Shown piece by piece: positions 1-64,000 of a DNA stretch of 64,000 nt; position 1 is the stretch's first letter, and every line of letters starts with the position of its first letter. The stretch is from assembly GCA_905234985.1 (NCBI GenBank), contig CAJOJQ010000013.1, positions 1-64,000 on the forward strand. Direction: 5' to 3'. Below the pieces are notes generated by a model, which made no database searches, was not told the origin of the DNA, and was given only the letters and a program-made list of their open reading frames with translations. Origin of the DNA: an uncultured Christensenellaceae bacterium. Its GTDB lineage: Bacteria > Bacillota > Clostridia > Christensenellales > Aristaeellaceae. Position numbers and translations under genes: made by a program.

Positions 1-125
1 TTGCCCTATCCTCCGTCCCAGCTGGGAGAGTATACCACATTCTTGTCCTGTACTTCCCCTTTCCAAATCAAAATTGTCCTTGACAAAGGGAGCACTTTAG
101 ACCACTATTTGACTGACTATTCAAA

Positions 126-160
126 TCTCAACTCTCCACTCTCAACTCTCAACTCTCAAT
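126..160. repeat. Heptamer-repeat arm (AACTCTC) after capsid gene
   Basis: Imperfect tandem copies of AACTCTC run up to the stop codon of the capsid gene (read leftward). No GAGAGTT partner arm is visible in bases 1-125, so this is a one-arm copy of the hairpin family seen throughout the window. Bases 1-125 hold no gene I can support. Confidence 0.8.
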
Positions 161-1455
161 TATTCTTCTTCGTCCTCATCCACGGTGCTGTAGTAGCTGC
201 CGCACTCCACGCGCAGCAGGCGTTCCTCGTACAGCACGCCGCCGCCGGTCTCGAAATACACGCCGATGGTGCCGAACTGGTTCAGGGGGCCGCCCGCCTC
301 TTCGGGAGATTTGATAATCATTTCCATGTTGCCGCCTTCCACGTCGATCATGCCGAAGGCGCTCTTGCCCAGGAAAATGCAGCCGTACACGGCAATGCCC
401 TGGCTGCCGCCCTCGCCGGGATAGATCACGGTGTCGTCGGCGATGCCGTTCACGTTATCCTTCACGGTGATGGTGGAAGCGGTGTTGGCCGTGACCAGGC
501 ACTTTACGTCGCCCACCAGGATATAGCGGTCCTTAAGCGCGTCCTCCGCCACGGTGCCGCCGTCGAAGGTGATGGTTTTGCCCGCCTCCGTGATCGCACC
601 GTTGACGGTGAGGGTGCGGCTGTCGCTGGCCAGATCCTTGCCCCGCAGCACCTTGGCGTTGTCGCTTTCGATGAAGCGCACGCCGTGCAGCTCGCCGATT
701 TCGCCGTTGTAGATTTCCTCGGGATCGGCATACTTGTGGGCGTCGATCCAATCGCTGCTCTGGCGCAGATCGTAGGTGACGCTGGGATGGATGATGGCCA
801 CGTACTTGCCGTTGATCTTGGGGGCCTTGTGCTTTTTCAGCCAGGTCACCGCCCGGTTCACCATGGTGGGGGTGAGCAGGCAGGTGCTGTCCAACGCGCT
901 GCGGGTGGTCACCGCGGTGCCGTTGGACTTATCGCAGTACATGACGTTGCTGCCGCTCAAAACGATGTTCCGGGCGATCTTGTCCTGGGTGTTGCCGCCA
1001 GCCGCGCCCATTTCCTCCACCGCGTCCTGGGCCACGGGGTCCACCGCGTGGCGCATGAGGCGGCGGCTGAGCGGCGTGTACGCGCCGTACTCGTACACGG
1101 TGGCGCTGACGGCGCTGTAGCCGAACTTTTCCCCGTCGGGGATCACGCCCTCTTTCAGGCGGGGCACGTCGCCGAAGGTGTTGGCCTTGCGCATTTCCAC
1201 AGTCATGCCGTGGTTTTCGGGCAGGGGAATGTTCTTGGCGAACTGGGCGAACATGTGGTTGCTCCGGGCGTTTTCCAGCGCCTCGGTGTTGTACCAGATC
1301 TTCACCTCGGGAGACATGGTGCTGGTAGGCTCGAAAGCCTCCGTCGCGCCGGTATAGGCGTTCACGTAGTTTTGGGTGGTGGCCACGGAAGCGCCGCCGG
1401 CCGCGCCCGCGTCCTCCGCCATCATGCGCCGGTCAAAATCCTGAAAATTTCGCAT
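160..1455 (-). CDS. N4-gp56-like major capsid protein (prophage 1)
   Basis: A 431-residue protein with the look of the N4-gp56 family of major capsid proteins. Its N-terminal part ends in an aromatic stretch (VKIWYNTEALENARSNHMF), followed by a conserved middle with a YEYGAYTPLSRR segment and a 3' half rich in small beta segments. It would form the icosahedral head shell. ATG at 1455 is chosen because GGAGG lies nine bases upstream; a TTG directly before it (1458) could also start translation. It follows the scaffold gene by 15 bases and portal before that, the usual head-gene order. Family assignment is by recalled motifs, so moderately sure; that it is the capsid is well supported by position and length. 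Confidence 0.8.
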   Translation of the reverse strand: MRNFQDFDRRMMAEDAGAAGGASVATTQNYVNAYTGATEAFEPTSTMSPEVKIWYNTEALENARSNHMFAQFAKNIPLPENHGMTVEMRKANTFGDVPRLKEGVIPDGEKFGYSAVSATVYEYGAYTPLSRRLMRHAVDPVAQDAVEEMGAAGGNTQDKIARNIVLSGSNVMYCDKSNGTAVTTRSALDSTCLLTPTMVNRAVTWLKKHKAPKINGKYVAIIHPSVTYDLRQSSDWIDAHKYADPEEIYNGEIGELHGVRFIESDNAKVLRGKDLASDSRTLTVNGAITEAGKTITFDGGTVAEDALKDRYILVGDVKCLVTANTASTITVKDNVNGIADDTVIYPGEGGSQGIAVYGCIFLGKSAFGMIDVEGGNMEMIIKSPEEAGGPLNQFGTIGVYFETGGGVLYEERLLRVECGSYYSTVDEDEEE

Positions 1456-1470
1456 CAATGCTTTCCTCCT

Positions 1471-2094
1471 TTAATATCTGTCTCTGAAATTGACGATTTC
1501 GCCGCTGTGGATGCGGCGGCGGTATTCCTCCCGCTGCTTTTTGCTCATGCCCCGGATGTCCACGCCGATCACCACGGGGGCGGACCCCTGAATGCCGTTT
1601 TCCACCGGGCGGCTGGCCCCCGCCTGCACGCTGGCGGCGATGCGGCGGCTGGCCTGCAGGGCGGCGTACATCATGCTTTCCCGCTGAATGTCCTCCCCGT
1701 GGATGGCGTAGTAAGCGTCCTTCACGCTGACGCCCGTTTCCGGCGCGGTCAGGCGCACGAAGGCGGGGTTCTTCATTTCCCGGGTCAGGTCGAAGTCCGG
1801 GAAGGTCTTCTTCAGTTCCTCCGCTTCCTTCGTCAATCGGGCGAAATGCCGCCGCAGGGCCGCTTCCTTCCGGGTTTCCTTTTCCTGCCCGGCTTCCGCT
1901 TCCCGAACGCGCTTCAGCTCCTCCTGCACCCGCGCGTTCACCGCTTCCTCAAATTCCTGGCGGAAGGGGCCTGCGATCAGCGCCTGAAAATCGGCCCGCC
2001 GTTCCTCCGGGCTGACGGTTCGCTCCTCCGCTTCCTCCTTTCCCCCCGCTTCCGCCCCTTCCTGGGCAGCCCTTTGCAGTTCCAATGGTTCCAT
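1471..2094 (-). CDS. Phage scaffolding protein (prophage 1)
   Basis: A 207-residue, highly charged protein. Residues 1-100 are Glu/Arg/Lys-rich and should form long coiled helices; the middle has FPDFDLTREMKNPAFVRL, a segment typical of scaffold proteins of podo- and siphophages; the C-terminus is basic. Scaffolds guide capsid assembly and are removed before DNA packaging. It sits between portal and capsid, exactly where scaffold genes lie. Start ATG at 2094 has AGGAGG upstream. No protease domain is visible, so this is a plain scaffold rather than a scaffold-protease fusion. Confidence 0.75.
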   Translation of the reverse strand: MEPLELQRAAQEGAEAGGKEEAEERTVSPEERRADFQALIAGPFRQEFEEAVNARVQEELKRVREAEAGQEKETRKEAALRRHFARLTKEAEELKKTFPDFDLTREMKNPAFVRLTAPETGVSVKDAYYAIHGEDIQRESMMYAALQASRRIAASVQAGASRPVENGIQGSAPVVIGVDIRGMSKKQREEYRRRIHSGEIVNFRDRY

Positions 2095-2146
2095 GCTCTT
2101 CCTCCTCTGTTTTCTTTATTGCTTCCCGTTTCCGGGTGAAGCCAAA

Positions 2147-4000
2147 CTAATCGGGCTGGCTGGCGCTGCGAATCAGCTCCCGGGCGCGAATCATATCCTT
2201 GGATTCCGCCGCGCCCACCAGCGATGAAAAGCCGCGTTTTCCGTCTTTTTCCTCCGGCGCGTCGGAAGCGTTTAGGATGCTCCGGGCCATTTCCTCCGCT
2301 GTGTCCGGTTCGTACCGGCTGGCCAGCTCCAGCGCCATGCGCTGCCACAGGGCCGTTTCCCGCCGGGACGCGCTGTTTTTCTGAATCTTCAGGAGCAGCT
2401 CGTCCTTTTTCCTGAAATCCATCATGGATAAAAGCAGCTCGCTCTGATCCGCCTTTTCCGGCGAAAATACCCCCGCCCGCAGCAGGCCAAGGGCCAGCTC
2501 GTTCTGGGCCATTTTGGTGTAGGCGTTTTCCTTCTGGGCCGACACCCGGATATCGAACACCGGCTTGCGCCAGCCCATTTCCCGGCCTGCCAGGGCGGGG
2601 TTTTCCTGGGTCTGCAAGCCCGAATTGTCAAACTGAATGAATTCCCAGGCCGCTTTTTCCCCCGTGATGCGGAAGCACCGGGGCACGTCGTAAAACTGGC
2701 GGATGCGCTCGATGACCATTTCCAGAAGCCGCGCGTAAGCCCGATAGGTCCCCTTGTTGCCGTCCCGGCTGGTGCGGCCCGCCGCTTCCATCTGGGCCGC
2801 GATGCCACTGGCGGCGGTGACGCCGCTGGCGACGCCGTTGGTGATTTCCTGATTGCCGCAGGTCTGGTTCAGCTCCTGAATGCGGTCGTTCAAATGCTGC
2901 ACGTATACCGCGTCCAGGGGATAATGCTTCACCGGCACCATGTCCGCCTCGCTGAGGCCCCCCTCCACCTCGATCACCGGGCTGGTGAAGTCCAGGAACT
3001 GGCTTAAGTTGATGGGCGAATCCGCCCGGCGGAAATACCGGGGCACGGCCCCCGCCCGGGCGTTCAGGCTGATGGCGGCGTTCAGCAGGTCGATTTCCTC
3101 CTGGGTGTCCTTGCCCAGGTCGATGTACCCCCACCCGGCGGGGCTGCCCTTTTGGGGAAAGAGCGTATCCAGCACGAAGGGAAATTGCCCGTCGTCGTAC
3201 CAGCCCCGGCCCTGCAAAGCGGGGTCGTCCTCGCTGGCGTACAGCACCTCCTGGCCGCAGAATTTGCAGTATTGCAGCAGCTTGCGGCCATTTTCCCAGG
3301 TATGGTAATACCAGTCGATCACCAAAGTTTTTTCGGCGTTATCGGCATTTCCTGCAGCGGCGCTGTCCTCCGTCTCATACCGGGAAAGGAAGAAATCGTC
3401 CGTCAGGCCGCCGCGGTTGAGCAGGGGATATTCCTGGAGCAGGGTTTCCCTGTCCTGGGCCGTGACCAGGAACAGGTTCCGGCTTTTCTGAATGTCCTCC
3501 ACCCCCGGCTCCCAGAACAGGTTCATGAGATCCACGCCGCAGATGTTCACGTCCCCCAAGCCATTCAGCCGCGTTTTGTCCCAGTACACGGCGTACACCG
3601 CCGTGCCGTGCTTGTTCTTTTCCCAGGCCTGTTGGTTGTACACGTCCTGAAAGTGGTTCTGTTCCAAGATCACCGGCAGGATGCTGCTGAGTTGCCTTGC
3701 CTGCTGTTCGTCGCTTTCCTCCCGGGGCAGGATGGCCGGTTCCGGGTAAGCGTCCAGCATGTCGGCGTGCTTGCCCATGATCACGTTCACCAGCCATTTG
3801 GTGGGCCGTTTGGGAGCCAGGGGGTTGCCCTGCTCCGCCATGCAGTCCCAGGCGTGGCCCTGCCACCATTTTTCGTCCTCTTTCAGGCGCTTTTCCAGCC
3901 GCGCCTTGCCCGCCTTGTACTTTTTCAGGGTGGCCGCGGCCTGCCGCAGGCGGTCTTGGGTCATGCGGCGGGGCGCGGGCTGGGTTAATTCGCTCATCAT
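2147..4000 (-). CDS. Phage portal protein, P22-like (prophage 1)
   Basis: A 617-residue protein that should form the dodecameric DNA entry ring at one head vertex. It has the length and features of P22-type portals: a basic N-terminus, a region around residues 90-130 (HADMLDAYPEPAILPREESD), a WEPGVEDIQKSRNLF segment, a long middle with VIDWYY and a helical stretch (NQEITNGVASGVTAASG) followed by a Lys/Arg-rich C-terminus. It follows TerL across a heptamer-repeat hairpin and precedes the scaffold gene. Two adjacent ATG codons (4000 and 3997) share the same GGAGG site. Confidence in portal is high; in the P22 subgroup moderate. Confidence 0.83.
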   Translation of the reverse strand: MMSELTQPAPRRMTQDRLRQAAATLKKYKAGKARLEKRLKEDEKWWQGHAWDCMAEQGNPLAPKRPTKWLVNVIMGKHADMLDAYPEPAILPREESDEQQARQLSSILPVILEQNHFQDVYNQQAWEKNKHGTAVYAVYWDKTRLNGLGDVNICGVDLMNLFWEPGVEDIQKSRNLFLVTAQDRETLLQEYPLLNRGGLTDDFFLSRYETEDSAAAGNADNAEKTLVIDWYYHTWENGRKLLQYCKFCGQEVLYASEDDPALQGRGWYDDGQFPFVLDTLFPQKGSPAGWGYIDLGKDTQEEIDLLNAAISLNARAGAVPRYFRRADSPINLSQFLDFTSPVIEVEGGLSEADMVPVKHYPLDAVYVQHLNDRIQELNQTCGNQEITNGVASGVTAASGIAAQMEAAGRTSRDGNKGTYRAYARLLEMVIERIRQFYDVPRCFRITGEKAAWEFIQFDNSGLQTQENPALAGREMGWRKPVFDIRVSAQKENAYTKMAQNELALGLLRAGVFSPEKADQSELLLSMMDFRKKDELLLKIQKNSASRRETALWQRMALELASRYEPDTAEEMARSILNASDAPEEKDGKRGFSSLVGAAESKDMIRARELIRSASQPD

Positions 4001-4025
4001 TTTTGCCTCCTTCGTTCATTGCGCA

Positions 4026-4106
4026 AAGTGGAGAGTTGAGAGTGGAGAGTTGAGAGTGGAGATTTTATATAGCTATTCAATATCTCAACTCCCAACTCTC
4101 AACTCC
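4026..4106. repeat. Heptamer-repeat hairpin between terL and portal
   Basis: Left arm 4026-4063 is built of GTGGAGA/GTTGAGA heptamers, the loop is about 17 AT-rich bases, and the right arm 4081-4106 is built of CAACTCC/CAACTCT. The arms are complementary over most of their length. The stop codon of terL (4099-4101) lies inside the repeat: the last serine codon and TGA are read from an AGTTGAG unit. Confidence 0.85.
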
Positions 4107-5481
4107 TTTTTCTCGCATTTTGATTTAATGGGTCGTTTAAAATGATCTTCTCCGGCGCTTGCGCCCTCGGCTTCATGGGGTTCAGCATGCAGAAGTACCG
4201 CCATTCGTCCGCCGCGTGATCCTCCATGGTGCTGTCCAGGTCCTCCGGCACGTGATCGTCGAACCGGAGCGCCGGAACGGTGCGGATGAAGGCCCGGCAG
4301 GTATTGAACACGTACATCATGGGGTAGCCGTTTCCGTCGAAGGCCAGCCGGTAATGGCACTGCATCCAGCCGGGGATGCGGTCGTTGTTCCCTTTCTCGA
4401 AGTACACCCGATGGCGGACCGCCGTATCGTACCGGCTGATCCCGTTTTCCGCTCCGGCCCAGATGCTGGGATCGGCCACGCCCTGGACGCGCTTGCCCTT
4501 GAGCCAGGGATGCTCCCGCTCGATCCGCGCGATTTCCGAAAAAATCCTGTCGTCGATCCACTTTACGCCCTCGTTGGGCACGTCCTCTCCGTGATCCTGG
4601 CGGCAGCCATACAATTCCAGGATGCGGTAGAACACCCCGTCGCAGTCGACGGCCCACCAGCCGCAGGAAAAGGGCCGGGCATAGCCCCAATCGAAGCTGC
4701 GGTATATTTTCCAGCCGGGAGGCGGCGCAAAGGGCGGGATCACGTGGGTGAATTTCCTGTCCGCGTAATGGGCGGGGTCGTCCCGGAATTCCTCGAAGAA
4801 CTGGCCCTCGTACACGTCCCAGTTGCCGTGGAGCCAGGCTTCCCGCTGACGGGGCGGCTGGGCCTTCAACTGCTCGATGTAGTCCGGCTGCTTTTCCATG
4901 AGGGCCTTGTTGTCCGTCACCAGGCTTTGGATGAACACGTAGTCCGCCGGGTTTTCATCGGAGCGAAAACGGCGTTCTTTCAAGCGCTTGATGTACTGGT
5001 GCCCCGGCCCGCCGGGGTTGCAGGTCATGTACATGCGTTTGGGAAAGCTGTTGGCCCCGCGCAGGCAGGCCATGACGGTTTTGATCTGGTATTCCGTCAT
5101 TTGGGTGGCCTCGTCGATGGCGATCACGTCGTACTCGTGGCCCTGGATCTTCATGAGGTCGCCGTCCTTTCCGCAGAACATGAACTTGATGCTGCTTCCG
5201 TTGGGAAAGCGGATCTCGTGGGTCAGGCTGTTGTACCGGGCCACGCCCGCCAATTGCGCCTGCAGGGGCTTGATGTGGTTTTCCAGCAGCTCCGGGTAGC
5301 TTTTGCGCATGATGAGGACGCGGATGCCGGGGTATTTTGCGCACAGCAGCACGGCCTTCCAGCGCACCGCCCAGCTTTTTCCGCCGCCTCGGGCCCCGCC
5401 GAAGATCACGTACTTTTCCCTGGCCCGCATGAACAGCATTTGCTTTTCGCTGGGCTGCTCCATGACCATTTCCCGGCTCAT
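4099..5481 (-). CDS. terL: Terminase large subunit (prophage 1)
   Basis: A 460-residue DNA-packaging motor and nuclease. The ATPase half carries a Walker A near residue 27 (FGGARGGGKSW), Walker B with catalytic Glu (VIAIDEATQMT) and the coupling motif TCNPGGPGHQ. The nuclease half shows acidic residues in RSFDWGYARPF and GVADPSIW. ATG 5481 overlaps the TerS stop by four bases (ATGA), which fixes the start; the same frame stays open further upstream but those bases code TerS. The C-terminus (NARKRS) ends in a heptamer repeat, so the repeat may have replaced the original end of the gene. Confidence 0.92.
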   Translation of the reverse strand: MSREMVMEQPSEKQMLFMRAREKYVIFGGARGGGKSWAVRWKAVLLCAKYPGIRVLIMRKSYPELLENHIKPLQAQLAGVARYNSLTHEIRFPNGSSIKFMFCGKDGDLMKIQGHEYDVIAIDEATQMTEYQIKTVMACLRGANSFPKRMYMTCNPGGPGHQYIKRLKERRFRSDENPADYVFIQSLVTDNKALMEKQPDYIEQLKAQPPRQREAWLHGNWDVYEGQFFEEFRDDPAHYADRKFTHVIPPFAPPPGWKIYRSFDWGYARPFSCGWWAVDCDGVFYRILELYGCRQDHGEDVPNEGVKWIDDRIFSEIARIEREHPWLKGKRVQGVADPSIWAGAENGISRYDTAVRHRVYFEKGNNDRIPGWMQCHYRLAFDGNGYPMMYVFNTCRAFIRTVPALRFDDHVPEDLDSTMEDHAADEWRYFCMLNPMKPRAQAPEKIILNDPLNQNARKRS

Positions 5482-6059
5482 TCCGAAAGCGTGTCCGTAT
5501 CCTGATCCAGGCGGATGGTCACGCCCTCCTTTTCCGCCGCCTGATCCTGGGCCTCCTTGCGCTCGTCCAATTCCTGCTTGCGCCACAGCAGGGCGATTTT
5601 TTCTTCCTCCGCCTGATCCATGATGCCGCTCAGGCGCATCCTGGTTTCGGCCTGCTGATTGATGGCCCGCACCAGGCGGGTCATGTTGTCGGCCCGCTCC
5701 TTTCCGTCGGTGACGATGAGGCCCTCCTCGTCCTCGCACAGGTTTTTCACCACGGCCCGGGCGGCCAGCAGCAGGGCGTATTCGATTTCGTCCGAGGCCT
5801 CCATGAGGCGGCACAGCTCCCGGGCCTTCTTGTTCACCGCGTGGGTGGCGGCCTTTTTCATGGCCCGCTGCTCCACCTCGTCCTTTTTCTTGTCCCACTC
5901 CCCCGCCTTTTTCCATTTGCCAAGGGTGGAGGCGCTGAGACCTAAATCGCTGGCCAGGGCTTTGAGCGATACGTCCCCGCCGATGTACCTTTCCTCGGCG
6001 ATGCGCTTTTTCTCGTCCTGCCCTCCGGCGGTTTCCTTTTTGGGGATCGTTCTGTGCAT
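5478..6059 (-). CDS. terS: Terminase small subunit (prophage 1)
   Basis: A 193-residue protein with an N-terminal helix-turn-helix (ALASDLGLSASTLGKWKKAGEW, about residues 34-55) of the kind found in small terminases that bind the packaging site. The rest is helical and acidic/basic mixed, fit for ring assembly. It overlaps terL by ATGA. Start ATG 6059 has GGGAGGG eight bases upstream. The helix-turn-helix plus position make the call firm, though the sequence does not let me choose a subfamily. Confidence 0.85.
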   Translation of the reverse strand: MHRTIPKKETAGGQDEKKRIAEERYIGGDVSLKALASDLGLSASTLGKWKKAGEWDKKKDEVEQRAMKKAATHAVNKKARELCRLMEASDEIEYALLLAARAVVKNLCEDEEGLIVTDGKERADNMTRLVRAINQQAETRMRLSGIMDQAEEEKIALLWRKQELDERKEAQDQAAEKEGVTIRLDQDTDTLSE

Positions 6060-6075
6060 GTTTCCCTCCCGTCTT

Positions 6076-6303
6076 TTACGCTTCCGCTTCCTGCCGGTAC
6101 CGTTCAGTCAGCGCCCGGTACTGTTCGCAGTTCTCATACCGCATGCAGCAGAACGCTTCATACTGGATGCGTTTTTCCTGCCTGCCCGAAAAGGTCATGC
6201 AGGCGTGGCTGTCCGGAATCAGCCCCTCGCAGATCACCGCCCCGCTAGTATGGGCGCAGAAGAAGGGACATTTCGCGTCCCCCGCGTTCAGTTTTCCTTC
6301 CAT
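6076..6303 (-). CDS. Small Cys-rich phage protein upstream of terS
   Basis: A 75-residue protein with six cysteines arranged in two clusters (KCPFFCAH, VICEG, HACMTF, FCCMRYENC) and a basic C-terminal helix. Similar short Cys-rich proteins commonly precede terminase genes in Clostridia prophages; I recall the type but know no function. Metal binding is an inference from the cysteine spacing. ATG 6303 is chosen over upstream in-frame codons because AGGAGGGG lies just before it. It is 16 bases from terS and probably cotranscribed. Confidence 0.72.
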   Translation of the reverse strand: MEGKLNAGDAKCPFFCAHTSGAVICEGLIPDSHACMTFSGRQEKRIQYEAFCCMRYENCEQYRALTERYRQEAEA

Positions 6304-6500
6304 CTTCCCCTCCTGCTCTGTTTGTTGTTGGATTATTTCAGGAACGTTCGTTCCCCTCTCGGGCCGGATTATAAAAAATCGACCCGGCTTCTGTAAACCC
6401 CCGGTGCAGGAATCGCCCTTCACCGCCCGATTCCGGCCGCCGGATTTTCATTTTTGTACGCTGCGGTTTTGGGGGGTCCGAAAAACGCGGTTTTTTCAAC

Positions 6501-6525
6501 AAAAAAAGGAGCGCCGAAGCACTCC
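6501..6525 (-). terminator. Hairpin terminator upstream of prophage 1 genes
   Basis: Read leftward: GGAGTGC, loop TTCG, GCGCTCC, then seven T. It would stop leftward transcripts coming from the right before the terminase genes. The rest of 6304-6578 shows no gene I can support. Confidence 0.75.
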
Positions 6526-6578
6526 ATGAAAATGTGATTTTGTTACTACACGATCAAGCCTAATAAAAGGGTTTCAAT

Positions 6579-6760
6579 CAGAGTTGAGAGTGGAGAGTTG
6601 AGAGTTGAGATTTATATAGTTTTCGCTTTTACGCCGAAAATTTATTGAATCATCTATATCTCAACTCTGATCTTTGCTCTATGGTTTTCGTTTTTGCTCT
6701 GTAAACCCGTTGTCTGAACCATCTCTATCTCAACTCTCAACTCTAAACTCTCCACTCTCC
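6579..6760. repeat. Heptamer-repeat hairpin at the 3' end of mtaB
   Basis: Left arm 6579-6611 consists of GAGAGTT/GTGGAGA heptamers. Complementary AACTCTC arms occur at 6659-6670 and 6726-6760, separated by a non-repeat stretch. The mtaB stop codon (6730-6732) and its last eight or so codons are read from the right arm. Confidence 0.83.
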
Positions 6761-8028
6761 CCAGTTAGTCCTTCTTCGTCCGTCCCGGTCACCAGCACCT
6801 TGCAGATTTCCCCCGGCGCGCCGCCCCGGAAGGCGCAGGCCATGTACTGGGCGGTGTAGCCGTGGGAAACGCCGTCCCCGTCGATTTCTTCCACTAATAC
6901 TTCCACCGTCTGGCCGATTTGAGCTTCCCGGTACTGCCGCGCCATGTCCGCCCCCACGGCGATCAGCGCCCGCGCCCTTTCCTCCCGCAGATTTTTTTGC
7001 ACCTGATTCGGCATTTGGGCCGCCGGGGTACCCTGCCGGGCGGAATAGGGGAACACGTGCATCCGGGCAAAGCCGATTTCCCGGCAGAAAGCCACCGTTT
7101 CGGCAAATTCCCCGTCCGTTTCCCCGGGGAAGCCGGTGATCACGTCGGTGGTGACGGCGCAGCCGGGAAAGGCCGACCGCAAAAGCGCGCAGGCCCGGCG
7201 GAATTCCTCGGTGGTATACCGGCGGCGCATGCGCTTTAACACCGTATCGCTGCCGGACTGCAAAGCCAAATGGAATTGGGGGCACACCTTTTCTTCCTTT
7301 TTTAATGCTTCCGCAAAGGCTTCCGTCACGATCACCGGTTCTAAGGAACCCAGCCGGATGCGGCGCACGCCCTCCACGTCGCAGGCCCGCACCGCGTCCA
7401 GCAGCGTTTTGCCGTCCAGGTCCCGGCCATAGCTGGTCAGGTGAATGCCCGTCAGCACCAATTCCGTGAAGCCCGCCTGGCTTAAACGGCAGGCTTCTTT
7501 TTGAATATCCTCCGGCGCGCGGGAACGGATGCCGCCCCGCACATAGGGAATGATGCAATAAGTGCAGTACCGGTCGCAGCCCTCCTGAATCTTCAGCACG
7601 GCCCGGGTGTGGCCCTCGTGGCTGGAAATGCGCAGGGGTTCGTAGGGCGTGCGCAGGATGTCCGTCACCGCCGCCACCCGCTGGCCGTTCGCCACGGCTT
7701 CCTCCAGCAAGGTCACCACCTCGCCCCGCCGGGCGTTGCCGATCACCAGCCGCGCCCCCGTTTCCAGCAGCTTTTCCCCGTCCCGCTGGGCCAGGCACCC
7801 CGCGATCACCACTTCGGCGGCGGGGTTCTGCCGCAGGGCGCGGCGCACGGCGTTCAGGCTTTTTTTATCGCCGGTGCCCGTCACCGTGCACGTGTTCACC
7901 ACATACACGTCCGCCGGTTCCGAAAAATCCCTCGGCTCGTAGCCCGCCTGCTGAAACAGCTCCAGCATGGCCTGGGAATCGTATTGGTTCACCTTGCAGC
8001 CCAAGGTGTGGAAAGCCACGGTCTTCAT
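6730..8028 (-). CDS. mtaB: tRNA t6A37 methylthiotransferase MtaB
   Basis: A 432-residue radical-SAM enzyme that converts t6A to ms2t6A at tRNA position 37, using two 4Fe-4S clusters. The N-terminal UPF0004 domain supplies three cluster cysteines (LGCKVNQYDS, NTCTVTG, AGCLAQR), the radical-SAM core has CDRYCTYC at about residue 150, and a C-terminal TRAM domain follows. The first motif and the length separate it from MiaB and RimO. ATG 8028 has GGAGG upstream. The last residues (about ESGEFRVES) are coded by the heptamer repeat, so the natural C-terminus seems to have been overwritten. rsmE lies upstream across another hairpin. Confidence 0.92.
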   Translation of the reverse strand: MKTVAFHTLGCKVNQYDSQAMLELFQQAGYEPRDFSEPADVYVVNTCTVTGTGDKKSLNAVRRALRQNPAAEVVIAGCLAQRDGEKLLETGARLVIGNARRGEVVTLLEEAVANGQRVAAVTDILRTPYEPLRISSHEGHTRAVLKIQEGCDRYCTYCIIPYVRGGIRSRAPEDIQKEACRLSQAGFTELVLTGIHLTSYGRDLDGKTLLDAVRACDVEGVRRIRLGSLEPVIVTEAFAEALKKEEKVCPQFHLALQSGSDTVLKRMRRRYTTEEFRRACALLRSAFPGCAVTTDVITGFPGETDGEFAETVAFCREIGFARMHVFPYSARQGTPAAQMPNQVQKNLREERARALIAVGADMARQYREAQIGQTVEVLVEEIDGDGVSHGYTAQYMACAFRGGAPGEICKVLVTGTDEEGLTGESGEFRVES

Positions 8029-8062
8029 GAACGATTTTCCTCCGAAACTGTTTTGCCGTAGT

Positions 8063-8170
8063 CAGAGTTGAGAGTTGAGAGTTGAGATTTATTTTGTTTT
8101 CTTCTTCTAAAACCAGCGAATGGAACCGCATTATATATCTCAACTCTCAACTCTAAACTCTCCACTCTCA
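8063..8170. repeat. Heptamer-repeat hairpin between rsmE and mtaB
   Basis: Left arm 8063-8091 carries three GAGAGTT heptamers, right arm 8137-8170 about four AACTCTC-type heptamers, and the loop is about 45 AT-rich bases. It lies wholly between two leftward genes, just downstream of rsmE. Confidence 0.88.
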
Positions 8171-8193
8171 CCGACTAAAACTCACGATCTTGT

Positions 8194-8910
8194 TTATTCC
8201 AAATCTCCTGATAAGGTCAGCAGCGAAATCGCCGCCGCCAGCCCCGCCGTTTCCGTGCGGAAGATACGGGGGCCAAGGGTGACGGGCACGGCTCCGGCGG
8301 CCTTCATTTGGTCGATTTCCTCCGCCGAAATGCCGCCCTCCGGGCCGATCACGATAGCCACGTTCTTTTGCCCCTGCCATTGGACACGGACGCCCCTGCC
8401 CTTTTCTTCCTCCCAGGGAACCAAAACAAGATCATAATCCTTCATTTCGCCGCAAAGCTGCTTAACGGTGAGGGGCAGGCCGATTTCCGGGATCAGCGCT
8501 CGGCCGCTCTGCTTGGCCGCCTCGGCGGCGATGCGCTGGAAGCGGGCCTGCTTTTTGGCGGCGTCCTTGCCCTCCCATTTGGCGACGCACCGGGAAAAGG
8601 CCACCGGCACAATGCGGCACACCCCCGCCTCCGTACACTTCTGGGCGATATAATCCATCTTTTCCCCTTTGGGCACGCCCTGGTACAGGGTGATTTTGAC
8701 GCTCGGCTCCGGGGAAGGCAGCATATCATACAGCCGCAGGATCACCTTGGGGGCCGTTTCCTCAATCGCCGCGCCGTAGATGTTTCCTTCGATCAGCGCC
8801 TGACATTCGTCTCCCGCGCCCATGCGCAGCACCTTCAGGGCGTGGGCCTCCTCCTCCGGCGGCAGCTCCGCCCGGCTTTCGTCGATCCTGACCGCAAAAA
8901 AACGGTGCAT
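8194..8910 (-). CDS. rsmE: 16S rRNA m3U1498 methyltransferase RsmE
   Basis: A 238-residue SPOUT methyltransferase that methylates N3 of U1498 in 16S rRNA. The N-terminal PUA-like domain starts MHRFFAVRI; the C-terminal knotted SAM-binding part shows VIGPEGGISAEEI and LGPRIFRTETAGLAAA, the family signature loops. ATG 8910 is preceded by GGGAGG and AAGGAG, and the protein matches the usual length, so the longer open frame to 9369 is not used. A leftward promoter candidate lies at 8951-8979. Confidence 0.93.
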   Translation of the reverse strand: MHRFFAVRIDESRAELPPEEEAHALKVLRMGAGDECQALIEGNIYGAAIEETAPKVILRLYDMLPSPEPSVKITLYQGVPKGEKMDYIAQKCTEAGVCRIVPVAFSRCVAKWEGKDAAKKQARFQRIAAEAAKQSGRALIPEIGLPLTVKQLCGEMKDYDLVLVPWEEEKGRGVRVQWQGQKNVAIVIGPEGGISAEEIDQMKAAGAVPVTLGPRIFRTETAGLAAAISLLTLSGDLE

Positions 8911-8950
8911 GCTCCTTTTCCTCCCGCGTTTTTTCTGATGGAACGAAAGT

Positions 8951-8979
8951 ATTGTAACATAATCCCGCGCAAAAATGAA
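8951..8979 (-). promoter_or_regulatory. Candidate sigma-A promoter for rsmE
   Basis: Leftward -35 TTCATT (8974-8979), 17-base spacer, -10 TACAAT (8951-8956), about 40 bases before the rsmE start. The -10 is good, the -35 weak. Confidence 0.5.
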
Positions 8980-9027
8980 TCTTTTCTTTCCATATTTACA
9001 CGGAACGCGCTCTTTCGATTTTTTTAC

Positions 9028-9056
9028 TTGTGATTCGCCCCCGTTTCTGGTATACT
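9028..9056 (+). promoter_or_regulatory. Sigma-A promoter for the PQQ-propeller gene
   Basis: TTGTGA (9028-9033), 17-base spacer, TATACT (9051-9056), about 50 bases upstream of the TTG start at 9106. It is divergent from the rsmE promoter. Confidence 0.65.
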
Positions 9057-9105
9057 GTATCAGGTGATTTTTCGCGCAAGTACGCACGAAGGAGGTCAGC
9101 ATCCT

Positions 9106-11781
9106 TTGAGTAATTATGATCCTTATTCTTCCGATCCCCAGCAGCCGGCGGTGCGCCATCGCCGCAGCGACCGGCACAGCCGCGGAGGGGCCGCCCCTGC
9201 CGCCGACGATCTTCAGCCCCTTTCCGAGGAACAGGAGCAGGGGCGGGAAATTCAATGGCAGCGCCGCCAGCCCACTTCCTGGCCGGAGGACAGCGCCGAA
9301 GCGCCCCGCCAGGCGTCGGCCCCCCGCAGAGTTCCTTCCGCCCGGGACGAGGGCCTGTATATGCGCCAAACCAGCCGTCAGGACGACGGCGGCGACGACG
9401 ATTATGACGACGATTACGACGACGACGACGACGCGCGCCGCTTCCCGTGGCTGAAATTTTTGGGCGTTCTGCTGGCAGCGGCGGTGGTGTTTTTCGCCGC
9501 CCTGTTTTTCGTGAAGGACGCCGGGCCGCTCAATCCCCTGAAAGAAGCCATCACCGGCCTGATCGGCGGAAAGACCGCCAAAGCGCCGGGCGAGGTGCTT
9601 TCCTTCCAGGCCGCGTCCACCGAGGGCGCCACCAGCAGCCGCATGCTGTTCAGCGTGACCACCAACCAGGCCGTGGACGGCGTGCGCCTGGAGGACGCCG
9701 ACGGCGCAGAGATCCCCTGCACCGCCGCCCTGAAAAACGGGGCCAACGAAACCAACAAAATCTGGAATATCACCGCCATTTTCGATACGCCCTATTCCGG
9801 CGACGTGTACGCCGTGATCCGGGAGGGCGAAACCTGGACGCGCACGGATAAAACCGTTTCCCTGGTGGTGACTTCCCCCACCCCCGTCTCAACGGAATGG
9901 ATGACCATCGCGCCCCTGTTCACACTCACGCCCGCGCCCACCCCTGCCCCCACCGAGGTGCCCATGGCCGTGGTGCTGCCCCTGGAAACCCAGGCCGACG
10001 ACGCGGCGGAAGGCACCGCCCTGCCCGTGATCACCTGGGCGCCCACCAATCCGCCGCCGCCCACGGAGGAACCCGTTCTTTGGACGGAGGAACCCACGGA
10101 AGAACCCACCGCAGAGCCGACGGAGGAGCCGACGGAGGAACCCACTCCCGCGCCCACCGCTCTGCCTACCGTAACGCCCACCCCCTCCCCCACGCCGGAT
10201 CCCACCGCCACGCCCCTGCCCCGGCTGGAGGCTTACGCCGGTTCCGGCAGCCTGAAATCCACAGAAGCGGTGTATTCCGGCGCCAAGACCACCACCGTCA
10301 GCCGCGAGGCGGGCTATGTGGCCCCCCATCCGGATCGGTATTCCTACTACGTTTCCGCCGGGGTACTCACCTTCCGGGGCGATAACTTCCGCCGCAACGC
10401 CGCTTACGGCACCGCCGAGGTGGAAAAACAGCAGCTGTCCGTTTTGTGGGAGGTGCCCCTGGGGTCTCTCCGCACCGAAGAAAACGGCACCCTGTACGGC
10501 GTGGGCTGGACGGGCCAGCCCGCCATCGTGAAGTGGACCAAGGAAGTCCGCGAGGGCATGAACCTGTACGACGAAAAGAAAACCACCACCAAGCTGCGGG
10601 AGGTCATCTTCGGCGCGCAGGACGGCAAAATCTACTTCCTGGACCTGACCGACGGCTCCGCCACCCGGGATCCCATCAACGTGGGCTTCCCCCTGAAGGG
10701 CAGCGTATCCATCGACAGCTTCGTGCGCCCGCTGCTGGCCGTGGGCCAGGGCATTTCCAAGCTGGCCAACGGCAAAACCGGCAAAATCGGCCTGCACATC
10801 TATAATTTAGTGGACGGCAAGGAGGCTTATTTCCTCAACGGCCGCCAATCCAATTCGCAAAAGCAGTATTCCACCAACGGCGCGTTCGACGGCTCCGCCC
10901 TGTTCCTGAACAATAACCGGGACGTGGACGCCCTGATCGTGGCCGGTGAAAACGGCCTGCTGTACACCCTGGATCTGAACAGCAAGTTCGTTTACCCCTC
11001 CGAACGCCTTGACCCGGAAGCCAAGCTGTCCATGAGCATCAAGCCCTCCGTGCTGTACCTGTACACCAAGGCCGCCGCCGAAGACAAAAAGCTGGTGAGC
11101 GTGGAAAGCAGCGTAGCCATGTACGATCAGTACATCTATATGGCCGACGCCTACGGCGTGATCCGCTGCGTGGATTCCGACACCATGAAGACCGTTTGGG
11201 CCATGGACGGCGGCGACAATATCGACGCGGCCATCGCCCTGGATATGGACAATGAAACCAGCGTGAGCCTCTACACCGGCAACACGGCCTACAACCGCTT
11301 AGGCAGCAAAAAGAACGTGACCATCCGCCGCATGAACGCCCTCACCGGCGAAACCCTGTGGACCTACGAAATCAAGTGCGATTACGATAAGAACCAGCTT
11401 TCCGGCTGCAAGGCCAGCCCCGTCATCGGCCAGAACAACATCTCCGATCTGGTGTATTTCACGGTCAACAAGGTAAACGGCGGCGGCAGCAAGCTGCTGG
11501 CCCTGGAAAAGCAATCCGGCCGCCTGGTGTGGGAATACGCCATGAAGGACGAAAGCATTTCCTCCCCCGTGGCCGTGTACAACGAAAACGGCGACGCCTG
11601 GATCGTTCAGGGCGACGAGGGCGGCAACCTGACCATGCTGGACGCCCGCACCGGCGCGGTGAAATCCACCGTCAACCTTGGCGGCCCCATCGAAGCCAGC
11701 CCCGCCGTGTACAAGGATTATCTGGTGGTGGGCACCTGCGGCAAGAACAGCGCCAACATGATTTGCGTCAAAATCGAATGA
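9106..11781 (+). CDS. Membrane-anchored PQQ-like beta-propeller protein with acidic N-tail
   Basis: An 891-residue protein in four parts. A cytosolic, disordered N-terminus ends in an Asp tract at about residues 93-109; one transmembrane helix follows at about 113-136; then a short beta domain and a Pro/Thr/Glu-rich linker of TEEP and TPAPT repeats; then a C-terminal propeller from about residue 400 with repeated blades (KIYFLDLTDGS, GLLYTLDLNS, GVIRCVDSDTMKTVWAMDGG, LLALEKQSGRLVWEY, LTMLDARTGAV). Such PQQ-like repeats usually bind partners at the cell surface. TTG 9106 is chosen because GGAGGT lies nine bases upstream. The precise role is unknown; a cell-wall or envelope scaffold is a guess. 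Confidence 0.8.
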   Translation: MSNYDPYSSDPQQPAVRHRRSDRHSRGGAAPAADDLQPLSEEQEQGREIQWQRRQPTSWPEDSAEAPRQASAPRRVPSARDEGLYMRQTSRQDDGGDDDYDDDYDDDDDARRFPWLKFLGVLLAAAVVFFAALFFVKDAGPLNPLKEAITGLIGGKTAKAPGEVLSFQAASTEGATSSRMLFSVTTNQAVDGVRLEDADGAEIPCTAALKNGANETNKIWNITAIFDTPYSGDVYAVIREGETWTRTDKTVSLVVTSPTPVSTEWMTIAPLFTLTPAPTPAPTEVPMAVVLPLETQADDAAEGTALPVITWAPTNPPPPTEEPVLWTEEPTEEPTAEPTEEPTEEPTPAPTALPTVTPTPSPTPDPTATPLPRLEAYAGSGSLKSTEAVYSGAKTTTVSREAGYVAPHPDRYSYYVSAGVLTFRGDNFRRNAAYGTAEVEKQQLSVLWEVPLGSLRTEENGTLYGVGWTGQPAIVKWTKEVREGMNLYDEKKTTTKLREVIFGAQDGKIYFLDLTDGSATRDPINVGFPLKGSVSIDSFVRPLLAVGQGISKLANGKTGKIGLHIYNLVDGKEAYFLNGRQSNSQKQYSTNGAFDGSALFLNNNRDVDALIVAGENGLLYTLDLNSKFVYPSERLDPEAKLSMSIKPSVLYLYTKAAAEDKKLVSVESSVAMYDQYIYMADAYGVIRCVDSDTMKTVWAMDGGDNIDAAIALDMDNETSVSLYTGNTAYNRLGSKKNVTIRRMNALTGETLWTYEIKCDYDKNQLSGCKASPVIGQNNISDLVYFTVNKVNGGGSKLLALEKQSGRLVWEYAMKDESISSPVAVYNENGDAWIVQGDEGGNLTMLDARTGAVKSTVNLGGPIEASPAVYKDYLVVGTCGKNSANMICVKIE

Positions 11782-11800
11782 TCCCCCAAGCATCAAATAA

Positions 11801-11833
11801 GGCCATAGCGGACACGCGCCGCTGTGGTCTTTA
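11801..11833 (+). terminator. Hairpin downstream of the propeller gene
   Basis: GGCCATAGCGG (11801-11811), 7-base loop, CCGCTGTGGTC (11819-11829, G-U pairs allowed), then a short T-rich tail. It probably ends the 9106-11781 transcript. Confidence 0.55.
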
Positions 11834-11863
11834 GTTCATAACCTGGGGCCTCCGCGGCCCTAG

Positions 11864-11976
11864 TTCCGCAGCCTCAATGGTCGCAACTCCCCTTCATGGG
11901 GAGATTGCTCCCTTTCGGTTGATCTCACCGCCGATGAAATTTCCGCCACAGGCGGTCATCGGCGGTTCGTCCCCGC
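11864..11976 (+). repeat. Dispersed structured repeat, copy 1
   Basis: Matches, on the opposite strand, 23897-24009 over about 110 bases. It contains hairpin CTCCCC/GGGGAG and a second hairpin with a 10-bp outer stem (CCGCCGATGA/TCATCGGCGG) and inner stem CCGCC/GGCGG around ACA. The outer stem differs in copy 2 at several positions, but mostly by compensatory changes. The open frame through it (11877-12065) is not taken as a gene. Confidence 0.8.
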
Positions 11977-12281
11977 GGCAGGGTACTTCGCCCCCTGCAC
12001 CCCACCTGGCGATTAGCAAACGAATAAAAACAAACAATTCGCGCCTGTTTGGGAAAGTAATATAGCAAGCTCCTGGGCAAAGAAAAACGAGGAATATGCC
12101 AGAGAAAAAGCTCGCTTTTTCCTGGTCATATCCTCGTTTTTCAGGTGCGCTTCGCGCACCGATGGGCGGCTTTGCCGCCCGCCCAGGAGCAATGACCGGC
12201 ATCCGAAGGATGGGTCCAGGGCCCAGGCGGGCCCTGGTTCGGGGGTATGGGGGCTGAAGAAGCCCCCATAGGTTTTCCCCG
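11977..12281. other. Gene-free stretch of nested hairpins, 12069-12190 branched
   Basis: No gene is supported. A 10-bp stem GCTCCTGGGC (12069-12078) / GCCCAGGAGC (12181-12190) encloses three hairpins: a 22-bp one with T-tail (12088-12141), GGTGCGC-TTC-GCGCACC, and GGGCGGC-TTT-GCCGCCC (12164-12180). Further hairpins follow: CCAGGGCCC/GGGCCCTGG (about 12213-12234) and TATGGGGGCT/AGCCCCCATA (12246-12270). The long hairpin may terminate transcripts in either direction. Confidence 0.6.
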
Positions 12282-13412
12282 TCACACCGTCACGCTGACG
12301 CCGTTCACCTCCACACCCTCGTCGGCGCGGATGAGGATATAGCTGTGGCCGTCGATGGTGCGGGTTTCCACCAAGTCGGTGCGGTCGGAATTGATTTTGA
12401 TGACCACGCTGGGGGTTTTCACTTCAAACTGCTTGGGGCTGGTGATATTGACGGCGCTGATGCGGGCCTGTTCGCCGAAAGCCTGATCGTACTGGTCGTT
12501 GAAGGCTTCCATCTTCGCGGTGGACACGCCGCACTCGGCCAGCACGTCCGTCACGTCGTACTTGGTCAGCTTCAGGGGTTCGGCCTTTTTGTCCTGCTTC
12601 TGCTCTTCCAGCTTTTCCATCACCTGCTCGTGGACCGCCTGCATGACCTCCATGCTGCATTCTTCCTGCAAGCTCTGTTCCAGCAGGGTTTGAAATACCT
12701 CCCGCTGGTGTTCGGCGGGCATGGGCAGATCGGAGCGGAACACGGCGTTCACGAAATCCTCGTGGTTGACGGACGTATCCCGGGTATAGTAAAGCGCCTG
12801 ATAAATGTTGGCGGCCCCTTCCTCAAAGGCGGGGAACAGGAAGCCCATTTCCGGCGCGCCCACGATCCAGTCCGCTTCCCTGCTGCGGAAATCGTTGTTT
12901 CCCGCGTCGTAGGAAAGGGTGGGCTTGGTGAGCTTCACTGGGCACACGCTGCATAAAATGTAATGGAACACCCCGTCGGAGCGCTCGAAATCCTTGCTCC
13001 CGTCGTCCCTGGAGCGGAAGGGCACGTCGTAGCCGTCGTGCATGAGCAGGATCAGATAATGATCCTCGGTCTGCAGATTGCCGATGATCTGCTGGAAGAA
13101 GTATTCCACCGTTTCGTCGTCCTTGAGGGCGGTGTCCTTTAAGGACGTGAGCAGCTGATGCTCGGGGGAATCGGCCATGCGCTCCGGGTCAAAATCAATG
13201 TCGATCAGGTTCTGCCCCTGGGTGCCGGACAGGGTGCGCTTGAAAATGGTCAGATATTTTTCCGCTTCCTCCTGGCCCATGCCCTGGAGATAACGGGTGA
13301 AAGAGGAAATCACTTCCCCCTGATTGTTTACGTAGCAGCCCCGGATGCAGGTGATGTTGTTGTGTTCCAGATTGAAACGGCGCTTGATTTCGCCAATGTC
13401 CTTCTTGTTCAT
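12282..13412 (-). CDS. DUF4317 family protein
   Basis: A 376-residue soluble protein starting MNKKDIGEIKRRF and containing CIRGCYVNNQGEVIS near residue 25, the pattern of the DUF4317 family of Clostridia. No catalytic motif or membrane segment is visible and the family function is unknown to me. ATG 13412 has GAGGGAG upstream; a good -10 (TATAAT, 13462-13467 on the minus strand) lies about 50 bases before it. It stands alone, with hairpin-rich gaps on both sides. Confidence 0.8.
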   Translation of the reverse strand: MNKKDIGEIKRRFNLEHNNITCIRGCYVNNQGEVISSFTRYLQGMGQEEAEKYLTIFKRTLSGTQGQNLIDIDFDPERMADSPEHQLLTSLKDTALKDDETVEYFFQQIIGNLQTEDHYLILLMHDGYDVPFRSRDDGSKDFERSDGVFHYILCSVCPVKLTKPTLSYDAGNNDFRSREADWIVGAPEMGFLFPAFEEGAANIYQALYYTRDTSVNHEDFVNAVFRSDLPMPAEHQREVFQTLLEQSLQEECSMEVMQAVHEQVMEKLEEQKQDKKAEPLKLTKYDVTDVLAECGVSTAKMEAFNDQYDQAFGEQARISAVNITSPKQFEVKTPSVVIKINSDRTDLVETRTIDGHSYILIRADEGVEVNGVSVTV

Positions 13413-13565
13413 AGCTCCCTCTTATCTCTTTTTGATGTTCGCGGAAAACCGCCGGAATGGAATTATAGCATATTTTTCTGAAAAAGGGAAGGAAACCGGA
13501 GAAAAAGAAAGAACTGAATAAGGGGCGTATTTGGCGCGCCGCTGTGTGAAAGAATACTTTAACGA

Positions 13566-13677
13566 AGGTAGGAAGTAGGAGGTAGGAGGTTTATTTTGTG
13601 TTTACACAAAAACCCTTTCATTTCGCCGGATTCCCTTGGAAGACCATATAAAACCTCCTACCTCCTACCTCCTACCT
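13566..13677. repeat. Heptamer-repeat hairpin, TAGGAGG variant
   Basis: Left arm 13566-13592 is tandem TAGGAGG-like heptamers, right arm 13651-13677 tandem CCTCCTA, with a loop of about 58 bases. It has the same architecture as the GAGAGTT hairpins but a different heptamer. It lies in the gap between divergent DUF4317 and yitT genes. Confidence 0.85.
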
Positions 13678-13748
13678 GATTTATCGTGTTCTTTCACAGG
13701 ACAAATGCAATATACATTCAATATCACCTTATGAGGGGGGTTTTTCTT

Positions 13749-14615
13749 TTGTCTTCCTTTGCCCAAAAACATCTGAAAAACGAGCGCTTGGTGGCGTATA
13801 TTGAAATCGTGCTGGGCTGCGTGATCGGCGGCGCGGCCTATCCCCTGTTCCTGGTGCCCAACAACATCGCGCCGGGGGGCCTGACGGGCGTCGCCACCAT
13901 TTTCAATTATTTGTGGGGCTGGCCGGTGGGCGTGACCAGCATGGCGCTGAACCTGCCTTTGTTCGTGATCGGCTGGAAGGCCATGGGCAAGGTGTTCGTG
14001 TTCCGTTCCCTGGTCGCCACCTTCCTTTTTTCCGCGTTCATTGATCTTTTGCAGTTCCCGCCGCTGACCGACGATATCCTGCTGGGTTCGGTGTACGGCG
14101 CGCTGGTGCTGGGCGTGGGCCTTGGGCTGATCCTGCGGGGCGGGGCCACCACCGGGGGGTCGGACATGATCGCCCGGATGGTACACAAGCAATTCCCCAT
14201 CGTCACTGTGGGCATGTTCCTGTTTTTGGTGGACTGCGCGGTGATCCTGTGCGCCGCCTTTACCATGAGCGCCCGGGCTGCCCTGTACGCCCTGATCTGC
14301 ATTTTTATCAGCGCCAAGGCGGTGGACCTGGTGCTGGCCGGTTTCGGCTCGGCCAAGGCCTGCTTCATCATCACCAATCAAGGGGAAAATATCTCCGGCC
14401 ACATCATGCACGAATTGGATCGGGGCGTCACCGTGCTGTCCGCCACCGGCGCTTACAGCGGCAAAAACCATGCCCTGCTCATCAGCGTGGTGAGCCAGCG
14501 GGAAGTGATTCCCCTGAAAAAAATCGTGCGGCAGGAGGACGAAAAGGCCTTCATGTTCATCACCGACACCCACGAGACCTTAGGCGAGGGGTTCAGCGCG
14601 CTAAATGGGGAATGA
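13749..14615 (+). CDS. YitT family membrane protein
   Basis: About 288 residues with an N-terminal run of five or more hydrophobic helices (DUF161 type, starting AYIEIVLGCVIGGAAYPLF) and a soluble C-terminal DUF2179 domain (NHALLISVVSQREVIPLKK, then MFITDTHETLGEGF). YitT proteins are widespread inner-membrane proteins without a proven substrate. The start is judged as TTG 13749, ten bases after GAGGGGGG; ATG 13731 is the alternative but has no ribosome site. uppP follows 88 bases downstream with its own promoter candidate. Confidence 0.85.
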   Translation: MSSFAQKHLKNERLVAYIEIVLGCVIGGAAYPLFLVPNNIAPGGLTGVATIFNYLWGWPVGVTSMALNLPLFVIGWKAMGKVFVFRSLVATFLFSAFIDLLQFPPLTDDILLGSVYGALVLGVGLGLILRGGATTGGSDMIARMVHKQFPIVTVGMFLFLVDCAVILCAAFTMSARAALYALICIFISAKAVDLVLAGFGSAKACFIITNQGENISGHIMHELDRGVTVLSATGAYSGKNHALLISVVSQREVIPLKKIVRQEDEKAFMFITDTHETLGEGFSALNGE

Positions 14616-14632
14616 AAACGCCAAAAACGCCC

Positions 14633-14661
14633 TTGCATCTTTTCCTCCGTCATGCTATGAT
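14633..14661 (+). promoter_or_regulatory. Candidate sigma-A promoter for uppP
   Basis: TTGCAT (14633-14638), 17-base spacer, TATGAT (14656-14661), 42 bases before the uppP ATG. Confidence 0.6.
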
Positions 14662-14703
14662 TGTGCCGTTCCCCTTGGAGAACGGAGAAAGGATTTGTAA
14701 CGC

Positions 14704-15546
14704 ATGGACATGTTAGAAGCCGCCGTCCTGGGCATCATCCAGGGGCTGGCGGAATTTTTACCCATTTCCTCCAGCGGCCATCTGGAAGTGGCCCAGCGCC
14801 TGATGGGCCTGGAGGGCGATTCCGTATCTATGATGCTGCTCACCGTGCTGCTCCACGTCGGCACCCTGGCGGCGGTGATCACCGTGTTCTGGGAAGACTG
14901 GATGGAGATTTTGCGGCGTCTGTTCCGTGCCAAGCTGCTTTGGCTGCTGGTGGTGGCCTCCCTGCCCGCCGTACTCGTCAAGTTCGGCCTGAAAGCGCTC
15001 CATATTGATATCGACGCGGCTTTCGGCGGCGGTTTCCTGGGCATCGGCTTCCTGATCACCGGCGTGTTTCTGCTTTTGGCAGAGCTGTTCAGCCGTCCCG
15101 GCAGGCATGCCATGGAAAAAGAAGTCACCATGAAAAACGCCGTGGTCATGGGCTTCTTCCAGGCCGTCGCCATGATCCCCGGCGTTTCCCGCAGCGGCTC
15201 CAGCACCTTAGGCGGCACCATCACGGGGCTGACCAAGCGCACCGCCATCAAGTTTTCCTTCCTCATGAGCGCCCCCGCCGTGCTGGGCAGCCTGATTTTG
15301 GAGGGCAAGGAGGCTTACGATCAGGGCGCTTTCGGCTTCCTGATGGAAAACCTGTTCCCCATCCTGCTGGGCATCGTGCTGGCGGCGGTGGTGGGCTACC
15401 TGACCGCCCGCGCCATGCTGCAATTCATCAACAAAGTGTCCTTCGTCTGGTTCGCCCTGTACGTGTTCCTGATGGGCGCGGCTGTGATTTATATGCAGCT
15501 GAACGGCATCGCCGGTTTCCCGCCCATCTCCACCCCGTTTTCCTGA
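14704..15546 (+). CDS. uppP: Undecaprenyl-diphosphatase UppP (BacA)
   Basis: A 280-residue polytopic membrane enzyme that removes one phosphate from undecaprenyl diphosphate, recycling the lipid carrier for peptidoglycan and giving bacitracin tolerance. Both family motifs are present: EFLPISSSGHL at about residue 17 and PGVSRSGSST at about residue 158. About eight hydrophobic helices, full length. ATG 14704 is preceded by GGAGAAAGGA. A terminator follows at 15568. Confidence 0.95.
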   Translation: MDMLEAAVLGIIQGLAEFLPISSSGHLEVAQRLMGLEGDSVSMMLLTVLLHVGTLAAVITVFWEDWMEILRRLFRAKLLWLLVVASLPAVLVKFGLKALHIDIDAAFGGGFLGIGFLITGVFLLLAELFSRPGRHAMEKEVTMKNAVVMGFFQAVAMIPGVSRSGSSTLGGTITGLTKRTAIKFSFLMSAPAVLGSLILEGKEAYDQGAFGFLMENLFPILLGIVLAAVVGYLTARAMLQFINKVSFVWFALYVFLMGAAVIYMQLNGIAGFPPISTPFS

Positions 15547-15567
15547 TTGCTTCCGCAAATGAAATAA

Positions 15568-15597
15568 GGGCCGGTGCAAGCGCATCGGCTCTTTTTT
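15568..15597 (+). terminator. Terminator of uppP
   Basis: GGGCCGGTGC, loop AAGC, GCATCGGCTC (two G-U pairs), then six T. Confidence 0.85.
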
Positions 15598-15647
15598 GTG
15601 GTTCGTAGGAAAGAACGGCTGGTTATAATGTGCCGCGCGGAGAAAAA

Positions 15648-15690
15648 TAGTCAAGTACGATTTGGCAAATCATACTTGACTAATTTTTTG
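15648..15690. terminator. Bidirectional terminator between uppP and the aro operon
   Basis: A 16-base arm (15649-15664) pairs with 15666-15681 with one mismatch and a tiny loop; T-runs lie on both sides (six T rightward, five T leftward). It should end the leftward aro operon after aroQ. Confidence 0.8.
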
Positions 15691-15719
15691 ATACTGACGA
15701 ACCGCGACAGTTTTTCCGT

Positions 15720-16160
15720 TTATTCCGCTTTTTCGATGTGATCCTTCATCCATTCCATGGCTTTGCCGTACCCTTCAAAGCCCAGCCCCATAAAGTGGGC
15801 CTGGCAGGCCATACCGGCGTAGCTGATTTGGCGAAAGGCTTCCCGCTTGGTGATATCCGTCAGGTGTACTTCGGCGGCGGGCAGGTTCACGGCTTTTAAA
15901 GCGTCCAAAATCGCCACGGAGGTGTGGGTGTAGGCGGCGGGGTTGATGACGACGCCGTCCTTTTCCCCGTAGGCGCTTTGAATTTTGTCCACCAAATCCC
16001 CTTCGTGGTTGCTCTGATACAGCTCCACATCAATATTCAATTCCCCGGCCTTTTCCAGGATGTACCGCTTCAAATCTTCATAAGTCTGCGCGCCGTACAG
16101 GTGCTTTTCACGGACACCGAGCATGTTCAGGTTCGGCCCGTTCAGGATCAGCAGCTTCAT
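15720..16160 (-). CDS. aroQ: Type II 3-dehydroquinate dehydratase
   Basis: A 146-residue enzyme of the third shikimate-pathway step, dehydroquinate to dehydroshikimate. It begins MKLLILNGPNLNMLGVREKHLYG, the family signature with catalytic Arg and Tyr, and has YQSNHEGDLVDKIQ, INPAAYTHTSVAILDAL and EVHLTDITKRE in the expected order. ATG 16160 gives the usual length; the frame upstream is unused. Its first 53 bases overlap the end of the aroE-aroK fusion gene in another frame, suggesting coupled translation. It is the last gene of the operon. Confidence 0.95.
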   Translation of the reverse strand: MKLLILNGPNLNMLGVREKHLYGAQTYEDLKRYILEKAGELNIDVELYQSNHEGDLVDKIQSAYGEKDGVVINPAAYTHTSVAILDALKAVNLPAAEVHLTDITKREAFRQISYAGMACQAHFMGLGFEGYGKAMEWMKDHIEKAE

Positions 16161-17376
16161 CGAATCCCTCCAAAATGTGCTTGACGGCTTCCTCGGGGGC
16201 GCCGTTGTTGAAAACTTCAAAGTCCGCGCAGGCCCGGTACAGGGGCGTGCGGGCTTCCTCCATGCGTTTCAGGGCGTCCAGGCCGGTGGACAGGGGGCGG
16301 CCCTGGGTGCTGAGCTGCCCAACGCCGCGCCGCACCCAAACGACAGCCGCGTTTTGCCGCAGGGCGCGCACGTTTTCTTTCCGCAGCACCGCCCCGCCCC
16401 CCGTGGCGAGGACGCAGCCGCTTTCTTTGCCGTACTCCTTGACGATTTCGCTTTCCATGTCCCGGAAGGCCCCTTCTCCCTGATTTTTGAAGATTTCGGG
16501 GATGGGGCCGAAGCGCTTCACGATTTCTTCATCCAGGTCAACGAACCGCTTGCCTAACTTTTCGGCGGCGGTGCATCCTAAGGTGGATTTACCGCTGCCG
16601 GGCATGCCGATCAATACAAGATTCAGGCATTCCCGCCGCACGCTTTTATACGCTTCCGCGATTTTTTCTTCGGGGATATCCTGATTGAAAAACAGCTTCG
16701 CCGCGTGCCACGCCTGGGCCACCAGCATCCAAAGCCCGTCGATGTGCGGTATGCCCGCTTCCTCCGCATCCAGCAGCAGCGCCGTTTTCGCCGGGTTGTA
16801 GATCACGTCCGCCACGCCCTGGAGCTTGGGGAAACGGGAAAGCTCGATGGGCGAAACCAGATTCTTGGGGTACATGCCCACGGGGGTGGAATTGATGATG
16901 ATTTCCGCGTCGGAATGCTTTTCGTACAATTCTTCATACGTGACCGGCCCGGAACGGGACACCACGGTATATTCCGCCGCTTTCCTTACCCGGCACGCCG
17001 CCTGGGCCGTCAGGGAGGTGCCCCCGCTGCCCAGGATCACAACCTTTTTTCCTGTCAGGGAAATGCCCGCCCGATCCAGCATGAACAGCATGCCGGGCAA
17101 ATCGGTATTTTCCGCGCACAGCTTCCCGTCCCGAAAAAACAGGGTGTTGGCGCTGCCCACCTCTTTGACGGTTTGGGAAACTTCGTCGCAGAAGGGCAGC
17201 ACGTCCTTTTTATAGGGGATGGTGATGTTCAGGCCCTTGAAATCCCGGCGTTTCAGGGTTTCTTTCAGTTGTTCCAGGGGCATGGGGTACAATTGATAAT
17301 CGTAATCTCCCAAAACGCGGTGGATCTGGGGGGAATAGCTGTGGCCCAAGCGCTCGCCGATCAAGCCGTAGTCCAT
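16108..17376 (-). CDS. aroE/aroK: Shikimate dehydrogenase-shikimate kinase fusion
   Basis: A 422-residue bifunctional enzyme. Residues 1-245 are AroE: GHSYSPQIH (11-19), NITIPYK with the catalytic Lys near 56, AENTDLPG, NADP loop GSGGTS near 117, INSTPVGMYP. Residues 250-415 are AroK: Walker A GMPGSGKST (257-265), FVDLDEEI, FRDMESEIV, ATGGGAVLR, and the lid GRPLSTG. Both active sites look complete, so it should carry out dehydroshikimate to shikimate 3-phosphate in one chain. The ATG directly follows the chorismate mutase stop (TAAATG). Confidence 0.94.
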   Translation of the reverse strand: MDYGLIGERLGHSYSPQIHRVLGDYDYQLYPMPLEQLKETLKRRDFKGLNITIPYKKDVLPFCDEVSQTVKEVGSANTLFFRDGKLCAENTDLPGMLFMLDRAGISLTGKKVVILGSGGTSLTAQAACRVRKAAEYTVVSRSGPVTYEELYEKHSDAEIIINSTPVGMYPKNLVSPIELSRFPKLQGVADVIYNPAKTALLLDAEEAGIPHIDGLWMLVAQAWHAAKLFFNQDIPEEKIAEAYKSVRRECLNLVLIGMPGSGKSTLGCTAAEKLGKRFVDLDEEIVKRFGPIPEIFKNQGEGAFRDMESEIVKEYGKESGCVLATGGGAVLRKENVRALRQNAAVVWVRRGVGQLSTQGRPLSTGLDALKRMEEARTPLYRACADFEVFNNGAPEEAVKHILEGFDEAADPERAEPEHARCP

Positions 17377-17655
17377 TTACCGCATCTCCTCCAGTTGGGC
17401 CGCTTGATACTCCCGGCTGAGGGTGAACAGGGTTTGATACAGGCGTTTTGCGTAGGGGGCCAGCTCCACCCCCGCTTTCCGGGTGAGCCGTTCCAAAATG
17501 GCGTCTTCCCGGCCGCTGTCTAAAACGGGCAGGCCGTTTTCCTTTTTGTAGGCCGCCACGTCGGAAACCAGCCGCATGCGGCGGGCGAATAAGTCGATCA
17601 GCTGATCGTCGATCTGGTCCAATTGGCCCCGAATGTCCTGCAAATTCAATTCCAT
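17377..17655 (-). CDS. Chorismate mutase (AroQ-fold, monofunctional)
   Basis: A 92-residue all-helical protein starting MELNLQDIRGQLDQIDDQLIDLFARRMRLVSDVAAYKK, the AroQ-fold chorismate mutase pattern with the active-site Arg and Lys in place; the last helix ends before QLEEMR. It converts chorismate to prephenate for the downstream TyrA step. It lies between aroC (3 bases) and the aroE-aroK gene (0 bases). Confidence 0.9.
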   Translation of the reverse strand: MELNLQDIRGQLDQIDDQLIDLFARRMRLVSDVAAYKKENGLPVLDSGREDAILERLTRKAGVELAPYAKRLYQTLFTLSREYQAAQLEEMR

Positions 17656-17658
17656 CTT

Positions 17659-18726
17659 TTACGCTCCTTGCAAAAGTAAATCGGTGAGAATGATGGCGGT
17701 GACGGCCTCCACAACCGGCACGGCCCGAGGGACCACGCAGGGGTCGTGACGGCCCCGGAGATTCAATTCTGTTTCTTGCATTGCATGCAAGTCCACCGTT
17801 TTTTGTGTCCTGGCAATGGAGGGGGTGGGTTTAAAGGATACGGTGAAATGCAGAGGCATGCCATTGGAAATGCCGCCCAAAATGCCGCCGCAGTGGTTGG
17901 TGATGGTGGACACAATACCGTTTTCGATACAGAATGCGTCGTTGTTTTCGCTGCCGTGGGTCTGGGTGTCGCCGAACTGAACGCCCTTCACAGCGGGGAC
18001 GCCGAACAGCGCATAGCTCAATTTCCCCTCCAGCCCGCCGAAGTACGGCCCGCCCACGCCTGCCGGGAACCCGGTGACGATGCAGCGCACGGCCCCGTCC
18101 ACGCTGTCCCCCGCCTGTCTGGCGGCTTCAATTACCGCCTGCATGGCCTTGCCTTTTTCGGGGTCGATCGCCGGAAAGGCCCCGGCTTCGTACAGGGGGA
18201 ACTTGGGATGAACCGTGTCCGGTGTTTCATCCCAAATGCTTCCGATGCGGGCGATGTGGGCGGCAATGCGGATGTTTCTTTCTGCCAAATATTGCAGGCA
18301 CAGCGCCCCGGCAAAGCACAAAGGGGCCGTCAGCCGCCCGGAAAACTGCCCGCCGCCCCGGTAATCCCAGGCGGGGCCGTATTTCACGCCCGCCGCGTAA
18401 TCCGCGTGGCCGGGCCGGGGGATGTTGATTAAATCGGGATAATCCCCGGAGTGCTGGTTGGTGTTCCGAATCACGGCGGCGAGGGGCGCGCCGCAGGTGA
18501 GGCCGTCGGCGTTCAGACCGGACAGGATTTCCGGCGCGTCGGCTTCCTTCCTCTGCGTACTCCAGGCGTTCTGCCCCGGCGCGCGGCGGGCCATGAAATC
18601 CTTCACCGCCTCCCAGTCGATGCGCTTTCCCGCCGGAAAACCGTCCATGACGCAGCCGATGGCCGGGCCGTGGGACTGGCCGAACAGGGTGACTTTCAGC
18701 TTGTCCCCGATGGTGAAATCAGCCAT
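17659..18726 (-). CDS. aroC: Chorismate synthase
   Basis: A 355-residue FMN-dependent enzyme making chorismate from EPSP. Signatures present: GQSHGPAIGCVMDGFPAGK (near residue 14), RRAPGQNAWSTQRKEADAPEI, RPGHADYAAGVKYG with the catalytic His, GGQFSGRLTAP, and the C-terminal RHDPCVVPRAVPVVEA. Overlaps aroA by eight bases. Confidence 0.96.
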   Translation of the reverse strand: MADFTIGDKLKVTLFGQSHGPAIGCVMDGFPAGKRIDWEAVKDFMARRAPGQNAWSTQRKEADAPEILSGLNADGLTCGAPLAAVIRNTNQHSGDYPDLINIPRPGHADYAAGVKYGPAWDYRGGGQFSGRLTAPLCFAGALCLQYLAERNIRIAAHIARIGSIWDETPDTVHPKFPLYEAGAFPAIDPEKGKAMQAVIEAARQAGDSVDGAVRCIVTGFPAGVGGPYFGGLEGKLSYALFGVPAVKGVQFGDTQTHGSENNDAFCIENGIVSTITNHCGGILGGISNGMPLHFTVSFKPTPSIARTQKTVDLHAMQETELNLRGRHDPCVVPRAVPVVEAVTAIILTDLLLQGA

Positions 18727-19924
18727 GGATCATCCCTCCCAACGCTTCAAAGTCCCGCCAGAAATGGGGATAGGATTTGTTGACCGCCTCCGCGCCTAAG
18801 ATGGTCACGGGACCTTGGCAGACCGTGGCGGCGACAGCGGCGCTCATGACCACCCGGTGGTCTCTCTGCCCGTCCACCGTGCCGCCCTGCAGCTTCGCGC
18901 CGTGAATCACCAGCCCGTCCGGCAGTTCCTCCGCGTTTCCGCCCAATGCCCGGATGGTCCGCGCCATGGCGGCGATCCGGTCCGATTCCTTTAATCGCAG
19001 CCGGGCCGCGCCGATGATGCGGGTGGTTTTTCCAGGCAGAGCGGCGGCGACGGCGGAAAGGATGGGCATTAAGTCCGGAGTGTCGGTCACGTCGATTTCC
19101 CCGCCGATTTGGGAAAGCAATTTTTCGATGGCCTTGTCCCCCTGGCAGGAATCCCGGTTCAGCCCTTCCACGGTGACGGCGTTTCCTAAGCTGTCGGCCC
19201 CCAGCCAGAAGGCGGCGGCGCTCCAATCCCCCTCCGCTTCCACTTTTCCGGGGGAAGCATATTGCTGATTCCCAGGTATTTTCCATCCGTTTTCAATCGT
19301 TTCGATTTGGATGCCGAACTGCCGCAGGACGGATAAGGTCAAATCCACATAGGGCATGGATTCCAGGGGCGAGGTATAGACCAAAGTGCTGTCGCCGTTC
19401 AGCAGCGGCAGAACAAATAACAATCCGGTAAAGTATTGGCTGCTGATATTCCCCTGCAGGGAAAAATCCCCCGGCTGGAGGCCGCCGTTCACCGTCAGGG
19501 GCAGGAAATCGCCCTCGATCTTCGCCCCGTGGGTTCGCAAAACCTCCAGCAGCGGCCCGTTGGGGCGGCTGGGCAATCGGCCCCGGCCCGTCAGCAGGGC
19601 GGAATCAGTCAAGGCCGCGCAGAGGGGCAGCAGGAACCGCAGGGTGGAGCCGCTTTCGCCGCAGTCCAGGGCGTCCCCGGCGAGAAGATGAAACAGCGGC
19701 GACTTTCGACAAACCCGGTACAAATCCCCCGCCCGGGTGATTTCCGTTTGCAGGGCTTTAAGACAGCGCACGGTGGCGGCCATGTCCTCATTTTCTTCCG
19801 GACAGGAAACGCCCGTTTCGTTTTCGCACAGGGCGGCGGCGATGAGCAGCCGATGCACGTGGGATTTGGAGGGCGGGGCCGTGACGCCGCCGTGAAGCGA
19901 GCCAGGATAAACCGTTACATTCAT
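18719..19924 (-). CDS. aroA: EPSP synthase (3-phosphoshikimate 1-carboxyvinyltransferase)
   Basis: A 401-residue enzyme joining shikimate 3-phosphate and PEP. Visible motifs: PPSKSHVHRLLIAAALC near residue 17, DCGESGSTLRFLLPLCAAL near 89, GRGRLPSRPNGPLLEVL, and RLRLKESDRIAAM near 305. It lacks the long N-terminal extension and fits the bacterial class. The start ATG overlaps the aroB stop (ATGA). Confidence 0.95.
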   Translation of the reverse strand: MNVTVYPGSLHGGVTAPPSKSHVHRLLIAAALCENETGVSCPEENEDMAATVRCLKALQTEITRAGDLYRVCRKSPLFHLLAGDALDCGESGSTLRFLLPLCAALTDSALLTGRGRLPSRPNGPLLEVLRTHGAKIEGDFLPLTVNGGLQPGDFSLQGNISSQYFTGLLFVLPLLNGDSTLVYTSPLESMPYVDLTLSVLRQFGIQIETIENGWKIPGNQQYASPGKVEAEGDWSAAAFWLGADSLGNAVTVEGLNRDSCQGDKAIEKLLSQIGGEIDVTDTPDLMPILSAVAAALPGKTTRIIGAARLRLKESDRIAAMARTIRALGGNAEELPDGLVIHGAKLQGGTVDGQRDHRVVMSAAVAATVCQGPVTILGAEAVNKSYPHFWRDFEALGGMIHG

Positions 19925-20964
19925 GGCGTTTCCCCCGTGCCTTTTGCAAAGTAAACGGGCAGCTCGGCAATATCAATGGTTTTCAGGCAGCATTTCCCGA
20001 TGGCTTCCGGCAAAACCAGGGTGATCTTCCCGCCCCGGCGCTTTTTATCGTGGAGCGCCGCCGCGGAAAGTTCCTCTGCGGAATAGGGAACCCGGATGGG
20101 CAGGCCGCAGGCAAGGCAGGCTTCCTCAACGGCTTCTGGTTCCATGCCCGCCGCCCGGGCCGCCATGACCATGCCGACCCCCACCCCCTGGCCGTGGGTC
20201 AGGGTAAAGCCCGAACAGAGTTCAACCGCGTGGCCGAAGGTGTGGCCTAAATTCAAAAACTGCCGTTTTCCGTTGTCCTGTTCATCCCCCAGCACATAGT
20301 CCCGCTTGATGGACACGCATCGGGCGATGACCTGCTCCATGCGCTTTTCCCAGGCGCTGGTGTGAAGCTCATTGAACAATTCCGGGTCGGTGAGCACGCC
20401 GTATTTCAGCATTTCGGCCAGGCCGTCCCTTTTTAATTCGGCGGGCAGGGCGCGGATCACGTCGGTATCGCACAGCACCAGTTCCGGCTGGTGAAAGGCT
20501 CCCGCCATGTTTTTGCCCGCCCGCAGGTCTACCGCCGTTTTGCCGCCCACGGAGGAATCCACCGCCGCCAGCAGGGTGGTGGGGATTTGTACGAACCGCG
20601 TGCCCCGGTTGTAGATCGCCGCCGCGAAGCCCGCCAAATCGCCGGGCACGCCGCCGCCTAAGGCCACCACCAGATCGGATCGGGACAATTCGACGCCGCC
20701 TAACCATTCCAGGGCGTCGGATAAGGTTTCCATGGTTTTGTGCTGTTCCCCGTGGGGAAAGGCCCAAATGTCCGTTTGGAAGCCTGCCTTTTGCAGGCTG
20801 TCCACCACCGTTTCCCCGTACAGGATGCGCACGGTGTCGTCGGTGATCACGGCGGCGCGGCAGGGGCGCACAGCTTTTGCGATTTCCTCCCCGGCAATCT
20901 TCAGCAGCCCCGGCCCGATCAGCACGTCGTAGGGCTTTTCGGTTTCGATCCGCACCCGCTCCAT
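19921..20964 (-). CDS. aroB: 3-dehydroquinate synthase
   Basis: A 347-residue NAD- and metal-dependent enzyme, second shikimate step. Motifs: GEQHKTMETLSDALEWL, ALGGGVPGDLAGFAAAIYNRG, PTTLLAAVDSSVGGKTAVDL, KYGVLTDPELF and NLGHTFGHAVE with zinc ligands. ATG 20964 gives the usual length and lies three bases after tyrA; upstream codons in the same frame belong to tyrA in another frame. Confidence 0.96.
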   Translation of the reverse strand: MERVRIETEKPYDVLIGPGLLKIAGEEIAKAVRPCRAAVITDDTVRILYGETVVDSLQKAGFQTDIWAFPHGEQHKTMETLSDALEWLGGVELSRSDLVVALGGGVPGDLAGFAAAIYNRGTRFVQIPTTLLAAVDSSVGGKTAVDLRAGKNMAGAFHQPELVLCDTDVIRALPAELKRDGLAEMLKYGVLTDPELFNELHTSAWEKRMEQVIARCVSIKRDYVLGDEQDNGKRQFLNLGHTFGHAVELCSGFTLTHGQGVGVGMVMAARAAGMEPEAVEEACLACGLPIRVPYSAEELSAAALHDKKRRGGKITLVLPEAIGKCCLKTIDIAELPVYFAKGTGETP

Positions 20965-20966
20965 GG

Positions 20967-21800
20967 TCAATCCTCCAATGCTTCCTTGATTTCCCGGCCT
21001 TCCTTTAAGAGCTGCCGCAGCTTTTCTTCGTCCCGGTTTTGCAGCGCGTCCCGGTACTCGGTCAGCCGGTCGATCAAATGCTGGGTTTCCGCCAGCAGCA
21101 GATCGTCGTTTTCCAAAAACAGCTCCGTCCACATATTTTCGTTGAGCCGGGCCACCCGCGTCATATCCTTGAAGCTCCCGGCGGAAAAGCCCTTATGCTT
21201 GGGGGCCAGGGGCGTTTTCACGTAAGCGCTGGAAACCACGTGGGCCAGTTGGGAGGTAAAGGCAATCATTTCGTCGTGCTCCTTAGGCGTGGTGAACCTG
21301 ACCCTTCCAAAGCCGATGGAAAGAAAGATTTCCTTGGCCCGGCGGACGGTTTCCACGTCCGTGCCGGGGGCGGGGGCTAAGATCATAGAGGCATTTTCAA
21401 ACAGATCGTCCTGGGCGAAGGAAAAGCCGCTGCGCTCCCGCCCCGCCATGGGGTGGCCCCCCATGAACACGGCCTGACCGCCCTGAAAGGCGGGGTACAG
21501 CCTGTCGCACACGTACCGCTTCACCCCGCAGCAATCGATGACCAGACTGCTGGGCTTGAAAGCGTTCAGGTGCTGAATCGCCCAGTCCACGGAAGCCTGG
21601 GGGTACAGGGCGATCAGCGTCACGTCGCAGTCCCCCAAGTTTTCCTCCGTAAGCGTATCGTCGATGGCGTTCACCATCCGGGCCTGCAAAAGCGCCGTTT
21701 CGTTGATATCCGCGCCATAAACCACGTTGTCAGAATGAAACTTGATGCTCCGGGCCAGGCTGCCGCCGATAAGCCCCAGGCCCACAATGCCGAAAATCAT
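20967..21800 (-). CDS. tyrA: Prephenate dehydrogenase
   Basis: A 277-residue NAD-dependent enzyme for tyrosine synthesis. Rossmann motif GIVGLGLIGGSLARSIK at the start; MGGHPMAGRERSGF with the catalytic His near residue 113; a helical dimerisation domain at the end (NENMWTELFLENDDLL). No ACT or chorismate mutase domain is attached, so regulation is likely at transcription (see the Tyr-coded leader upstream of aroF). Confidence 0.93.
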   Translation of the reverse strand: MIFGIVGLGLIGGSLARSIKFHSDNVVYGADINETALLQARMVNAIDDTLTEENLGDCDVTLIALYPQASVDWAIQHLNAFKPSSLVIDCCGVKRYVCDRLYPAFQGGQAVFMGGHPMAGRERSGFSFAQDDLFENASMILAPAPGTDVETVRRAKEIFLSIGFGRVRFTTPKEHDEMIAFTSQLAHVVSSAYVKTPLAPKHKGFSAGSFKDMTRVARLNENMWTELFLENDDLLLAETQHLIDRLTEYRDALQNRDEEKLRQLLKEGREIKEALED

Positions 21801-21821
21801 GAGGAAACGCCCCCTTTTTCT

Positions 21822-22298
21822 TTACAAGGATAATTCCATATACCGCCGGTAGGTGGTAAAGCCCAGGGCTTCATAACAGGCCAGCGCGCCCTGATTGAAT
21901 TCCCACATGTTCAACTCGATTCTGGCATAGCCCTTTTCCCTGGCGTAAGCCTTGATAAAATCCACCATTTCCCGGGCCACGCCCTGGTGGCGGCACGCTT
22001 CGTCCACGCAGAATTCGTCGATATCCAGAAAGTCCCGCACGTGCATAAAGGGGTTTTCGGGCTTGACGATGTGGTTCAGCACGGCAAAGCCGCAAACCTT
22101 GCCGTCCCGTTGGTCAACCACGATTTCCTGGTTGGGGTCGTTCCAGATGGTAAAAAGATGATCCCTTAACTCCGCCGAAAACCCGGGCTTGAAAAAATCC
22201 GGCCGCCCGGCCACGTGCAGGTCGTTCACCTGCTTCCGCAGTTCGTTCACCCGAGGCAAATCTTCTTCCTTTGCAAATCGCGCGGACAATTTTTTCAC
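21822..22298 (-). CDS. GNAT family N-acetyltransferase
   Basis: A 158-residue GNAT fold: KLSARFAKEEDLPRVNELR at the N-terminus, acetyl-CoA loop ACRHQGVAREMVDFIKAYA near residue 105, and NMWEFNQGALACYEALGF near 135. The substrate is not readable. It sits inside the aromatic operon, 21 bases upstream of tyrA and 122 bases after aroF, the interval holding a heptamer-repeat arm. It may be a passenger rather than part of the pathway. Confidence 0.85.
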   Translation of the reverse strand: MKKLSARFAKEEDLPRVNELRKQVNDLHVAGRPDFFKPGFSAELRDHLFTIWNDPNQEIVVDQRDGKVCGFAVLNHIVKPENPFMHVRDFLDIDEFCVDEACRHQGVAREMVDFIKAYAREKGYARIELNMWEFNQGALACYEALGFTTYRRYMELSL

Positions 22299-22349
22299 CC
22301 CTTTGCTGTCCCAGATAAACCAGAAAAACTGCTCACATAATTAACGAAA

Positions 22350-22383
22350 ATCTCAACTCTAAACTCTCAACTCTAAACTCTTA
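22350..22383. repeat. Heptamer-repeat arm between aroF and the acetyltransferase gene
   Basis: About four AACTCTC/AACTCTA heptamers; no complementary arm is nearby. It interrupts the otherwise compact aro operon. Confidence 0.7.
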
Positions 22384-22420
22384 AGGAATTACATGTAATG
22401 GAGAATACTACATGTACGGT

Positions 22421-23428
22421 CTATCGGCTTGCAAAGGGCCTTACCGCGAACACGCATTTTGCCACGTCGTCAAAGGCGTCGGGGGTCAGGCTCTGGGCGC
22501 CGTCGGACAGGGCGTGGGGCGGGTCGTTGTGTACCTCGATCATCAGGCCGTCGGCCCCCGCCACGGTGGCGGCCAGGGCCATGGGCTTGACCAGGTGGGC
22601 GTAGCCGGTGGCGTGGCTGGGGTCCACGATCACGGGCAGGTGGGTCAGACGCCTCAGCACCGGCACGGCGGCTAAATCCAGCGTGTTGCGGGTGGCGGTC
22701 TCAAAGGTGCGGATGCCGCGCTCGCAGAGGATCACGTTTTCGTTGCCCCCCGCCATGATGTATTCCGCGCTCATGAGCCATTCCTGAATGGTGTTGGCCA
22801 GGCCGCGCTTGAGCAAAATGGGCTTGCGCAATTGGCCCAGTTCTTTCAGCAGCTCGAAGTTCTGCATGTTCCGCGCGCCCACCTGAATCACGTCCACATT
22901 TTCAAACAGGGGCAGGTGGTGCGCGTCCATGATCTCGGTCACAATGGGCAGGCCCGTTTCTTTTTTGGCCAGCAGCAGCAGTTCGAGACCTTTTTCATGC
23001 AGGCCCTGGAAGGCGTAGGGCGAGGTGCGGGGCTTGAACGCGCCGCCGCGCAGCAGCTTCGCCCCGGCGGCCTTCACCCGCTTGGCCACATAGACGATCT
23101 GTTCCTCCGTTTCCACGGAGCAGGGCCCGGCAATGATTTCAAAATGCCCGCCGCCGATCCTGACGCCGGGGGCCGCCTCCACCACCGTGTCCTCCGCGTG
23201 GAATTTCCGGTTGGCGTTCTTGTAGGGTTCCTGCACCCGCTGCACGTTTTCCACGATTTCCAGGCTTTTGATCACGTCGATGTCCACCCGTGAAGTATCG
23301 CCGATCAGGCCCATGATGGTCTGGGTCTGGCCCTGGGACATATGGATATCGAACCCCATGGATTTCAGCCAGGATTTCAGGTTGTCCACCTGCTTTTGAT
23401 CCGCCTGACTTTTGAGCAAAATAATCAT
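22421..23428 (-). CDS. aroF: 3-deoxy-7-phosphoheptulonate synthase
   Basis: A 335-residue DAHP synthase of the type with an N-terminal regulatory ACT-like (ferredoxin-like) domain: residues 1-70 ([20 protein letters not shown]) form that domain, which in related enzymes binds Tyr or Phe. The catalytic barrel carries [47 protein letters not shown] and [11 protein letters not shown]. It is the first enzyme of the pathway and the first gene of the operon, after the leader peptide and attenuator. Both enzyme feedback and transcription attenuation are therefore likely. Confidence 0.94.
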
Positions 23429-23456
23429 GCCGCGCCTCCAAATGCTTCATTGTATG

Positions 23457-23493
23457 AAAAAAGGCCCTGCGATGCATGCACCGCAAAGCCTTT
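23457..23493 (-). terminator. Attenuator hairpin upstream of aroF
   Basis: In the mRNA, arm 23493-23481 pairs with 23472-23460 over 13-14 base pairs (three G-U), with a loop of 6-8 bases, followed by six U. It lies between the leader peptide stop and the aroF start. Part of the left arm (UGCGGUG) can instead pair with CGCCGCA in the last leader codons, a possible anti-terminator. Confidence 0.85.
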
Positions 23494-23513
23494 GATCAGC
23501 GATCAGAAAACCT

Positions 23514-23588
23514 TTACATGCGGCGGCACGCCTTGCCAGCAAAGCCGGTAAAGCGGTAATAATAGTAAGCCGCGCGCAGAATCGTCAT
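23514..23588 (-). CDS. Aromatic-operon leader peptide (24 residues)
   Basis: ATG 23588 with GGGAGG nine bases upstream, 24 codons, TAA at 23514-23516. Residues 8-11 are four consecutive Tyr, and Phe occurs at 13 and 16. It lies between a strong promoter (23622-23650) and a U-tailed hairpin directly upstream of aroF. This is the arrangement of attenuation leaders such as pheA and trp: ribosome stalling at Tyr/Phe codons when these amino acids are scarce would favour the anti-terminator. The reading frame, ribosome site, promoter and terminator are all seen directly; the mechanism is inferred. Confidence 0.85.
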   Translation of the reverse strand: MTILRAAYYYYRFTGFAGKACRRM

Positions 23589-23621
23589 GAATCGTTTCCT
23601 CCCAAGAAAGTTTCCTGTCAA

Positions 23622-23650
23622 AATATAACACACCGGCCCAGACCGGTCAA
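23622..23650 (-). promoter_or_regulatory. Promoter of the aromatic operon
   Basis: Leftward TTGACC (23645-23650), 17-base spacer, TATATT (23622-23627). A transcript would start near 23615, just ahead of the leader peptide ribosome site. Confidence 0.85.
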
Positions 23651-23896
23651 GGCATCACAGTGTATTTTTCCTGTATTTGCGAAGCCTGACAAAAACCATT
23701 CACCTATCAATCATTCAACGGAAGCCGGAATGCGCAAGAGGGGGATTGTCAAGGGGCACTCCCCTTGACTGTAATCCGCACCGGCGGCGTGTACGCCGGG
23801 AGGACGAAAAATTTCAGAAGGGAGCGAAGACGACCGAAGGAAATTTTTCTACCTTGCGGTTTTTCCGCCCGGGAACGAAGTGACAGGAAAAACCGT
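23651..23896. other. Gene-free hairpin-rich gap
   Basis: No gene is supported. A 9-bp hairpin GTCAAGGGG-CACT-CCCCTTGAC lies at 23748-23769, and GAAAAATTTC/GAAATTTTTC plus CGGTTTTTCC/GGAAAAACCG pairs lie at about 23807-23900. Confidence 0.5.
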
Positions 23897-24009
23897 GCGG
23901 GGACGAACCACGGGTGACCGCCTGTGGCGGGAGTTTCGCCCGTGGTGAGATCAGCCGAAAGGGAGCAAGCTCCCCATGAAGGGGAGTTGCGACCTTTGAG
24001 GCTGCGGAA
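23897..24009 (-). repeat. Dispersed structured repeat, copy 2
   Basis: Inverse-oriented partner of 11864-11976. The first hairpin (CTCCCC/GGGGAG) is identical; the outer stem of the second is CCACGGG/CCCGTGG instead of the CCGCCGATGA/TCATCGGCGG of copy 1, while inner CCGCC-ACA-GGCGG is unchanged. Paired changes argue for conserved structure. Confidence 0.8.
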
Positions 24010-24073
24010 TCGCGGGGGGTATGCAATACCCGCCCGCGCGTTACCATGAACCCGTAGGGTGAATGGTAACGTC

Positions 24074-24586
24074 TTATTTAATACTTTCTACCAGCTCCGT
24101 CAGGTTTTTGATGCCCGGCACGAAGCCCTTGGAATTGTCCAGCCGGTAGTCCGCCGCCGCCCGGTAGTGGCCGATGCAGCGGTTGTACTGTTCGATCACG
24201 TCCTCATGGGTGCCGCCCGCAAGCAGGGGCCGCCGGTCGGTCTTGATATCGGAAATGATCTGATCCAGAGGCCGGTCTATATGAATGATGACGCCGTGAT
24301 TCTTCATGATGGTCACGTTTTCGGAAAACGTACACAATTCGCCCCCCGTGGACACCACGCAGGGGGGCTGACCCACCAGCTCGATCAGCGCGCCGGTTTC
24401 CGCGTTGCGGAAAAAAGGCTCGCCAAAGGTGGCGAAGATTTCATTCACAGACGACATGCCCAGCATTTCGCACACGCGCTGATCCGTGTCCACGAAACGC
24501 CAGTTCAGATTTTGCGCCAGCCTGCGGCCTAAACTGGTTTTTCCCGCGCCGGCCATGCCGACCAGGAAAATGTGCATGTTGATCAT
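24074..24586 (-). CDS. Shikimate kinase-like protein (second copy, atypical)
   Basis: A 170-residue P-loop kinase of the shikimate kinase family: Walker A GMAGAGKTSLG near residue 10, FVDTDQRVCE, FFRNAETGAL, lid Arg in DRRPLLAGG, and YRAAADYRLD at the end. The glycine-rich substrate loop reads STGGELC where active enzymes have TGGG, so shikimate binding may be altered. A complete AroK is already fused to AroE in the aro operon; this copy has its own promoter (24646-24674). It could be a paralogue with a new substrate or a backup kinase. Confidence 0.85.
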   Translation of the reverse strand: MINMHIFLVGMAGAGKTSLGRRLAQNLNWRFVDTDQRVCEMLGMSSVNEIFATFGEPFFRNAETGALIELVGQPPCVVSTGGELCTFSENVTIMKNHGVIIHIDRPLDQIISDIKTDRRPLLAGGTHEDVIEQYNRCIGHYRAAADYRLDNSKGFVPGIKNLTELVESIK

Positions 24587-24645
24587 ACAAAAACCCCCAC
24601 GCTCGTTTGGCTCGTTCAGATCATGCGGTTCAACTTAGTACCTAT

Positions 24646-24674
24646 AGCATACCATAAAAACCAAAAAGACGCAA
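24646..24674 (-). promoter_or_regulatory. Candidate promoter for the second shikimate kinase gene
   Basis: Leftward TTGCGT (24669-24674), 17-base spacer, TATGCT (24646-24651), 60 bases before the ATG. Confidence 0.55.
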
Positions 24675-24802
24675 GCCCATTTTTAACAAATTCCAGCACA
24701 AACATGCGCGTTTTTATGCAAGAATGTATCGTTTCCTGTTGCGAGGGGCATCATAAAGCGGGAGGCGATGGCGTATGGAAGAAAGCAAAAGCAAATCCAA
24801 AG

Positions 24803-24829
24803 AAAAAAAGCCCCTGTTTTCACAGGAGC
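24803..24829 (-). terminator. Terminator of hemZ
   Basis: Leftward GCTCCTGTG, loop AAAA, CAGGGGC, then seven T; 22 bases after the hemZ stop. Confidence 0.85.
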
Positions 24830-24850
24830 AAAAAAGCAGACGGATGGGCG

Positions 24851-26344
24851 TTACGCGTCGGGTGCTTCACTGACGGGCGCGGGGGAAGGATCGCGGTTCC
24901 AGGGCTTTGCCCAAAGGTTCCGCTTTCTTTCCAGCATTTCCCCCGTCCGCTCGATGTACTGGCTGATTTCGCTCACGTTGGGGGCGCGCTCGATGCGGCC
25001 CATGGACGGATCCACCCGCTTGCTGATAGCCCCTGCGCCCACGGCCATCACGTGGCCCGTTTCCTCCATCATGTCCACGTTGTACAGGCATCCGTGGCCG
25101 GGCAGAGCGTAGCCCACGTTTTCCAAATTGCCCGCCATGTGCTTCTGCCGGTACAGGTAATAGGGCCGCATGCCGCGTTCCTTCGCTTCCGCCCTTCCCG
25201 CGTCCACCATTTGGGCCACCATGTCCCCGTCGGGCAGCTCCGCTTCCCACAGGTGCAAAAGGCTGGAGCGCTTGATGCTCAGGGTGTGTACCGTCAGGCT
25301 TTCGGGGGACAGGGCGCGGCTCCAGGCCAGAGTCTGCAAAAACATACCAAAGTCTTCTCCCGGCAGACCGGCGATCAGATCCATATTGATGTGGTGGAAG
25401 CCGCATTTCCGGGCCATGGCGTAGGCCGCCTCGGTCTGGGCGGTGGTGTGCCTGCGGCCGATGCGCCGGAGGGTTTCGTCGTGCATGGTCTGGGGGTTGA
25501 TGGAAATGCGGGTGGCCCCGTGATCCCGGATCACGCGGAGCTTTTCTTCATCAATGGTATCGGGCCGCCCCGCTTCCACGGTCACTTCCCTGGCCCTGTC
25601 GATAAAAGGCTGAACGGCGGAAAGCACCCGGTTAAGCAGCGGGGCGCTCAAGGACGTGGGCGTGCCGCCGCCCATATAAAAGGCCCGGGGCTGCAGACCC
25701 TTTTCTTCGATCAGCCGGAGGGTACAGGCGATTTCCTTTTCCAGGGCGTCCACGTATGGAGGCAATTGCTTGCCCTTGCCCACCTCGCCGCTCAAAAAGG
25801 AGCAGTAGGCGCACCGGGACACGCAGAAGGGAATGCCCACGTACAAATCCACGTCCTGATCCCCCGGTTCCCCCATTTGGGACTGGACTTCCACGATTTC
25901 CCGGAGCAGAGCGGCCTTTTCGGGCAGGATATCGAAGATTTCCCGCACTTCTTCCGTGGCTTCCGTACGCGTCAGGCCCCGGCTCATGCCCTCGTAAATC
26001 AGGCGGGTGGGACGGATGCCGGTAAGAGAACCCCAGGGCGGCGTGCGGCCCGCGGCCCGCTTCATGATTTCATACAGGCATTGCTTGATGAGCCGCTTGT
26101 GATATCGCTTTTCCAGCAGGGGATCAGCACAGACCGCCCGGCTTTTTTCATATACATGGGAATAAGCGCCCGTCATTTCCATGCGGCAGCAGCGCACGCC
26201 GTCCCGCACCTGTTCCGTGTGGGTGATTGTCACGTCTCCCCCCGGTTCGTTGATGAAAAAGGCAGCGTCGCCCCAGAAAATGCGCACCACGTCGCACAAA
26301 TCATTGGCAAACTGGGGCGTGGGGGTAAAAATGGATACGTTCAT
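24851..26344 (-). CDS. hemZ: Coproporphyrinogen III oxidase-like radical SAM protein HemZ
   Basis: A 497-residue radical-SAM protein. The N-terminal 160 residues form the HemZ-specific domain (YHKRLIKQCLYE, SLTGIRPTRLIYEGM); the core has CVSRCAYCSF near residue 177, followed by YMGGGTPTSLS and the EAGRPDTID strand. The cluster cysteine spacing CX3CX2C is intact. HemZ is named as an oxygen-independent coproporphyrinogen dehydrogenase, but no other haem genes are near, so the true substrate is open. ATG 26344 overlaps the MBL hydrolase stop by four bases. Confidence 0.9.
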   Translation of the reverse strand: MNVSIFTPTPQFANDLCDVVRIFWGDAAFFINEPGGDVTITHTEQVRDGVRCCRMEMTGAYSHVYEKSRAVCADPLLEKRYHKRLIKQCLYEIMKRAAGRTPPWGSLTGIRPTRLIYEGMSRGLTRTEATEEVREIFDILPEKAALLREIVEVQSQMGEPGDQDVDLYVGIPFCVSRCAYCSFLSGEVGKGKQLPPYVDALEKEIACTLRLIEEKGLQPRAFYMGGGTPTSLSAPLLNRVLSAVQPFIDRAREVTVEAGRPDTIDEEKLRVIRDHGATRISINPQTMHDETLRRIGRRHTTAQTEAAYAMARKCGFHHINMDLIAGLPGEDFGMFLQTLAWSRALSPESLTVHTLSIKRSSLLHLWEAELPDGDMVAQMVDAGRAEAKERGMRPYYLYRQKHMAGNLENVGYALPGHGCLYNVDMMEETGHVMAVGAGAISKRVDPSMGRIERAPNVSEISQYIERTGEMLERKRNLWAKPWNRDPSPAPVSEAPDA

Positions 26345-26937
26345 CGGCCATACAGCTCCCGTTCCTGAAAAATGCTGGTGGGTTCCCCGTGGCCCGGGCA
26401 GACGATATAATTCTTTTCCAGCTTCAGCAGCCGCCGCAGGGAACGGAACAGCTCTGCCTCATCGCCGCCGGGCAGATCGGTGCGGCCATAGGAGCCGCAG
26501 AACATGGTGTCGCCCGTGAACAGCACGTCCCCGATCAGGTAGCAAACGCTGCCTAAGGTGTGCCCCGGCGTATGCAGCACCGCAATATCCAGGCCCGCCA
26601 AACGCAGCTTCGCCCCTTCCTGCACGTAATGGGTGGCGGCAGGCCGGGGCGCATTATCCCCTAACAGCTCCCCGGCGCTCCATACGGAGTCCAGCAGCAT
26701 CACGTCGTCGGCGGGGTGCATGTAAATGGGCGTACCATCGAAAGCGTACAGCGCGCCGGTATGGTCAAAATGCCCGTGGGTCAGCAGCACCGCCGCCGCT
26801 TTTTTGCCGTCCAGGGCCTTTTTGATCTTTTCCGGCTCTCCGGCGGGGTCGATGACGACCGCTTCCTCCGCGCCTTCGTTGTACACGAGATAGCAGTTGG
26901 TCTGGATAGGACCTAACTCCAAAGTGTCGATTTTCAT
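26341..26937 (-). CDS. MBL-fold metallo-hydrolase (glyoxalase II-like)
   Basis: A 198-residue metallo-beta-lactamase fold hydrolase with LTHGHFDHTGAL (HxHxDH) near residue 53, VLHTPGHTLGSVCY, LFTGDTMF and a final VCPGHGEPTS. The short single-domain form is common in Clostridia and may act on thioesters such as S-lactoylglutathione analogues; the substrate is unknown. ATG 26937 is chosen for its spacing from AAGGGGG; an ATG two codons upstream sits too near. It is followed by hemZ with a four-base overlap. Confidence 0.88.
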   Translation of the reverse strand: MKIDTLELGPIQTNCYLVYNEGAEEAVVIDPAGEPEKIKKALDGKKAAAVLLTHGHFDHTGALYAFDGTPIYMHPADDVMLLDSVWSAGELLGDNAPRPAATHYVQEGAKLRLAGLDIAVLHTPGHTLGSVCYLIGDVLFTGDTMFCGSYGRTDLPGGDEAELFRSLRRLLKLEKNYIVCPGHGEPTSIFQERELYGR

Positions 26938-27013
26938 ACCCATCCCCCTTAACAATGTTCATGGGCAACTGTTCAGACAAGCATTGTTTTCCCACATTGT
27001 TTGGATATAAACC

Positions 27014-27119
27014 GTAGGGGCGGATAATAACCGCCCGCCCCGCGTAACATAATGGGATTGTTGATTTCCCCGGCGTTCGTGATATCCAGCAATTGCGGGC
27101 GAATATTATCCGCCCCTAC
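27014..27119. mobile_element. MITE-like inverted-repeat element
   Basis: About 106 bases with terminal inverted repeats of roughly 16-24 bases (GTAGGGGCGGATAATA at the left, its complement at the right) and a GC-rich centre, no coding capacity. It lies in the gap between dtd and the MBL hydrolase gene (26938-27187). No target duplication is clear. The rest of that gap holds nothing I recognise. Confidence 0.6.
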
Positions 27120-27187
27120 ATCCGAAAACCGAACAAATCAGCGGAAATTCAGCTCGACTGAACAGATACTTGCATAGGTATCGTCCT

Positions 27188-27637
27188 TTAAAACGCCTTA
27201 TGGCTGTCCAGCAGGATGGTCACGGGGCCGTCGTTGGTGAGGCTTACCATCATATGGGTGCGGAACACGCCGTTTTCCACCGGCACGCCCAATTTGCGGA
27301 TTTCGGCGCAGCAGACTTTATACAGCTCGTTGGCCCGCTCCGGCCTTTCCGCCTGGATGAACCCCGGTCTGTTTTGCCCCCGAGCGTCGCCTAAAAGGGT
27401 GAATTGGCTCACGGCAAGCACCTTTCCGCCCACGTCCTTGACGGACAGGTTCATCTTTTCGTTTTCATCCTCAAAGACGCGCAGCTTGGCGATCTTTCCC
27501 GCCATGTAAACGGCGTCCTTTTCCGTGTCGCCCACTTCCACGCCGAGCAAAACCATCAATCCCTTTTCGATGCGTCCTGTTTCTGTTCCTTCCACAGTAA
27601 CAAACGCTTCCGAAACCCTTTGTACTACTGCCCGCAT
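27188..27637 (-). CDS. dtd: D-aminoacyl-tRNA deacylase
   Basis: A 149-residue enzyme that frees tRNA from D-amino acids. It starts [15 protein letters not shown] and has the two family motifs, [10 protein letters not shown] (SQxT) near residue 76 and [10 protein letters not shown] (GPxT) near 135. Full length. ATG 27637 lies three bases after the stop of the upstream FAD protein gene, so the two are cotranscribed. Confidence 0.95.
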
Positions 27638-27640
27638 AAA

Positions 27641-29245
27641 TTATTCCTCCAAAAGTCCTTTACTCTTCAAAATCGCTTCCGCTACTCTGATTCCGTCCAC
27701 GGCGGCGCTCATGATGCCGCCCGCGTAACCGGCCCCCTCGCCGCAGGGGTACAGGCCGCCGATATTGCTTTCATACCGGCTGTCCCGAAGCAGCCGCACC
27801 GGGCAGGAAGACCGGCTTTCCACCGCCGTCAGCACCGCGTCCGGCAGGGCGAAACCCTTTAATTGCCGGTCAAAGGCCCGAATGGCTCCCTGTAGGCCCT
27901 GATAGGCAAAGCCGGGCAGAATTTCCCGGAAATCGGCGCAGGTGACGCCGGGGCGGTAGGTAGGCTGCACGCCGCCCAGGGCCTTGGTCGCCCTGCCCGC
28001 CAGCAAGTCCCCGGCCAGCTGCACCGGCGCGAAATAATTGCTGCCCCCCGCCCGGAAGGCCCGCTCCTCCCAGGCCCTTTGCAGGGCGTACCCTGCCAGG
28101 GGATGATCGTCGCCGAAGTCCTCGGTGCGCACGTCCACCAGCAGGGCGGCATTGGCGTTTTCCCCGTCCCTGGCAAAGGGGCTCATGCCGTTGACGCACA
28201 CGCCGCCCAAGCGGCTGGCGGCGGGCACCACCGTGCCGCCGGGACACATGCAGAAGGTGTACGCCCCCCGCCCGTCCGGCAGCTTCGTGGAAAGATGGTA
28301 TTCCGCCGCGCCCAGGGCGGGATGCCCGGCGAATTTTCCGTATTGGCTTTTGTTAATGAGGCTTTGGGGATGCTCGATCCGCGCCCCCACGGAGAAGGGC
28401 TTCTGGATCATGTTCACCCCGGCCTGGAACAGCATCTGCTGGGTATCCGCCGCGCTGTGGCCGATGGCGACGATCAGGGCGTCGGCGGCAAGGGCGTGTT
28501 TCCCCGTTTCGTCCGTGTATTCCACGGCCTCCATCTGTCCAGCCCGGGCCCTGATCTCTGTAAGCCTGGCGTTAAACAGCACTTCGCCGCCCAAGGCAAG
28601 AATTTCCTCCCGGATGGACTTGACCACCTGGGGCAGCCGGTCAGTGCCGATGTGGGGCCGGGCTAAATACAAGATTTCCTCCGGCGCGCCGTGGTCGTGC
28701 AGCTCCTTTAATACCGTCTGGCAGCGCTTGTCCTTGATGCCGGTGGTCAGCTTGCCGTCGGAAAAGGCCCCCGCGCCGCCCTCGCCGAACTGCACGTTGC
28801 TGTCCGGGTTCAAATCCCCGGTTTGGGCAAAGCGTTCCGTGGTTTTCGCTCTTTTTTCTACCTGCTCCCCCCGCTCCAGCACCAGGGGCTTCATGCCCGC
28901 CCGGGCCAGGGTCAGGGCGGCGAACAGCCCCCCAGGGCCGAAGCCCGCCACCACGGGGCGCAGGCCCTTGTATTCGCAGCGGATCACCGGGAGGGCCGTC
29001 ATGGGCGCGACGTGCGTCACCGTGCCGGGCTTGGCGGCGCGGAGGTAAGCGTCCTCGTTCCGCAGGGACACGTCCACGCTCATGACGAAGTGTACGTCCC
29101 CCTTGTCCCTGGCGTCCACGCTCTTTTTACTCACCCGCCAGTCCTTCACCTGGCTTCTGTCCGCCCGCAGCTTTTTGAGGGCGGCGAAAAGCGGCGCGTC
29201 CTCGGCGCTGTCCAGGGGGATTTTGATGTTGGCCACGCGGATCAT
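27641..29245 (-). CDS. FAD-dependent dehydrogenase (COG2509 type)
   Basis: A 534-residue flavoprotein. An N-terminal ferredoxin-like domain of about 95 residues precedes the FAD site VVAGFGPGGLFAALTLARAG near residue 108; further signatures are FGEGGAGAFSDGKLTT, IVAIGHSAADTQQML and the C-terminal GLYPCGEGAGYAGGIMSAAVDG. This matches uncharacterised FAD dehydrogenases of anaerobes whose electron donor and acceptor are unknown. ATG 29245 has GGGAGGG upstream. Confidence 0.88.
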   Translation of the reverse strand: MIRVANIKIPLDSAEDAPLFAALKKLRADRSQVKDWRVSKKSVDARDKGDVHFVMSVDVSLRNEDAYLRAAKPGTVTHVAPMTALPVIRCEYKGLRPVVAGFGPGGLFAALTLARAGMKPLVLERGEQVEKRAKTTERFAQTGDLNPDSNVQFGEGGAGAFSDGKLTTGIKDKRCQTVLKELHDHGAPEEILYLARPHIGTDRLPQVVKSIREEILALGGEVLFNARLTEIRARAGQMEAVEYTDETGKHALAADALIVAIGHSAADTQQMLFQAGVNMIQKPFSVGARIEHPQSLINKSQYGKFAGHPALGAAEYHLSTKLPDGRGAYTFCMCPGGTVVPAASRLGGVCVNGMSPFARDGENANAALLVDVRTEDFGDDHPLAGYALQRAWEERAFRAGGSNYFAPVQLAGDLLAGRATKALGGVQPTYRPGVTCADFREILPGFAYQGLQGAIRAFDRQLKGFALPDAVLTAVESRSSCPVRLLRDSRYESNIGGLYPCGEGAGYAGGIMSAAVDGIRVAEAILKSKGLLEE

Positions 29246-29278
29246 GCCGCTTTCCCTCCCACATCGGTGCGTGTTATG

Positions 29279-29318
29279 AAAAAACCCTGACCCGTCAATA
29301 CAGCTTGACAGATCAGGG
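29279..29318 (-). terminator. Terminator after the tRNA-Arg-like gene
   Basis: Leftward CCCTGA...TCAGGG hairpin with GTCAA/TTGAC inner pairing, then six T; directly downstream of the CCA end at 29324. Confidence 0.7.
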
Positions 29319-29323
29319 CTTGC

Positions 29324-29384
29324 TGGTGCGCTCGGCGCGACTCGAACGCGCGGCCTTCAGAGTCGGAGACACGTGATCGAGCGC
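29324..29384 (-). pseudogene. tRNA-Arg(CCG)-like remnant at the left end of prophage 2
   Basis: The 3' half is canonical: T stem GCGCG/CGCGC around TTCGAGT, acceptor strand CGAGCGC, A, CCA. The 5' acceptor strand GCGCTCG pairs with it fully, but only 61 bases separate the ends: the D arm is missing and the anticodon stem does not pair. Loop CTCCGAC would place CCG as anticodon. The integrase gene starts next to it. Read as the attachment end left after integration, with the working tRNA expected at the far prophage end beyond the window. Confidence 0.6.
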
Positions 29385-29435
29385 TGTATTTTATACAGAA
29401 TCAGCCCTGAAATGCTGTCTATTATGCGGAAATTG

Positions 29436-30662
29436 TTATGCTTTATGCGAAATATCGGATGCGTTACCGACGGGATTACCGACAGACGCGAACTGGGCGA
29501 AGCGCTGGCGGGCGATGTCGGTGGCCTGGGCCTGCTTTTGCTGGGACAAATGGGTGTAGATGCGGAGGGTCACCATAATGTCTGAGTGTCCCATCCAGAG
29601 CTGGGTGGTCTTTGGGTCGATGTCCGCATCATAGCAAAGGGACGCGAAGGTGTGGCGCAGGTCGTGGCAGCGGAGCGGGAAGGTTTTCCAATGCTTCAGC
29701 TGCTCCTCCGTGGCCCAGCGCCTGGACGTGCCGTTCAGCTCCTGCTCCAAGTTGGTGATATAGGATTCAAAGCAGCGGGAGAAGGCGGATTCCGTGCACA
29801 TTTCGCCCTTGGCGCTGGGGAGGACAAGGCCGGATTTGGGGGCGGCGGCCAGGATCGCGTCCAGGGGCGGGAGAATAGGGATGTCCCGGACGGAAGAAAC
29901 GGACTTGGGGGCGTCGAGAAAAAAGTCGGTGCCGTTTTCGCTGATATGGGCGGCCTCCCGGACGTGGATCACCTGGGCGTCCAGATCGATGTCCCGATCA
30001 AAGCGCATGGCCATGGCTTCCCCTCGGCGCAGCCCGGCGTAGAGCATGAGCATGGCGGCATAATAAAAGCGGTGATCGGTGCAATGGGTGGTGATAAAGA
30101 CGCGCTCCTCCGGCGTCAGGGCGCGGTGGGTGCCGGCGGTACCGGAAGGGGGATCGAGCTGATCGCAGGGATTGAAGAGGATCAGCCTGTCCTGGCGCGC
30201 GGCCTCGAAAACGGCACGGGCCGTCATGGCCGATTTTTTGATAGCGGACGCCGAGAACCCGGCGCGGGTGTTGATGAACGCCTGGACATCGCTGGGCATG
30301 ATCTCCCGGAGCTGCTTCCCGGCGAAGGCGGCTTTCAGCAGATCCACGTCGTGCCGATAGGTGGCCAGGGTGCCGGGTTTCAGGCCGGATTTATAGGTTT
30401 TCAGCCAATGATCGGCGTAAGCGCCGAAGGCCGTTTTATCATCGGCCTTCAGGCCGGCGGCCAGATCGCGCTCGAAGGCTTTTTTCTTATTTTCCGCTTC
30501 CTTCTGCGATTTGCCGTAGAAGGATTTTTTCTTTGCCAAGCCGTTCTGATCCTTATAGCGCAGCTCCACCTGGAACAGGCCGTCGGCCCGACGGGTGCGC
30601 CGCTTTCCGGGCTCTTTTTTCTCCGGCTGGGGAAACGGGATAACGCTGGCAGCCGCCGCCAC
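29436..30662 (-). CDS. int: Tyrosine-type phage integrase
   Basis: A 408-residue site-specific recombinase. It has a basic N-terminus with an AP2-like arm-binding region (FQVELRYKDQNGLAKKKSFYGK), a core-binding SAM-like domain (about 105-190, WLKTYKSGLKPGTLATYRHDV) and a catalytic domain with Arg in YAGLRRGEAM, HDLRHTFASL, MGHSDIMVTL and the nucleophile Tyr in RIYTH. GTG 30662 with AAAGGAAG upstream is preferred over earlier codons. Located 51 bases from the tRNA-like attachment end, as usual. Confidence 0.92.
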   Translation of the reverse strand: MAAAASVIPFPQPEKKEPGKRRTRRADGLFQVELRYKDQNGLAKKKSFYGKSQKEAENKKKAFERDLAAGLKADDKTAFGAYADHWLKTYKSGLKPGTLATYRHDVDLLKAAFAGKQLREIMPSDVQAFINTRAGFSASAIKKSAMTARAVFEAARQDRLILFNPCDQLDPPSGTAGTHRALTPEERVFITTHCTDHRFYYAAMLMLYAGLRRGEAMAMRFDRDIDLDAQVIHVREAAHISENGTDFFLDAPKSVSSVRDIPILPPLDAILAAAPKSGLVLPSAKGEMCTESAFSRCFESYITNLEQELNGTSRRWATEEQLKHWKTFPLRCHDLRHTFASLCYDADIDPKTTQLWMGHSDIMVTLRIYTHLSQQKQAQATDIARQRFAQFASVGNPVGNASDISHKA

Positions 30663-30691
30663 GGATACCACTTCCTTTCTTTTGATCAATT

Positions 30692-30993
30692 GTACAACAA
30701 ATTTGTACCACAAAATATTAAATTTTCGTAACAAACAGGAGGAAAAGGGCCTGATGTTACAAATTGAAAATGAATTTGTAACTGAATTTGTAACGCATAC
30801 AGGAAAAACCATTTAATAGGTATGGGAAGGGAAAAGGACTGCATAAAGGATGAATAAACAATGTATATTACAAAATTACAAAATTACAGAAAAAAACAGT
30901 ATACCTATAACTTTTCGGGCCCTCTCCCCTGCCATGCGGAGAATTTTCTGAGGGGGTATGTTTTTTCGCAGCGTAATTTTGTAATTTTGTAAC
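30692..30993. repeat. TTTGTAAC/GTTACAAA site cluster beside int
   Basis: At least six copies of an eight-base site in both orientations: 30728, 30756, 30775, 30787, a triplet at 30867-30888 and its complement at 30973-30993, plus a related palindrome at 30692-30708. They could be integrase arm sites or a regulator's operators. The rest of 30817-31171 holds no supported gene. Confidence 0.6.
30754..30816 (+). CDS. Possible 20-residue peptide in the site cluster
   Basis: ATG 30754 follows AGGAGGAAAA, and 20 codons end at TAA 30814-30816. The middle reads NEFVTEFVT because two TTTGTAAC sites lie in frame. The ribosome site is good but the sites may explain the sequence, so it may not be a real gene. 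Confidence 0.3.
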   Translation: MLQIENEFVTEFVTHTGKTI

Positions 30994-31171
30994 ACAGGCC
31001 CGGCGGGATGCAAAAACTCCCGGGCAGCTGCGGCTGCCCGGGAGCTTTATCCACAGAATTTCTCAACCGAACGGAGATTGCTTCTTGACAATGCTATTTC
31101 CCAGCGCAGGACGGCCGTGTGTCAAGCAAGGCCGCTTTTTATTCCGAAAAGACTACAGGCGGGAAGCAGCT

Positions 31172-31864
31172 TCATTTGTTCTGTTGCCTTTTTAAGGGAT
31201 CGTGGCGCCAATTGCTGCGGATGCCGTCAATATGCTCTGATAAATCATCGCTGATAGATGCGCCCATAGGATCAAGAATAAAGTCGATTCCCTCGCGCCG
31301 GGCAAGCTTGGCGGCGGGAACAAAGTCGCTGTCCCCGGAAATCAGAACGATACGGGTGACTTGATGTTTGAAGGCCATGGAGGATATATCCACGGCAATG
31401 CGCATGTCTACTCCCTTTTGCGTGATATTCAGCCGAAAATCATTTTCAGTCAGATCCGTCAGGGAACGCTTGCCGGAGAATATTTCCTTTTGCGCTGTAT
31501 TGGTTAGTACATAGTGCAAATCATTTTTTGACAGCCTGCCCAGGCGAAGCGCTACCTTGCGGCGGGAACGAAGCTCTTTAAGGAACTCCGTCATAAAGGT
31601 GTACAGCGCTGTTTTTTTCAGGTTTACGTTAGTTTTCAGCAAGGGATGATAGACACTGTTATCAGCCGGAGGACAATCATAATAAAATATGCGGTAAAGG
31701 CTGTCGTATTCGTCACGACCGCTGATTCGGAAATGCAAATGGCTTTTGCAGTACGCCTCCAATTCGTCCGCACGGTTTTTAGCGGAACAATCCCCCCACA
31801 AAGCCTTGGCACGACGCTGATAGAAACCGCCGTCAACCAGGATTGCCACTTTCTCCGATTCCAT
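31172..31864 (-). CDS. NYN (LabA/PIN-like) nuclease domain protein
   Basis: A 230-residue protein with the NYN fold. It begins VAILVDGGFYQRRAK (first acidic residue), has a middle variable region with YYDCPP, then KGVDMRIAVDISSMAF and the strongly conserved IVLISGDSDFVPAAKLARREGIDFILDP, giving the acidic cluster expected of a metal-dependent RNase. It lies leftward of integrase in an AT-rich block of prophage 2 with an exonuclease fusion, a position often used for cargo or defence genes. That role is inference. Confidence 0.85.
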   Translation of the reverse strand: MESEKVAILVDGGFYQRRAKALWGDCSAKNRADELEAYCKSHLHFRISGRDEYDSLYRIFYYDCPPADNSVYHPLLKTNVNLKKTALYTFMTEFLKELRSRRKVALRLGRLSKNDLHYVLTNTAQKEIFSGKRSLTDLTENDFRLNITQKGVDMRIAVDISSMAFKHQVTRIVLISGDSDFVPAAKLARREGIDFILDPMGASISDDLSEHIDGIRSNWRHDPLKRQQNK

Positions 31865-32078
31865 TCAAGATCATCCTTTCGTAAAAAATAGCCCACGGGT
31901 TCAGCACACTCCTGATCGTGGAGGGCTTACTTGCCGTAGGCGGATTAGCACGGATGGGCAAACCATCCATTTGCATGATACCACTGTGGCAAAAATGATA
32001 CAATAGACAAAACGGTAAAGAAAATTACATGGTGGATCACTGAATTTTGCCAAATATGGAAAAAGAACGCAAGGAAAA

Positions 32079-32120
32079 GCTGACGGGCGGCGGATGGGAG
32101 CTGACGGGCGGCGGATGGGA
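32079..32120. repeat. Two tandem 21-base repeats
   Basis: Exact back-to-back copies at 32079-32099 and 32100-32120 (unit begins GCTGACGGGCGGCGGATGGG). They lie in the gap 31865-32132, upstream of the NYN gene; nothing else is recognised there. Confidence 0.8.
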
Positions 32121-32132
32121 GGCGCGCAAACG

Positions 32133-33398
32133 TCATTTGTCTGCCGGGAGATCATCCGCATATTTCCATGTAAACCCACCCGCATGTTTTTGCCGCCCCT
32201 TGGCGGCGTCCCGGATGCAGCTTTTGTCAACGCCGATTTCCCGCGCCGCGCTGGCGACGTTTTTGTGCTCTTTGATCAGCTCGGAGCCGTCATAGGAGAA
32301 TTGGAGGATGCGAAACTTTGAAGCGCTCTCGGCAGCGTGGGCTACCTTTTCGGCTCTCCGGGCCTTCTTTTCTTCCCTTGCACGCTGCGCCTCCTCGGCC
32401 TCCCTCTCTGCCGCTTCCCTTTCATTGCGTTTTCTGATACGAATGAGGGCCGGATCGTCTAAATTCGGTTCGTCTGTATCATAGCCAAGCAATTCAAGAA
32501 AATCATCTGTTTTGATGATATGAAGATGGCATTTAGGGTTTTCCGCTAAGCATTTCGCTTTTGTAACCGTTCCGGTTTCCTCATCGTCGAAGCATACGTA
32601 AAAATCGACTTTCCCGCTCACGCTATCATGGAAAACTCCGCCCAGAGATTCAACGATCATATCCAAGCCGTGCTTCCTGGGGATTTCCGGATTTATCAGA
32701 TCTCCATGAAAGCAAAAATGAATATCGTCGAAAACGACGCCCTTATCTTTTGCTTCCTCGATGATTTTGTTTACTTTTTGTGTATACGAAAGGCTTTCTT
32801 CCCGCTGACTGGCGCTGATCACGGGAACGTCATATTTACGAGTGCTGGTTGATTGCGCAGGGACGTGTGATCTTATCAGGAGAGCCGGAATATCCTCGAT
32901 ATTCAATTGCTTACACAAAGAGAGCAGAACGTAAACCAGCGCTTCGGTATCTTCCCCGGCATGATGCGCCTGATATTTGTAGCCTGCCATAGCGGCCAAA
33001 TCGGATAATTTATGGCTTTCTATGCTTAGATTGTACGCTCTGATTCCGGCCAGCGTGTCAAAATATTCAATTCCCGGATCGTCAATATCAAAACGGTCAA
33101 GGGCGGAGAGCGTTTCGTGTATATCAAATCCCGCATTGTGGGCGATTACCAGCGCATTGGACATCAGATTCCCCAGCGTGCTTTCCCAATATTCTCTGAA
33201 AGTGGGTGCGCTCATTACGGCCTCCGGCGTAATGCCATGGAATCTGGAATTGAAGCTGCTGAACTCGCACAGGGGGTTAATCAGGGTATAGCCCTTGTTT
33301 ATGACCGTGCTGTTCTCCAGGAGTACCCAGCCGATAGAGCAGATGGAGCCTCTGATCTTGGAATTGGCTGTTTCAACGTCATAAGAAAGTATCTTCAC
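32133..33398 (-). CDS. DEDDh exonuclease-BRCT-NUMOD1-like fusion protein
   Basis: A 421-residue multidomain protein. Residues 1-170 are a DnaQ/epsilon-type 3'-5' exonuclease (YDVETA, IAHNAGFDIHETL, HHAGEDTEALV), with all acidic residues and the His. Residues about 220-305 look like a BRCT domain (FCFHGDLINPEIPRKHGLD, then IVESLGGVFHDSVSGKVDF). A charged coiled coil (EREAAEREAEEAQRAREEKK) leads to a C-terminal 50-residue NUMOD1-like helix-turn-helix (VASAAREIGVDKSCIRDAAK), known from homing endonucleases. Likely nicks or trims DNA at specific structures; the function is not known. Confidence 0.82.
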   Translation of the reverse strand: MKILSYDVETANSKIRGSICSIGWVLLENSTVINKGYTLINPLCEFSSFNSRFHGITPEAVMSAPTFREYWESTLGNLMSNALVIAHNAGFDIHETLSALDRFDIDDPGIEYFDTLAGIRAYNLSIESHKLSDLAAMAGYKYQAHHAGEDTEALVYVLLSLCKQLNIEDIPALLIRSHVPAQSTSTRKYDVPVISASQREESLSYTQKVNKIIEEAKDKGVVFDDIHFCFHGDLINPEIPRKHGLDMIVESLGGVFHDSVSGKVDFYVCFDDEETGTVTKAKCLAENPKCHLHIIKTDDFLELLGYDTDEPNLDDPALIRIRKRNEREAAEREAEEAQRAREEKKARRAEKVAHAAESASKFRILQFSYDGSELIKEHKNVASAAREIGVDKSCIRDAAKGRQKHAGGFTWKYADDLPADK

Positions 33399-33417
33399 AG
33401 ATCGACGCCTCCCGTCG

Positions 33418-33936
33418 CTATTGAATATTCATGTTTTTTCCGTAAAAAATCCTGCCCGCTTCAAGATTCTTGCGATATTCACAGCCATTAAAGAAACGAT
33501 CATCCGGGTGCAAGCACTGCTTGGCGTCAGAACAGCCCATAAAGTCATGGCAGCAAGCAAAGCGTTCCGTGATGGTGTTCCGAAAAATGATCCCTTTTTC
33601 TTTTTTCAACGCATTGATAAAAGAAAGAAGCTGCTCGGTATTCATATTCTTTTCCGAATAGGTATAAAAGCTCATTCCTTTTTTTGTTTCTTCCGACAGT
33701 CCCAATTCATTGACCATACTGCCAAGGATTCTGAACTTCGCTTTTTCTCCGGGATAAAATTCAAAAACCTTCACGCCATAAAAGGAATAGGATCGGCCAT
33801 CGGAGGATTGAAGCGTGTTCCAGGAAAACGCATCATCGTCTTCTTTTTCTTTTTTGAGGAACTGACAGTACAACTGATCTATATCCTCATAAGAATGAGG
33901 GAAAGAAACCGGAGAACTGAACATATCCAATTGCAT
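33418..33936 (-). CDS. Unrecognised Cys-rich phage protein
   Basis: A 172-residue soluble protein. It begins MQLDMFSSP and has a central SFYGVKVFEFYPGEKAKFRIL segment and a Cys cluster near the C-terminus (FACCHDFMGCSDAKQCLHPDD, then GCEYRKN), which may bind a metal. No family recognised. It lies between the repressor and exonuclease genes in the AT-rich leftward block, probably one transcript from the repressor promoter. Confidence 0.7.
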   Translation of the reverse strand: MQLDMFSSPVSFPHSYEDIDQLYCQFLKKEKEDDDAFSWNTLQSSDGRSYSFYGVKVFEFYPGEKAKFRILGSMVNELGLSEETKKGMSFYTYSEKNMNTEQLLSFINALKKEKGIIFRNTITERFACCHDFMGCSDAKQCLHPDDRFFNGCEYRKNLEAGRIFYGKNMNIQ

Positions 33937-33949
33937 TGGTTATCACTCC

Positions 33950-34309
33950 TTATGCCTGATCTTCCATGACGGAAACAGAACCAAGTTGCTGGTATATTTT
34001 TACGGACATTGCCATTGTCTGGAGAACATACTCTTTACCTTGTTGATTCAAAGAACGGTAATCCATTATCAGCTTGATTTCTTCCTGGGAAAAGCTATCA
34101 GATGAATTTGAGGAACGTTCTTCTGATACACCTACAAGATAGTCGATTGAAACGCCATAGAAAGCAGAAAGATTCTTAAGACTTTCTATAGAAGGCTCGG
34201 TTTGCTCGTTTTCATATTTCACATATGTAGTCCGATCTATCCCGATAGAATTGGCAACGTCTTTTTGAAGTAGCCCTTTTTCATTTCTCAATGACTTTAA
34301 TCGCATCAT
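33950..34309 (-). CDS. CI-like phage repressor (XRE family)
   Basis: A 119-residue protein with an N-terminal helix-turn-helix of about 60 residues (LKSLRNEKGLLQKDVANSIGIDRTTYVKYENEQTEPS) and a short helical tail (SQEEIKLIMDYRSLNQQGKEYVLQ) likely for dimerisation; no LexA-type peptidase domain. It should hold prophage 2 lysogenic by binding the operators at 34331-34438. Start ATG 34309, with ATG 34306 as alternative, after GGGGTG. Confidence 0.88.
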   Translation of the reverse strand: MMRLKSLRNEKGLLQKDVANSIGIDRTTYVKYENEQTEPSIESLKNLSAFYGVSIDYLVGVSEERSSNSSDSFSQEEIKLIMDYRSLNQQGKEYVLQTMAMSVKIYQQLGSVSVMEDQA

Positions 34310-34325
34310 TTTCACCCCGATATGA

Positions 34326-34354
34326 ATTATAAGTGAAAAATATTCACTTGTAAA
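34326..34354 (-). promoter_or_regulatory. Repressor promoter (leftward)
   Basis: TTTACA (34349-34354), 17-base spacer, TATAAT (34326-34331). Operator O1 fills the spacer. Confidence 0.8.
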
Positions 34355-34438
34355 TAAAAGTGAAAATTCTTCACTTTGTATATTGACAAGTGCATATTTT
34401 GCACTTATAATAAATTCCGAAGTGAAGAAAATGCACCT
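34331..34438. promoter_or_regulatory. Operator cluster O1-O4 of the lysogeny switch
   Basis: O1 34331-34349 (AAGTGAA-N5-TTCACTT), O2 34357-34377 (AAAGTGAA-N5-TTCACTTT), O3 34388-34406 (AAGTGCA-N5-TGCACTT), and imperfect O4 34420-34438 near the Cro-like start. O1 and O3 lie inside the spacers of the two divergent promoters, O2 between them. Confidence 0.85.
34383..34411 (+). promoter_or_regulatory. Early rightward promoter
   Basis: Consensus TTGACA (34383-34388), 17-base spacer, TATAAT (34406-34411). O3 fills the spacer, so repressor binding would block it. Confidence 0.88.
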
Positions 34439-34451
34439 GAAAGGAGAAAGC

Positions 34452-34658
34452 ATGAATGCATTTGAGTACTTTCGGAAAAAGGCGAAAATGACCCAGGAAG
34501 AAGTAGCAAAAGCATTAGGAATCAGCAGAACAACGGTAACAAAATGGGAAACCGGCGCGGCTCTGCCTGTTTCCGGAAAGTTGACAGCCATTGCAGACCT
34601 TTATAACTGTACGATAGACGCGCTGATGCGAACGGACGAAAACGAAAAGCCCGCGTGA
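34452..34658 (+). CDS. Cro-like helix-turn-helix regulator
   Basis: A 68-residue XRE protein, essentially one helix-turn-helix domain (YFRKKAKMTQEEVAKALGISRTTVTKWETGAALP) with a short charged tail. It is the first gene of the rightward early transcript, the place of Cro. ATG 34452 has AAGGAG nine to ten bases upstream. Confidence 0.86.
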   Translation: MNAFEYFRKKAKMTQEEVAKALGISRTTVTKWETGAALPVSGKLTAIADLYNCTIDALMRTDENEKPA

Positions 34659-34683
34659 CGCGGGCCGGAAGGGAGGGAAGGAC

Positions 34684-34872
34684 ATGGCCGAAAACATACC
34701 GGAAAAGCGGACTTGGTACGTATGCAACCCGCTGAGAAACACGGGATGCAGGAAACGCGGCTGCGCGTATAACCCGAAAGCGAAATACGGGAGATGCGTG
34801 AGAACGAGCAACCCCGCCTTCGCCGTGCTGGACGAAAGCGGGGCGCCGATGAAGATCAACAGAAACGGATGA
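34684..34872 (+). CDS. Small Cys-motif phage protein
   Basis: A 62-residue basic protein with four cysteines (VCNPLRNTGCRKRGC, GRC) and a C-terminal NPAFAVLDESG. Short proteins of this type recur in Clostridia prophages; function unknown, metal binding possible. GGAGGGAAGGAC precedes the ATG. Confidence 0.72.
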   Translation: MAENIPEKRTWYVCNPLRNTGCRKRGCAYNPKAKYGRCVRTSNPAFAVLDESGAPMKINRNG

Positions 34873-34907
34873 TTCCTTTTGCCAGTTATCCGAGCGCGGC
34901 CATGACG

Positions 34908-35024
34908 CTATTTCTTGGGCGGCTTTGGGGGCGGCGTGGGCGGCGTATGGCTGGGCGGCTTGGGAACGCTGTCCTGATGGGTCGGGACAGGAAAAGATTT
35001 AGGCCGGGGCTTCTTGGGCGGCAT
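34908..35024 (-). CDS. Possible 38-residue proline-rich peptide
   Basis: Starts at ATG 35024 inside the end of the 2-TM protein gene (other frame), with GAAGGTGA upstream, and ends at TAG 34908. About 40% Pro and many Lys (SHTPPTPPPKPPKK at the end). Could be translated by coupling to the overlapping gene; otherwise chance. Confidence 0.4.
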   Translation of the reverse strand: MPPKKPRPKSFPVPTHQDSVPKPPSHTPPTPPPKPPKK

Positions 35025-35544
35025 GCTCAGGTTCACCTTCTTCCGGCCGCATGGAATAGAGACGCATTTCGGCGCGGGTTTTCTCCTCCGCTTTCCTGGT
35101 GAGACGGGAAAGGGAGGGGATGACCGTATCGCCGACAAAGGTGTTTTCCAGATCAGCCAACATTTTCCGGTCATCGCGGATGGCGGCTGCCAATTCCTCC
35201 TCCGACATATCCCAGGCATGGTTGAAATGGAATTCCATCTCCGGCAGAGCGGCCCGCAGCGCGGGGATGAAGTATTTCAGAGCGGTGAGACGCTTTGAAA
35301 ACGGCAAGAGCGGGATAATCGCCTGGAGCAGCTGAGAAGCGACCGCAATCGCCACCAGACCATAAGGAATGACCTGCCAAACGGCAAGGGAAACGATGGA
35401 AGCGCTGGACGTGAGCACCAGCGCGGCGGAAAACCACCAATGCACTTTCTTGGCGAAGGATTCATAGGCTTCGCAGTAATTCAGCATATAGCGGCAATCT
35501 TCCACGATTGCGGAGTGCTGACAGACAAGATTCCCTTTATCCAT
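34999..35544 (-). CDS. Two-helix membrane protein of unknown function
   Basis: A 181-residue protein with two hydrophobic helices at about 38-58 and 62-80 (WFSAALVLTSSASIVSLAV; GLVAIAVASQLLQAIIPLL), then a long soluble helical tail ending Glu/Ala-rich. It runs against the early operon, so it is expressed on its own, perhaps from the prophage. Such 2-TM proteins beside the immunity region can be superinfection or defence effectors (the SLATT type looks similar), but I do not recognise the family. AGGTGA precedes ATG 35544. Confidence 0.7.
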   Translation of the reverse strand: MDKGNLVCQHSAIVEDCRYMLNYCEAYESFAKKVHWWFSAALVLTSSASIVSLAVWQVIPYGLVAIAVASQLLQAIIPLLPFSKRLTALKYFIPALRAALPEMEFHFNHAWDMSEEELAAAIRDDRKMLADLENTFVGDTVIPSLSRLTRKAEEKTRAEMRLYSMRPEEGEPEHAAQEAPA

Positions 35545-35609
35545 ACAAAATCACCTCGATTTCATTATAGCACAATCAACCGGGAAAGCAAACAAGAGGA
35601 GGAGATCGC

Positions 35610-35903
35610 GTGAATATCGTGCTTTGCGACCGCTGCGGGCAGGAGATCAGGACGGAAAACAAGATGGAAAACCCGATCTATCCCCGGTACAGCGTGCGGG
35701 AAACGGCCATAGATCGGTACACCGGGGCGGAAATGGCGGCGGATATGACCCTATGCCCCGTATGCCGGGAAAATCTGAGAAACTTTATGGTCTGTGCGGA
35801 TCGGATGCCGGTTACGGAAACGCTGGCGCGAAAGCGGGCGATCCGCCGGGCGCATCTGCGGGCCGCCATGGAGGGAGCGTACTATGCAGAAAAATGTACC
35901 TGA
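35610..35903 (+). CDS. Small zinc-finger-like phage protein
   Basis: A 97-residue protein with two CxxC pairs (LCDRCGQEI and LCPVCRENL), a zinc-ribbon arrangement; the rest is basic helical (ARKRAIRRAHLRAAMEG). GTG 35610 follows GAGGAGGAG. Its end overlaps the next gene by 20 bases. Confidence 0.7.
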   Translation: MNIVLCDRCGQEIRTENKMENPIYPRYSVRETAIDRYTGAEMAADMTLCPVCRENLRNFMVCADRMPVTETLARKRAIRRAHLRAAMEGAYYAEKCT

Positions 35904-36051
35904 CTGCACGACCTGCTGGAAGCGGGAAACCTGCGAACGGGCGCAGGAAGGGACTTTCTGCACGGAATGGCAGAGCAGGGAACCGAAGGAAAGGCACCCG
36001 ACGCCGGACGAATTGTGGGAACGGGGCGAAACGCCCTTCGGAGATATTTAA
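35884..36051 (+). CDS. 55-residue Cys-containing phage protein
   Basis: Begins MQKNVPDCTTCWKRETCERA with a further Cys at FCTEW, then a charged tail (TPDELWERGETPFGDI). Function unknown. GGAGGGAGC precedes ATG 35884; genes on both sides are within 20 bases, so it is part of the early operon. Confidence 0.62.
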   Translation: MQKNVPDCTTCWKRETCERAQEGTFCTEWQSREPKERHPTPDELWERGETPFGDI

Positions 36052-36067
36052 GGAAGGAAGATCATCC

Positions 36068-36307
36068 ATGGCGAAGAGGAAGAAGACGGAAAATATATTC
36101 GCTGCCCTTGACCCGCTGAACGGCTACCCTGAAATGATGAGCGCCCAGGACATTGCGGAGTTCGCCGGGATCGCGGAGAGCAGCGCCCTCAAATGGATTC
36201 AGGAGCACGGGGGTGTGGTGGTGGTGAAGGGCAAGGTGCGCAACACCTGGCGGATCGCCAAGGAATATGTGCGGCAGGGCTTCAACCTGCCGAGGATTTC
36301 GGCGTAA
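36068..36307 (+). CDS. Helix-turn-helix protein, excisionase-like
   Basis: A 79-residue protein: a winged helix-turn-helix (MSAQDIAEFAGIAESSALKWIQEHGGVVVVKGKVRNTWRI) like DNA-binding excisionases or MerR-like factors. It could be the Xis partner of the integrase or a packaging/regulatory factor; context alone does not decide. ATG 36068 follows AAGGAAGG. Confidence 0.75.
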   Translation: MAKRKKTENIFAALDPLNGYPEMMSAQDIAEFAGIAESSALKWIQEHGGVVVVKGKVRNTWRIAKEYVRQGFNLPRISA

Positions 36308-36319
36308 GGAGGGGCGGCC

Positions 36320-36553
36320 ATGGACAGCGTGAACCGCTGCGTATGCTGCGCCAGCCCCATCCCGGAAGGGCGGCAGGTGTGCCACAATTGCGAAATGAAC
36401 TGCGGGAACTGTCAATGGCGCGCCCGCGGCCTGGACCCCTTTTGCGGAAACCCGAAAAGCCCACGGCACGGGGAGACCGTAACCCCGAGCGCTGGTGCCC
36501 GGCCTGGGATAAAGACAAATAACCGCCCCGGAAGGGGCGATACGCGGACGTGA
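36320..36553 (+). CDS. Small zinc-ribbon protein, end apparently frameshifted
   Basis: A 77-residue frame with CVCCASPIPEGRQVCHNCEMNCGNCQW, a zinc-ribbon of early phage proteins. Near 36490 the sequence turns into low-information text (SAGARPGIKTNN), while the neighbouring frame reads ERWCPAWDKDK and stops at 36522, a more natural Trp/Cys tail. A single-base change near 36490 would restore it. Either a sequencing error or a genuine frameshift. Confidence 0.6.
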   Translation: MDSVNRCVCCASPIPEGRQVCHNCEMNCGNCQWRARGLDPFCGNPKSPRHGETVTPSAGARPGIKTNNRPGRGDTRT

Positions 36554-36626
36554 TTGGCTGAAAGACTGCCAATGGCAAACGGCTGAAAAAACGCCGCTCC
36601 CGGTTCAAATCCGGGCGTCCGCGCCA
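36544..36626 (+). ncRNA. tRNA-like element 1
   Basis: Acceptor stem GCGGACG (36544-36550) / CGTCCGC (36616-36622), T stem CCCGG/CCGGG around TTCAAAT, then G and CCA. A 6-bp ATTGGC/GCCAAT hairpin sits where a D arm would be, but the anticodon arm pairs only 4 bp and its loop is A-rich and too long. Acceptor and T arms are perfect; it is not a normal tRNA. Confidence 0.45.
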
Positions 36627-36715
36627 GCAGGCTGGAGCCTGCAAGTTCTCCTTTGATCTGGCAGCACGGAAAGACGGCCCCCGCCGCCGAAATTCCCCTC
36701 TCGGCGCGGGGTTAC
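36627..36715. other. Gene-free spacer with hairpins
   Basis: Holds GCAGGCT-GG-AGCCTGC (36627-36642) and a CGCCGA...TCGGCG pair. No gene is supported from 36554 to 37193. Confidence 0.5.
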
Positions 36716-36774
36716 GCGCGGGAATGGGCAAGGGACGGTGATCCTTCCGGGTTCGATCCCCGGCCCGCGCGCCA
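36716..36774 (+). ncRNA. tRNA-like element 2 (D-armless)
   Basis: 59 bases: acceptor GCGCGGG/CCCGCGC, anticodon-like stem AAGGG/TCCTT with a 7-base loop ACGGTGA, T stem CCGGG/CCCGG around TTCGATC, then G and CCA. There is no D arm and no variable loop. All three stems pair; the loop lacks the usual U before the anticodon. Confidence 0.45.
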
Positions 36775-36870
36775 GAAGATTGGTGCGCTGCACTTCTAAA
36801 GCAACTTCGCAAAAGCACAAAGAGGTGTGACAACTGGAAACAGACCGGTTGGCAGCCGGGAAAGACCGGC

Positions 36871-37145
36871 CCCGCAAGGGCGGGCGGATCATATCCGCCC
36901 TTACACGCGCCGCAGGGCGGCGCTGGCTCCTGGTGAGCCATGGGATGCACCCGCAAGATGGCGGGCGTTCCGGGATGCACCTGCAAGATGGCAGGCGTCC
37001 GAAAAATGGGTGATCGCCGCCAAGATGGGCGGATCACGGAAGCCGCACCTGCAAGATGGCAGGCGGCAGGATCGGGGAAACGGTGTATAGGGCACGCCGA
37101 GAAAAACCGATCAGCAGCCGGGAGCGGCGCTGCCAAGATGGGCAG
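36871..37145 (+). repeat. Array of five to six hairpins with invariant AAGATG loop
   Basis: Stems and loops: CCCGC-AAGG-GCGGG (36871), CCCGC-AAGATG-GCGGG (36950), CCTGC-AAGATG-GCAGG (36980), CCGCC-AAGATG-GGCGG (37017), CCTGC-AAGATG-GCAGG (37048), CTGCC-AAGATG-GGCAG (37130). The stems differ but always pair; several have lower stems. A GGGCGGAT/ATCCGCCC hairpin lies at 36882-36900. The array lies directly upstream of the primase gene. Confidence 0.75.
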
Positions 37146-37193
37146 ACGCGCCCGGTATTCTCATTCAAATGCTTCATGGGGAGCGGTGAAAAA

Positions 37194-39911
37194 GTGAATA
37201 TCAATGATTTCCTCAATTTGCTGGAGCCGCCCCGCAAGAAGCAGGACAGCAACGGGAGCTGGATATGCAAATGCCCCGCCCACGACGACAAGACGGAAAG
37301 CATGCACGTGAAGCTGGGCAAGAACAAGCGGGGGCAGGACATCATCCTGGTCAAGTGCTTCGCGGGGTGCGACAGGCTTTCCATCGTGCACGCCATGGGC
37401 CTGGAACAAAAAGACCTGACCTGCGGCGGGGAGGACGTTCCGCCCTGGGACGAAAGGGCGGTGAAGCAGGCAAAGCCCACCTATGAAAAGCGGAAGGCCC
37501 CGGAAAAGCCGCCGGAGAAGCCGGAAAAAAAGGCGGATCACGGCAGCAAGACCCTGGAAAAGACCTACCCCTACACGGACGAAAACGGGGTGCTGCTGTA
37601 CCAAGCTTGCCGGTACCGCTACCAGGACGGCACAAAAACCTTCCGCCAGCGGCGGCCCGACCCCAACCGACAAGGGGAATGGCTGTGGGACATGGGAGAA
37701 ACGCGCCTGGTGCTGTACCGGCTGCCGGAGGTGCTTCAAGCCATCAAGGACAAGAAGCCCGTATGGATCGCCGAGGGCGAAAAGGACGCGGACAACCTGG
37801 CCGCCCTGGGCCTGTGCGGCACCAGCGCCCCCATGGGCGCGGGCAAATGGAGCAAGGGCAGGTACACGGAGAGCCTGAAGGGCGCGATCTGCTACATCCT
37901 GCCGGACAACGACGAACCAGGCTGGCAGCATGCCAGGGACATCGCCCAGAGCTTAGACGGCGTGGCAGCCCACGCCCGGATACTCGACCTGAAGCGCATC
38001 TGGCCGGAAATCCCCAGCAAAAACGACGTTTCCGACCTGATCGCCCACTTAGGCGCGGACAAAGCCAAGGAAGCGCTGCTGAACCTTTCGACGGACAACA
38101 GCATCCAATACAGCGAGCTGGAAGGACTGTATGCCCGGATACCCGGCTACAGCATCGTGGGCGGGCGCATCTGCCAGATCAAGGAAAACACGGCGACGCC
38201 GCTGTGCAACTTTACCGCCCTGCCGGTGAGCGTGCTCACCCTGGACGACGGGCAGAGCGCGCAGAAACGGCTGCTGATCCGGGGCTGGACGGCAGCGGGC
38301 AAAGAGCTGCCGCCCGCCGCCGTGCCGGTGACACAGTTCCCGGCCATGGGGTGGGTATCGGAAAAATGGGACATCGCCGCCAACATCGCGCCGGGGAACA
38401 CGATCAAGGACAAGCTGCGGTTCGTGATCGCGGAGGTGGGCCGCATGACCGTGGAGCGCCGGACGGAATACACGCACACGGGCTGGCGCAAGATCAGCGG
38501 GAAATGGGCCTACCTGCACGGCGGCGGCGCCATCGGCGCGGACAACGTGAGCACCGCCCTGGAAGGGGCGCTGAACCAGTACCGCCTGGACGGGCAGGGA
38601 CACACGGCAAAGGAGGGATACAAAGAGAGCAGGAATTTGCTTGCGGTGATGAGCGGGCATGTGGCCGTGCCGCTGCTGTGCGCGGTTTTCCTGGCCCCGC
38701 TTCGCCACTTTCTCCAGGCGGCGGGCATCCAGCCCGGCTTCGCCGTTTTCCTGGTGGGCAAGGGCGGCGGGCGGAAAACCACCGCCGCGGCGCTGGCGCT
38801 TTCGCACTTCGGGAACTTCACCAGCCAGACCATGCCGGGGAGCTTCCACGACACGGCTAATAGTATCCGGCGCAAGGCGTTTAGCCTGAAGGACATGCCC
38901 CTGGTGGTGGACGACTACCACCCCACCAGCAGCCCTCAGGAGAAGCGCAAGATGGAGGGCATGGCCCAGGAGCTGGCCCGCGCCTTCGGCGACAACAGCG
39001 ACAGGGGGCGAATGAACGCTGACCGCACCTTGCAGCTGGCCCAGCCGCCAAGGTGCCTGGCCATCATGACCGGGGAGGACATGCCCAGCATCGGCGAAAG
39101 CGGGCTGGCGCGCTTCTTCGCGGTGAGGATGAAAGGCGAGGACGTGCCCATCGGGGAACGCCTGACCCAGGCCCAGGAAGCCGCCATGGCGGGCACCCTG
39201 CAAGCGGCCATGACCGGCTACATCCAATGGCTGATCGGCCAGGCGGACACCCTGCCCGACAGCCTGAAGGCCGAATGGCAGAAGCTGCGGGCGGAGGCCC
39301 GGCGGCGGCTGCCCAAGGAAAGCCACGCCCGGAACATGGGGGCCGTGGCGCACCTGATGCTGGGCTGGGAAATGATGCTGATGTACGGCTTCGCCCTGGG
39401 CGAAATCGGCAAGGATCAGCTGACGGCGGAAATTGAAAGCGCCTGGGCGGAGCTGATCCAAAGCGGCGAACAGCAGACCCGTGAAGCGGTGGAGGACACC
39501 CCGGAAAACGCCTTTATGGACTGCATTCGCGAGCTGCTGGGCAGCAAAAACGCATTTGTTAAGGACTTGAGCCTCAACCCCGAACAGGGCGCCCAGGGCG
39601 GCCCCGGGATGATCGGCTACCGGGACGAACAATGGTATATGCTGCTGCCGGACATGAGCTACAAGGCCGTGAACGAAACCATGGTGCGCCAGGGCACCCA
39701 GTTCCCGCTTTCCAAGCGGGGCGTGATGCGGGCGCTGAAGGAAGCGGGGATCACGGACTGCGACCCCGGCGGCGTGACAAGGGTGAAGCGGGTGGCCGGG
39801 CGGAGCATGCGGCTGCTGTTCATCCGGCGGCACCTGATCGACGGCGGCGATCCGCCGGCAGAGCAGACTGCGTTCACAGCCGTAACCGACGACCCGGACA
39901 ATCCATTCTGA
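37194..39911 (+). CDS. Phage primase-helicase (CHC2-Toprim-DUF927)
   Basis: A 905-residue replication protein. An N-terminal zinc finger (ICKCPAHDDKTESMHV...CFAGC) and a Toprim part (VWIAEGEKDADNLAALG, ILPDNDEPGWQHA) make the primase half, about residues 1-290. From about 300 a DUF927-type ATPase domain follows, with a P-loop-like VGKGGGRKTTAAALAL, VVDDYHP, CLAIMTGED and an arginine-finger-like GLARFFAVRMKG. It should prime and unwind phage DNA. GTG 37194 is chosen for GGGGAG ten bases upstream; ATG 37176 is possible. Confidence 0.88.
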   Translation: MNINDFLNLLEPPRKKQDSNGSWICKCPAHDDKTESMHVKLGKNKRGQDIILVKCFAGCDRLSIVHAMGLEQKDLTCGGEDVPPWDERAVKQAKPTYEKRKAPEKPPEKPEKKADHGSKTLEKTYPYTDENGVLLYQACRYRYQDGTKTFRQRRPDPNRQGEWLWDMGETRLVLYRLPEVLQAIKDKKPVWIAEGEKDADNLAALGLCGTSAPMGAGKWSKGRYTESLKGAICYILPDNDEPGWQHARDIAQSLDGVAAHARILDLKRIWPEIPSKNDVSDLIAHLGADKAKEALLNLSTDNSIQYSELEGLYARIPGYSIVGGRICQIKENTATPLCNFTALPVSVLTLDDGQSAQKRLLIRGWTAAGKELPPAAVPVTQFPAMGWVSEKWDIAANIAPGNTIKDKLRFVIAEVGRMTVERRTEYTHTGWRKISGKWAYLHGGGAIGADNVSTALEGALNQYRLDGQGHTAKEGYKESRNLLAVMSGHVAVPLLCAVFLAPLRHFLQAAGIQPGFAVFLVGKGGGRKTTAAALALSHFGNFTSQTMPGSFHDTANSIRRKAFSLKDMPLVVDDYHPTSSPQEKRKMEGMAQELARAFGDNSDRGRMNADRTLQLAQPPRCLAIMTGEDMPSIGESGLARFFAVRMKGEDVPIGERLTQAQEAAMAGTLQAAMTGYIQWLIGQADTLPDSLKAEWQKLRAEARRRLPKESHARNMGAVAHLMLGWEMMLMYGFALGEIGKDQLTAEIESAWAELIQSGEQQTREAVEDTPENAFMDCIRELLGSKNAFVKDLSLNPEQGAQGGPGMIGYRDEQWYMLLPDMSYKAVNETMVRQGTQFPLSKRGVMRALKEAGITDCDPGGVTRVKRVAGRSMRLLFIRRHLIDGGDPPAEQTAFTAVTDDPDNPF

Positions 39912-39939
39912 TAAGGCGAGAAACGAGGAGGAAGAAGAA

Positions 39940-40155
39940 ATGGGCGGAACAACTTACAATTACTTCGGATGCAGGCGGCCGCGGACGGATACCGCGTACC
40001 GGCCGAACCCGCAATACATCCCCGAGCGGCTGAGCAATATCCGGCTCAGAAACCGGCTGTGCGTATCCGGCCCCAAGAAGTGCTCGGAGTGCAGGAGCTG
40101 CCGGTTCGGCCTGGAATGGCTGCGGCGGCACCCGGAAGGGGGCGCGGCGAAATGA
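39940..40155 (+). CDS. Small basic Cys-containing phage protein
   Basis: A 71-residue basic protein with CSECRSCRFG near residue 47 and an Arg/Tyr-rich N-terminus (CRRPRTDTAYRPNPQYIPE). Function unknown. GAGGAGGAAGAA precedes ATG 39940; its stop overlaps the next start by four bases (ATGA). Confidence 0.65.
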   Translation: MGGTTYNYFGCRRPRTDTAYRPNPQYIPERLSNIRLRNRLCVSGPKKCSECRSCRFGLEWLRRHPEGGAAK

Positions 40156-40526
40156 GCGACACCGACAACATGGCCATGGATCTGATTCGGGACGAAATGG
40201 CGAAGAACCACGACCGCCCGGAAATCGTGCTGCTGGGCGAATACCTGACGGAAAGGCTGCAAAAAGACCCCGGATTGGCGGCGGCTGTTTTGCAGCACAA
40301 AGCGCCGCTTGCGGCGGGCTTTGACGCTATCCGGGATCACGCCCGGAAGATCGCCCGGAACGGGAGCGCCTGCGTGGACGACAGGACGGGCTTCGCCCTG
40401 GCCTGCAAAAAATGGGGCATCCCGGCAGACGGGGACGCGCAAGCGCTTGCGCATGAACAGCCCGGAAGCGAACCGGGCGGCGTGGACGCGCTGGACCTGG
40501 ACGCGCTGCTGGCGTTGGGGGTGTGA
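40152..40526 (+). CDS. PcfK-like / AcrIIA9-family protein
   Basis: A 124-residue acidic helical protein. The pattern of an N-terminal MAMDLIRDEMAKNHDRPEI, a middle GFDAIRDHARKIARNG and an acidic end (DALDLDALLALGV) matches PcfK-like proteins as I recall them; this family includes AcrIIA9, an inhibitor of Cas9. It directly precedes the PcfJ gene, as in conjugative plasmids and Clostridia prophages. Whether this member inhibits Cas9 is unknown. Confidence 0.7.
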   Translation: MSDTDNMAMDLIRDEMAKNHDRPEIVLLGEYLTERLQKDPGLAAAVLQHKAPLAAGFDAIRDHARKIARNGSACVDDRTGFALACKKWGIPADGDAQALAHEQPGSEPGGVDALDLDALLALGV

Positions 40527-40529
40527 CGC

Positions 40530-42269
40530 ATGGAATTGGAAGAAGCATTGCGTCACGCGGGACCGATCTGGACAGGCGAGCGGCAGCACGATTTGGAACG
40601 CCGGGCGCGGCAGGCGTTGCCGCATTACCTGTTCACCTGGAAGGAAGGCGGGAAGAAAAAAGGCTACTGCACCTACTGCCTGAACACCGTAACCATCCGG
40701 CGGGAGGACATGATTCCGGACTATGTACGGGATGACCCTTACGCCGATGAGGAAGATAGCTTCCACCATCCGGAAAGGGCTTACGGCTTCGCGGGGCCGT
40801 ATCAGGGCTACAGCACTTTTGACCAAGCCGGACGATTTGACCAGAGCGGGAAGCACCTGCACTGGGGGGACTGCCCCTGCTGCGGCTGCCGCGCACAGTA
40901 CCGGGGAATGGGCATGGGAAGAAAGACGCTTTCTGACCGTGTGTTCCTGATCCAGTACCAAAAGAGCGCGGATGAGGAAAACGCCCTGGTGATGACGGGC
41001 TGGCTGGTGATCTGCGACTGGGGCAAGTGGAACGAATACGAACAGCGCCTGCCGGACCTCTACATGGATCTGCGGGAAGTGTGCGTGTTTCGGCCTGGGA
41101 TGAAGGGCGAGCGGTTTATCAAGCGGATTCTGTGGTTCGGCGAACAGCAGGAGGACGGAAAGCTGTTGCTGGCGCCGGACGCCTACTGGCAGCACCCAAA
41201 GCAATGCCATGGGGGCTTTGATCCCTGGGGCGGCTCTTACTGCTACAGGTTCGGTAACGCCGGGACGCGCTTCATGCGCGACGAGGAAACCATGGATGAA
41301 GCCCTGGCCGGAAGCTGGATGGAGCCGCTTTGGTATCTGTGGAAGGACGAAATCAACCTGGACTGCATCACCTGGATGGAAAACATGACGCGCTACCCCT
41401 GCGCGGAATACTTCTTTAAGCTGGGCCTCGCGTCCCTGCTGCGTGACCTGGCTTTTGGGGATATGGCAGGGCATCTGCTGAACCACCGGGGCAAAACTGC
41501 TCAGAAGGTGCTGCGGGTGGACGGGGATTTCTGGGGCTGGATCAAGGGAAATCACGTGGATGTAAGCCAGGCGCTGCTGAAGCTGTACCAGGCTGGAAGA
41601 AAGCTGAAGCTCAGGATCGGGAACGACAAGCTGCTGCGGCTTTCCAAGGCCCTGTCACCGGAAAACCTGAACGTGCTGAATGAAAAGGTGGGCCGGGAGA
41701 ACTTAGAAAAGACGCTGAATTACATCCTGAAAAAGAATCTCGCCTACTTTGATTACCGGGATCACCTACAGGTGATGGAGGAATTGGATATGCCGCTTCG
41801 GGACCCGGCCATGCTGTGGCCCAAGGATTTTCAGGCACTGCATACCGAGCTTTCTAACCGGGTGAAGATCCGGGCCAGCGCAAAAAAGGCGGCGGAAATG
41901 GAAAAGCGCACCGACGCGCTATCCTCCTGGTGGTTCAGCGCGCTGGGCCTAAGCATCCGGCCCTTTCTCACCCCGGAGGAAATCGTTCGGGAGGGAAGCG
42001 AAATGCGCCACTGCGTGGGCACCTACGTGCAGCGCTACGCAAGCGGCGGCACGGTGCTGCTGGCCCTGCGGGAGGACGAGCGCCCCGGAAAGCCCTTTCG
42101 CACGGTGGAATACACGCCGAAGGGCCAGCTGGTGCAGTGCCGGGGATACCGGAACAAAAGCCCGGAGGACGAACAGCCCCGGATCGACGAATTTTTCCGG
42201 CTGTTCGACGCCTACCGGGCGGAATATGAAAGACTGAACGGGAAGAAGAAAGGAAGGTGGGCGGCATGA
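40530..42269 (+). CDS. PcfJ domain-containing protein
   Basis: A 579-residue protein. An N-terminal zinc-finger-like part (YCTYCLNTV...CPCCGCRAQYRG) leads into a long unclassified middle, and the C-terminal 200 residues show the PcfJ signature GSEMRHCVGTYVQRYASGG, followed by LALREDERPGKPFRTVEY and CRGYRNKSPED. PcfJ-family roles are unknown; proteins like this occur with PcfK in mobile elements. It overlaps the next gene by four bases. Confidence 0.82.
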   Translation: MELEEALRHAGPIWTGERQHDLERRARQALPHYLFTWKEGGKKKGYCTYCLNTVTIRREDMIPDYVRDDPYADEEDSFHHPERAYGFAGPYQGYSTFDQAGRFDQSGKHLHWGDCPCCGCRAQYRGMGMGRKTLSDRVFLIQYQKSADEENALVMTGWLVICDWGKWNEYEQRLPDLYMDLREVCVFRPGMKGERFIKRILWFGEQQEDGKLLLAPDAYWQHPKQCHGGFDPWGGSYCYRFGNAGTRFMRDEETMDEALAGSWMEPLWYLWKDEINLDCITWMENMTRYPCAEYFFKLGLASLLRDLAFGDMAGHLLNHRGKTAQKVLRVDGDFWGWIKGNHVDVSQALLKLYQAGRKLKLRIGNDKLLRLSKALSPENLNVLNEKVGRENLEKTLNYILKKNLAYFDYRDHLQVMEELDMPLRDPAMLWPKDFQALHTELSNRVKIRASAKKAAEMEKRTDALSSWWFSALGLSIRPFLTPEEIVREGSEMRHCVGTYVQRYASGGTVLLALREDERPGKPFRTVEYTPKGQLVQCRGYRNKSPEDEQPRIDEFFRLFDAYRAEYERLNGKKKGRWAA

Positions 42270-43144
42270 CAGAGATCATCCGGAACCCGGCCATGATCGC
42301 CGGGGAAATCAACACGATCAAGGAGCAGGTGCGGGCCACGGCGCTGAGCGCGTCGGTGGAGATCGGAAAAAGGCTGACAGAGGCGAAGGCGCTGGTGCCG
42401 GAAGGGGAATGGATCAAGTGGCTTAAGGATAACGTGGACTACAGCCTGCGCACGGCCCAGAACCTGATGGCGCTTTTCCAGGAATACGGCGGGGGCACGG
42501 GGCAAAGCCTGCCCCACCTGAGCTACACCCAGGCGGTGATGCTGCTGGCCCTGCCGGGGGACGAACGGGCGGAGTTCGTGGAAAGCCACGACATGGACGC
42601 CATGAGCACCCGCGACCTGAAAAAGGAACTGGACGCGCTGCGGGGCAAGCAGGACGAAATGCAGATCACCATGGATCAGCTGATCACCGAAAAGAAGGCC
42701 CTGGAAGCGGAACGGGACAAGGCCAACGCCGCCCTCACCAGCGCCCGGCAGGTGAGCAAAGGCGCCATGGACGCGGAAAAGAAGCTGAAAGGCGAATTGA
42801 AATCGGCTCAGGACGAACTGGCCGCCGCCCAGGCCGAGGCCCAAAGGGAAAAAGAGGCTCTGGAACAGGCGCTGAAGGACGCCCAGCAGCCCGTGATCCA
42901 GCAGGTGACGCCGCCGGAAGTGGAAAAGGAGCTGGCCGATCTTCGCGCCCAGGCGAGCAGGGGCAAGGAGGAAGAGGCCGTGCGGGCGGCTTACGAAATG
43001 TTCCGCGCGTGCTATGAACGCATGATCGAAAAACTTTCCGCCCTGGAGCAGGCCGACGCGGACAGGGCAGGACGCTTCCGGGCCGCTTTTTCCAAGGGCC
43101 TGCGCATGATGGCGGAGGAACTGGAAAAGGGGGCGTCGGCATGA
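42266..43144 (+). CDS. DUF3102-type helical protein
   Basis: A 292-residue protein. The N-terminal 90 residues match DUF3102 (AGEINTIKEQVRATALSASVEIGKRLTEAKALVPEGEWIKWLKDNVDYS); a long coiled coil follows (residues 110-215, with Lys/Glu/Ala repeats), then a helical C-terminus. Such proteins lie in replication and partition gene sets of phages and plasmids; perhaps DNA-binding. The start overlaps the PcfJ stop (ATGA). Confidence 0.75.
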   Translation: MTEIIRNPAMIAGEINTIKEQVRATALSASVEIGKRLTEAKALVPEGEWIKWLKDNVDYSLRTAQNLMALFQEYGGGTGQSLPHLSYTQAVMLLALPGDERAEFVESHDMDAMSTRDLKKELDALRGKQDEMQITMDQLITEKKALEAERDKANAALTSARQVSKGAMDAEKKLKGELKSAQDELAAAQAEAQREKEALEQALKDAQQPVIQQVTPPEVEKELADLRAQASRGKEEEAVRAAYEMFRACYERMIEKLSALEQADADRAGRFRAAFSKGLRMMAEELEKGASA

Positions 43145-43383
43145 AAAGGGACGTGCCCCAGGACTTCGCGGCCTGGCTGGAACCGCTGCCCCGGCAGGGG
43201 GACGACGCCAGCCTGTGCCCCAGGTGCCAGGAAAGAAGCGTGGTTATGAAAACGGCGAAGAACGCCGCGGGCCTGCTGATCCGCTACCGGACGTGCATTG
43301 AGTGCGGCTTGCGCTATACCACGGTGGAACTGATCTGCTTCGGCAGCGAAGTGAGCCTGCGGGATAAGGAGAGAACGAAATGA
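43141..43383 (+). CDS. NrdR-like zinc-ribbon protein
   Basis: An 80-residue protein with a four-Cys zinc ribbon (LCPRCQERSVVMK and RTCIECGLRYTTVEL), like the N-terminal half of NrdR without its ATP-cone. Probably nucleic-acid binding. Overlaps both neighbours by four bases. Confidence 0.7.
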   Translation: MKRDVPQDFAAWLEPLPRQGDDASLCPRCQERSVVMKTAKNAAGLLIRYRTCIECGLRYTTVELICFGSEVSLRDKERTK

Positions 43384-43757
43384 ACAAAACCTTTTTGATC
43401 GGGAATCTGACCCGTGACCCGGAGCTGCGAACCACCCCGGACGGGCGGGCGGTATGCAATTTCACGCTGGCGGTGAACCGCCGGGTGAAAAACGCGGAAC
43501 ACCCGGAGGCGGATTACTTCCGGGTGACGGTGTGGGACAAGCTGGCGGAAAACTGCGGCAAGTATCTGGCCAAGGGCCGCAAGGCGTGCGTGAGCGGCCC
43601 GGTTCATTTGGCCCATTATACCGACCAGGACGGCGCGATGCGCTACTATTTGCAGCTGGACGCCAAGGAAGTGGAGTTCCTCTCCCCCAGGCAAAACGCC
43701 GAAGCGTCGGAAGAGGGCAGATTTGTGCAGGTAGAGGACGAGGACGGGAACTTTTGA
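43380..43757 (+). CDS. ssb: Single-stranded DNA-binding protein
   Basis: A 125-residue OB-fold SSB: MNKTFLIGNLTRDPELR at the start, AVNRRVKN, DYFRVTVWDKLAENCGKYLAKGRK and YLQLDAKEVEFL. The tail (EGRFVQVEDEDGNF) ends with the acidic-aromatic motif of SSB that recruits partner enzymes. The stop codon is the first TGA of the heptamer repeat that follows. Confidence 0.93.
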   Translation: MNKTFLIGNLTRDPELRTTPDGRAVCNFTLAVNRRVKNAEHPEADYFRVTVWDKLAENCGKYLAKGRKACVSGPVHLAHYTDQDGAMRYYLQLDAKEVEFLSPRQNAEASEEGRFVQVEDEDGNF

Positions 43758-43843
43758 GAGTTGAGAGTTGAGGGTTGAGAGTTGAGAGAAAAATCTGTCA
43801 GACAGTATAAAACTCCACTCTCCACTCTTCACTCTCCACTCTT
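43755..43843. repeat. Heptamer-repeat hairpin after ssb
   Basis: Left arm 43755-43791 (GAGAGTT units), right arm 43811-43843 (ACTCTCC and ACTCTTC units), loop about 20 bases. It sits between ssb and the sigma-like gene and supplies the ssb stop. Confidence 0.85.
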
Positions 43844-43877
43844 CGAGCGCAGCGAGAGACGGGAGGAGGAAAACGGT

Positions 43878-44342
43878 TTGACTGCCATGGACGTGATGGC
43901 CGCATGCCGCCGGGCGTGCCAGGCGTGCGCACGGCTGGAAAGCATGATTGACGACCTGGACGACTGCGCCACGGGCGTGGGCGGCACCGGCGGCGGCGGC
44001 ACGGGCGGCGGCGGAGGAGCCGGGGATCGGATGGCCGCTTACATGGCGCGGAAGGATGAACTGGCCCGGCGGCTGAAAGCGGAAGAGCGCTGGCTGGCCG
44101 CCGGGCGTCAGGCGGTGATCCTGCTGACGGCAAACCTGCCGGAGCTGCCCCGGAAATGCCTGCGCGCCTTTTACTGCTACGGGGAAAACGCGCCGGAGAT
44201 CGCCCAGGACGAACACTACAGCGCCAGCAGCGTATACAAAGCCCTGGCCGCCGGGCGGGCGGCTATGCGCATGATCCCGGACAAGGACGCGGAGGAAGCC
44301 TTGCCGGTGTTTGTCAGGCGGGAATGGAGGGATGAGGAATGA
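43878..44342 (+). CDS. Sigma-like phage regulator
   Basis: A 154-residue protein. A Gly-rich linker (GGTGGGGTGGGG) joins an N-terminal helical part to a C-terminal helix-turn-helix resembling sigma region 4 (RAFYCYGENAPEIAQDEHYSASSVYKALAAG). Similar proteins of Clostridia phages switch on late genes. TTG 43878 follows GGAGGAGG at good spacing; ATG 43887 is the alternative. Its position just before the late block supports the regulator role. Confidence 0.68.
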   Translation: MTAMDVMAACRRACQACARLESMIDDLDDCATGVGGTGGGGTGGGGGAGDRMAAYMARKDELARRLKAEERWLAAGRQAVILLTANLPELPRKCLRAFYCYGENAPEIAQDEHYSASSVYKALAAGRAAMRMIPDKDAEEALPVFVRREWRDEE

Positions 44343-44764
44343 ACGAAGCCGATTTGAAAACGGACGCGGGATCCCCGGCCTACCTTGTGCCCTACGAACA
44401 GCTTCTGCAAACATGGGGCCACGGCTGGGAGGAAGACTGGCTGATCGGGGACGACGAGGAGCCGGAGCGCTTCGACCTGGAGCCGTGCGTGTGGATCAAT
44501 GGGCATATCATGCTGGAAAGCGGCAGCAGCGCCGACGCCAGAGGCGACTGCTGGCGGGAGAAATACGGAAGGCGGTTCGGCATGCGCGTCTGGGGCGGAA
44601 GAAAGCCGCCCACGGAAGAGCAGAGGAAGAATACGCCATGGACGTGGATTTCCTTGGAAGCCGCACAGGATGCCGTTCGGTGCTTAGGCGCTGAAATTCT
44701 CGCCGCCGCTGAAGCGTATAAGCGGGAAAGCAAAGTATTTTCCGGCCTGATCGCGGAGGAATGA
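44339..44764 (+). CDS. Unrecognised acidic phage protein
   Basis: A 141-residue soluble protein rich in Trp and acidic residues (YLVPYEQLLQTWGHGWEEDW) with a helical C-terminus (AQDAVRCLGAEILAAAEAYK). No family recognised. Starts by ATGA overlap with the sigma-like gene. Confidence 0.62.
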   Translation: MNEADLKTDAGSPAYLVPYEQLLQTWGHGWEEDWLIGDDEEPERFDLEPCVWINGHIMLESGSSADARGDCWREKYGRRFGMRVWGGRKPPTEEQRKNTPWTWISLEAAQDAVRCLGAEILAAAEAYKRESKVFSGLIAEE

Positions 44765-44768
44765 AGCC

Positions 44769-44987
44769 ATGCAAAACATCCAGCTGAACACGGTAGAATA
44801 CTATGACGGCGTGGAGCAGGACCGGCTGATCGGCGCGGTGTACGTGCCGGGGGCCAGCGCGCTCGCCTGCGCGCAAAACATCGGGCAAACGATCCTTCGG
44901 GTATTGGGTGGAAATACCCTGCGCGCGGTGCTATTGGACGCGGAAGGCGCGCCGTTCGACGAATTGACCGTATACAGGAAACGATAA
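44769..44987 (+). CDS. Unrecognised small phage protein
   Basis: A 72-residue protein with no motif I recognise (MQNIQLNTVEYYDG, then alternating hydrophobic strands). GAGGAATGAAGCC precedes the ATG, and it lies between tightly packed early genes. Confidence 0.6.
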   Translation: MQNIQLNTVEYYDGVEQDRLIGAVYVPGASALACAQNIGQTILRVLGGNTLRAVLLDAEGAPFDELTVYRKR

Positions 44988-44999
44988 GGAGGAAACGCC

Positions 45000-45248
45000 A
45001 TGGCTTATACCAAGCGAATGATCTGCGCCACATGCGGCCGGGAGGTGCCGCCGGGCCGGGCGGCCTGCCCCATCTGTGCGCCTAACCCCTGCGGCCACGT
45101 TTGGGATTTCCGGGGCCTGGACGGGGAAAAGGGCGGGAAAAAGTATTTCCGATACAAGTGCCTGCGATGCGGGGAGGAACGGGTGGAGCCGGTGTGCGAC
45201 GTGCGGGAGCTGTATGCGGGGCGGCTGGATTCGGAAACGGGCGAATAA
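45000..45248 (+). CDS. Zinc-ribbon protein at the end of the early operon
   Basis: An 82-residue protein with two CxxC pairs (MICATCGREVPPGRAACPICAP and KCLRCGEERVEPVC), typical of small phage zinc-ribbons. Its stop codon lies in the left arm/loop of the following terminator. Preceded by AAGGAGG. Confidence 0.68.
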   Translation: MAYTKRMICATCGREVPPGRAACPICAPNPCGHVWDFRGLDGEKGGKKYFRYKCLRCGEERVEPVCDVRELYAGRLDSETGE

Positions 45249-45272
45249 TATTTGCCCGTTTCCGCGTTTTTT
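45232..45272 (+). terminator. Early-operon terminator
   Basis: CGGAAACGGGC (45232-45242), 11-base loop, GCCCGTTTCCG (45254-45264), C, G and six T. A strong intrinsic terminator. Confidence 0.92.
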
Positions 45273-45533
45273 GTCCATATATAGATACGCCACTGTAAAA
45301 ATGAACGCGCCCTATTGATTTCCAGTCAAATCTGTGGTAAATGTTATCCTGCGGGAACCAAGCAGAGATGAATCCTCCTGTAAGGCAAGCGCGGATCGCC
45401 GGTGTTGACCCGGCGATCCGATCCCGCAGCCAAGCTCGACTGATCGGCCACCCGCCAATGGCCTATCATCCCCTTTCTTCTTCCTATGCGGCGCATGCCC
45501 TTCCGGGCGTGCGCTGTTTGATTTGGAGGAAAA
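45273..45533 (+). promoter_or_regulatory. Early-late boundary region
   Basis: No gene. A perfect 10-bp hairpin GGATCGCCGG/CCGGCGATCC with 7-base loop lies at 45393-45419 without T-tail. A weak promoter candidate TTGATT-17-TAAATG lies near 45315-45343. Late transcription likely starts here, perhaps with help of the sigma-like protein. Confidence 0.4.
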
Positions 45534-45884
45534 ATGAAGGACTGCAAGCGCAACGACCCCTTCTATACCAGCACGGCGTGGCGGAAGCTGCGGGAACAGG
45601 CCCTGATCCGGGATCACTACGAATGCCAGCAGTGCGTGAAGCTCATGGAGATGGGCAAGCTGTTCCGGCCCAGCCGGGCCACAATGGTGCACCACATCAT
45701 TCCGCGAACCCTGCGGCCTGATCTGGAGCTTGACCTGGACAACCTGATTTCCCTGTGCGATTCCTGCCACAACAAGGAACACCCGGAGCGGGGATTTAAG
45801 GTGCAGCGGCTGGAAGGGAACCAGCAGCAGCGGTGCATAAGGATTTCCAACGAAAGGAGCATGGATAAGAGTGTGCGGTATTGA
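45534..45884 (+). CDS. HNH endonuclease next to terminase
   Basis: A 116-residue HNH nuclease: YTSTAWRKLREQALIRDHYECQQC, MVHHIIPRTLRPDLELDLDNLISLCDSCHNKEH, with the HH pair, Asn and two zinc CxxC pairs. HNH proteins beside terminases assist cos-site cutting in HK97-type phages. GGAGG precedes ATG 45534; it overlaps the next gene by 14 bases. Confidence 0.9.
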   Translation: MKDCKRNDPFYTSTAWRKLREQALIRDHYECQQCVKLMEMGKLFRPSRATMVHHIIPRTLRPDLELDLDNLISLCDSCHNKEHPERGFKVQRLEGNQQQRCIRISNERSMDKSVRY

Positions 45885-46260
45885 CGAAGCGCTGAAAAAG
45901 CGTCACCTGGAACGGCTTAACACTCCGGAAGGCCGTGAAATGTACGAGCGCACCCTGCGCATCGTGCAGGAGCGGCCCGACGGCGCACGGGACACCGATC
46001 TGGACATGATCTTCGACCTGTGCTCCGCTGAGGAAATCAAGATGGAACTGACACGGGACATCAATACCCGGGGTGCCATGGTGACCACGCGCAGCGGCCG
46101 GCAGAATTACGTGAAGGAAAACCCCAGCATTGCCAGGGTGTGCCGCCTGACGGAGATGCAGCGCAAGATCCGGGACAACCTGAAAATCACCCCGGCCCGG
46201 CGGTATCACGAGGAAGAAGAAGAAGCGGAAGAAGAGAAGGACGAGTTTGAAGACCTGTGA
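45871..46260 (+). CDS. terS: Terminase small subunit (P27-like)
   Basis: A 129-residue helical protein (RHLERLNTPEGREMYERTLRIVQERPDGARDTDLDMIFDLCS) with a strongly acidic C-terminal tail (HEEEEEAEEEKDEFEDL). Placement between HNH and terL and size suit the P27 family. GTG 45871 with an upstream GGAG. Confidence 0.78.
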   Translation: MCGIDEALKKRHLERLNTPEGREMYERTLRIVQERPDGARDTDLDMIFDLCSAEEIKMELTRDINTRGAMVTTRSGRQNYVKENPSIARVCRLTEMQRKIRDNLKITPARRYHEEEEEAEEEKDEFEDL

Positions 46261-47966
46261 GCCGTGAATCCGGCCCGGCCCGGGCCATGGGGTACGCGCG
46301 GGACGTTTTGGCGGGGAAGATCGTCGCGTGCGATAAGGTGCAGCTCGCGTGCCAGCGCTTCATGGACGATCTGGAGCGCGCCAAATCCGATAATTGGCAA
46401 TGGGGCTACAACGAGGACAAGGCGCAGCGGCCCGTGACCTTTATTGAGCGGTTCATGGTGCCCACCAAGGGACGCTATGAAAGAATGGAGCTGCTGCCCT
46501 GGCAGTGCTTCCTGATCTGCAACATCTTCGGGTGGGTGAGCAAGGAAACGGGCCTGCGGCGGTTCGGGGAAGGGCTGACCTACGTGGGCAGCGGCAACGG
46601 CAAGAGCACGCTGATTTCCGGCCTTTCGCCTTACCTGTGCAGCAAGGACGGAGAGCGCGGCGCGGACATCGCCCTCTTCGCCAACGCCAAGGATCAGGCC
46701 AATATCATCTTCGGCGAATGCAAGAAGATGATCGAGAACAGCCCCAAGCTGTACCCGAAACACTTCCGCACCACCAGGGACGGCATTTATTTCGACGCCA
46801 CCAATTCCAGCATCATCGCCCACGCCAACGACCTGACCGCAAAGGACGGCCTGAACCCATACGCGGCGGTTTTCGATGAGATCCATGAGTTCAAGGATTT
46901 CAGGCTGCTGAACCTGATCAAGCCCAAAATGCTCAAGCGCCTCCAGGCGCTTTCTTTATACCTGACCACGGCGGGCTATGTGAACGAGGGGCCGCTGGAT
47001 CATTATTACCGGCTTTTCGGCAGCGCGCTGGTGCCGGGGAAGCTGGACCCGCTGGTGGCCGACCGGCTGTTCGCCATGATGTACGAGATGGACGAGGACG
47101 ACGACATCGAGGACAGCAGCCTGTGGATCAAGGCCAATCCCAGCCTGGGCACGCTGCTTTCCCTGGACGAAATGCGCATCAAGTGGGCAACCGCGAAGCA
47201 CATTCCCCAGGAGCGGGCGAACTTCATCTGCAAGTGCCTGAACATCAAGGTGAACGCGGACGAGGCCAGCTTTGTGGACTGGAGCATGCTGAAAAAGAAC
47301 GACCGGATCCTGGAGATGGAAAACCTGGAAGGGCATGTGGCCTACGCGGGCTTCGACCTTTCCACCCGGGAAGACTTCACCGCCGCCGCCATCACGGTGC
47401 CGCTGGACGGCAACCGGGAATTTGTGCTGCATCACAGCTGGGTGCCCCGGAAAAAGCTGGAGACCGTGCCGGAAGGGACGGATTTCTACAGCTGGAACAT
47501 GATGGGGTACCTGACCATCGTGGACGCCGATTACATCGAGCAGGACATGGTGGCCGACTGGATCTGGAAGCAGGCGCAGTTCTTCGACATCATGGGCGTG
47601 GGGTACGACCCGGCCAACGCCCGCTGGCTGGTAATGAACCTGGAAGGCCGGGGGCTGAACTGCGAAGTGGTGCGCCAGGGGCCCATCACCCTGAACGACC
47701 CGATGAAGGATATCAAGGAAATGCTGCTGGACGGGCGCGTGGTCAGCAACAACGACCCCATGCTGCGCTGGTACACCGACAACGTGCGCCTTTCCAAGGA
47801 AGCGCGGCACGCCGACAAGGCCAACTGGATGCCCACCAAGCGCAAAAGGGATCTCAAGATCGACGGCTTCATGGCCTGGCTGTTCGCCCACACCATGGCC
47901 ATGCGGGCCAGGGAGCCGGAGTACGACGAGAGCAGGTTTGATATAACGCATATCAGTTTGGATTAG
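46257..47966 (+). CDS. terL: Terminase large subunit (prophage 2)
   Basis: A 569-residue HK97-type terminase. ATPase: Walker A YVGSGNGKSTLISGL near residue 118, Walker B AAVFDEIHEFK, followed by LYLTTAGYVNEG; nuclease half with AYAGFDLSTREDFTA and later Asp residues. GTG 46257 overlaps the small subunit stop. Its stop TAG is the first codon of a heptamer repeat. Confidence 0.93.
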   Translation: MSRESGPARAMGYARDVLAGKIVACDKVQLACQRFMDDLERAKSDNWQWGYNEDKAQRPVTFIERFMVPTKGRYERMELLPWQCFLICNIFGWVSKETGLRRFGEGLTYVGSGNGKSTLISGLSPYLCSKDGERGADIALFANAKDQANIIFGECKKMIENSPKLYPKHFRTTRDGIYFDATNSSIIAHANDLTAKDGLNPYAAVFDEIHEFKDFRLLNLIKPKMLKRLQALSLYLTTAGYVNEGPLDHYYRLFGSALVPGKLDPLVADRLFAMMYEMDEDDDIEDSSLWIKANPSLGTLLSLDEMRIKWATAKHIPQERANFICKCLNIKVNADEASFVDWSMLKKNDRILEMENLEGHVAYAGFDLSTREDFTAAAITVPLDGNREFVLHHSWVPRKKLETVPEGTDFYSWNMMGYLTIVDADYIEQDMVADWIWKQAQFFDIMGVGYDPANARWLVMNLEGRGLNCEVVRQGPITLNDPMKDIKEMLLDGRVVSNNDPMLRWYTDNVRLSKEARHADKANWMPTKRKRDLKIDGFMAWLFAHTMAMRAREPEYDESRFDITHISLD

Positions 47967-48108
47967 AGTTGAGAGTTGGGAGTTGAGAGTTGAGAGTTCA
48001 GAGTTCAGAGTTCAGATTAGATAGCTGGCACATTGAGGTTTTGTTGACAAAACAATCTCAACTCTCAACTCTTAACTCTGTACTCTGTACTCTGCACTCT
48101 GAACTCTA
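47963..48108. repeat. Heptamer-repeat hairpin between terL and portal
   Basis: Left arm 47963-48018 (GAGAGTT units drifting to GTTCAGA), right arm 48053-48108 (AACTCTC drifting to ACTCTGT). The drift is matched on both arms; GTTCAGA pairs with TCTGAAC. This is the longest copy. Confidence 0.88.
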
Positions 48109-48140
48109 TTCGCATTTATGCCTGAAAGGGGGCTTATACT

Positions 48141-49355
48141 ATGGGATTCTTTGACCGCCTGAAGCCGAAGGCCAGGGCCGAACCCGAAGAAAAACAGCCG
48201 GCTGAACGGCTGACGCTGGAAAACACCCGCCGGGCGGACTGGATCGGCAACAAATCCGAATCCATCTGTGCGGCCGCCGCCCGCATGGCCAACACATTGG
48301 CCAGCGCGCCCCTGCACCTGTACAAGAAGCAGGAGGTGCAGACGGGCGACGCCCTGGAACGGCTGGTGCGTTTTTCCCCTGCCCCCGGCTGGAACAGCTT
48401 CAGCTTCGTGCGGGACATGGAATACAGCCGGAGCACGGTGGGCCGCGCCTACGCCTGGGTGATCCGGGACGCCCTGCGATCTCCCCTGGAGCTTCGTTAT
48501 CTGGACGCGGGCCGGGTGCAGACCCTGCAAGCCCTGGAAACCGGGGACGTGTGGCACCGGATCACGCTGCCCGACGGGCGGAACGGGTACATTCACGATT
48601 CCGATATGGTGTACCTGACCTGGCTTTCAAACGCCGGTACCATTTCCCCGGTGAGCGTGCTGAACGGCAGCCTGGAATACGACGCGCAGGTAAAGGCGTT
48701 CAGCCTGAAGCAGCTGGACGGGGTGCACGACGTGATCCTGATTTCCGCGCCCAGCAACATGAGCGCGGAGAAAAAGCAAAACGCCGTGAAGGAAATTTTG
48801 GAAACCTACAAGGCCACCGGCAAAAGCGCCCTGCTTTTGGACAGCGGCATGTCGGCCACCACCCTTTCCGGCTCCCCGGTAGACCCCAAGGTGCTGGACG
48901 TGGACAAGGTGACCAAGAGCCGGGTGGCCGGGGTGTACGGCATGCAAAGCTACCTTTTGGGCGACGGCACCAGCAACATGGTAAACAGCGAAGATCTGAT
49001 GCAGAGCTTCCTGAGCCTTTCCATCGTGCCCGCCATGGCCCAATGGGAGGCGGAGCTGAACAAAAAGCTGCTGAGCGCCGGCCTGTGGAAGGACGGCTAC
49101 GCTTTCCGCTTCGACAGCTCCGACCTTTCCCGCGCCAACACCCAGGTGCTGGCCGACAAGTATTTCAAGGGTATCCGCGGAGGCAGCATGAAGCCCAACG
49201 AGGTGCGCAGGCAGGACGGCCTGCCGCCCGACCCCAACGGGGACGAGCTGCTGGTGAGCCGAGACCTGCTGCCGCTGAGCCTGATCGTGAATCACCCGGA
49301 ACTGCTGCTGCAAGGATCGCAGGGCGTCCGCAACGGCGAAGGTGAAAACAGCTAA
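48141..49355 (+). CDS. Phage portal protein, HK97-like (prophage 2)
   Basis: A 404-residue portal of the HK97/SPP1-like group. It begins MGFFDRLKPKARAEPEEKQPAE; signatures APLHLYKK, RDMEYSRSTVGRAYAWVI, SNAGTISPVSVLNG and the C-terminal KYFKGIRGGSMKPNEVRRQDGLPPDPNGDELLV are present. It makes the head-tail ring. GAAAGGGGG precedes the ATG. Confidence 0.92.
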   Translation: MGFFDRLKPKARAEPEEKQPAERLTLENTRRADWIGNKSESICAAAARMANTLASAPLHLYKKQEVQTGDALERLVRFSPAPGWNSFSFVRDMEYSRSTVGRAYAWVIRDALRSPLELRYLDAGRVQTLQALETGDVWHRITLPDGRNGYIHDSDMVYLTWLSNAGTISPVSVLNGSLEYDAQVKAFSLKQLDGVHDVILISAPSNMSAEKKQNAVKEILETYKATGKSALLLDSGMSATTLSGSPVDPKVLDVDKVTKSRVAGVYGMQSYLLGDGTSNMVNSEDLMQSFLSLSIVPAMAQWEAELNKKLLSAGLWKDGYAFRFDSSDLSRANTQVLADKYFKGIRGGSMKPNEVRRQDGLPPDPNGDELLVSRDLLPLSLIVNHPELLLQGSQGVRNGEGENS

Positions 49356-49357
49356 GC

Positions 49358-49433
49358 CAGAGTTGAGAGCGGAGAGCGGAGATTGAATAGCTCAAAACAA
49401 TATCTCAACTCTCAACTCCCAACGCTCAACTCT
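49358..49433. repeat. Heptamer-repeat hairpin between portal and protease
   Basis: Left arm 49358-49383 (with GCGGAGA units), right arm 49401-49433 (AACTCTC, AACGCTC); a G-to-C change in one arm is matched in the other. Confidence 0.85.
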
Positions 49434-49448
49434 TAGGAGTGAAACGAC

Positions 49449-50213
49449 ATGCACAAATTTTACAACCTGATCCCCGGTCAGGACGGCCAGGAAAGCCGCC
49501 TGTACATCGAGGGGGAAATCGTGGCGGGGAGCAGCGGCTACAACTGGTGGAGCGACTCTCCCCAGACCGGATTCCATGATTTCCGGCGCGAGCTTGCCGA
49601 CTGCGGCCCCGTGACGGTGTACATCAATTCGCCGGGCGGCGACGTGTTCGCCGGGGCGGCCATGTACGCGGCCCTCACCGAGCACCCGCACAAGGTGACC
49701 GTGAAGATCATGGGCATCGCCGCCAGCGCCGCCAGCGTGGTGGCCATGGCGGGGGACGAAACGCTGATCAGCCCCGTGGGGTACCTGATGGTGCACGATC
49801 CCTGGAGCTTCATCGCCGGGAACGCCCGGGAGCTGGAGCACGAAGCCCAGGTGCTGCGGGAAATCGGCGAAGGCATCGTGAACGCCTACACCCGGAAAAC
49901 CGGCAAGAGCACCGACGAAATCAAGAAGCTGCTGGAAGCCGAAACCTACATGAACGCCCAGAGCGCCATTGAAAATGGCTTCTGCGACGGGCTGTTCACC
50001 GCGGACGCCGACCCCGCCGCCTACGCCCAGGCCAGCGCCCCCGCCGCCCAAATGCGCGGCAGGGATTACACCCCCGCGGCCTACATGGCGCGCCTGGGCA
50101 AGCCCCTGGTGAAAAACGAGTTCCTGAACAAGGAACTGAACATCAAAAAGGCCCCCGACCCCATCATCGCGCAAGCGCTTGCGCTTGTGCGGAAAGTCGC
50201 GGGGAAGAGTTGA
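49449..50213 (+). CDS. ClpP-type head maturation protease
   Basis: A 254-residue serine protease that trims the scaffold domain of the capsid. ClpP-like core: VTVYINSPGGDVFAGAAMYAAL, catalytic Ser in IMGIAASAASVVAMAG, His in LMVHDPWSF, and Asp in the following helix. Its stop codon (TGA, 50211-50213) is read from the heptamer repeat. AGGAGTGAAACGAC precedes ATG 49449. Confidence 0.92.
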   Translation: MHKFYNLIPGQDGQESRLYIEGEIVAGSSGYNWWSDSPQTGFHDFRRELADCGPVTVYINSPGGDVFAGAAMYAALTEHPHKVTVKIMGIAASAASVVAMAGDETLISPVGYLMVHDPWSFIAGNARELEHEAQVLREIGEGIVNAYTRKTGKSTDEIKKLLEAETYMNAQSAIENGFCDGLFTADADPAAYAQASAPAAQMRGRDYTPAAYMARLGKPLVKNEFLNKELNIKKAPDPIIAQALALVRKVAGKS

Positions 50214-50336
50214 GAGCGGAGAGTTGAGAGCTGAGATTTATTTTGTCCGACAAACTTTATCTCAACTCCCAACTCCCAACACACAACTCCCAACTCCCAA
50301 CACACAACTCCCAACTCTCAACACAAAACTCTCAAC
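50206..50336. repeat. Heptamer-repeat hairpin between protease and capsid
   Basis: Left arm 50206-50240 (GAGAGTT), right arm 50258-50336 with an extended run of about eleven AACTCCC/AACACAC heptamers, longer than the left arm. Recent expansion of the right arm is likely. Confidence 0.88.
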
Positions 50337-50354
50337 CAGAAGGAGGAAACCGAA

Positions 50355-51584
50355 ATGAATCTGGAACAGATCAACGACGCCATCCGCACCAAGGGCGAAA
50401 AAGTGCAGGGCCTGAGCGCCCAGCTGGCCCTGGCCGCCACCCAGCCCAGCCCCGACCTGAAGGAAGTGAGCCGCCTTCAGGACGAGCTGAACCGGGAAAA
50501 CAGCGCTTTGCAGGCGCTGAAGCTGTCCGCCGAAAGCATGACCGGCGAACAGAGCGAAAAGCTCTCCAAGCAGCCCGCCGCCGCTTCGCCCGCCCAGGAG
50601 AGGAGCCTGAAGGAGATTCGGAAATCCAACGAATACGCCCGTTCCTTCGCCTACTCGCTGCGCAACGGCCTGACCCCCAAGACGGGCTGGGGCGTGGAGC
50701 AGCTGCACCCCCTGTACGACGCCCTGACCATCGGCGGCGGCGATCCCGTTGGCACCGACGGCGGCTTCCTGGTGCCCGAGGACATCGACCACACCATTCA
50801 CGAGCAGATGCGCGCCCTGAACCCGCTGCGGGACTTCTTCGCCACTGAACCGGTGAGCGCCAACAGCGGCTGGCGCGTGAAGGATAACGCCCCCACCACG
50901 GGCTTCACCGCTGTGAACGAAACCGCCACCATTTCCCGGAACGACCAGCCCCCCTTTGCGACCGTGAGCTACACGCTGACCAAGTACGGCCTGATCCTGC
51001 CCGTTTCCAACGAACTGGTGGCCGACGAGGTGGCCAACCTGTTCGCCTACCTGGCCCGTTGGGGCGCGAAGAAGCAGATCATTACCGAAAACACCCTGCT
51101 TTTGGCGGCCCTTTCCGACCTGGCTTCTTCCGCCGTGGAGATCGCGCCGGTGGCGGAATACAAGGGCATCGTGAAGCTCCTGAACGTATCTCTTGACCCC
51201 GCCATCGCCGCCCGCGCCGTGTTTATCACCAACCAGGACGGCTACAACGTGATGGACACCATGGAGGACATGAACGGCCGGCCCATGATGCAGCCCGACC
51301 CCACCCAGCCGACCCGGAACCTGTTCAAGGGCCACAGGGTGTGCGTGGTGAGCAACGCCGTGATGCCCAGCACCACCGTGGGCGACAAGACCACCGCGCC
51401 CCTGTTCGTCGGCGACGGCGAGGAATTCGCCACCCTGTTCGAGCGCGCGCCCATGGAAATGCTGAGCACCAGCATCGGCGGCGACGCCTTCGACAAGGAC
51501 TGCACCAACGTCCGCTATATCAAGCGCATGGGCGTGAACAAGTTCGACACCGCCGCTATGAAGATGGCCAAGCTGGAAGTGTAA
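50355..51584 (+). CDS. Major capsid protein, HK97 family (prophage 2)
   Basis: A 409-residue HK97-fold capsid. The N-terminal 110 residues are a coiled scaffold domain; the mature part has GTDGGFLVPEDIDHTI, an E-loop, and FEREMEMLSTSI-like strands near the end. A scaffold domain plus an upstream protease is the HK97 processing system. A GGGCGGC/GCCGCCC hairpin at 51589-51614 follows. AAGGAGG precedes ATG 50355. Confidence 0.92.
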   Translation: MNLEQINDAIRTKGEKVQGLSAQLALAATQPSPDLKEVSRLQDELNRENSALQALKLSAESMTGEQSEKLSKQPAAASPAQERSLKEIRKSNEYARSFAYSLRNGLTPKTGWGVEQLHPLYDALTIGGGDPVGTDGGFLVPEDIDHTIHEQMRALNPLRDFFATEPVSANSGWRVKDNAPTTGFTAVNETATISRNDQPPFATVSYTLTKYGLILPVSNELVADEVANLFAYLARWGAKKQIITENTLLLAALSDLASSAVEIAPVAEYKGIVKLLNVSLDPAIAARAVFITNQDGYNVMDTMEDMNGRPMMQPDPTQPTRNLFKGHRVCVVSNAVMPSTTVGDKTTAPLFVGDGEEFATLFERAPMEMLSTSIGGDAFDKDCTNVRYIKRMGVNKFDTAAMKMAKLEV

Positions 51585-51634
51585 AAAAGGGCGGCGCAAC
51601 AGATTGAGCCGCCCTGAGATTGGAGGGAATAAAA

Positions 51635-51892
51635 ATGTCTACTACGATTCGTGAAGTGCAGCAGACCATTGCCAACGCCCTGGTGGCCATCGCCAACAAG
51701 ATCACTGCCGCCGCGGCGGAACCGCTGCCCGCTGTGACCGCCGACGATAACGGCAAGGCGCTGCTGGTTTCCGGCGGCGAATGGGGCGCTGGAACCCTGC
51801 CAGCCGAGCTGCCCGCCGTGACCGCGGCGGACGCGGGCAAGGTGCTGACCGTGAACGCCGAAGGCCAGTGGGCGGCCGTGACGCCCGAGTAA
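51635..51892 (+). CDS. Head fibre-like protein
   Basis: An 85-residue protein with the repeated motif VTADDNGKALLVSGG and VTAADAGKVLTVNAEGQW, which occurs in phage head fibre proteins. The N-terminal half is helical (EVQQTIANALVAIANKI). Likely a trimeric decoration of the capsid. GGAGGGAATAAAA precedes ATG 51635. Confidence 0.7.
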   Translation: MSTTIREVQQTIANALVAIANKITAAAAEPLPAVTADDNGKALLVSGGEWGAGTLPAELPAVTAADAGKVLTVNAEGQWAAVTPE

Positions 51893-51894
51893 TA

Positions 51895-51973
51895 CAGAGT
51901 GGAGCGTTGAGCGTGGAGAGTTGAGATCGGGAACAGTCGACCATCTCAACTCCCAACTCTCAACTCCCAACGC
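51895..51973. repeat. Heptamer-repeat hairpin after the head fibre-like gene
   Basis: Left arm 51895-51927 (GTGGAGC, GTTGAGC units), right arm 51942-51973 (AACTCCC, ending AACGCTT). The GCGT variant occurs at the outer end of both arms. Confidence 0.85.
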
Positions 51974-51995
51974 TTAAATGAAAGGAGGCGGCCGC

Positions 51996-52259
51996 ATGCT
52001 GACCGTTCCCGATATGCTCCGCTGGGCGGGGGAAAACCAAGACGACGACCACGCCCTGCGGAACATGCAGGACGCGCTGGACGCCGCCGAAGCGTACATG
52101 GCGGGCGCGGGCGTGCCGAGCCAGGACAACGCGCTAAGAGATATGGCCCTGCGCAAGCTGGCCCTCTATTTCTACGAAAACCGCAGCGCGGATGAACGGT
52201 ACGGCTACCCCGACCCGCCGCCCGACCTGAACGCGCTGATCCTGAATTTGAGGTACTGA
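51996..52259 (+). CDS. Head-tail connector protein
   Basis: An 87-residue helical protein (DALDAAEAYMAGAG, NALRDMALRKLALYFYENR) of the gp6/gp15-like connector type that seals the portal. AAAGGAGG precedes ATG 51996. Position after capsid and fibre genes supports it. Confidence 0.8.
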   Translation: MLTVPDMLRWAGENQDDDHALRNMQDALDAAEAYMAGAGVPSQDNALRDMALRKLALYFYENRSADERYGYPDPPPDLNALILNLRY

Positions 52260-52261
52260 GC

Positions 52262-52588
52262 ATGAATACCGGAGCGCTGAAATACGTGATCGAAATTTAC
52301 GGAAAGCCCAGGGCCCAGGACGCCGACGGCTATGTGAACAGCGAACCCACGCTGCTTTTCAGCGGCGTGCGCGCAAAGCGCATGGACGCGGGGAACCGGG
52401 AAGTGTGGGAGGCTTACGCCGCGCAGGTGCAGAACGTGGTGAACTGGAAGATCCGCCACCTGGACGGTATCGAGGTGGGCATGGAGATCCGGCACGGCGG
52501 GCAGCGCTACGAGATCATCGCCGTGCAGCACCTGGACGGCGCGCCCCGGTACATGACGCTGAAAACATCGATGAAGGAGGCAGAATAG
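52262..52588 (+). CDS. Head-tail adaptor (head closure) protein
   Basis: A 108-residue protein: VIEIYGKPRAQDADGYVNSEP with a later VRAKRMDAGNREVWEA, then GMEIRHGGQRYEIIAVQHLDGAPRYMTL, the pattern of phage head-tail adaptor proteins. Start ATG 52262, two bases after the preceding stop. Confidence 0.85.
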   Translation: MNTGALKYVIEIYGKPRAQDADGYVNSEPTLLFSGVRAKRMDAGNREVWEAYAAQVQNVVNWKIRHLDGIEVGMEIRHGGQRYEIIAVQHLDGAPRYMTLKTSMKEAE

Positions 52589-52917
52589 TGCTGGATGTTC
52601 AAGCGGCGCTGACAAGCGCCAGAGTGCCGGGCTATCGGGACGCCTTCCAGCCCACGCCCGGCGTGACCGAACCGCCGGGCGTGTACTGCGTTTACCAGAT
52701 CACCGAAATCCCTACCTGGTACGCGGACGACGCGCCCACGGCCACCCTGACGCGGGCGCTGCTGTACCTGTATGGCGTCAACAGCCCGAAAACCGCCCAG
52801 GCGGCCATAGACTCCGCCATGAAGGCGCAGGACTTTGAACTGAGACGGAAAAGGGACGATCGGGAGCCCAATTCCGGCCGGTACGTGATCATCAGCGAAT
52901 GGGAAGGAATCGACTGA
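52588..52917 (+). CDS. Tail completion-like protein
   Basis: A 109-residue protein (VYCVYQITEIPTWYADD, then a YLYGVN segment and a helical end) in the position of tail terminator proteins (DUF3168-type). GTG 52588 overlaps the previous stop by one base; GGAGG upstream. Confidence 0.62.
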   Translation: MLDVQAALTSARVPGYRDAFQPTPGVTEPPGVYCVYQITEIPTWYADDAPTATLTRALLYLYGVNSPKTAQAAIDSAMKAQDFELRRKRDDREPNSGRYVIISEWEGID

Positions 52918-52936
52918 CCCTGGGGAGGGACCGACA

Positions 52937-53356
52937 ATGGCCAGATTTGATACCAGGGGGCTGGACGGCGTGCTGGACGAAATGAAGCGGGAAGGACAGC
53001 TTGCGGGCGAGGCCGCCGACGCCATGCTGATGGCGGGCGCGGAGCAGGTAAAACAAGCATGGACGCGATCCGCCCAGGAGTATGGCCTACACTTTACGGG
53101 CGTGATGATCAAATCCATCGATTATCCCAATAAGCCGAAACAAATCGGCGACGTGCGAAGCATCGACATCTACCCGCAAGGCACGGACAGCGGAGGAAAA
53201 CACACGAAAAAGTCCATCCGCAACGCTGAAAAAGCGTTCTATGTGAACTACAAGAGGGGCAAGGGGTCTGGCTGGAACGATCCCACAGCGGACAAATACA
53301 GCGAGGAAATGGCCATCCCTGCCATGATCGCTGCATGGGAGAACTACAAAAAGTAA
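52937..53356 (+). CDS. HK97 gp10-like minor tail protein
   Basis: A 139-residue protein with GADQVKQAWTRSA-like helices and a basic C-terminal (KSIRNAEKAFYVNYKRGKGS), a typical HK97 gp10-type protein. GGGGAGGG precedes ATG 52937. Confidence 0.78.
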   Translation: MARFDTRGLDGVLDEMKREGQLAGEAADAMLMAGAEQVKQAWTRSAQEYGLHFTGVMIKSIDYPNKPKQIGDVRSIDIYPQGTDSGGKHTKKSIRNAEKAFYVNYKRGKGSGWNDPTADKYSEEMAIPAMIAAWENYKK

Positions 53357-53371
53357 GGAGTTGAAAAGAAT

Positions 53372-54181
53372 ATGGCAGGAATCGGAGTAAAAATGCCCGC
53401 CTTTGGCAAGATCGTGAGCGAAGGCGGCAACGCCATCACCTACGCTCCGGGCGTTTCCATGGGCCGCGTCGTGCGCGTGTCCATCCAGTGGATGATGGCG
53501 GACGGCACAGTGTTCGGCGACGACGCCCTGGCCGAAAGCGAAAACGGCATTACCGGCATGACCGTGGACGTGGAAACCACGGAAATGTCCCCCGATGCCG
53601 AGGCGGAAGTGCTGGGGATGGAAAAGGACGGGGATGCCTACTGGGACACCGGGGATTCTGGTCCCGACGGTCAGCTCGTTTACATCCGCGTGCTGAAGGA
53701 ACACGGGAAGTACATCTACCGCGTGGACACTATTCCCAAGATTTCCTTCGGGCGGAACCAGGAGGATATGCAGACCAAGGGCCAGACCGTGACCTTTGGG
53801 ACGCACAGCGTACACGGCACCGGCAAGGCGTTTTTCAACAGCGCCACCGGCAAGAGCCGTTTCCGCAAGAAGAGGTATTTCCAGACCTGGGAGGACGCTT
53901 ATGCCTATTACCTGGCGGAGGCTGGCATTTCCGGCTACACTACCAGCCTGACGCTGAATACTACCGCCGCTACCGTGGCCGCGGGGAGCACCGTGACTCT
54001 GACGGCGGTTTCCGCGCCCAGCGGGGCCACCGCAAGCACCATCGCGTGGGAAAGCGACAATGAGGCCGTTGCCACCGTGGAGGACGGCGTAGTGACCGGC
54101 GTGGCTGCCGGTACGGCGATCATTTCCGGCTCCTACGGCGGTGTGACGGCAAGCTGCCGCGTGACCGTGACGGCGGCGTAA
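53372..54181 (+). CDS. Major tail protein with Ig-like domain
   Basis: A 269-residue tail tube protein. Residues 1-185 are the tube domain; residues 190-269 form a bacterial Ig-like (Big_2) domain (TLNTTAATVAAGSTVTLTAV, WESDNEAVATVEDGVVTGVA, GTAIISGSYGGVTASC). Such surface Ig domains on tail tubes are thought to bind mucus or cell surfaces. Confidence 0.86.
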   Translation: MAGIGVKMPAFGKIVSEGGNAITYAPGVSMGRVVRVSIQWMMADGTVFGDDALAESENGITGMTVDVETTEMSPDAEAEVLGMEKDGDAYWDTGDSGPDGQLVYIRVLKEHGKYIYRVDTIPKISFGRNQEDMQTKGQTVTFGTHSVHGTGKAFFNSATGKSRFRKKRYFQTWEDAYAYYLAEAGISGYTTSLTLNTTAATVAAGSTVTLTAVSAPSGATASTIAWESDNEAVATVEDGVVTGVAAGTAIISGSYGGVTASCRVTVTAA

Positions 54182-54192
54182 TAATAAAAAAT

Positions 54193-54269
54193 GGAAAGTG
54201 GAAAGTGGAGAGTGAAAAAATAAACGGTGCAAAACCGTTTGAACTTTCGCTTCCCACTTTCTTCTTTCC
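54193..54269. repeat. Heptamer-repeat hairpin before the tail chaperone gene
   Basis: Left arm 54193-54220 (GGAAAGT units), right arm 54242-54269 (ACTTTC units); the loop itself forms an AAACGGT/ACCGTTT hairpin. Another heptamer variant. Confidence 0.8.
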
Positions 54270-54298
54270 GATTTTAGCGATAGAGAAAGGATGATCTT

Positions 54299-54664
54299 AT
54301 GCTGAAAGAGATTCCCGTGAAATTTCGGAACGGCTATGAACTGACCCTGCGCTTCACCATGGACGTGTGGGCGAAAATCGAAAGCGAAATCTGCATGATC
54401 GGCGACATCGGCGACAAAATCAGCAACGACAAAGACCGGCTGCAAATCGCCGTGAAGCTCGCCTCCATCATGACGGGCGGCGCAAAAATCCCCGCAGCTG
54501 AAATCTGGGGCAACATGGAACCCTGTGACATGCGGAAACTGAACAAAGCCATCATGCAGGTAATCACCGAAAATCTGGCCATGGAGACGGAAACGGAAGA
54601 CGAAGGGGCCGTGCATGACGTGGTACTGGAAGAAATCGAGGCAAAAAAAGAGACGGCCGGCTGA
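54299..54664 (+). CDS. Tail assembly chaperone (G)
   Basis: A 121-residue protein starting MLKEIPVKFRNGYELTLRF, with a Lys-rich end just before TGA 54662-54664. It is the G-type chaperone that helps the tape measure assemble. A run of seven A (54643-54649) before the stop supports a -1 frameshift into the overlapping frame. Confidence 0.82.
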   Translation: MLKEIPVKFRNGYELTLRFTMDVWAKIESEICMIGDIGDKISNDKDRLQIAVKLASIMTGGAKIPAAEIWGNMEPCDMRKLNKAIMQVITENLAMETETEDEGAVHDVVLEEIEAKKETAG

Positions 54665-54858
54665 CCTATCGCACCGTCGCCGCCTGGGGCCTGATCGCGG
54701 GCATCGGGTGGCGGGACATGGGCGATATGGCGCCCGGCCTGATTTGTGATTTGTTTATTCTTCGCCGCCGGTACGACGACGAGCAGCACGGATTAAAGCG
54801 GGAGAAGCCCGATATCGACATCTCGGACGACGATCTAAAAGCCTTTGAGGAGGTATGA
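54299..54858 (+). CDS. Tail assembly chaperone frameshift product (GT)
   Basis: If ribosomes slip -1 on A-AAA-AAA (54643-54649), translation continues for 69 residues (RLTYRTVAAWGLIAGIGW, DLFILRRRYDDEQHG, DDDLKAFEEV) and stops at TGA 54856-54858, giving a 186-residue fusion. This T part has no start codon of its own and ends just at the tape measure start, as in lambda-like G/GT pairs. Inferred, not shown. Confidence 0.72.
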
Positions 54859-54860
54859 GC

Positions 54861-57356
54861 ATGGCGCGGGAAATCAGCACGACTTTGGCCGTCGACGGCG
54901 AGCAGGCGTATAAACGCGCCATCCAGGAGGCCAGTAAAAGCATTTCGCAAATGGGGGCGCAGCTCACCCTTGCCACCGCCCAGTTCAAAAAGGACGGCGA
55001 CGCCATGAAGCTGATGTCATCCCGCAGCAAAGTGCTGAAAGAGGAGATCAAGCAGCAGCAGGAGATTGTGAAATCCCTGGAGGGCGCGGTGAAGGAAGTA
55101 ACCGACCGATACGGGGAAAACAGCAAGGAAGCTGAGAAATGGGAAGCCCAGCTGGCCCGCGCCCAGGCAAAGCTGCTCAACTTAGAGCATGAACTGGATA
55201 ATAACGACAAGGGCCTGGATAAGAACGGGAAAGCCTTTGCTAAGGACACACAGCAGGCCCAGAACTTTGGCCAGCAGCTTTCCGCCCTGGACAAAATCCA
55301 GCAGTCCACCACGTTTCAGGCGCTGAACACGGCGCTTGGGAACGTGGAGAACGGCTTTAAAAGCGCCCTGAACATGGGGAAGCAGTTCGGTGCCTTTGTC
55401 TGGGACAAGGCGGTAGAAAGCTCTAACCGGTACGATGAGCTTGCCACCGACGCTACCAAAATCGGCGTGGCCGTGCAGGAGCTTCGCGCCTGGCAGCTTG
55501 CGGCTGAACTGATTGACACCAGCGTCGGCGATATTACCAAGGGCATGACCAAGCTGGTAAACCCCACCGACAAGGTGAGCCAGGCCCTGCGCGAGCTGGG
55601 CGTCCACTCTGAAACCTTCTGGGCCAAAATGGACGAAAACGGCGAGATGCAGCGCGGCGTGATCAAAAAATCCACCCTGGATATGTTCTGGGAGGCCGTG
55701 GAATCGCTGAACGCCATGAAGGACGCGACGAAGCAGGAAGAGCTTGCCAATACGCTGTTTGGGAAAAGTTTCCGGGAGCTGCTTCCGCTGATTCAGGCAG
55801 GGCGCGAGGAATGGGATAAAAATGTTAATAAGGCACTTGAAACCGCGCCGGACGAAGGCGCGGCGAAAAAGCTGACCACCTTTAACGACGCCCTGGCGGA
55901 ATACAAGCATGTGCTGGGAGATTTCCAGGACACCTTCATGGCGGGGATCGCCCCTGGGCTGACCGACCTGACCGGCGCGGGCACGGAATTTTTGACCGCG
56001 CTGACCAAATGGGGCCAGAGCCCGGAGGGCCAGGAAAAGCTGGCACAGCTGAGCGGGGCCATTACCGAGCTGGTTTCAAGTTTGGGGACGGAAAGCAATT
56101 TCTCCGCCGCGGTAGAAGCGGCCACGGGCGTGATCAAAGGATTTACTGGAGCGCTGCAATGGATTCTTGATAACCATGAGGCCGTCGGCATTGGCGTCGG
56201 GGCAATCGCTACAGGATTGGCGGCCATCAAGGTTGGCGGTGGCGTTCTTTCCGTGCTGACCCTGATCAATCAGATCAAATGGCTGGACGTTGCGAAGGGC
56301 GCGAAGGCTTTGGCCGACGCAGCAGGAGGAGGGGCAGGAGCAAACACGTCCACCAGCGCTGCGGCTGGTGCGGCGGAAACCGGCGCTGTTGCGACACTTA
56401 CAACAGGGTCAAAATTACTTGACGCGTTGGGAATCGGGGCACTTGCGAAAACCGCGTATGAACTTTCGCAGGAACTTGGAACCGGAATTCTTGGGTATGG
56501 GGGGAGGAAGAATCAACTTCAAACGCTTGACGTCGTTTGGCCGGAAGGAACTCAGCAGCCGATTGGAGACCTGAAACGCCCGCGCAACATTACCGGCACC
56601 GCGTCCGCAGACAGCATGCTGGGCTATAAGATCGAGCGCACAGCAGAAAAGATCTACGATGATCTGTACAAGGCCATCAACGATTATGACCCGGATACCA
56701 ACGCCCTGGACACGACCCAGTTTTTTGACAATGCGCTGTACCCGCTGATTCAGGAGGCTACGGGCATAGGCGGCGTAACAGGGGACGCGGCGGACAGCAT
56801 CGCCGACCTGATCTATGACAAATGGATTCAGAGTCTTTTCGACGAGGACTGGGAGGGCACCACCGACGGCATCCTGAACATCCTCCAGGAGGCTATCGAG
56901 GACGCGCAGAGCGCCGCCGGGCCGGACGCGGAAGCGGCTGGAAAGGCCGTATCCGACGGCATGGCGGCGGGCATTACCGCCGGAATTCCGGTGGCGGTAG
57001 CGGCTGCGGGACGGCTGGCGGCGGCAGTGAACGCGAAGCTGCGCAGCGTGCTGCAAATCGCCAGCCCCAGTAAGGTGACGCGGGGCCTGGGCCAATTCGT
57101 GGGCGAAGGCTTCGCCCTGGGCATTGACGACGCGCAGGGTCAGGTGCTGGCCGCGGTGAACCGCATGGCCAGCATCGGCACGCCGCGCCGGGCTGCGGCG
57201 GCTTTTGCCGGGAGCACCTACGACGGGCGGACGTATCACAGCAGCCGAAGCCTGTACATCGACAAATACAACCAGTACGCGGGAACCGACGTGCATGAGC
57301 TGATGGACGCCATGGACGCGGAAACCCGGTACGAAAACCAGGGCATGGGGGCATAG
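54861..57356 (+). CDS. Tail tape measure protein
   Basis: An 831-residue protein setting tail length. N-terminal 130 residues are coiled coil, then a tape-measure domain (FNDALAEYKHVLGDF, WGQSPEGQEKLAQLSGAITELV), two hydrophobic stretches (about 420-445), and a C-terminal part with IASPSKVTRGLGQFVGEGFALGI. ATG 54861 has GAGGAGG seven bases upstream; ATG 54855 overlaps the GT stop. Confidence 0.88.
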   Translation: MAREISTTLAVDGEQAYKRAIQEASKSISQMGAQLTLATAQFKKDGDAMKLMSSRSKVLKEEIKQQQEIVKSLEGAVKEVTDRYGENSKEAEKWEAQLARAQAKLLNLEHELDNNDKGLDKNGKAFAKDTQQAQNFGQQLSALDKIQQSTTFQALNTALGNVENGFKSALNMGKQFGAFVWDKAVESSNRYDELATDATKIGVAVQELRAWQLAAELIDTSVGDITKGMTKLVNPTDKVSQALRELGVHSETFWAKMDENGEMQRGVIKKSTLDMFWEAVESLNAMKDATKQEELANTLFGKSFRELLPLIQAGREEWDKNVNKALETAPDEGAAKKLTTFNDALAEYKHVLGDFQDTFMAGIAPGLTDLTGAGTEFLTALTKWGQSPEGQEKLAQLSGAITELVSSLGTESNFSAAVEAATGVIKGFTGALQWILDNHEAVGIGVGAIATGLAAIKVGGGVLSVLTLINQIKWLDVAKGAKALADAAGGGAGANTSTSAAAGAAETGAVATLTTGSKLLDALGIGALAKTAYELSQELGTGILGYGGRKNQLQTLDVVWPEGTQQPIGDLKRPRNITGTASADSMLGYKIERTAEKIYDDLYKAINDYDPDTNALDTTQFFDNALYPLIQEATGIGGVTGDAADSIADLIYDKWIQSLFDEDWEGTTDGILNILQEAIEDAQSAAGPDAEAAGKAVSDGMAAGITAGIPVAVAAAGRLAAAVNAKLRSVLQIASPSKVTRGLGQFVGEGFALGIDDAQGQVLAAVNRMASIGTPRRAAAAFAGSTYDGRTYHSSRSLYIDKYNQYAGTDVHELMDAMDAETRYENQGMGA

Positions 57357-57359
57357 CGT

Positions 57360-58061
57360 ATGGAACCGTGGTATTTTGTTTTCAACGGCGTGGACAGCCG
57401 CAGCATGGGCGTGCGCGTGAACAAGTACCCGCCTATCATGCGGGCGGCGGAGCGCGTGAAATACGTGACCATTCCGGGCCGCGCGGGAGACCTGACACAA
57501 AAAGAAGGCAAGGCCGTGTACGACGCCTACAACCGGGGGATGGAAATCAGCAACATGCGCGGCTTTGACCTGCACGCGGTGAGGGCCTGGCTGCGGGGTC
57601 GTGGCACCATGATCGTGGGCAACGAGCCGGAATACTGTTACACGGTGGACTTGGGCGCGCAGTGCCAATTCGATAAGCTGATCCGGGGTATTTGGGGCGG
57701 CACGCTGCAAATGCACACCCAGCCCTTCAAGACCGCCGCCATTCAGCCGCCGCCCGTCACCCTGACCGCGTCCGGGGCCACGGTCTACAATCCGGGCGAC
57801 GTGGACGCGGAGCCGCTGATAACCCTGAACGGAACCGGCGACGTGACGCTGACCGTGGGCGGGGAAACGCTGGAAATCACCGGTATTTCGTCGGGCTGGC
57901 AGATCGACAGTGCGCTCAAATGGGTGATGGACGCCCAGGGCGCGCCGCAGTGGAACGCCGCCGCCGGAGAATGGGGCGAGCTGCCCGCGGGAAATTCGGT
58001 GGTCGCCTGGACGGGCGACATCACCTCCGTGACCATCACGCCCCGATGGAGGTACTTATGA
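57360..58061 (+). CDS. Distal tail protein (Dit)
   Basis: A 233-residue hub protein of siphovirus tails: WYFVFNGVDSRSMGVRVNKYPPIMRAAERVKYVTIPGRAGDLT is the N-terminal Dit signature; the C-terminal half is a galectin-like beta domain. Starts three bases after the tape measure and overlaps the Tal start. Confidence 0.88.
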   Translation: MEPWYFVFNGVDSRSMGVRVNKYPPIMRAAERVKYVTIPGRAGDLTQKEGKAVYDAYNRGMEISNMRGFDLHAVRAWLRGRGTMIVGNEPEYCYTVDLGAQCQFDKLIRGIWGGTLQMHTQPFKTAAIQPPPVTLTASGATVYNPGDVDAEPLITLNGTGDVTLTVGGETLEITGISSGWQIDSALKWVMDAQGAPQWNAAAGEWGELPAGNSVVAWTGDITSVTITPRWRYL

Positions 58062-59668
58062 TTGAGCTGTACCCGGCAAACCAAACGGACTTTTCCCGCC
58101 ATGGGATCACCCTGCACCCCAGCGAAAGCAAGGTAACGTGGCAGGCATCCGGGCGATATGATCTGGACATGACGCTGCTCCTGATGGAATCCGGGCCGCT
58201 GGCTATCGAGTCGGCGCTGCTGGAATACGGGCGCACGCTGTACGCATCCGTGCCGCCCCAGCACATCCCGGATATCGACATGGGCGAAATCAGCTACTGG
58301 AAGGTGCCGGACGACGCAAGCGCCAACGTGCCGCTGTACAAGAGCTTAGGGCACAACGAACGGATCACGTATAGCTCATGGAGCGCGGGACGGAGCTATT
58401 CGGCGGGCGATAAGGTAACATACGGCAGCCAGAACTACCAATGCACCCTGAGCCACGGCGGCGTAAGCACGCCGCCGCCCCAAGATTCAGGAAAATGGAA
58501 AACGATTTCCAATTACCGCTATGTATCCGGCACGGTGCTGAAGCAACTCTCCCCCGGCACCATGATTACTAAGATTTCTGATTTTAACGCTACCTATATG
58601 CGGGCGGCAGACGTTACGGGGGCCAGCGGATTCGTGCAGATCGACAAGGTGGTGCAGGTTGGAGAGGAACAGCAGTACACCATTCCGGGGCGGGACATCA
58701 AGGCCCAGCCTTTTCGCATCGAGGAGATTCGCAAGCGTTCCGCCAACGGCATCATCAGCGTCCACGCGGTGCATGATTCCTATCTGCTGAACGGCAAGCT
58801 GCTGGGCGAATGCAATCTTGTAGCCGCCACGCCCCAGACCGCCCTGGCCTTCATCGAGGGGGCCATGATGGAAACCTGGGACGGCCTGCTGGTGACGAAC
58901 ATTTCGAGCATTCCGATCACCCAGGATTTTTCGTGGAAGATGGCCGGGGATGTGCTGATGAACCCCAAAACGGGGCTGGTGAAGCTGCTGAACGCCAAGA
59001 TCATCCGGGACGGGCGGGACGTGTTTATTTTGGCCAACGACGAAGAAAGCCCCGTGTACCAGGTAACGTATGGGGTAAATCTTTCCGGCGTGGACTGGAA
59101 GGGCAGCGTGGACAAGCTGATTACCCGCGTATATCCACGGGCGAAGGCGGCGGACAATACGCCCCTGCTGCTGCCTGAAATGTACATTGAAACGGCGCTG
59201 GAAATCCCCTGGACGTGCGACGAACGGCTGGACGTGGACGCCAAAGTGGGCGAAAAGGAAGTGCAGACCGACGGCACGGAAATCACCCTGACAGAGGCGG
59301 ACGTATACCAGCGCATGCGGGACGCGAGCAACGCTCGATTCACGGCGGACAAATGCGACCGGCCCGTGGTGACACTGGATCTGGACTACGTTCGCATGGG
59401 CGATTCGGAGGAATACGCCCAATACAAAGGCATGGAGATCGTGGGGCCGTATGATTGGGTGCGGGCGCTGCATGGGCCGCTGGATATTTCCGCCGTGATG
59501 CAGCTGGTGGGTTACGTGTGGGACAGCCTGCTGGAGATATTTGATAAAGGCTCTTTCGGCGACGTGCGGCGCTATACCGGACGGAACGTGACGGACTGGG
59601 ATTTGAAATCCGGCGCGGTGACAGCCCGGTCGCTGTCAGAAGTGCTGAAGAAACAACTGGGGGTGTAA
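58058..59668 (+). CDS. Tail-associated protein (Tal) with embedded carbohydrate-binding module
   Basis: A 536-residue prophage tail endopeptidase-like protein (MIELYPANQTDFSRHGITLHP, then AATPQTALAFIEGA, WTCDERLDVDAKVGEKEVQTDG). Residues about 100-150 (YSSWSAGRSYSAGDKVTYGSQNYQC) match a small chitin-binding-like module (CBM5/12 type). Hub tip of the tail; the module may dock on cell-wall glycans. GGAGGTACTT precedes ATG 58058. Confidence 0.82.
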   Translation: MIELYPANQTDFSRHGITLHPSESKVTWQASGRYDLDMTLLLMESGPLAIESALLEYGRTLYASVPPQHIPDIDMGEISYWKVPDDASANVPLYKSLGHNERITYSSWSAGRSYSAGDKVTYGSQNYQCTLSHGGVSTPPPQDSGKWKTISNYRYVSGTVLKQLSPGTMITKISDFNATYMRAADVTGASGFVQIDKVVQVGEEQQYTIPGRDIKAQPFRIEEIRKRSANGIISVHAVHDSYLLNGKLLGECNLVAATPQTALAFIEGAMMETWDGLLVTNISSIPITQDFSWKMAGDVLMNPKTGLVKLLNAKIIRDGRDVFILANDEESPVYQVTYGVNLSGVDWKGSVDKLITRVYPRAKAADNTPLLLPEMYIETALEIPWTCDERLDVDAKVGEKEVQTDGTEITLTEADVYQRMRDASNARFTADKCDRPVVTLDLDYVRMGDSEEYAQYKGMEIVGPYDWVRALHGPLDISAVMQLVGYVWDSLLEIFDKGSFGDVRRYTGRNVTDWDLKSGAVTARSLSEVLKKQLGV

Positions 59669-59671
59669 GGT

Positions 59672-61762
59672 ATGGCACAGTTCATCAACATGCACGAGGT
59701 AGAGCTTACAGGCGGATGCGCGCCCAAGCTGCCGCTGGGACGGACATGCCATGGCGATCATAAGGCTAACAGATGCGGCGCCATTGTGAAGCAAAACGGG
59801 GCGCCGTTATCGCTTGGCGGAAACTGCGCGGGTACGGCTATTCTGGGCGACGGCAGCACGGTGCCCCTGACCGGCACCATTGACGGCAATCAGGCATACG
59901 TGGAGCTGGACAACGCGTGCTATTCGGTGGAAGGCCCCATAACGGTGCACGTAAAATGGGCGGATGGCGCTCTGGCAACCACACTCATTTCGTTCTTTGG
60001 CACCGTTGAAATCACAGAAACCGGAGTCGTTATCCAGCCCAGTGACCCCATTCCCGACCTTGCGCAACTCATGACATCCATTGAGGCTATGCAGACCGCT
60101 ACGGCGGCGGCCAACGCGGCGGCTGACAGCGCAAGGGCGGCAGCGGACGAGGCTCTCGACCTGACCATCTACTGCTGGGGCGATTCGCTCACCGAGGGCG
60201 TGGGAGCTTGGGTATTGCCGCCCGACGGGCACAACGCCTATATGGCGTACAGCTACCCGGAATGGCTTTCGCAGACCTACCGGGTGGTGAATATGGGGGC
60301 GCGGAGCGAGAACATTCCCGCCATCATGGCCCGGCAGGGAGCCGACCCCATCGTGCTGGATGCGGACGTCGCCATTCCGGCCAGCGCGGACACGCCGGTT
60401 TTGGTGGGCCAGGTGAGCCGAATTTATGACGCAAGCGCCGGTCTCGGTTTCACAAGCCGTTCCGGCGCGCTGGTAAAAATCCACAAGGAAGTGGAAAGCC
60501 CCGGCTTCAACCCCTGCGTGATCGGCGGGGTGGAAGGAAACCTGTACCGGGCGCTGACCCATACATACCTGAACAACGAGACCACTTACAACTATTATTT
60601 CCGGCGGCTTCGGGACGGCGCGGCGGTCACGGCGGCGGCTGGAACGGAAATCAAGACCTACGCCATGCTGCACTGCCGAAAGGGCGTGGCGGTCATCTGG
60701 ATGGGCGCCAACGGCGGCTATGCTTCGGCGGCGGACTTTATTACCAAGGTTGAAGCCATGGTGGAATACGGGAAATATACCAACTACCTTGTCGTCATTT
60801 CCCGCGAGTTTTCCGGGAACGATCTGGAAACCGTCAAGGCGGGACTGACGGATGAAGACGGGTTCTGCCATGTGATCAGCCTCATGGACGAGCTGCCCTA
60901 TCGGGGCTATATGATGGCGGGAATCGGGCACGAGAGCGTCGATACCAGCGGATGGAGCACCACCGACCCCATCAAGAAAAACGCGCCCCTGCTGTGCGAG
61001 TATTTGGGGTCGCCCAACCATGTGACGTTCACGGATGGCGGAACCGGGCTGAACCTGTATTCCAGCGTGAGCAGCCTGTCCGGCGAAGACCTGTACGGGG
61101 CGCTGCATTACAGCGCGTGGGGGTACAAAGCCATCGCCAAGCTGATCCAGGAGAAGCTGGGCACGATGCGGCTTACGCCCAACGCGAGGCAAGCGGACGA
61201 ATACGGCCAGCTGCTGTATAAGCTGTCCGCCGCGCGGACGCTGACCGGCGATGACTGCATCAACACCAAAGTGAAGCTGTTTGACGACCTGACGAAAGAC
61301 TGGACGTTCGCCATCAAGTGGAGCGGCACGCCGATCAGCCCGGACGGCTACCCGGCGAATATCTTCTGCTGCGCCAAGGACGGCGCCTGGAAGGGCCTGC
61401 TGTACCGTTACTATCAGGCTGACGCGGCGAACATCCTGTTTGGCTCCGGCGCGTTCGACGTCAGCGGAAGCCACAATATCATCGACCATTACGGCGGGAC
61501 GAACGCCGTCGTCATCGTCAAAGACGGAGACAGCTACATGGCGTTCGTCAACAGCGACGATATGGCATATGACGCGCCGCTTGTGTACGAACTCGATCCG
61601 GAGGACGCAACCGAACTCCCCCTGATTATCGGGGCGCGGTGGAACGCGGAGGGAACGGCAATGAACTACAAGACCGCGTTCACGGTCGAGGACGCGCGCG
61701 TGTATAACGGCGCGCTGGACGAAACGGCCGCCATCGCGCTGTATCGTGAACTTGCCGAGTAA
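59672..61762 (+). CDS. Receptor-binding protein with SGNH hydrolase and LamG-like domains
   Basis: A 696-residue tail tip protein. The N-terminus is a BppU-like baseplate domain (about 1-130), a short helix follows (TAAANAAADSARAAADEALD), then an SGNH hydrolase: YCWGDSLTEGVG near residue 170, NMGARSENIPAIM, GANGGYAS, and His in ALHYSAWGYKAIAKL. The C-terminal 180 residues resemble a concanavalin/LamG fold. Probably removes acyl groups from a host surface glycan. The usual Asp three residues before the His is not evident. Confidence 0.8.
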   Translation: MAQFINMHEVELTGGCAPKLPLGRTCHGDHKANRCGAIVKQNGAPLSLGGNCAGTAILGDGSTVPLTGTIDGNQAYVELDNACYSVEGPITVHVKWADGALATTLISFFGTVEITETGVVIQPSDPIPDLAQLMTSIEAMQTATAAANAAADSARAAADEALDLTIYCWGDSLTEGVGAWVLPPDGHNAYMAYSYPEWLSQTYRVVNMGARSENIPAIMARQGADPIVLDADVAIPASADTPVLVGQVSRIYDASAGLGFTSRSGALVKIHKEVESPGFNPCVIGGVEGNLYRALTHTYLNNETTYNYYFRRLRDGAAVTAAAGTEIKTYAMLHCRKGVAVIWMGANGGYASAADFITKVEAMVEYGKYTNYLVVISREFSGNDLETVKAGLTDEDGFCHVISLMDELPYRGYMMAGIGHESVDTSGWSTTDPIKKNAPLLCEYLGSPNHVTFTDGGTGLNLYSSVSSLSGEDLYGALHYSAWGYKAIAKLIQEKLGTMRLTPNARQADEYGQLLYKLSAARTLTGDDCINTKVKLFDDLTKDWTFAIKWSGTPISPDGYPANIFCCAKDGAWKGLLYRYYQADAANILFGSGAFDVSGSHNIIDHYGGTNAVVIVKDGDSYMAFVNSDDMAYDAPLVYELDPEDATELPLIIGARWNAEGTAMNYKTAFTVEDARVYNGALDETAAIALYRELAE

Positions 61763-61787
61763 ACAAACAGAAAGAAGGTGAATAAAA

Positions 61788-62984
61788 ATGGCGATCGCAA
61801 ACGGCGCGGATTATAACCATATAGACGTTACTCCTGCCGCCGGCGGGGATGCGGTCCGGCATATGCTCCAGGATGCGCAAGGGCGGGTGCTTATCGCGAA
61901 CCTGAACAAAGATAAAGCCCCCGTGATCGTGGACACGGCGACCGGCGACCCCGCTTCCTTCCCGGACGCCATCGGCGGCGTGCCGCTGGTGAACGTGACG
62001 GCGGAGATCACCCCGGCGCAAAACCTGCACGGGTACGACCACGCCTGGCCGGCGGGCGGAGGAGCTAACATATGGGATGAGCAATGGGAGTTGGGCGGAT
62101 GGTCGGCCCAAGCGCAAAAAGAAACAGCCACCAAAAAAATCAGATGCAAAAACTATATTCCAGTTACGCCGGGCGCGTCCTATTATATCAAATCGCCCTA
62201 TAATTTGACCGTGCGGGAGCTGAACGCCGACAAGGAGGTCGTTCAGTCCGGCAACATGTCAAACGCCGTGCTGACCGTGACCGAAAACACGCGTTATTTG
62301 GTGAGCGCCCAAATCAGCGCCTATGAAAACAATATCGCCATTAACTCCCCTCCCACCGTAACGGATTATTCCCCATACGCAAACATTTGCCCTATCACCG
62401 GAGGGCGGACGGGGTGGAGTATTGGCGTCGCCCCGAACCCGGACGGCACGGGCGGCAGCGTAATCAGCCGTCTTTTCCCGGACGTGCAGGGTGTGCCGTT
62501 GGAAGTGTACGGCGGAACTTTGGACGTGACAACGGGCGTCCTTTCGTACACCCACGCCTTGGAGGCTGACCTGGGGGATTTGACCTGGACGTATGACGCG
62601 GAGGGCGGGTATTTTACCAGCACCGATATTGCCTCCACGGCAAAGGCCAACAGCGACAAGGGCTTTTGCTCCATCCTGCCCGTGGGCAGCGCTCTTTCCG
62701 GGGATCGCATCTACGTGGGCGCGAACGGGGCCATCATCGCCTATTACGCGGCGGCAAGCACAGCGGAAGAATTTGCGGCGGCCATGGATGGCCAGCAATT
62801 CGCGTATGAGCTGGCGCAGGGAAGCACCTACAGCCTTACGCCCACAGAGATCACCGCGCTTTCCGGGCAGAATTACGTAAGCGCCAGCACCGGGCACGTA
62901 ACCGTACAATACCGGGCGGACACCAAGGGATATATCGATAAGCGATTTGCCGCGCTGGAAGCGCTGATCCTTGAAAATATGTAA
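61788..62984 (+). CDS. Tail fibre-like protein
   Basis: A 398-residue protein, mostly beta, with MAIANGADYNHIDVTP, then NLHGYDHAWPAGGGANIW, a galactose-binding-like part, and a C-terminal short coiled helix (AALEALILENM). Common in gut phages after the receptor-binding gene; function in attachment is inferred. Confidence 0.72.
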   Translation: MAIANGADYNHIDVTPAAGGDAVRHMLQDAQGRVLIANLNKDKAPVIVDTATGDPASFPDAIGGVPLVNVTAEITPAQNLHGYDHAWPAGGGANIWDEQWELGGWSAQAQKETATKKIRCKNYIPVTPGASYYIKSPYNLTVRELNADKEVVQSGNMSNAVLTVTENTRYLVSAQISAYENNIAINSPPTVTDYSPYANICPITGGRTGWSIGVAPNPDGTGGSVISRLFPDVQGVPLEVYGGTLDVTTGVLSYTHALEADLGDLTWTYDAEGGYFTSTDIASTAKANSDKGFCSILPVGSALSGDRIYVGANGAIIAYYAAASTAEEFAAAMDGQQFAYELAQGSTYSLTPTEITALSGQNYVSASTGHVTVQYRADTKGYIDKRFAALEALILENM

Positions 62985-63003
62985 CCGGAAGGAGGGAAAA
63001 CCC

Positions 63004-63180
63004 ATGAGCAAACGAGAGCGCCGCGTGGTCAACGCCTTTCTGGATTGCATCCGCACCGGGGAGTTCACCAGGGAGTACGCCATCATCCTGATCGAGGACA
63101 ACGCAAGGTATGGGTGGATGAGCGAAGCGGCCAAGGAATACTTTTACAGCCAGATTGATCCGGAAGAAACGGAGGAATAA
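63004..63180 (+). CDS. Small helical protein before the endolysin
   Basis: A 58-residue helical acidic protein (RERRVVNAFLDCIRTGEFT). No membrane helix, so not a classical holin. Function unknown. GGAGGG precedes ATG 63004. Confidence 0.65.
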   Translation: MSKRERRVVNAFLDCIRTGEFTREYAIILIEDNARYGWMSEAAKEYFYSQIDPEETEE

Positions 63181-63183
63181 GCC

Positions 63184-64000
63184 GTGAACGAACGGGTGGA
63201 AAAAGTAAAGGCATGGGCAGCCGGACGCGTCGGCTGCCCCTATATCTTCGGGGGCACCGGCCAGCCCTGCACGCCGGATTACAGGCGCGCCAGAATGAAG
63301 CAATACCCCGATTACGCGGATCTGATCATCAGCAACTGCCCCCGGCTGAAAAGCGGGGCGGCCAGCTGCTCCGGGTGCAAATGGGCGCAGGACGGCAAAG
63401 GCAAGCAGGCTTACGACTGCGCCCAGCTTACCCTGAACGCCATGCGGCAAGCGGAAATCACGCTGGTCAGCGGCGCCAACTCCCAATGGCTGCGGACGGC
63501 GTTCGTCCAGCGCGGCGAAATCAAGGATATGCCCAGGAATTTGCTCAGCCTGGTGTACCGGGAGGACAGCGACGGGAAAAAGCATCATACCGGCCTGTAC
63601 TTTGGGGACGGCACCGTGACCCACGCCAAGGGGCACAATTACGGCGTGGTCAGGGAACCTCTGGAATCCGTTCAATTGACGCACTATGGCCTCCCGGCGG
63701 GCTTATACTCCGCCGAAGAGCTGCGGGCCGCGGGGATCGATCCCGGCCTGAACCTGCCCACCCTGCGCCGCGGATCGCGGGGAAAGCTGGTGGAGCAATT
63801 GCAGAAGGTGCTGAGCTTCCTGCTTTCCCAACCCCTGGCCGCGGACGGCATCTTCGGGGAAAAGACGGAAACGGCGGTGAAAGCGTTCCAGAAAGCCGCC
63901 GGGCTGACAAAGGACGGCGTGGTGGGGCCGCAAACCTGGGAGGCGCTGGGGGCCAAGGAAGCGGACGAACCGGCGGAAACGGCGGAAGCGCCCGCGAGCT
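63184..64000 (+). CDS. Endolysin: NlpC/P60-type peptidase with peptidoglycan-binding domain (cut by window end)
   Basis: Starts GTG 63184 after GGAGG; runs off the window after 272 codons. Residues 1-165 are an NlpC/P60-like peptidase (WAAGRVGCPYIFGG, YDCAQLTLNAM with the catalytic Cys, HHTGLYFGDGTVTHAKG with the His). Residues 195-255 are a PG_binding_1 domain (LRRGSRGKLVEQLQKVLSF, DGIFGEKTETAVKAFQ). It would cut the cell wall for release. The remainder, including any holin, is outside. Confidence 0.88.
   Translation, partial: MNERVEKVKAWAAGRVGCPYIFGGTGQPCTPDYRRARMKQYPDYADLIISNCPRLKSGAASCSGCKWAQDGKGKQAYDCAQLTLNAMRQAEITLVSGANSQWLRTAFVQRGEIKDMPRNLLSLVYREDSDGKKHHTGLYFGDGTVTHAKGHNYGVVREPLESVQLTHYGLPAGLYSAEELRAAGIDPGLNLPTLRRGSRGKLVEQLQKVLSFLLSQPLAADGIFGEKTETAVKAFQKAAGLTKDGVVGPQTWEALGAKEADEPAETAEAPAS

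Follow-up and report, generated by a model that had tools for sequence, protein, structure and literature searches.

Tandem hairpins with a conserved AAGATG loop and covarying stems, a candidate leader RNA element, precede the primase-helicase gene of related prophages

The window, the whole stretch of 64,000 nucleotides analysed here, lies on contig C13 of an uncultured Christensenellaceae bacterium (genome G000, 3.57 Mb in 97 contigs). A prophage occupies ~29-63 kb of the window, where PHROGs matches mark an integrase, a terminase, a portal, a major head protein and a primase. The primase-helicase gene (37194-39911, + strand) has PHROG DNA primase matches and matches Pfam DUF927, and its GTG start at 37194 was picked by comparison with relatives. 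A small HTH-like protein, called by eye and without a PHROG match, is encoded at 36068-36307 on the + strand. On the other side of the primase, a PcfK-like and a PcfJ-like gene (40152-42269 together; the PcfJ-like gene at 40530-42269, + strand) lie within the replication cluster, the PcfK-like gene being named from its position beside PcfJ. PcfK and PcfJ genes are known from conjugative plasmids. The literature matches listed for PcfJ contained nothing pertinent and appear to concern pCFJ plasmids of C. elegans research or other subjects. The closest primases on named contigs belong to the uncultured Clostridiales MAGs RUG10975 and RUG563, and from these isolate names we presume that the host and the related MAGs come from the rumen.

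The stretch ahead of the primase, which an earlier note on this DNA had called gene-free, contains no evident protein gene, but its part at ~36550-36775 holds two degenerate tRNA-like elements. Five tandem hairpins with the loop AAGATG follow on the + strand, the strand of the primase gene, each with a fully Watson-Crick stem of 5 bp. Hairpin 1 (CCCGC/GCGGG) is located at 36950-36965, hairpin 2 (CCTGC/GCAGG) at 36980-36995, hairpin 3 (CCGCC/GGCGG) at 37017-37032, hairpin 4 (CCTGC/GCAGG) at 37048-37063 and hairpin 5 (CTGCC/GGCAG) at 37130-37145, and the GTG start codon begins 48 nt after the end of hairpin 5. The pairing of the 5-bp stems described in the earlier note holds, but hairpins 1-4 are predicted in some folds to be more than bare stems: a 5'-side bulge of 2 nt separates a lower stem of 5-7 bp from an upper stem of 4 bp, which bears the hexaloop. 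Including the lower stem and the bulge, hairpins 1, 2 and 4 span ~36942-36971, ~36973-37000 and ~37042-37067 with an AC bulge, and hairpin 3 spans ~37010-37037 with a GC bulge and the lower stem GTGATC/GATCAC. Hairpin 3 sometimes pairs as 5+5, hairpin 5 is without the 5' bulge, and the bulge letters of one relative are CC. A sixth hairpin with the loop AAGG (36871-36884), previously counted with these five, was excluded from the array because its right arm enters a dispersed repeat of the host genome and no such hairpin was found near the array in three related sequences (L009, L010 and L014).

Clusters of this kind are not expected by chance. The largest cluster of same-loop hairpins in the window (6-nt loop, 5 Watson-Crick pairs, within 250 nt) has five members on the + strand, compared with one member in 59 and two members in one of 60 dinucleotide shuffles. 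The sequence CAAGATGG occurs eight times, five of them inside the array, against a shuffle mean of 2.73, and none of 100 shuffles reached eight occurrences. No further AAGATG hairpins (at least 4 bp, G-U allowed) were found on either strand of the whole 64-kb window. On either strand, the 421-nt stretch at 36780-37200 folds better than its shuffles (z -4.3 and -4.5), and the folding energy therefore cannot tell the strand.

Primase relatives were found in 33 of 300 family genomes (E 0.001), four of which are known to carry the array. The carriers are the genomes G000, G248, G134 and G260 and the IMG/VR contigs L009 and L010; here L011 and L014 are counted as one contig (G248), L012 and L016 as another (G134), and the array of L010, which agrees with that of L012 down to its positions, is counted with it. 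Five distinct arrays result, with five hairpins in the window, L009 and L011, four in L010 and six in L015, and the orthologous primases behind them are 70-97% identical. The location ahead of the primase is thus a feature of five distinct prophage versions. The loop is AAGATG in 24 of the 25 hairpins and AGGATG in one hairpin of L010. The hairpins of L015 are spaced by 26-27 nt; A-C mismatches are found in three of the six and a G-G mismatch in one, owing to which only two pass a strict contiguous-stem criterion. An accessory hairpin of the window (37081-37099, + strand; loop ATAGGGC, stem CGGTGT/ACGCCG) keeps its loop in L015 with the stem changed to CTGTGG/CCGCAG, and keeps its stem in L010 with a loop one base longer. 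In L010, a dispersed repeat (ACCTCATCCGGC...CCTTCCCCT...; 4764-4810, with further copies) apparently occupies the place of hairpin 2. A piece related to this repeat was also observed inside the L016 primase reading frame, near the start of the longer match.

Further elements surround the array. The first tRNA-like element of the window (36550-36626, + strand) was recognised by eye from an acceptor stem, a T-arm and CCA, and the second, shorter one (36712-36775, + strand) from an 8-bp acceptor stem, a T-arm and CCA; neither was called by ARAGORN or at the Rfam gathering cut-offs. A phage tRNA cluster is located before the array in L009 (3806-3940, 4301-4385 and 4577-4635) and L011 (3530-3603 and 4262-4336), with two tRNAs called by both ARAGORN and Rfam in L011 and one Rfam tRNA with ~65 bases in the anticodon region in L009. 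Several of the tRNA-like elements, judged by eye, have the acceptor stem, T-arm and CCA and are missing a normal anticodon arm, and the shortest presumably resembles an RNase P minihelix substrate. The element at 36550-36626 is not a necessary part of the system, since none was seen in L015. A second recurrent hairpin, with the loop GAAAGA and the stems GCCGG/CCGGC, ACCGG/CCGGT or GCCG/CGGC, occurs near the tRNA-like elements (window 36855-36870; L009 4279, 4523 and 4715; L011 3641, 4223, 4492 and 4662; L010 4662). A palindromic repeat, GGGCGGAT-N3-ATCCGCCC, after which CTACA/CTACG or TTACA usually stands, is dispersed in the host genome and also present in the prophage leader (window 36882-36911; L002-L008; L011 2200, 3170 and 4691). 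The repeat that the AAGG hairpin enters has nine other places in the host genome among the matches listed.

The array is narrow in range within what was searched. The hairpin model R1, built from 17 of the array hairpins, recovers all 25 hairpins of the five arrays, as expected by construction. Over 37 sources, it matched beyond the array hairpins only two weak sites in the window (E 0.26 and 0.85). Over 29 genus genomes, with 150 candidates scored per genome of ~1300-2800, clusters were found only in G000, G134, G248 and G260, and the single matches in other genus genomes (E 0.05-0.5) look like chance. On the question raised by the earlier note, whether other genomes carry such hairpins beside primases, the array was found before the orthologous primase of other prophages. 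No AAGATG array was found within the flanks examined at more distant primase loci (~50% identity or less). At seven loci (L017, L019, L020, L021, L022, L024 and L031), an upstream reading frame, judged by eye, ends shortly 5' of the primase, leaving no space for an array. At E 1e-150 or better, the primase was matched in five of 386 order genomes and one of 391 class genomes, none of them new at high identity.

Pattern searches gave a similar picture. Of 78 IMG/VR contigs with three copies of CAAGATGG, a single one bears the array, namely L046, which is the L009 contig; none of the other 77 has more than three AAGATG hairpins (at least 4 bp, G-U allowed), and most of them look like tandem repeats inside genes. 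L069 has three AAGATG hairpins, all with one stem. The two-copy pattern occurs in at least 80 contigs, and among the contigs listed, neighbouring CAAGATGG pairs each adding at least two stem pairs were found in L046 (four each) and weakly in L229 (two each). The conserved side pieces of the array match L046, L289 and L290 (the L010 contig), and L289 has no AAGATG hairpin despite this match. In genomes, the three-copy pattern, which misses G134 as its copies are too widely spaced, was found in three of 308 of the family and one of 396 of the order, the latter being the window's own. GenBank phages and plasmids gave no DNA match to the array. A scan of L001-L042 and L129-L210 for arrays with other loops (three or more Watson-Crick stems, all different and each of at least 4 bp, within 500 nt; loops of 4-8 nt) is strict enough to fail on the array of L015, so that imperfect arrays could escape it; beyond the AAGATG array it returned L133, L142, L151, L154, L178, L179 and one 4-nt loop inside the L009 primase gene. 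The match in L151 falls, by eye, in coding sequence.

The neighbouring genes follow the array among the compared loci. The HTH-like protein, the PcfK-like protein and the PcfJ-like protein are each present in all four other array-carrying contigs and in none, one (partial) and none of the 14 non-carriers, respectively, and PcfJ was found with the array alone. However, the carriers form one clade, for which common ancestry alone would yield this pattern, and several of the 14 non-carrier contigs are short.

Comparisons of the hairpins showed that the stems change in matched pairs around a fixed loop, as the earlier note had recognised within the window. Alignment A2 comprises 11 hairpins in 10 distinct rows (hairpins 1-4 and their relatives; hairpin 5 and L015 left out), with 97% of the cells paired and two-sided changes in seven of the ten pairs. 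Its covariation is 0.640 compared with 0.155 after shuffling (0/500), is carried by the bulged form of hairpins 1-4, and registers slid by 1-3 columns leave 30-51% of the cells paired. Alignment A3 comprises 17 hairpins of four versions over five core pairs, leaving out between-version repeats and hairpin 4 of L015, and shows 96.5% pairing and a covariation of 0.853 compared with 0.169 (0/500). Both values are far above the shuffles, which ignore the kinship of the sequences; the number of pairs with two-sided changes in A3 is not above shuffles (346/500) and is uninformative. Orthologous hairpins show the same directly: the stem changes from CTGC/GCAG to CGGC/GCCG in hairpin 2, from CGCC/GGCG to TGGC/GCCA in hairpin 3 and from TGCC/GGCA to GGGC/GCCC in hairpin 5. 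The identity at fourfold sites of the primase is 0.64-0.66 among three lineages (window/L009/L014, L010 and L015; ~0.43 at random), indicating that the loops were kept over real divergence.

Hairpins 1, 2 and 4 are alike (93% and 74% over 27 nt), so that duplication probably built the array, and selection then kept it. Tandem duplication of a functionless palindromic unit, whether selfish or neutral, is improbable as the whole explanation. It would fit the likeness of these copies and the dispersed repeats in and near the leader, but it is already disfavoured by the covariation, as orthologous hairpins changed in matched pairs with the loop kept and do not look like a recent duplication free of selection. 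Moreover, R1 gives in the window's genome the five array hairpins and one weak match (E 0.93; 150 of 2521 candidates scored).

The pattern of wobble pairs bears on the strand and the molecule. On the + strand, A2 contains six G-U and no A-C cells, and A3 contains four G-U cells, all in L015, and two A-C cells in L015 rows. This test has few independent events, which, with the A-C and G-G mismatches of L015, counts against a leader RNA. A simple scan found no terminator-like site on the + strand at 36250-37400, and a sigma-70 consensus scan found no promoter-like site upstream of the array. Some of the six frames are open in the five versions; a coding explanation was rejected because indels displace the frames from one lineage to another and, in hairpin 5, the encoded residues differ after the two-sided change. 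The excess of G-U over A-C, the lack of a terminator-like site and the unconserved frame favour a 5' leader RNA over a peptide or a signal in DNA, and support the array as a putative non-coding RNA in the primase-sense direction.

The hairpins could instead form in single-stranded DNA during phage replication, where the neighbouring primase-helicase would enter or prime at them as at the single-strand initiation hairpins of some plasmids; we consider this unlikely. The array does precede the primase directly and goes with one primase clade, its loop and stem pattern fits single-stranded DNA as well as RNA, and the opposite strand folds as strongly relative to shuffles. However, an excess of G-U over A-C on the + strand is not favoured by DNA, related primases are found at other loci with no such array in front, and the G+C content of 0.56-0.68 per 200 nt across 36.0-38.2 kb shows no AT-rich unwinding region.

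We tentatively regard as most likely a multivalent array that binds protein and thereby controls the replication operon. CsrB, MS2 and boxB are established cases of protein-recognised RNA hairpins. The gp43 operators and the ANTAR targets are others (PMC3014915, PMC3369931). The fixed loop, the free stems, the bulge and the several copies of the array resemble such hairpins and for this reason favour protein binding. The transcript of the prophage replication operon would have a 5' leader that includes the array, and there five tandem hairpins would show an identical AAGAUG loop, four of them atop a 2-nt bulge. One RNA-binding protein, encoded by the phage or the host, would bind the hairpins cooperatively, and this binding would set the amount of primase, plausibly by altering the fold that holds the primase ribosome-binding site. 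The sequence GGCTCCTGGTGAGCC (36925-36939, + strand), which is identical in the window, L009, L014 and L010, is predicted to fold into a local hairpin or to pair with the Shine-Dalgarno region (~37178-37186), an alternative pairing that might act as a switch. The core Shine-Dalgarno bases are predicted to be paired in the window, L009 and L014, more weakly in L010 and weakly in L015. The form of this pairing, long-range in the window and local in L009 and L014, differs between the relatives and has no covariation support, which weighs against the leader RNA reading.

The binding protein may also be the phage's own primase-helicase, metering its own synthesis by binding cooperatively to the four to six hairpins of its leader RNA or, at the level of DNA, using the hairpins as multiple single-stranded priming sites. 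We regard this as possible though doubtful on the sequence evidence. We know of no described case of either form of recognition, and a primase recognising tandem structured sites would represent an undescribed kind of primase-nucleic-acid recognition.

A leader that binds protein in cis can be compared with several known systems. In the sponge RNAs CsrB and RsmZ, many hairpins offer one loop motif to one protein. The array, in contrast, lies in cis before a gene, and its AAGAUG loop is without GGA, the CsrA motif; GGA is absent from 24 of the 25 loops and present in the lone AGGATG loop of L010. A trans-acting sponge or decoy RNA that titrates a host or phage protein in the manner of CsrB, perhaps cut at the flanking tRNA-like elements, is somewhat less likely still than a single-stranded DNA signal. 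In its favour, each RNA would hold between four and six hairpins that share a loop code, and tRNA-like elements lie upstream in the window, L009, L011 and L010; against it, no tRNA-like element was seen (by eye) in front of the L015 array, and no terminator-like site was found 3' of the array in the window. The single-strand initiation hairpins of IncQ plasmids are sites tied to a specific primase; to our knowledge, they are not arrays of this kind, and the wobble pattern of the array points to RNA instead. The P4 alpha-operon leader, with its CI RNA, is a structured leader before a phage primase-helicase operon and acts by antisense pairing. A corresponding recognition, in which a host or phage RNA complementary to the loops pairs with them, would account for the exact loop conservation, yet we give it little credence, as CCATCTTG, the 8-base complement of CAAGATGG, is absent from the + strand of the 64-kb window. 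The 6-mer CATCTT occurs there ten times.

The array probably represents an undescribed RNA control element, in line with the remark of the earlier note that it knew of no such element. Rfam gave no matches in the window at the gathering cut-offs (lowest E 0.11 in 36250-37300) and, with matches down to E 0.5 admitted, nothing but tRNAs in L009 and L011; in searches of the openly licensed literature, no listed title or abstract start describes such an element. It is a covarying structured element that goes with a single phage replication module, and its code is simple and testable: fixed hexaloop, free stems and 5' bulge. A protein partner, if found, would make it a naturally occurring multivalent set of RNA hairpins, with uses like those of the MS2 or boxB hairpins, and would reveal the means by which the replication operon of a temperate phage from rumen Clostridia is controlled.

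The closest likenesses are to two protein-recognised RNAs. The T4/RB69 gp43 operator, which serves autogenous control, shares with the array a hairpin with a conserved loop, placed ahead of the start codon of a phage gene for replication; however, it is a single hairpin with a UAAC loop and belongs to a DNA polymerase (PMC3014915), whereas the array has several AAGATG hairpins and belongs to a primase. The ANTAR target RNAs share tandem small hexaloop hairpins in a leader RNA, with conserved loop letters and variable stems, and are described as paired stem-loops with a terminator exclusive with the second hairpin (PMC3369931). The array differs in the number of its hairpins (four to six), many of which have a 2-nt bulge, and in that no terminator-like site overlaps any hairpin. 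Loop position 1 is A in all 17 hairpins of A3 and in the other eight of the 25, in agreement with the ANTAR rule, but position 4 is A in all 17 instead of the conserved G (PMC3369931). The array is therefore not an ANTAR target as defined, and that an ANTAR-type antiterminator protein recognises it is very improbable, although the host has one ANTAR match, beside an ORF that by eye resembles glutamine synthetase. The array may nevertheless work like an ANTAR target, and by analogy it would belong to a known kind of element, the structured leader with repeated, presumably protein-binding hairpins of one loop code.
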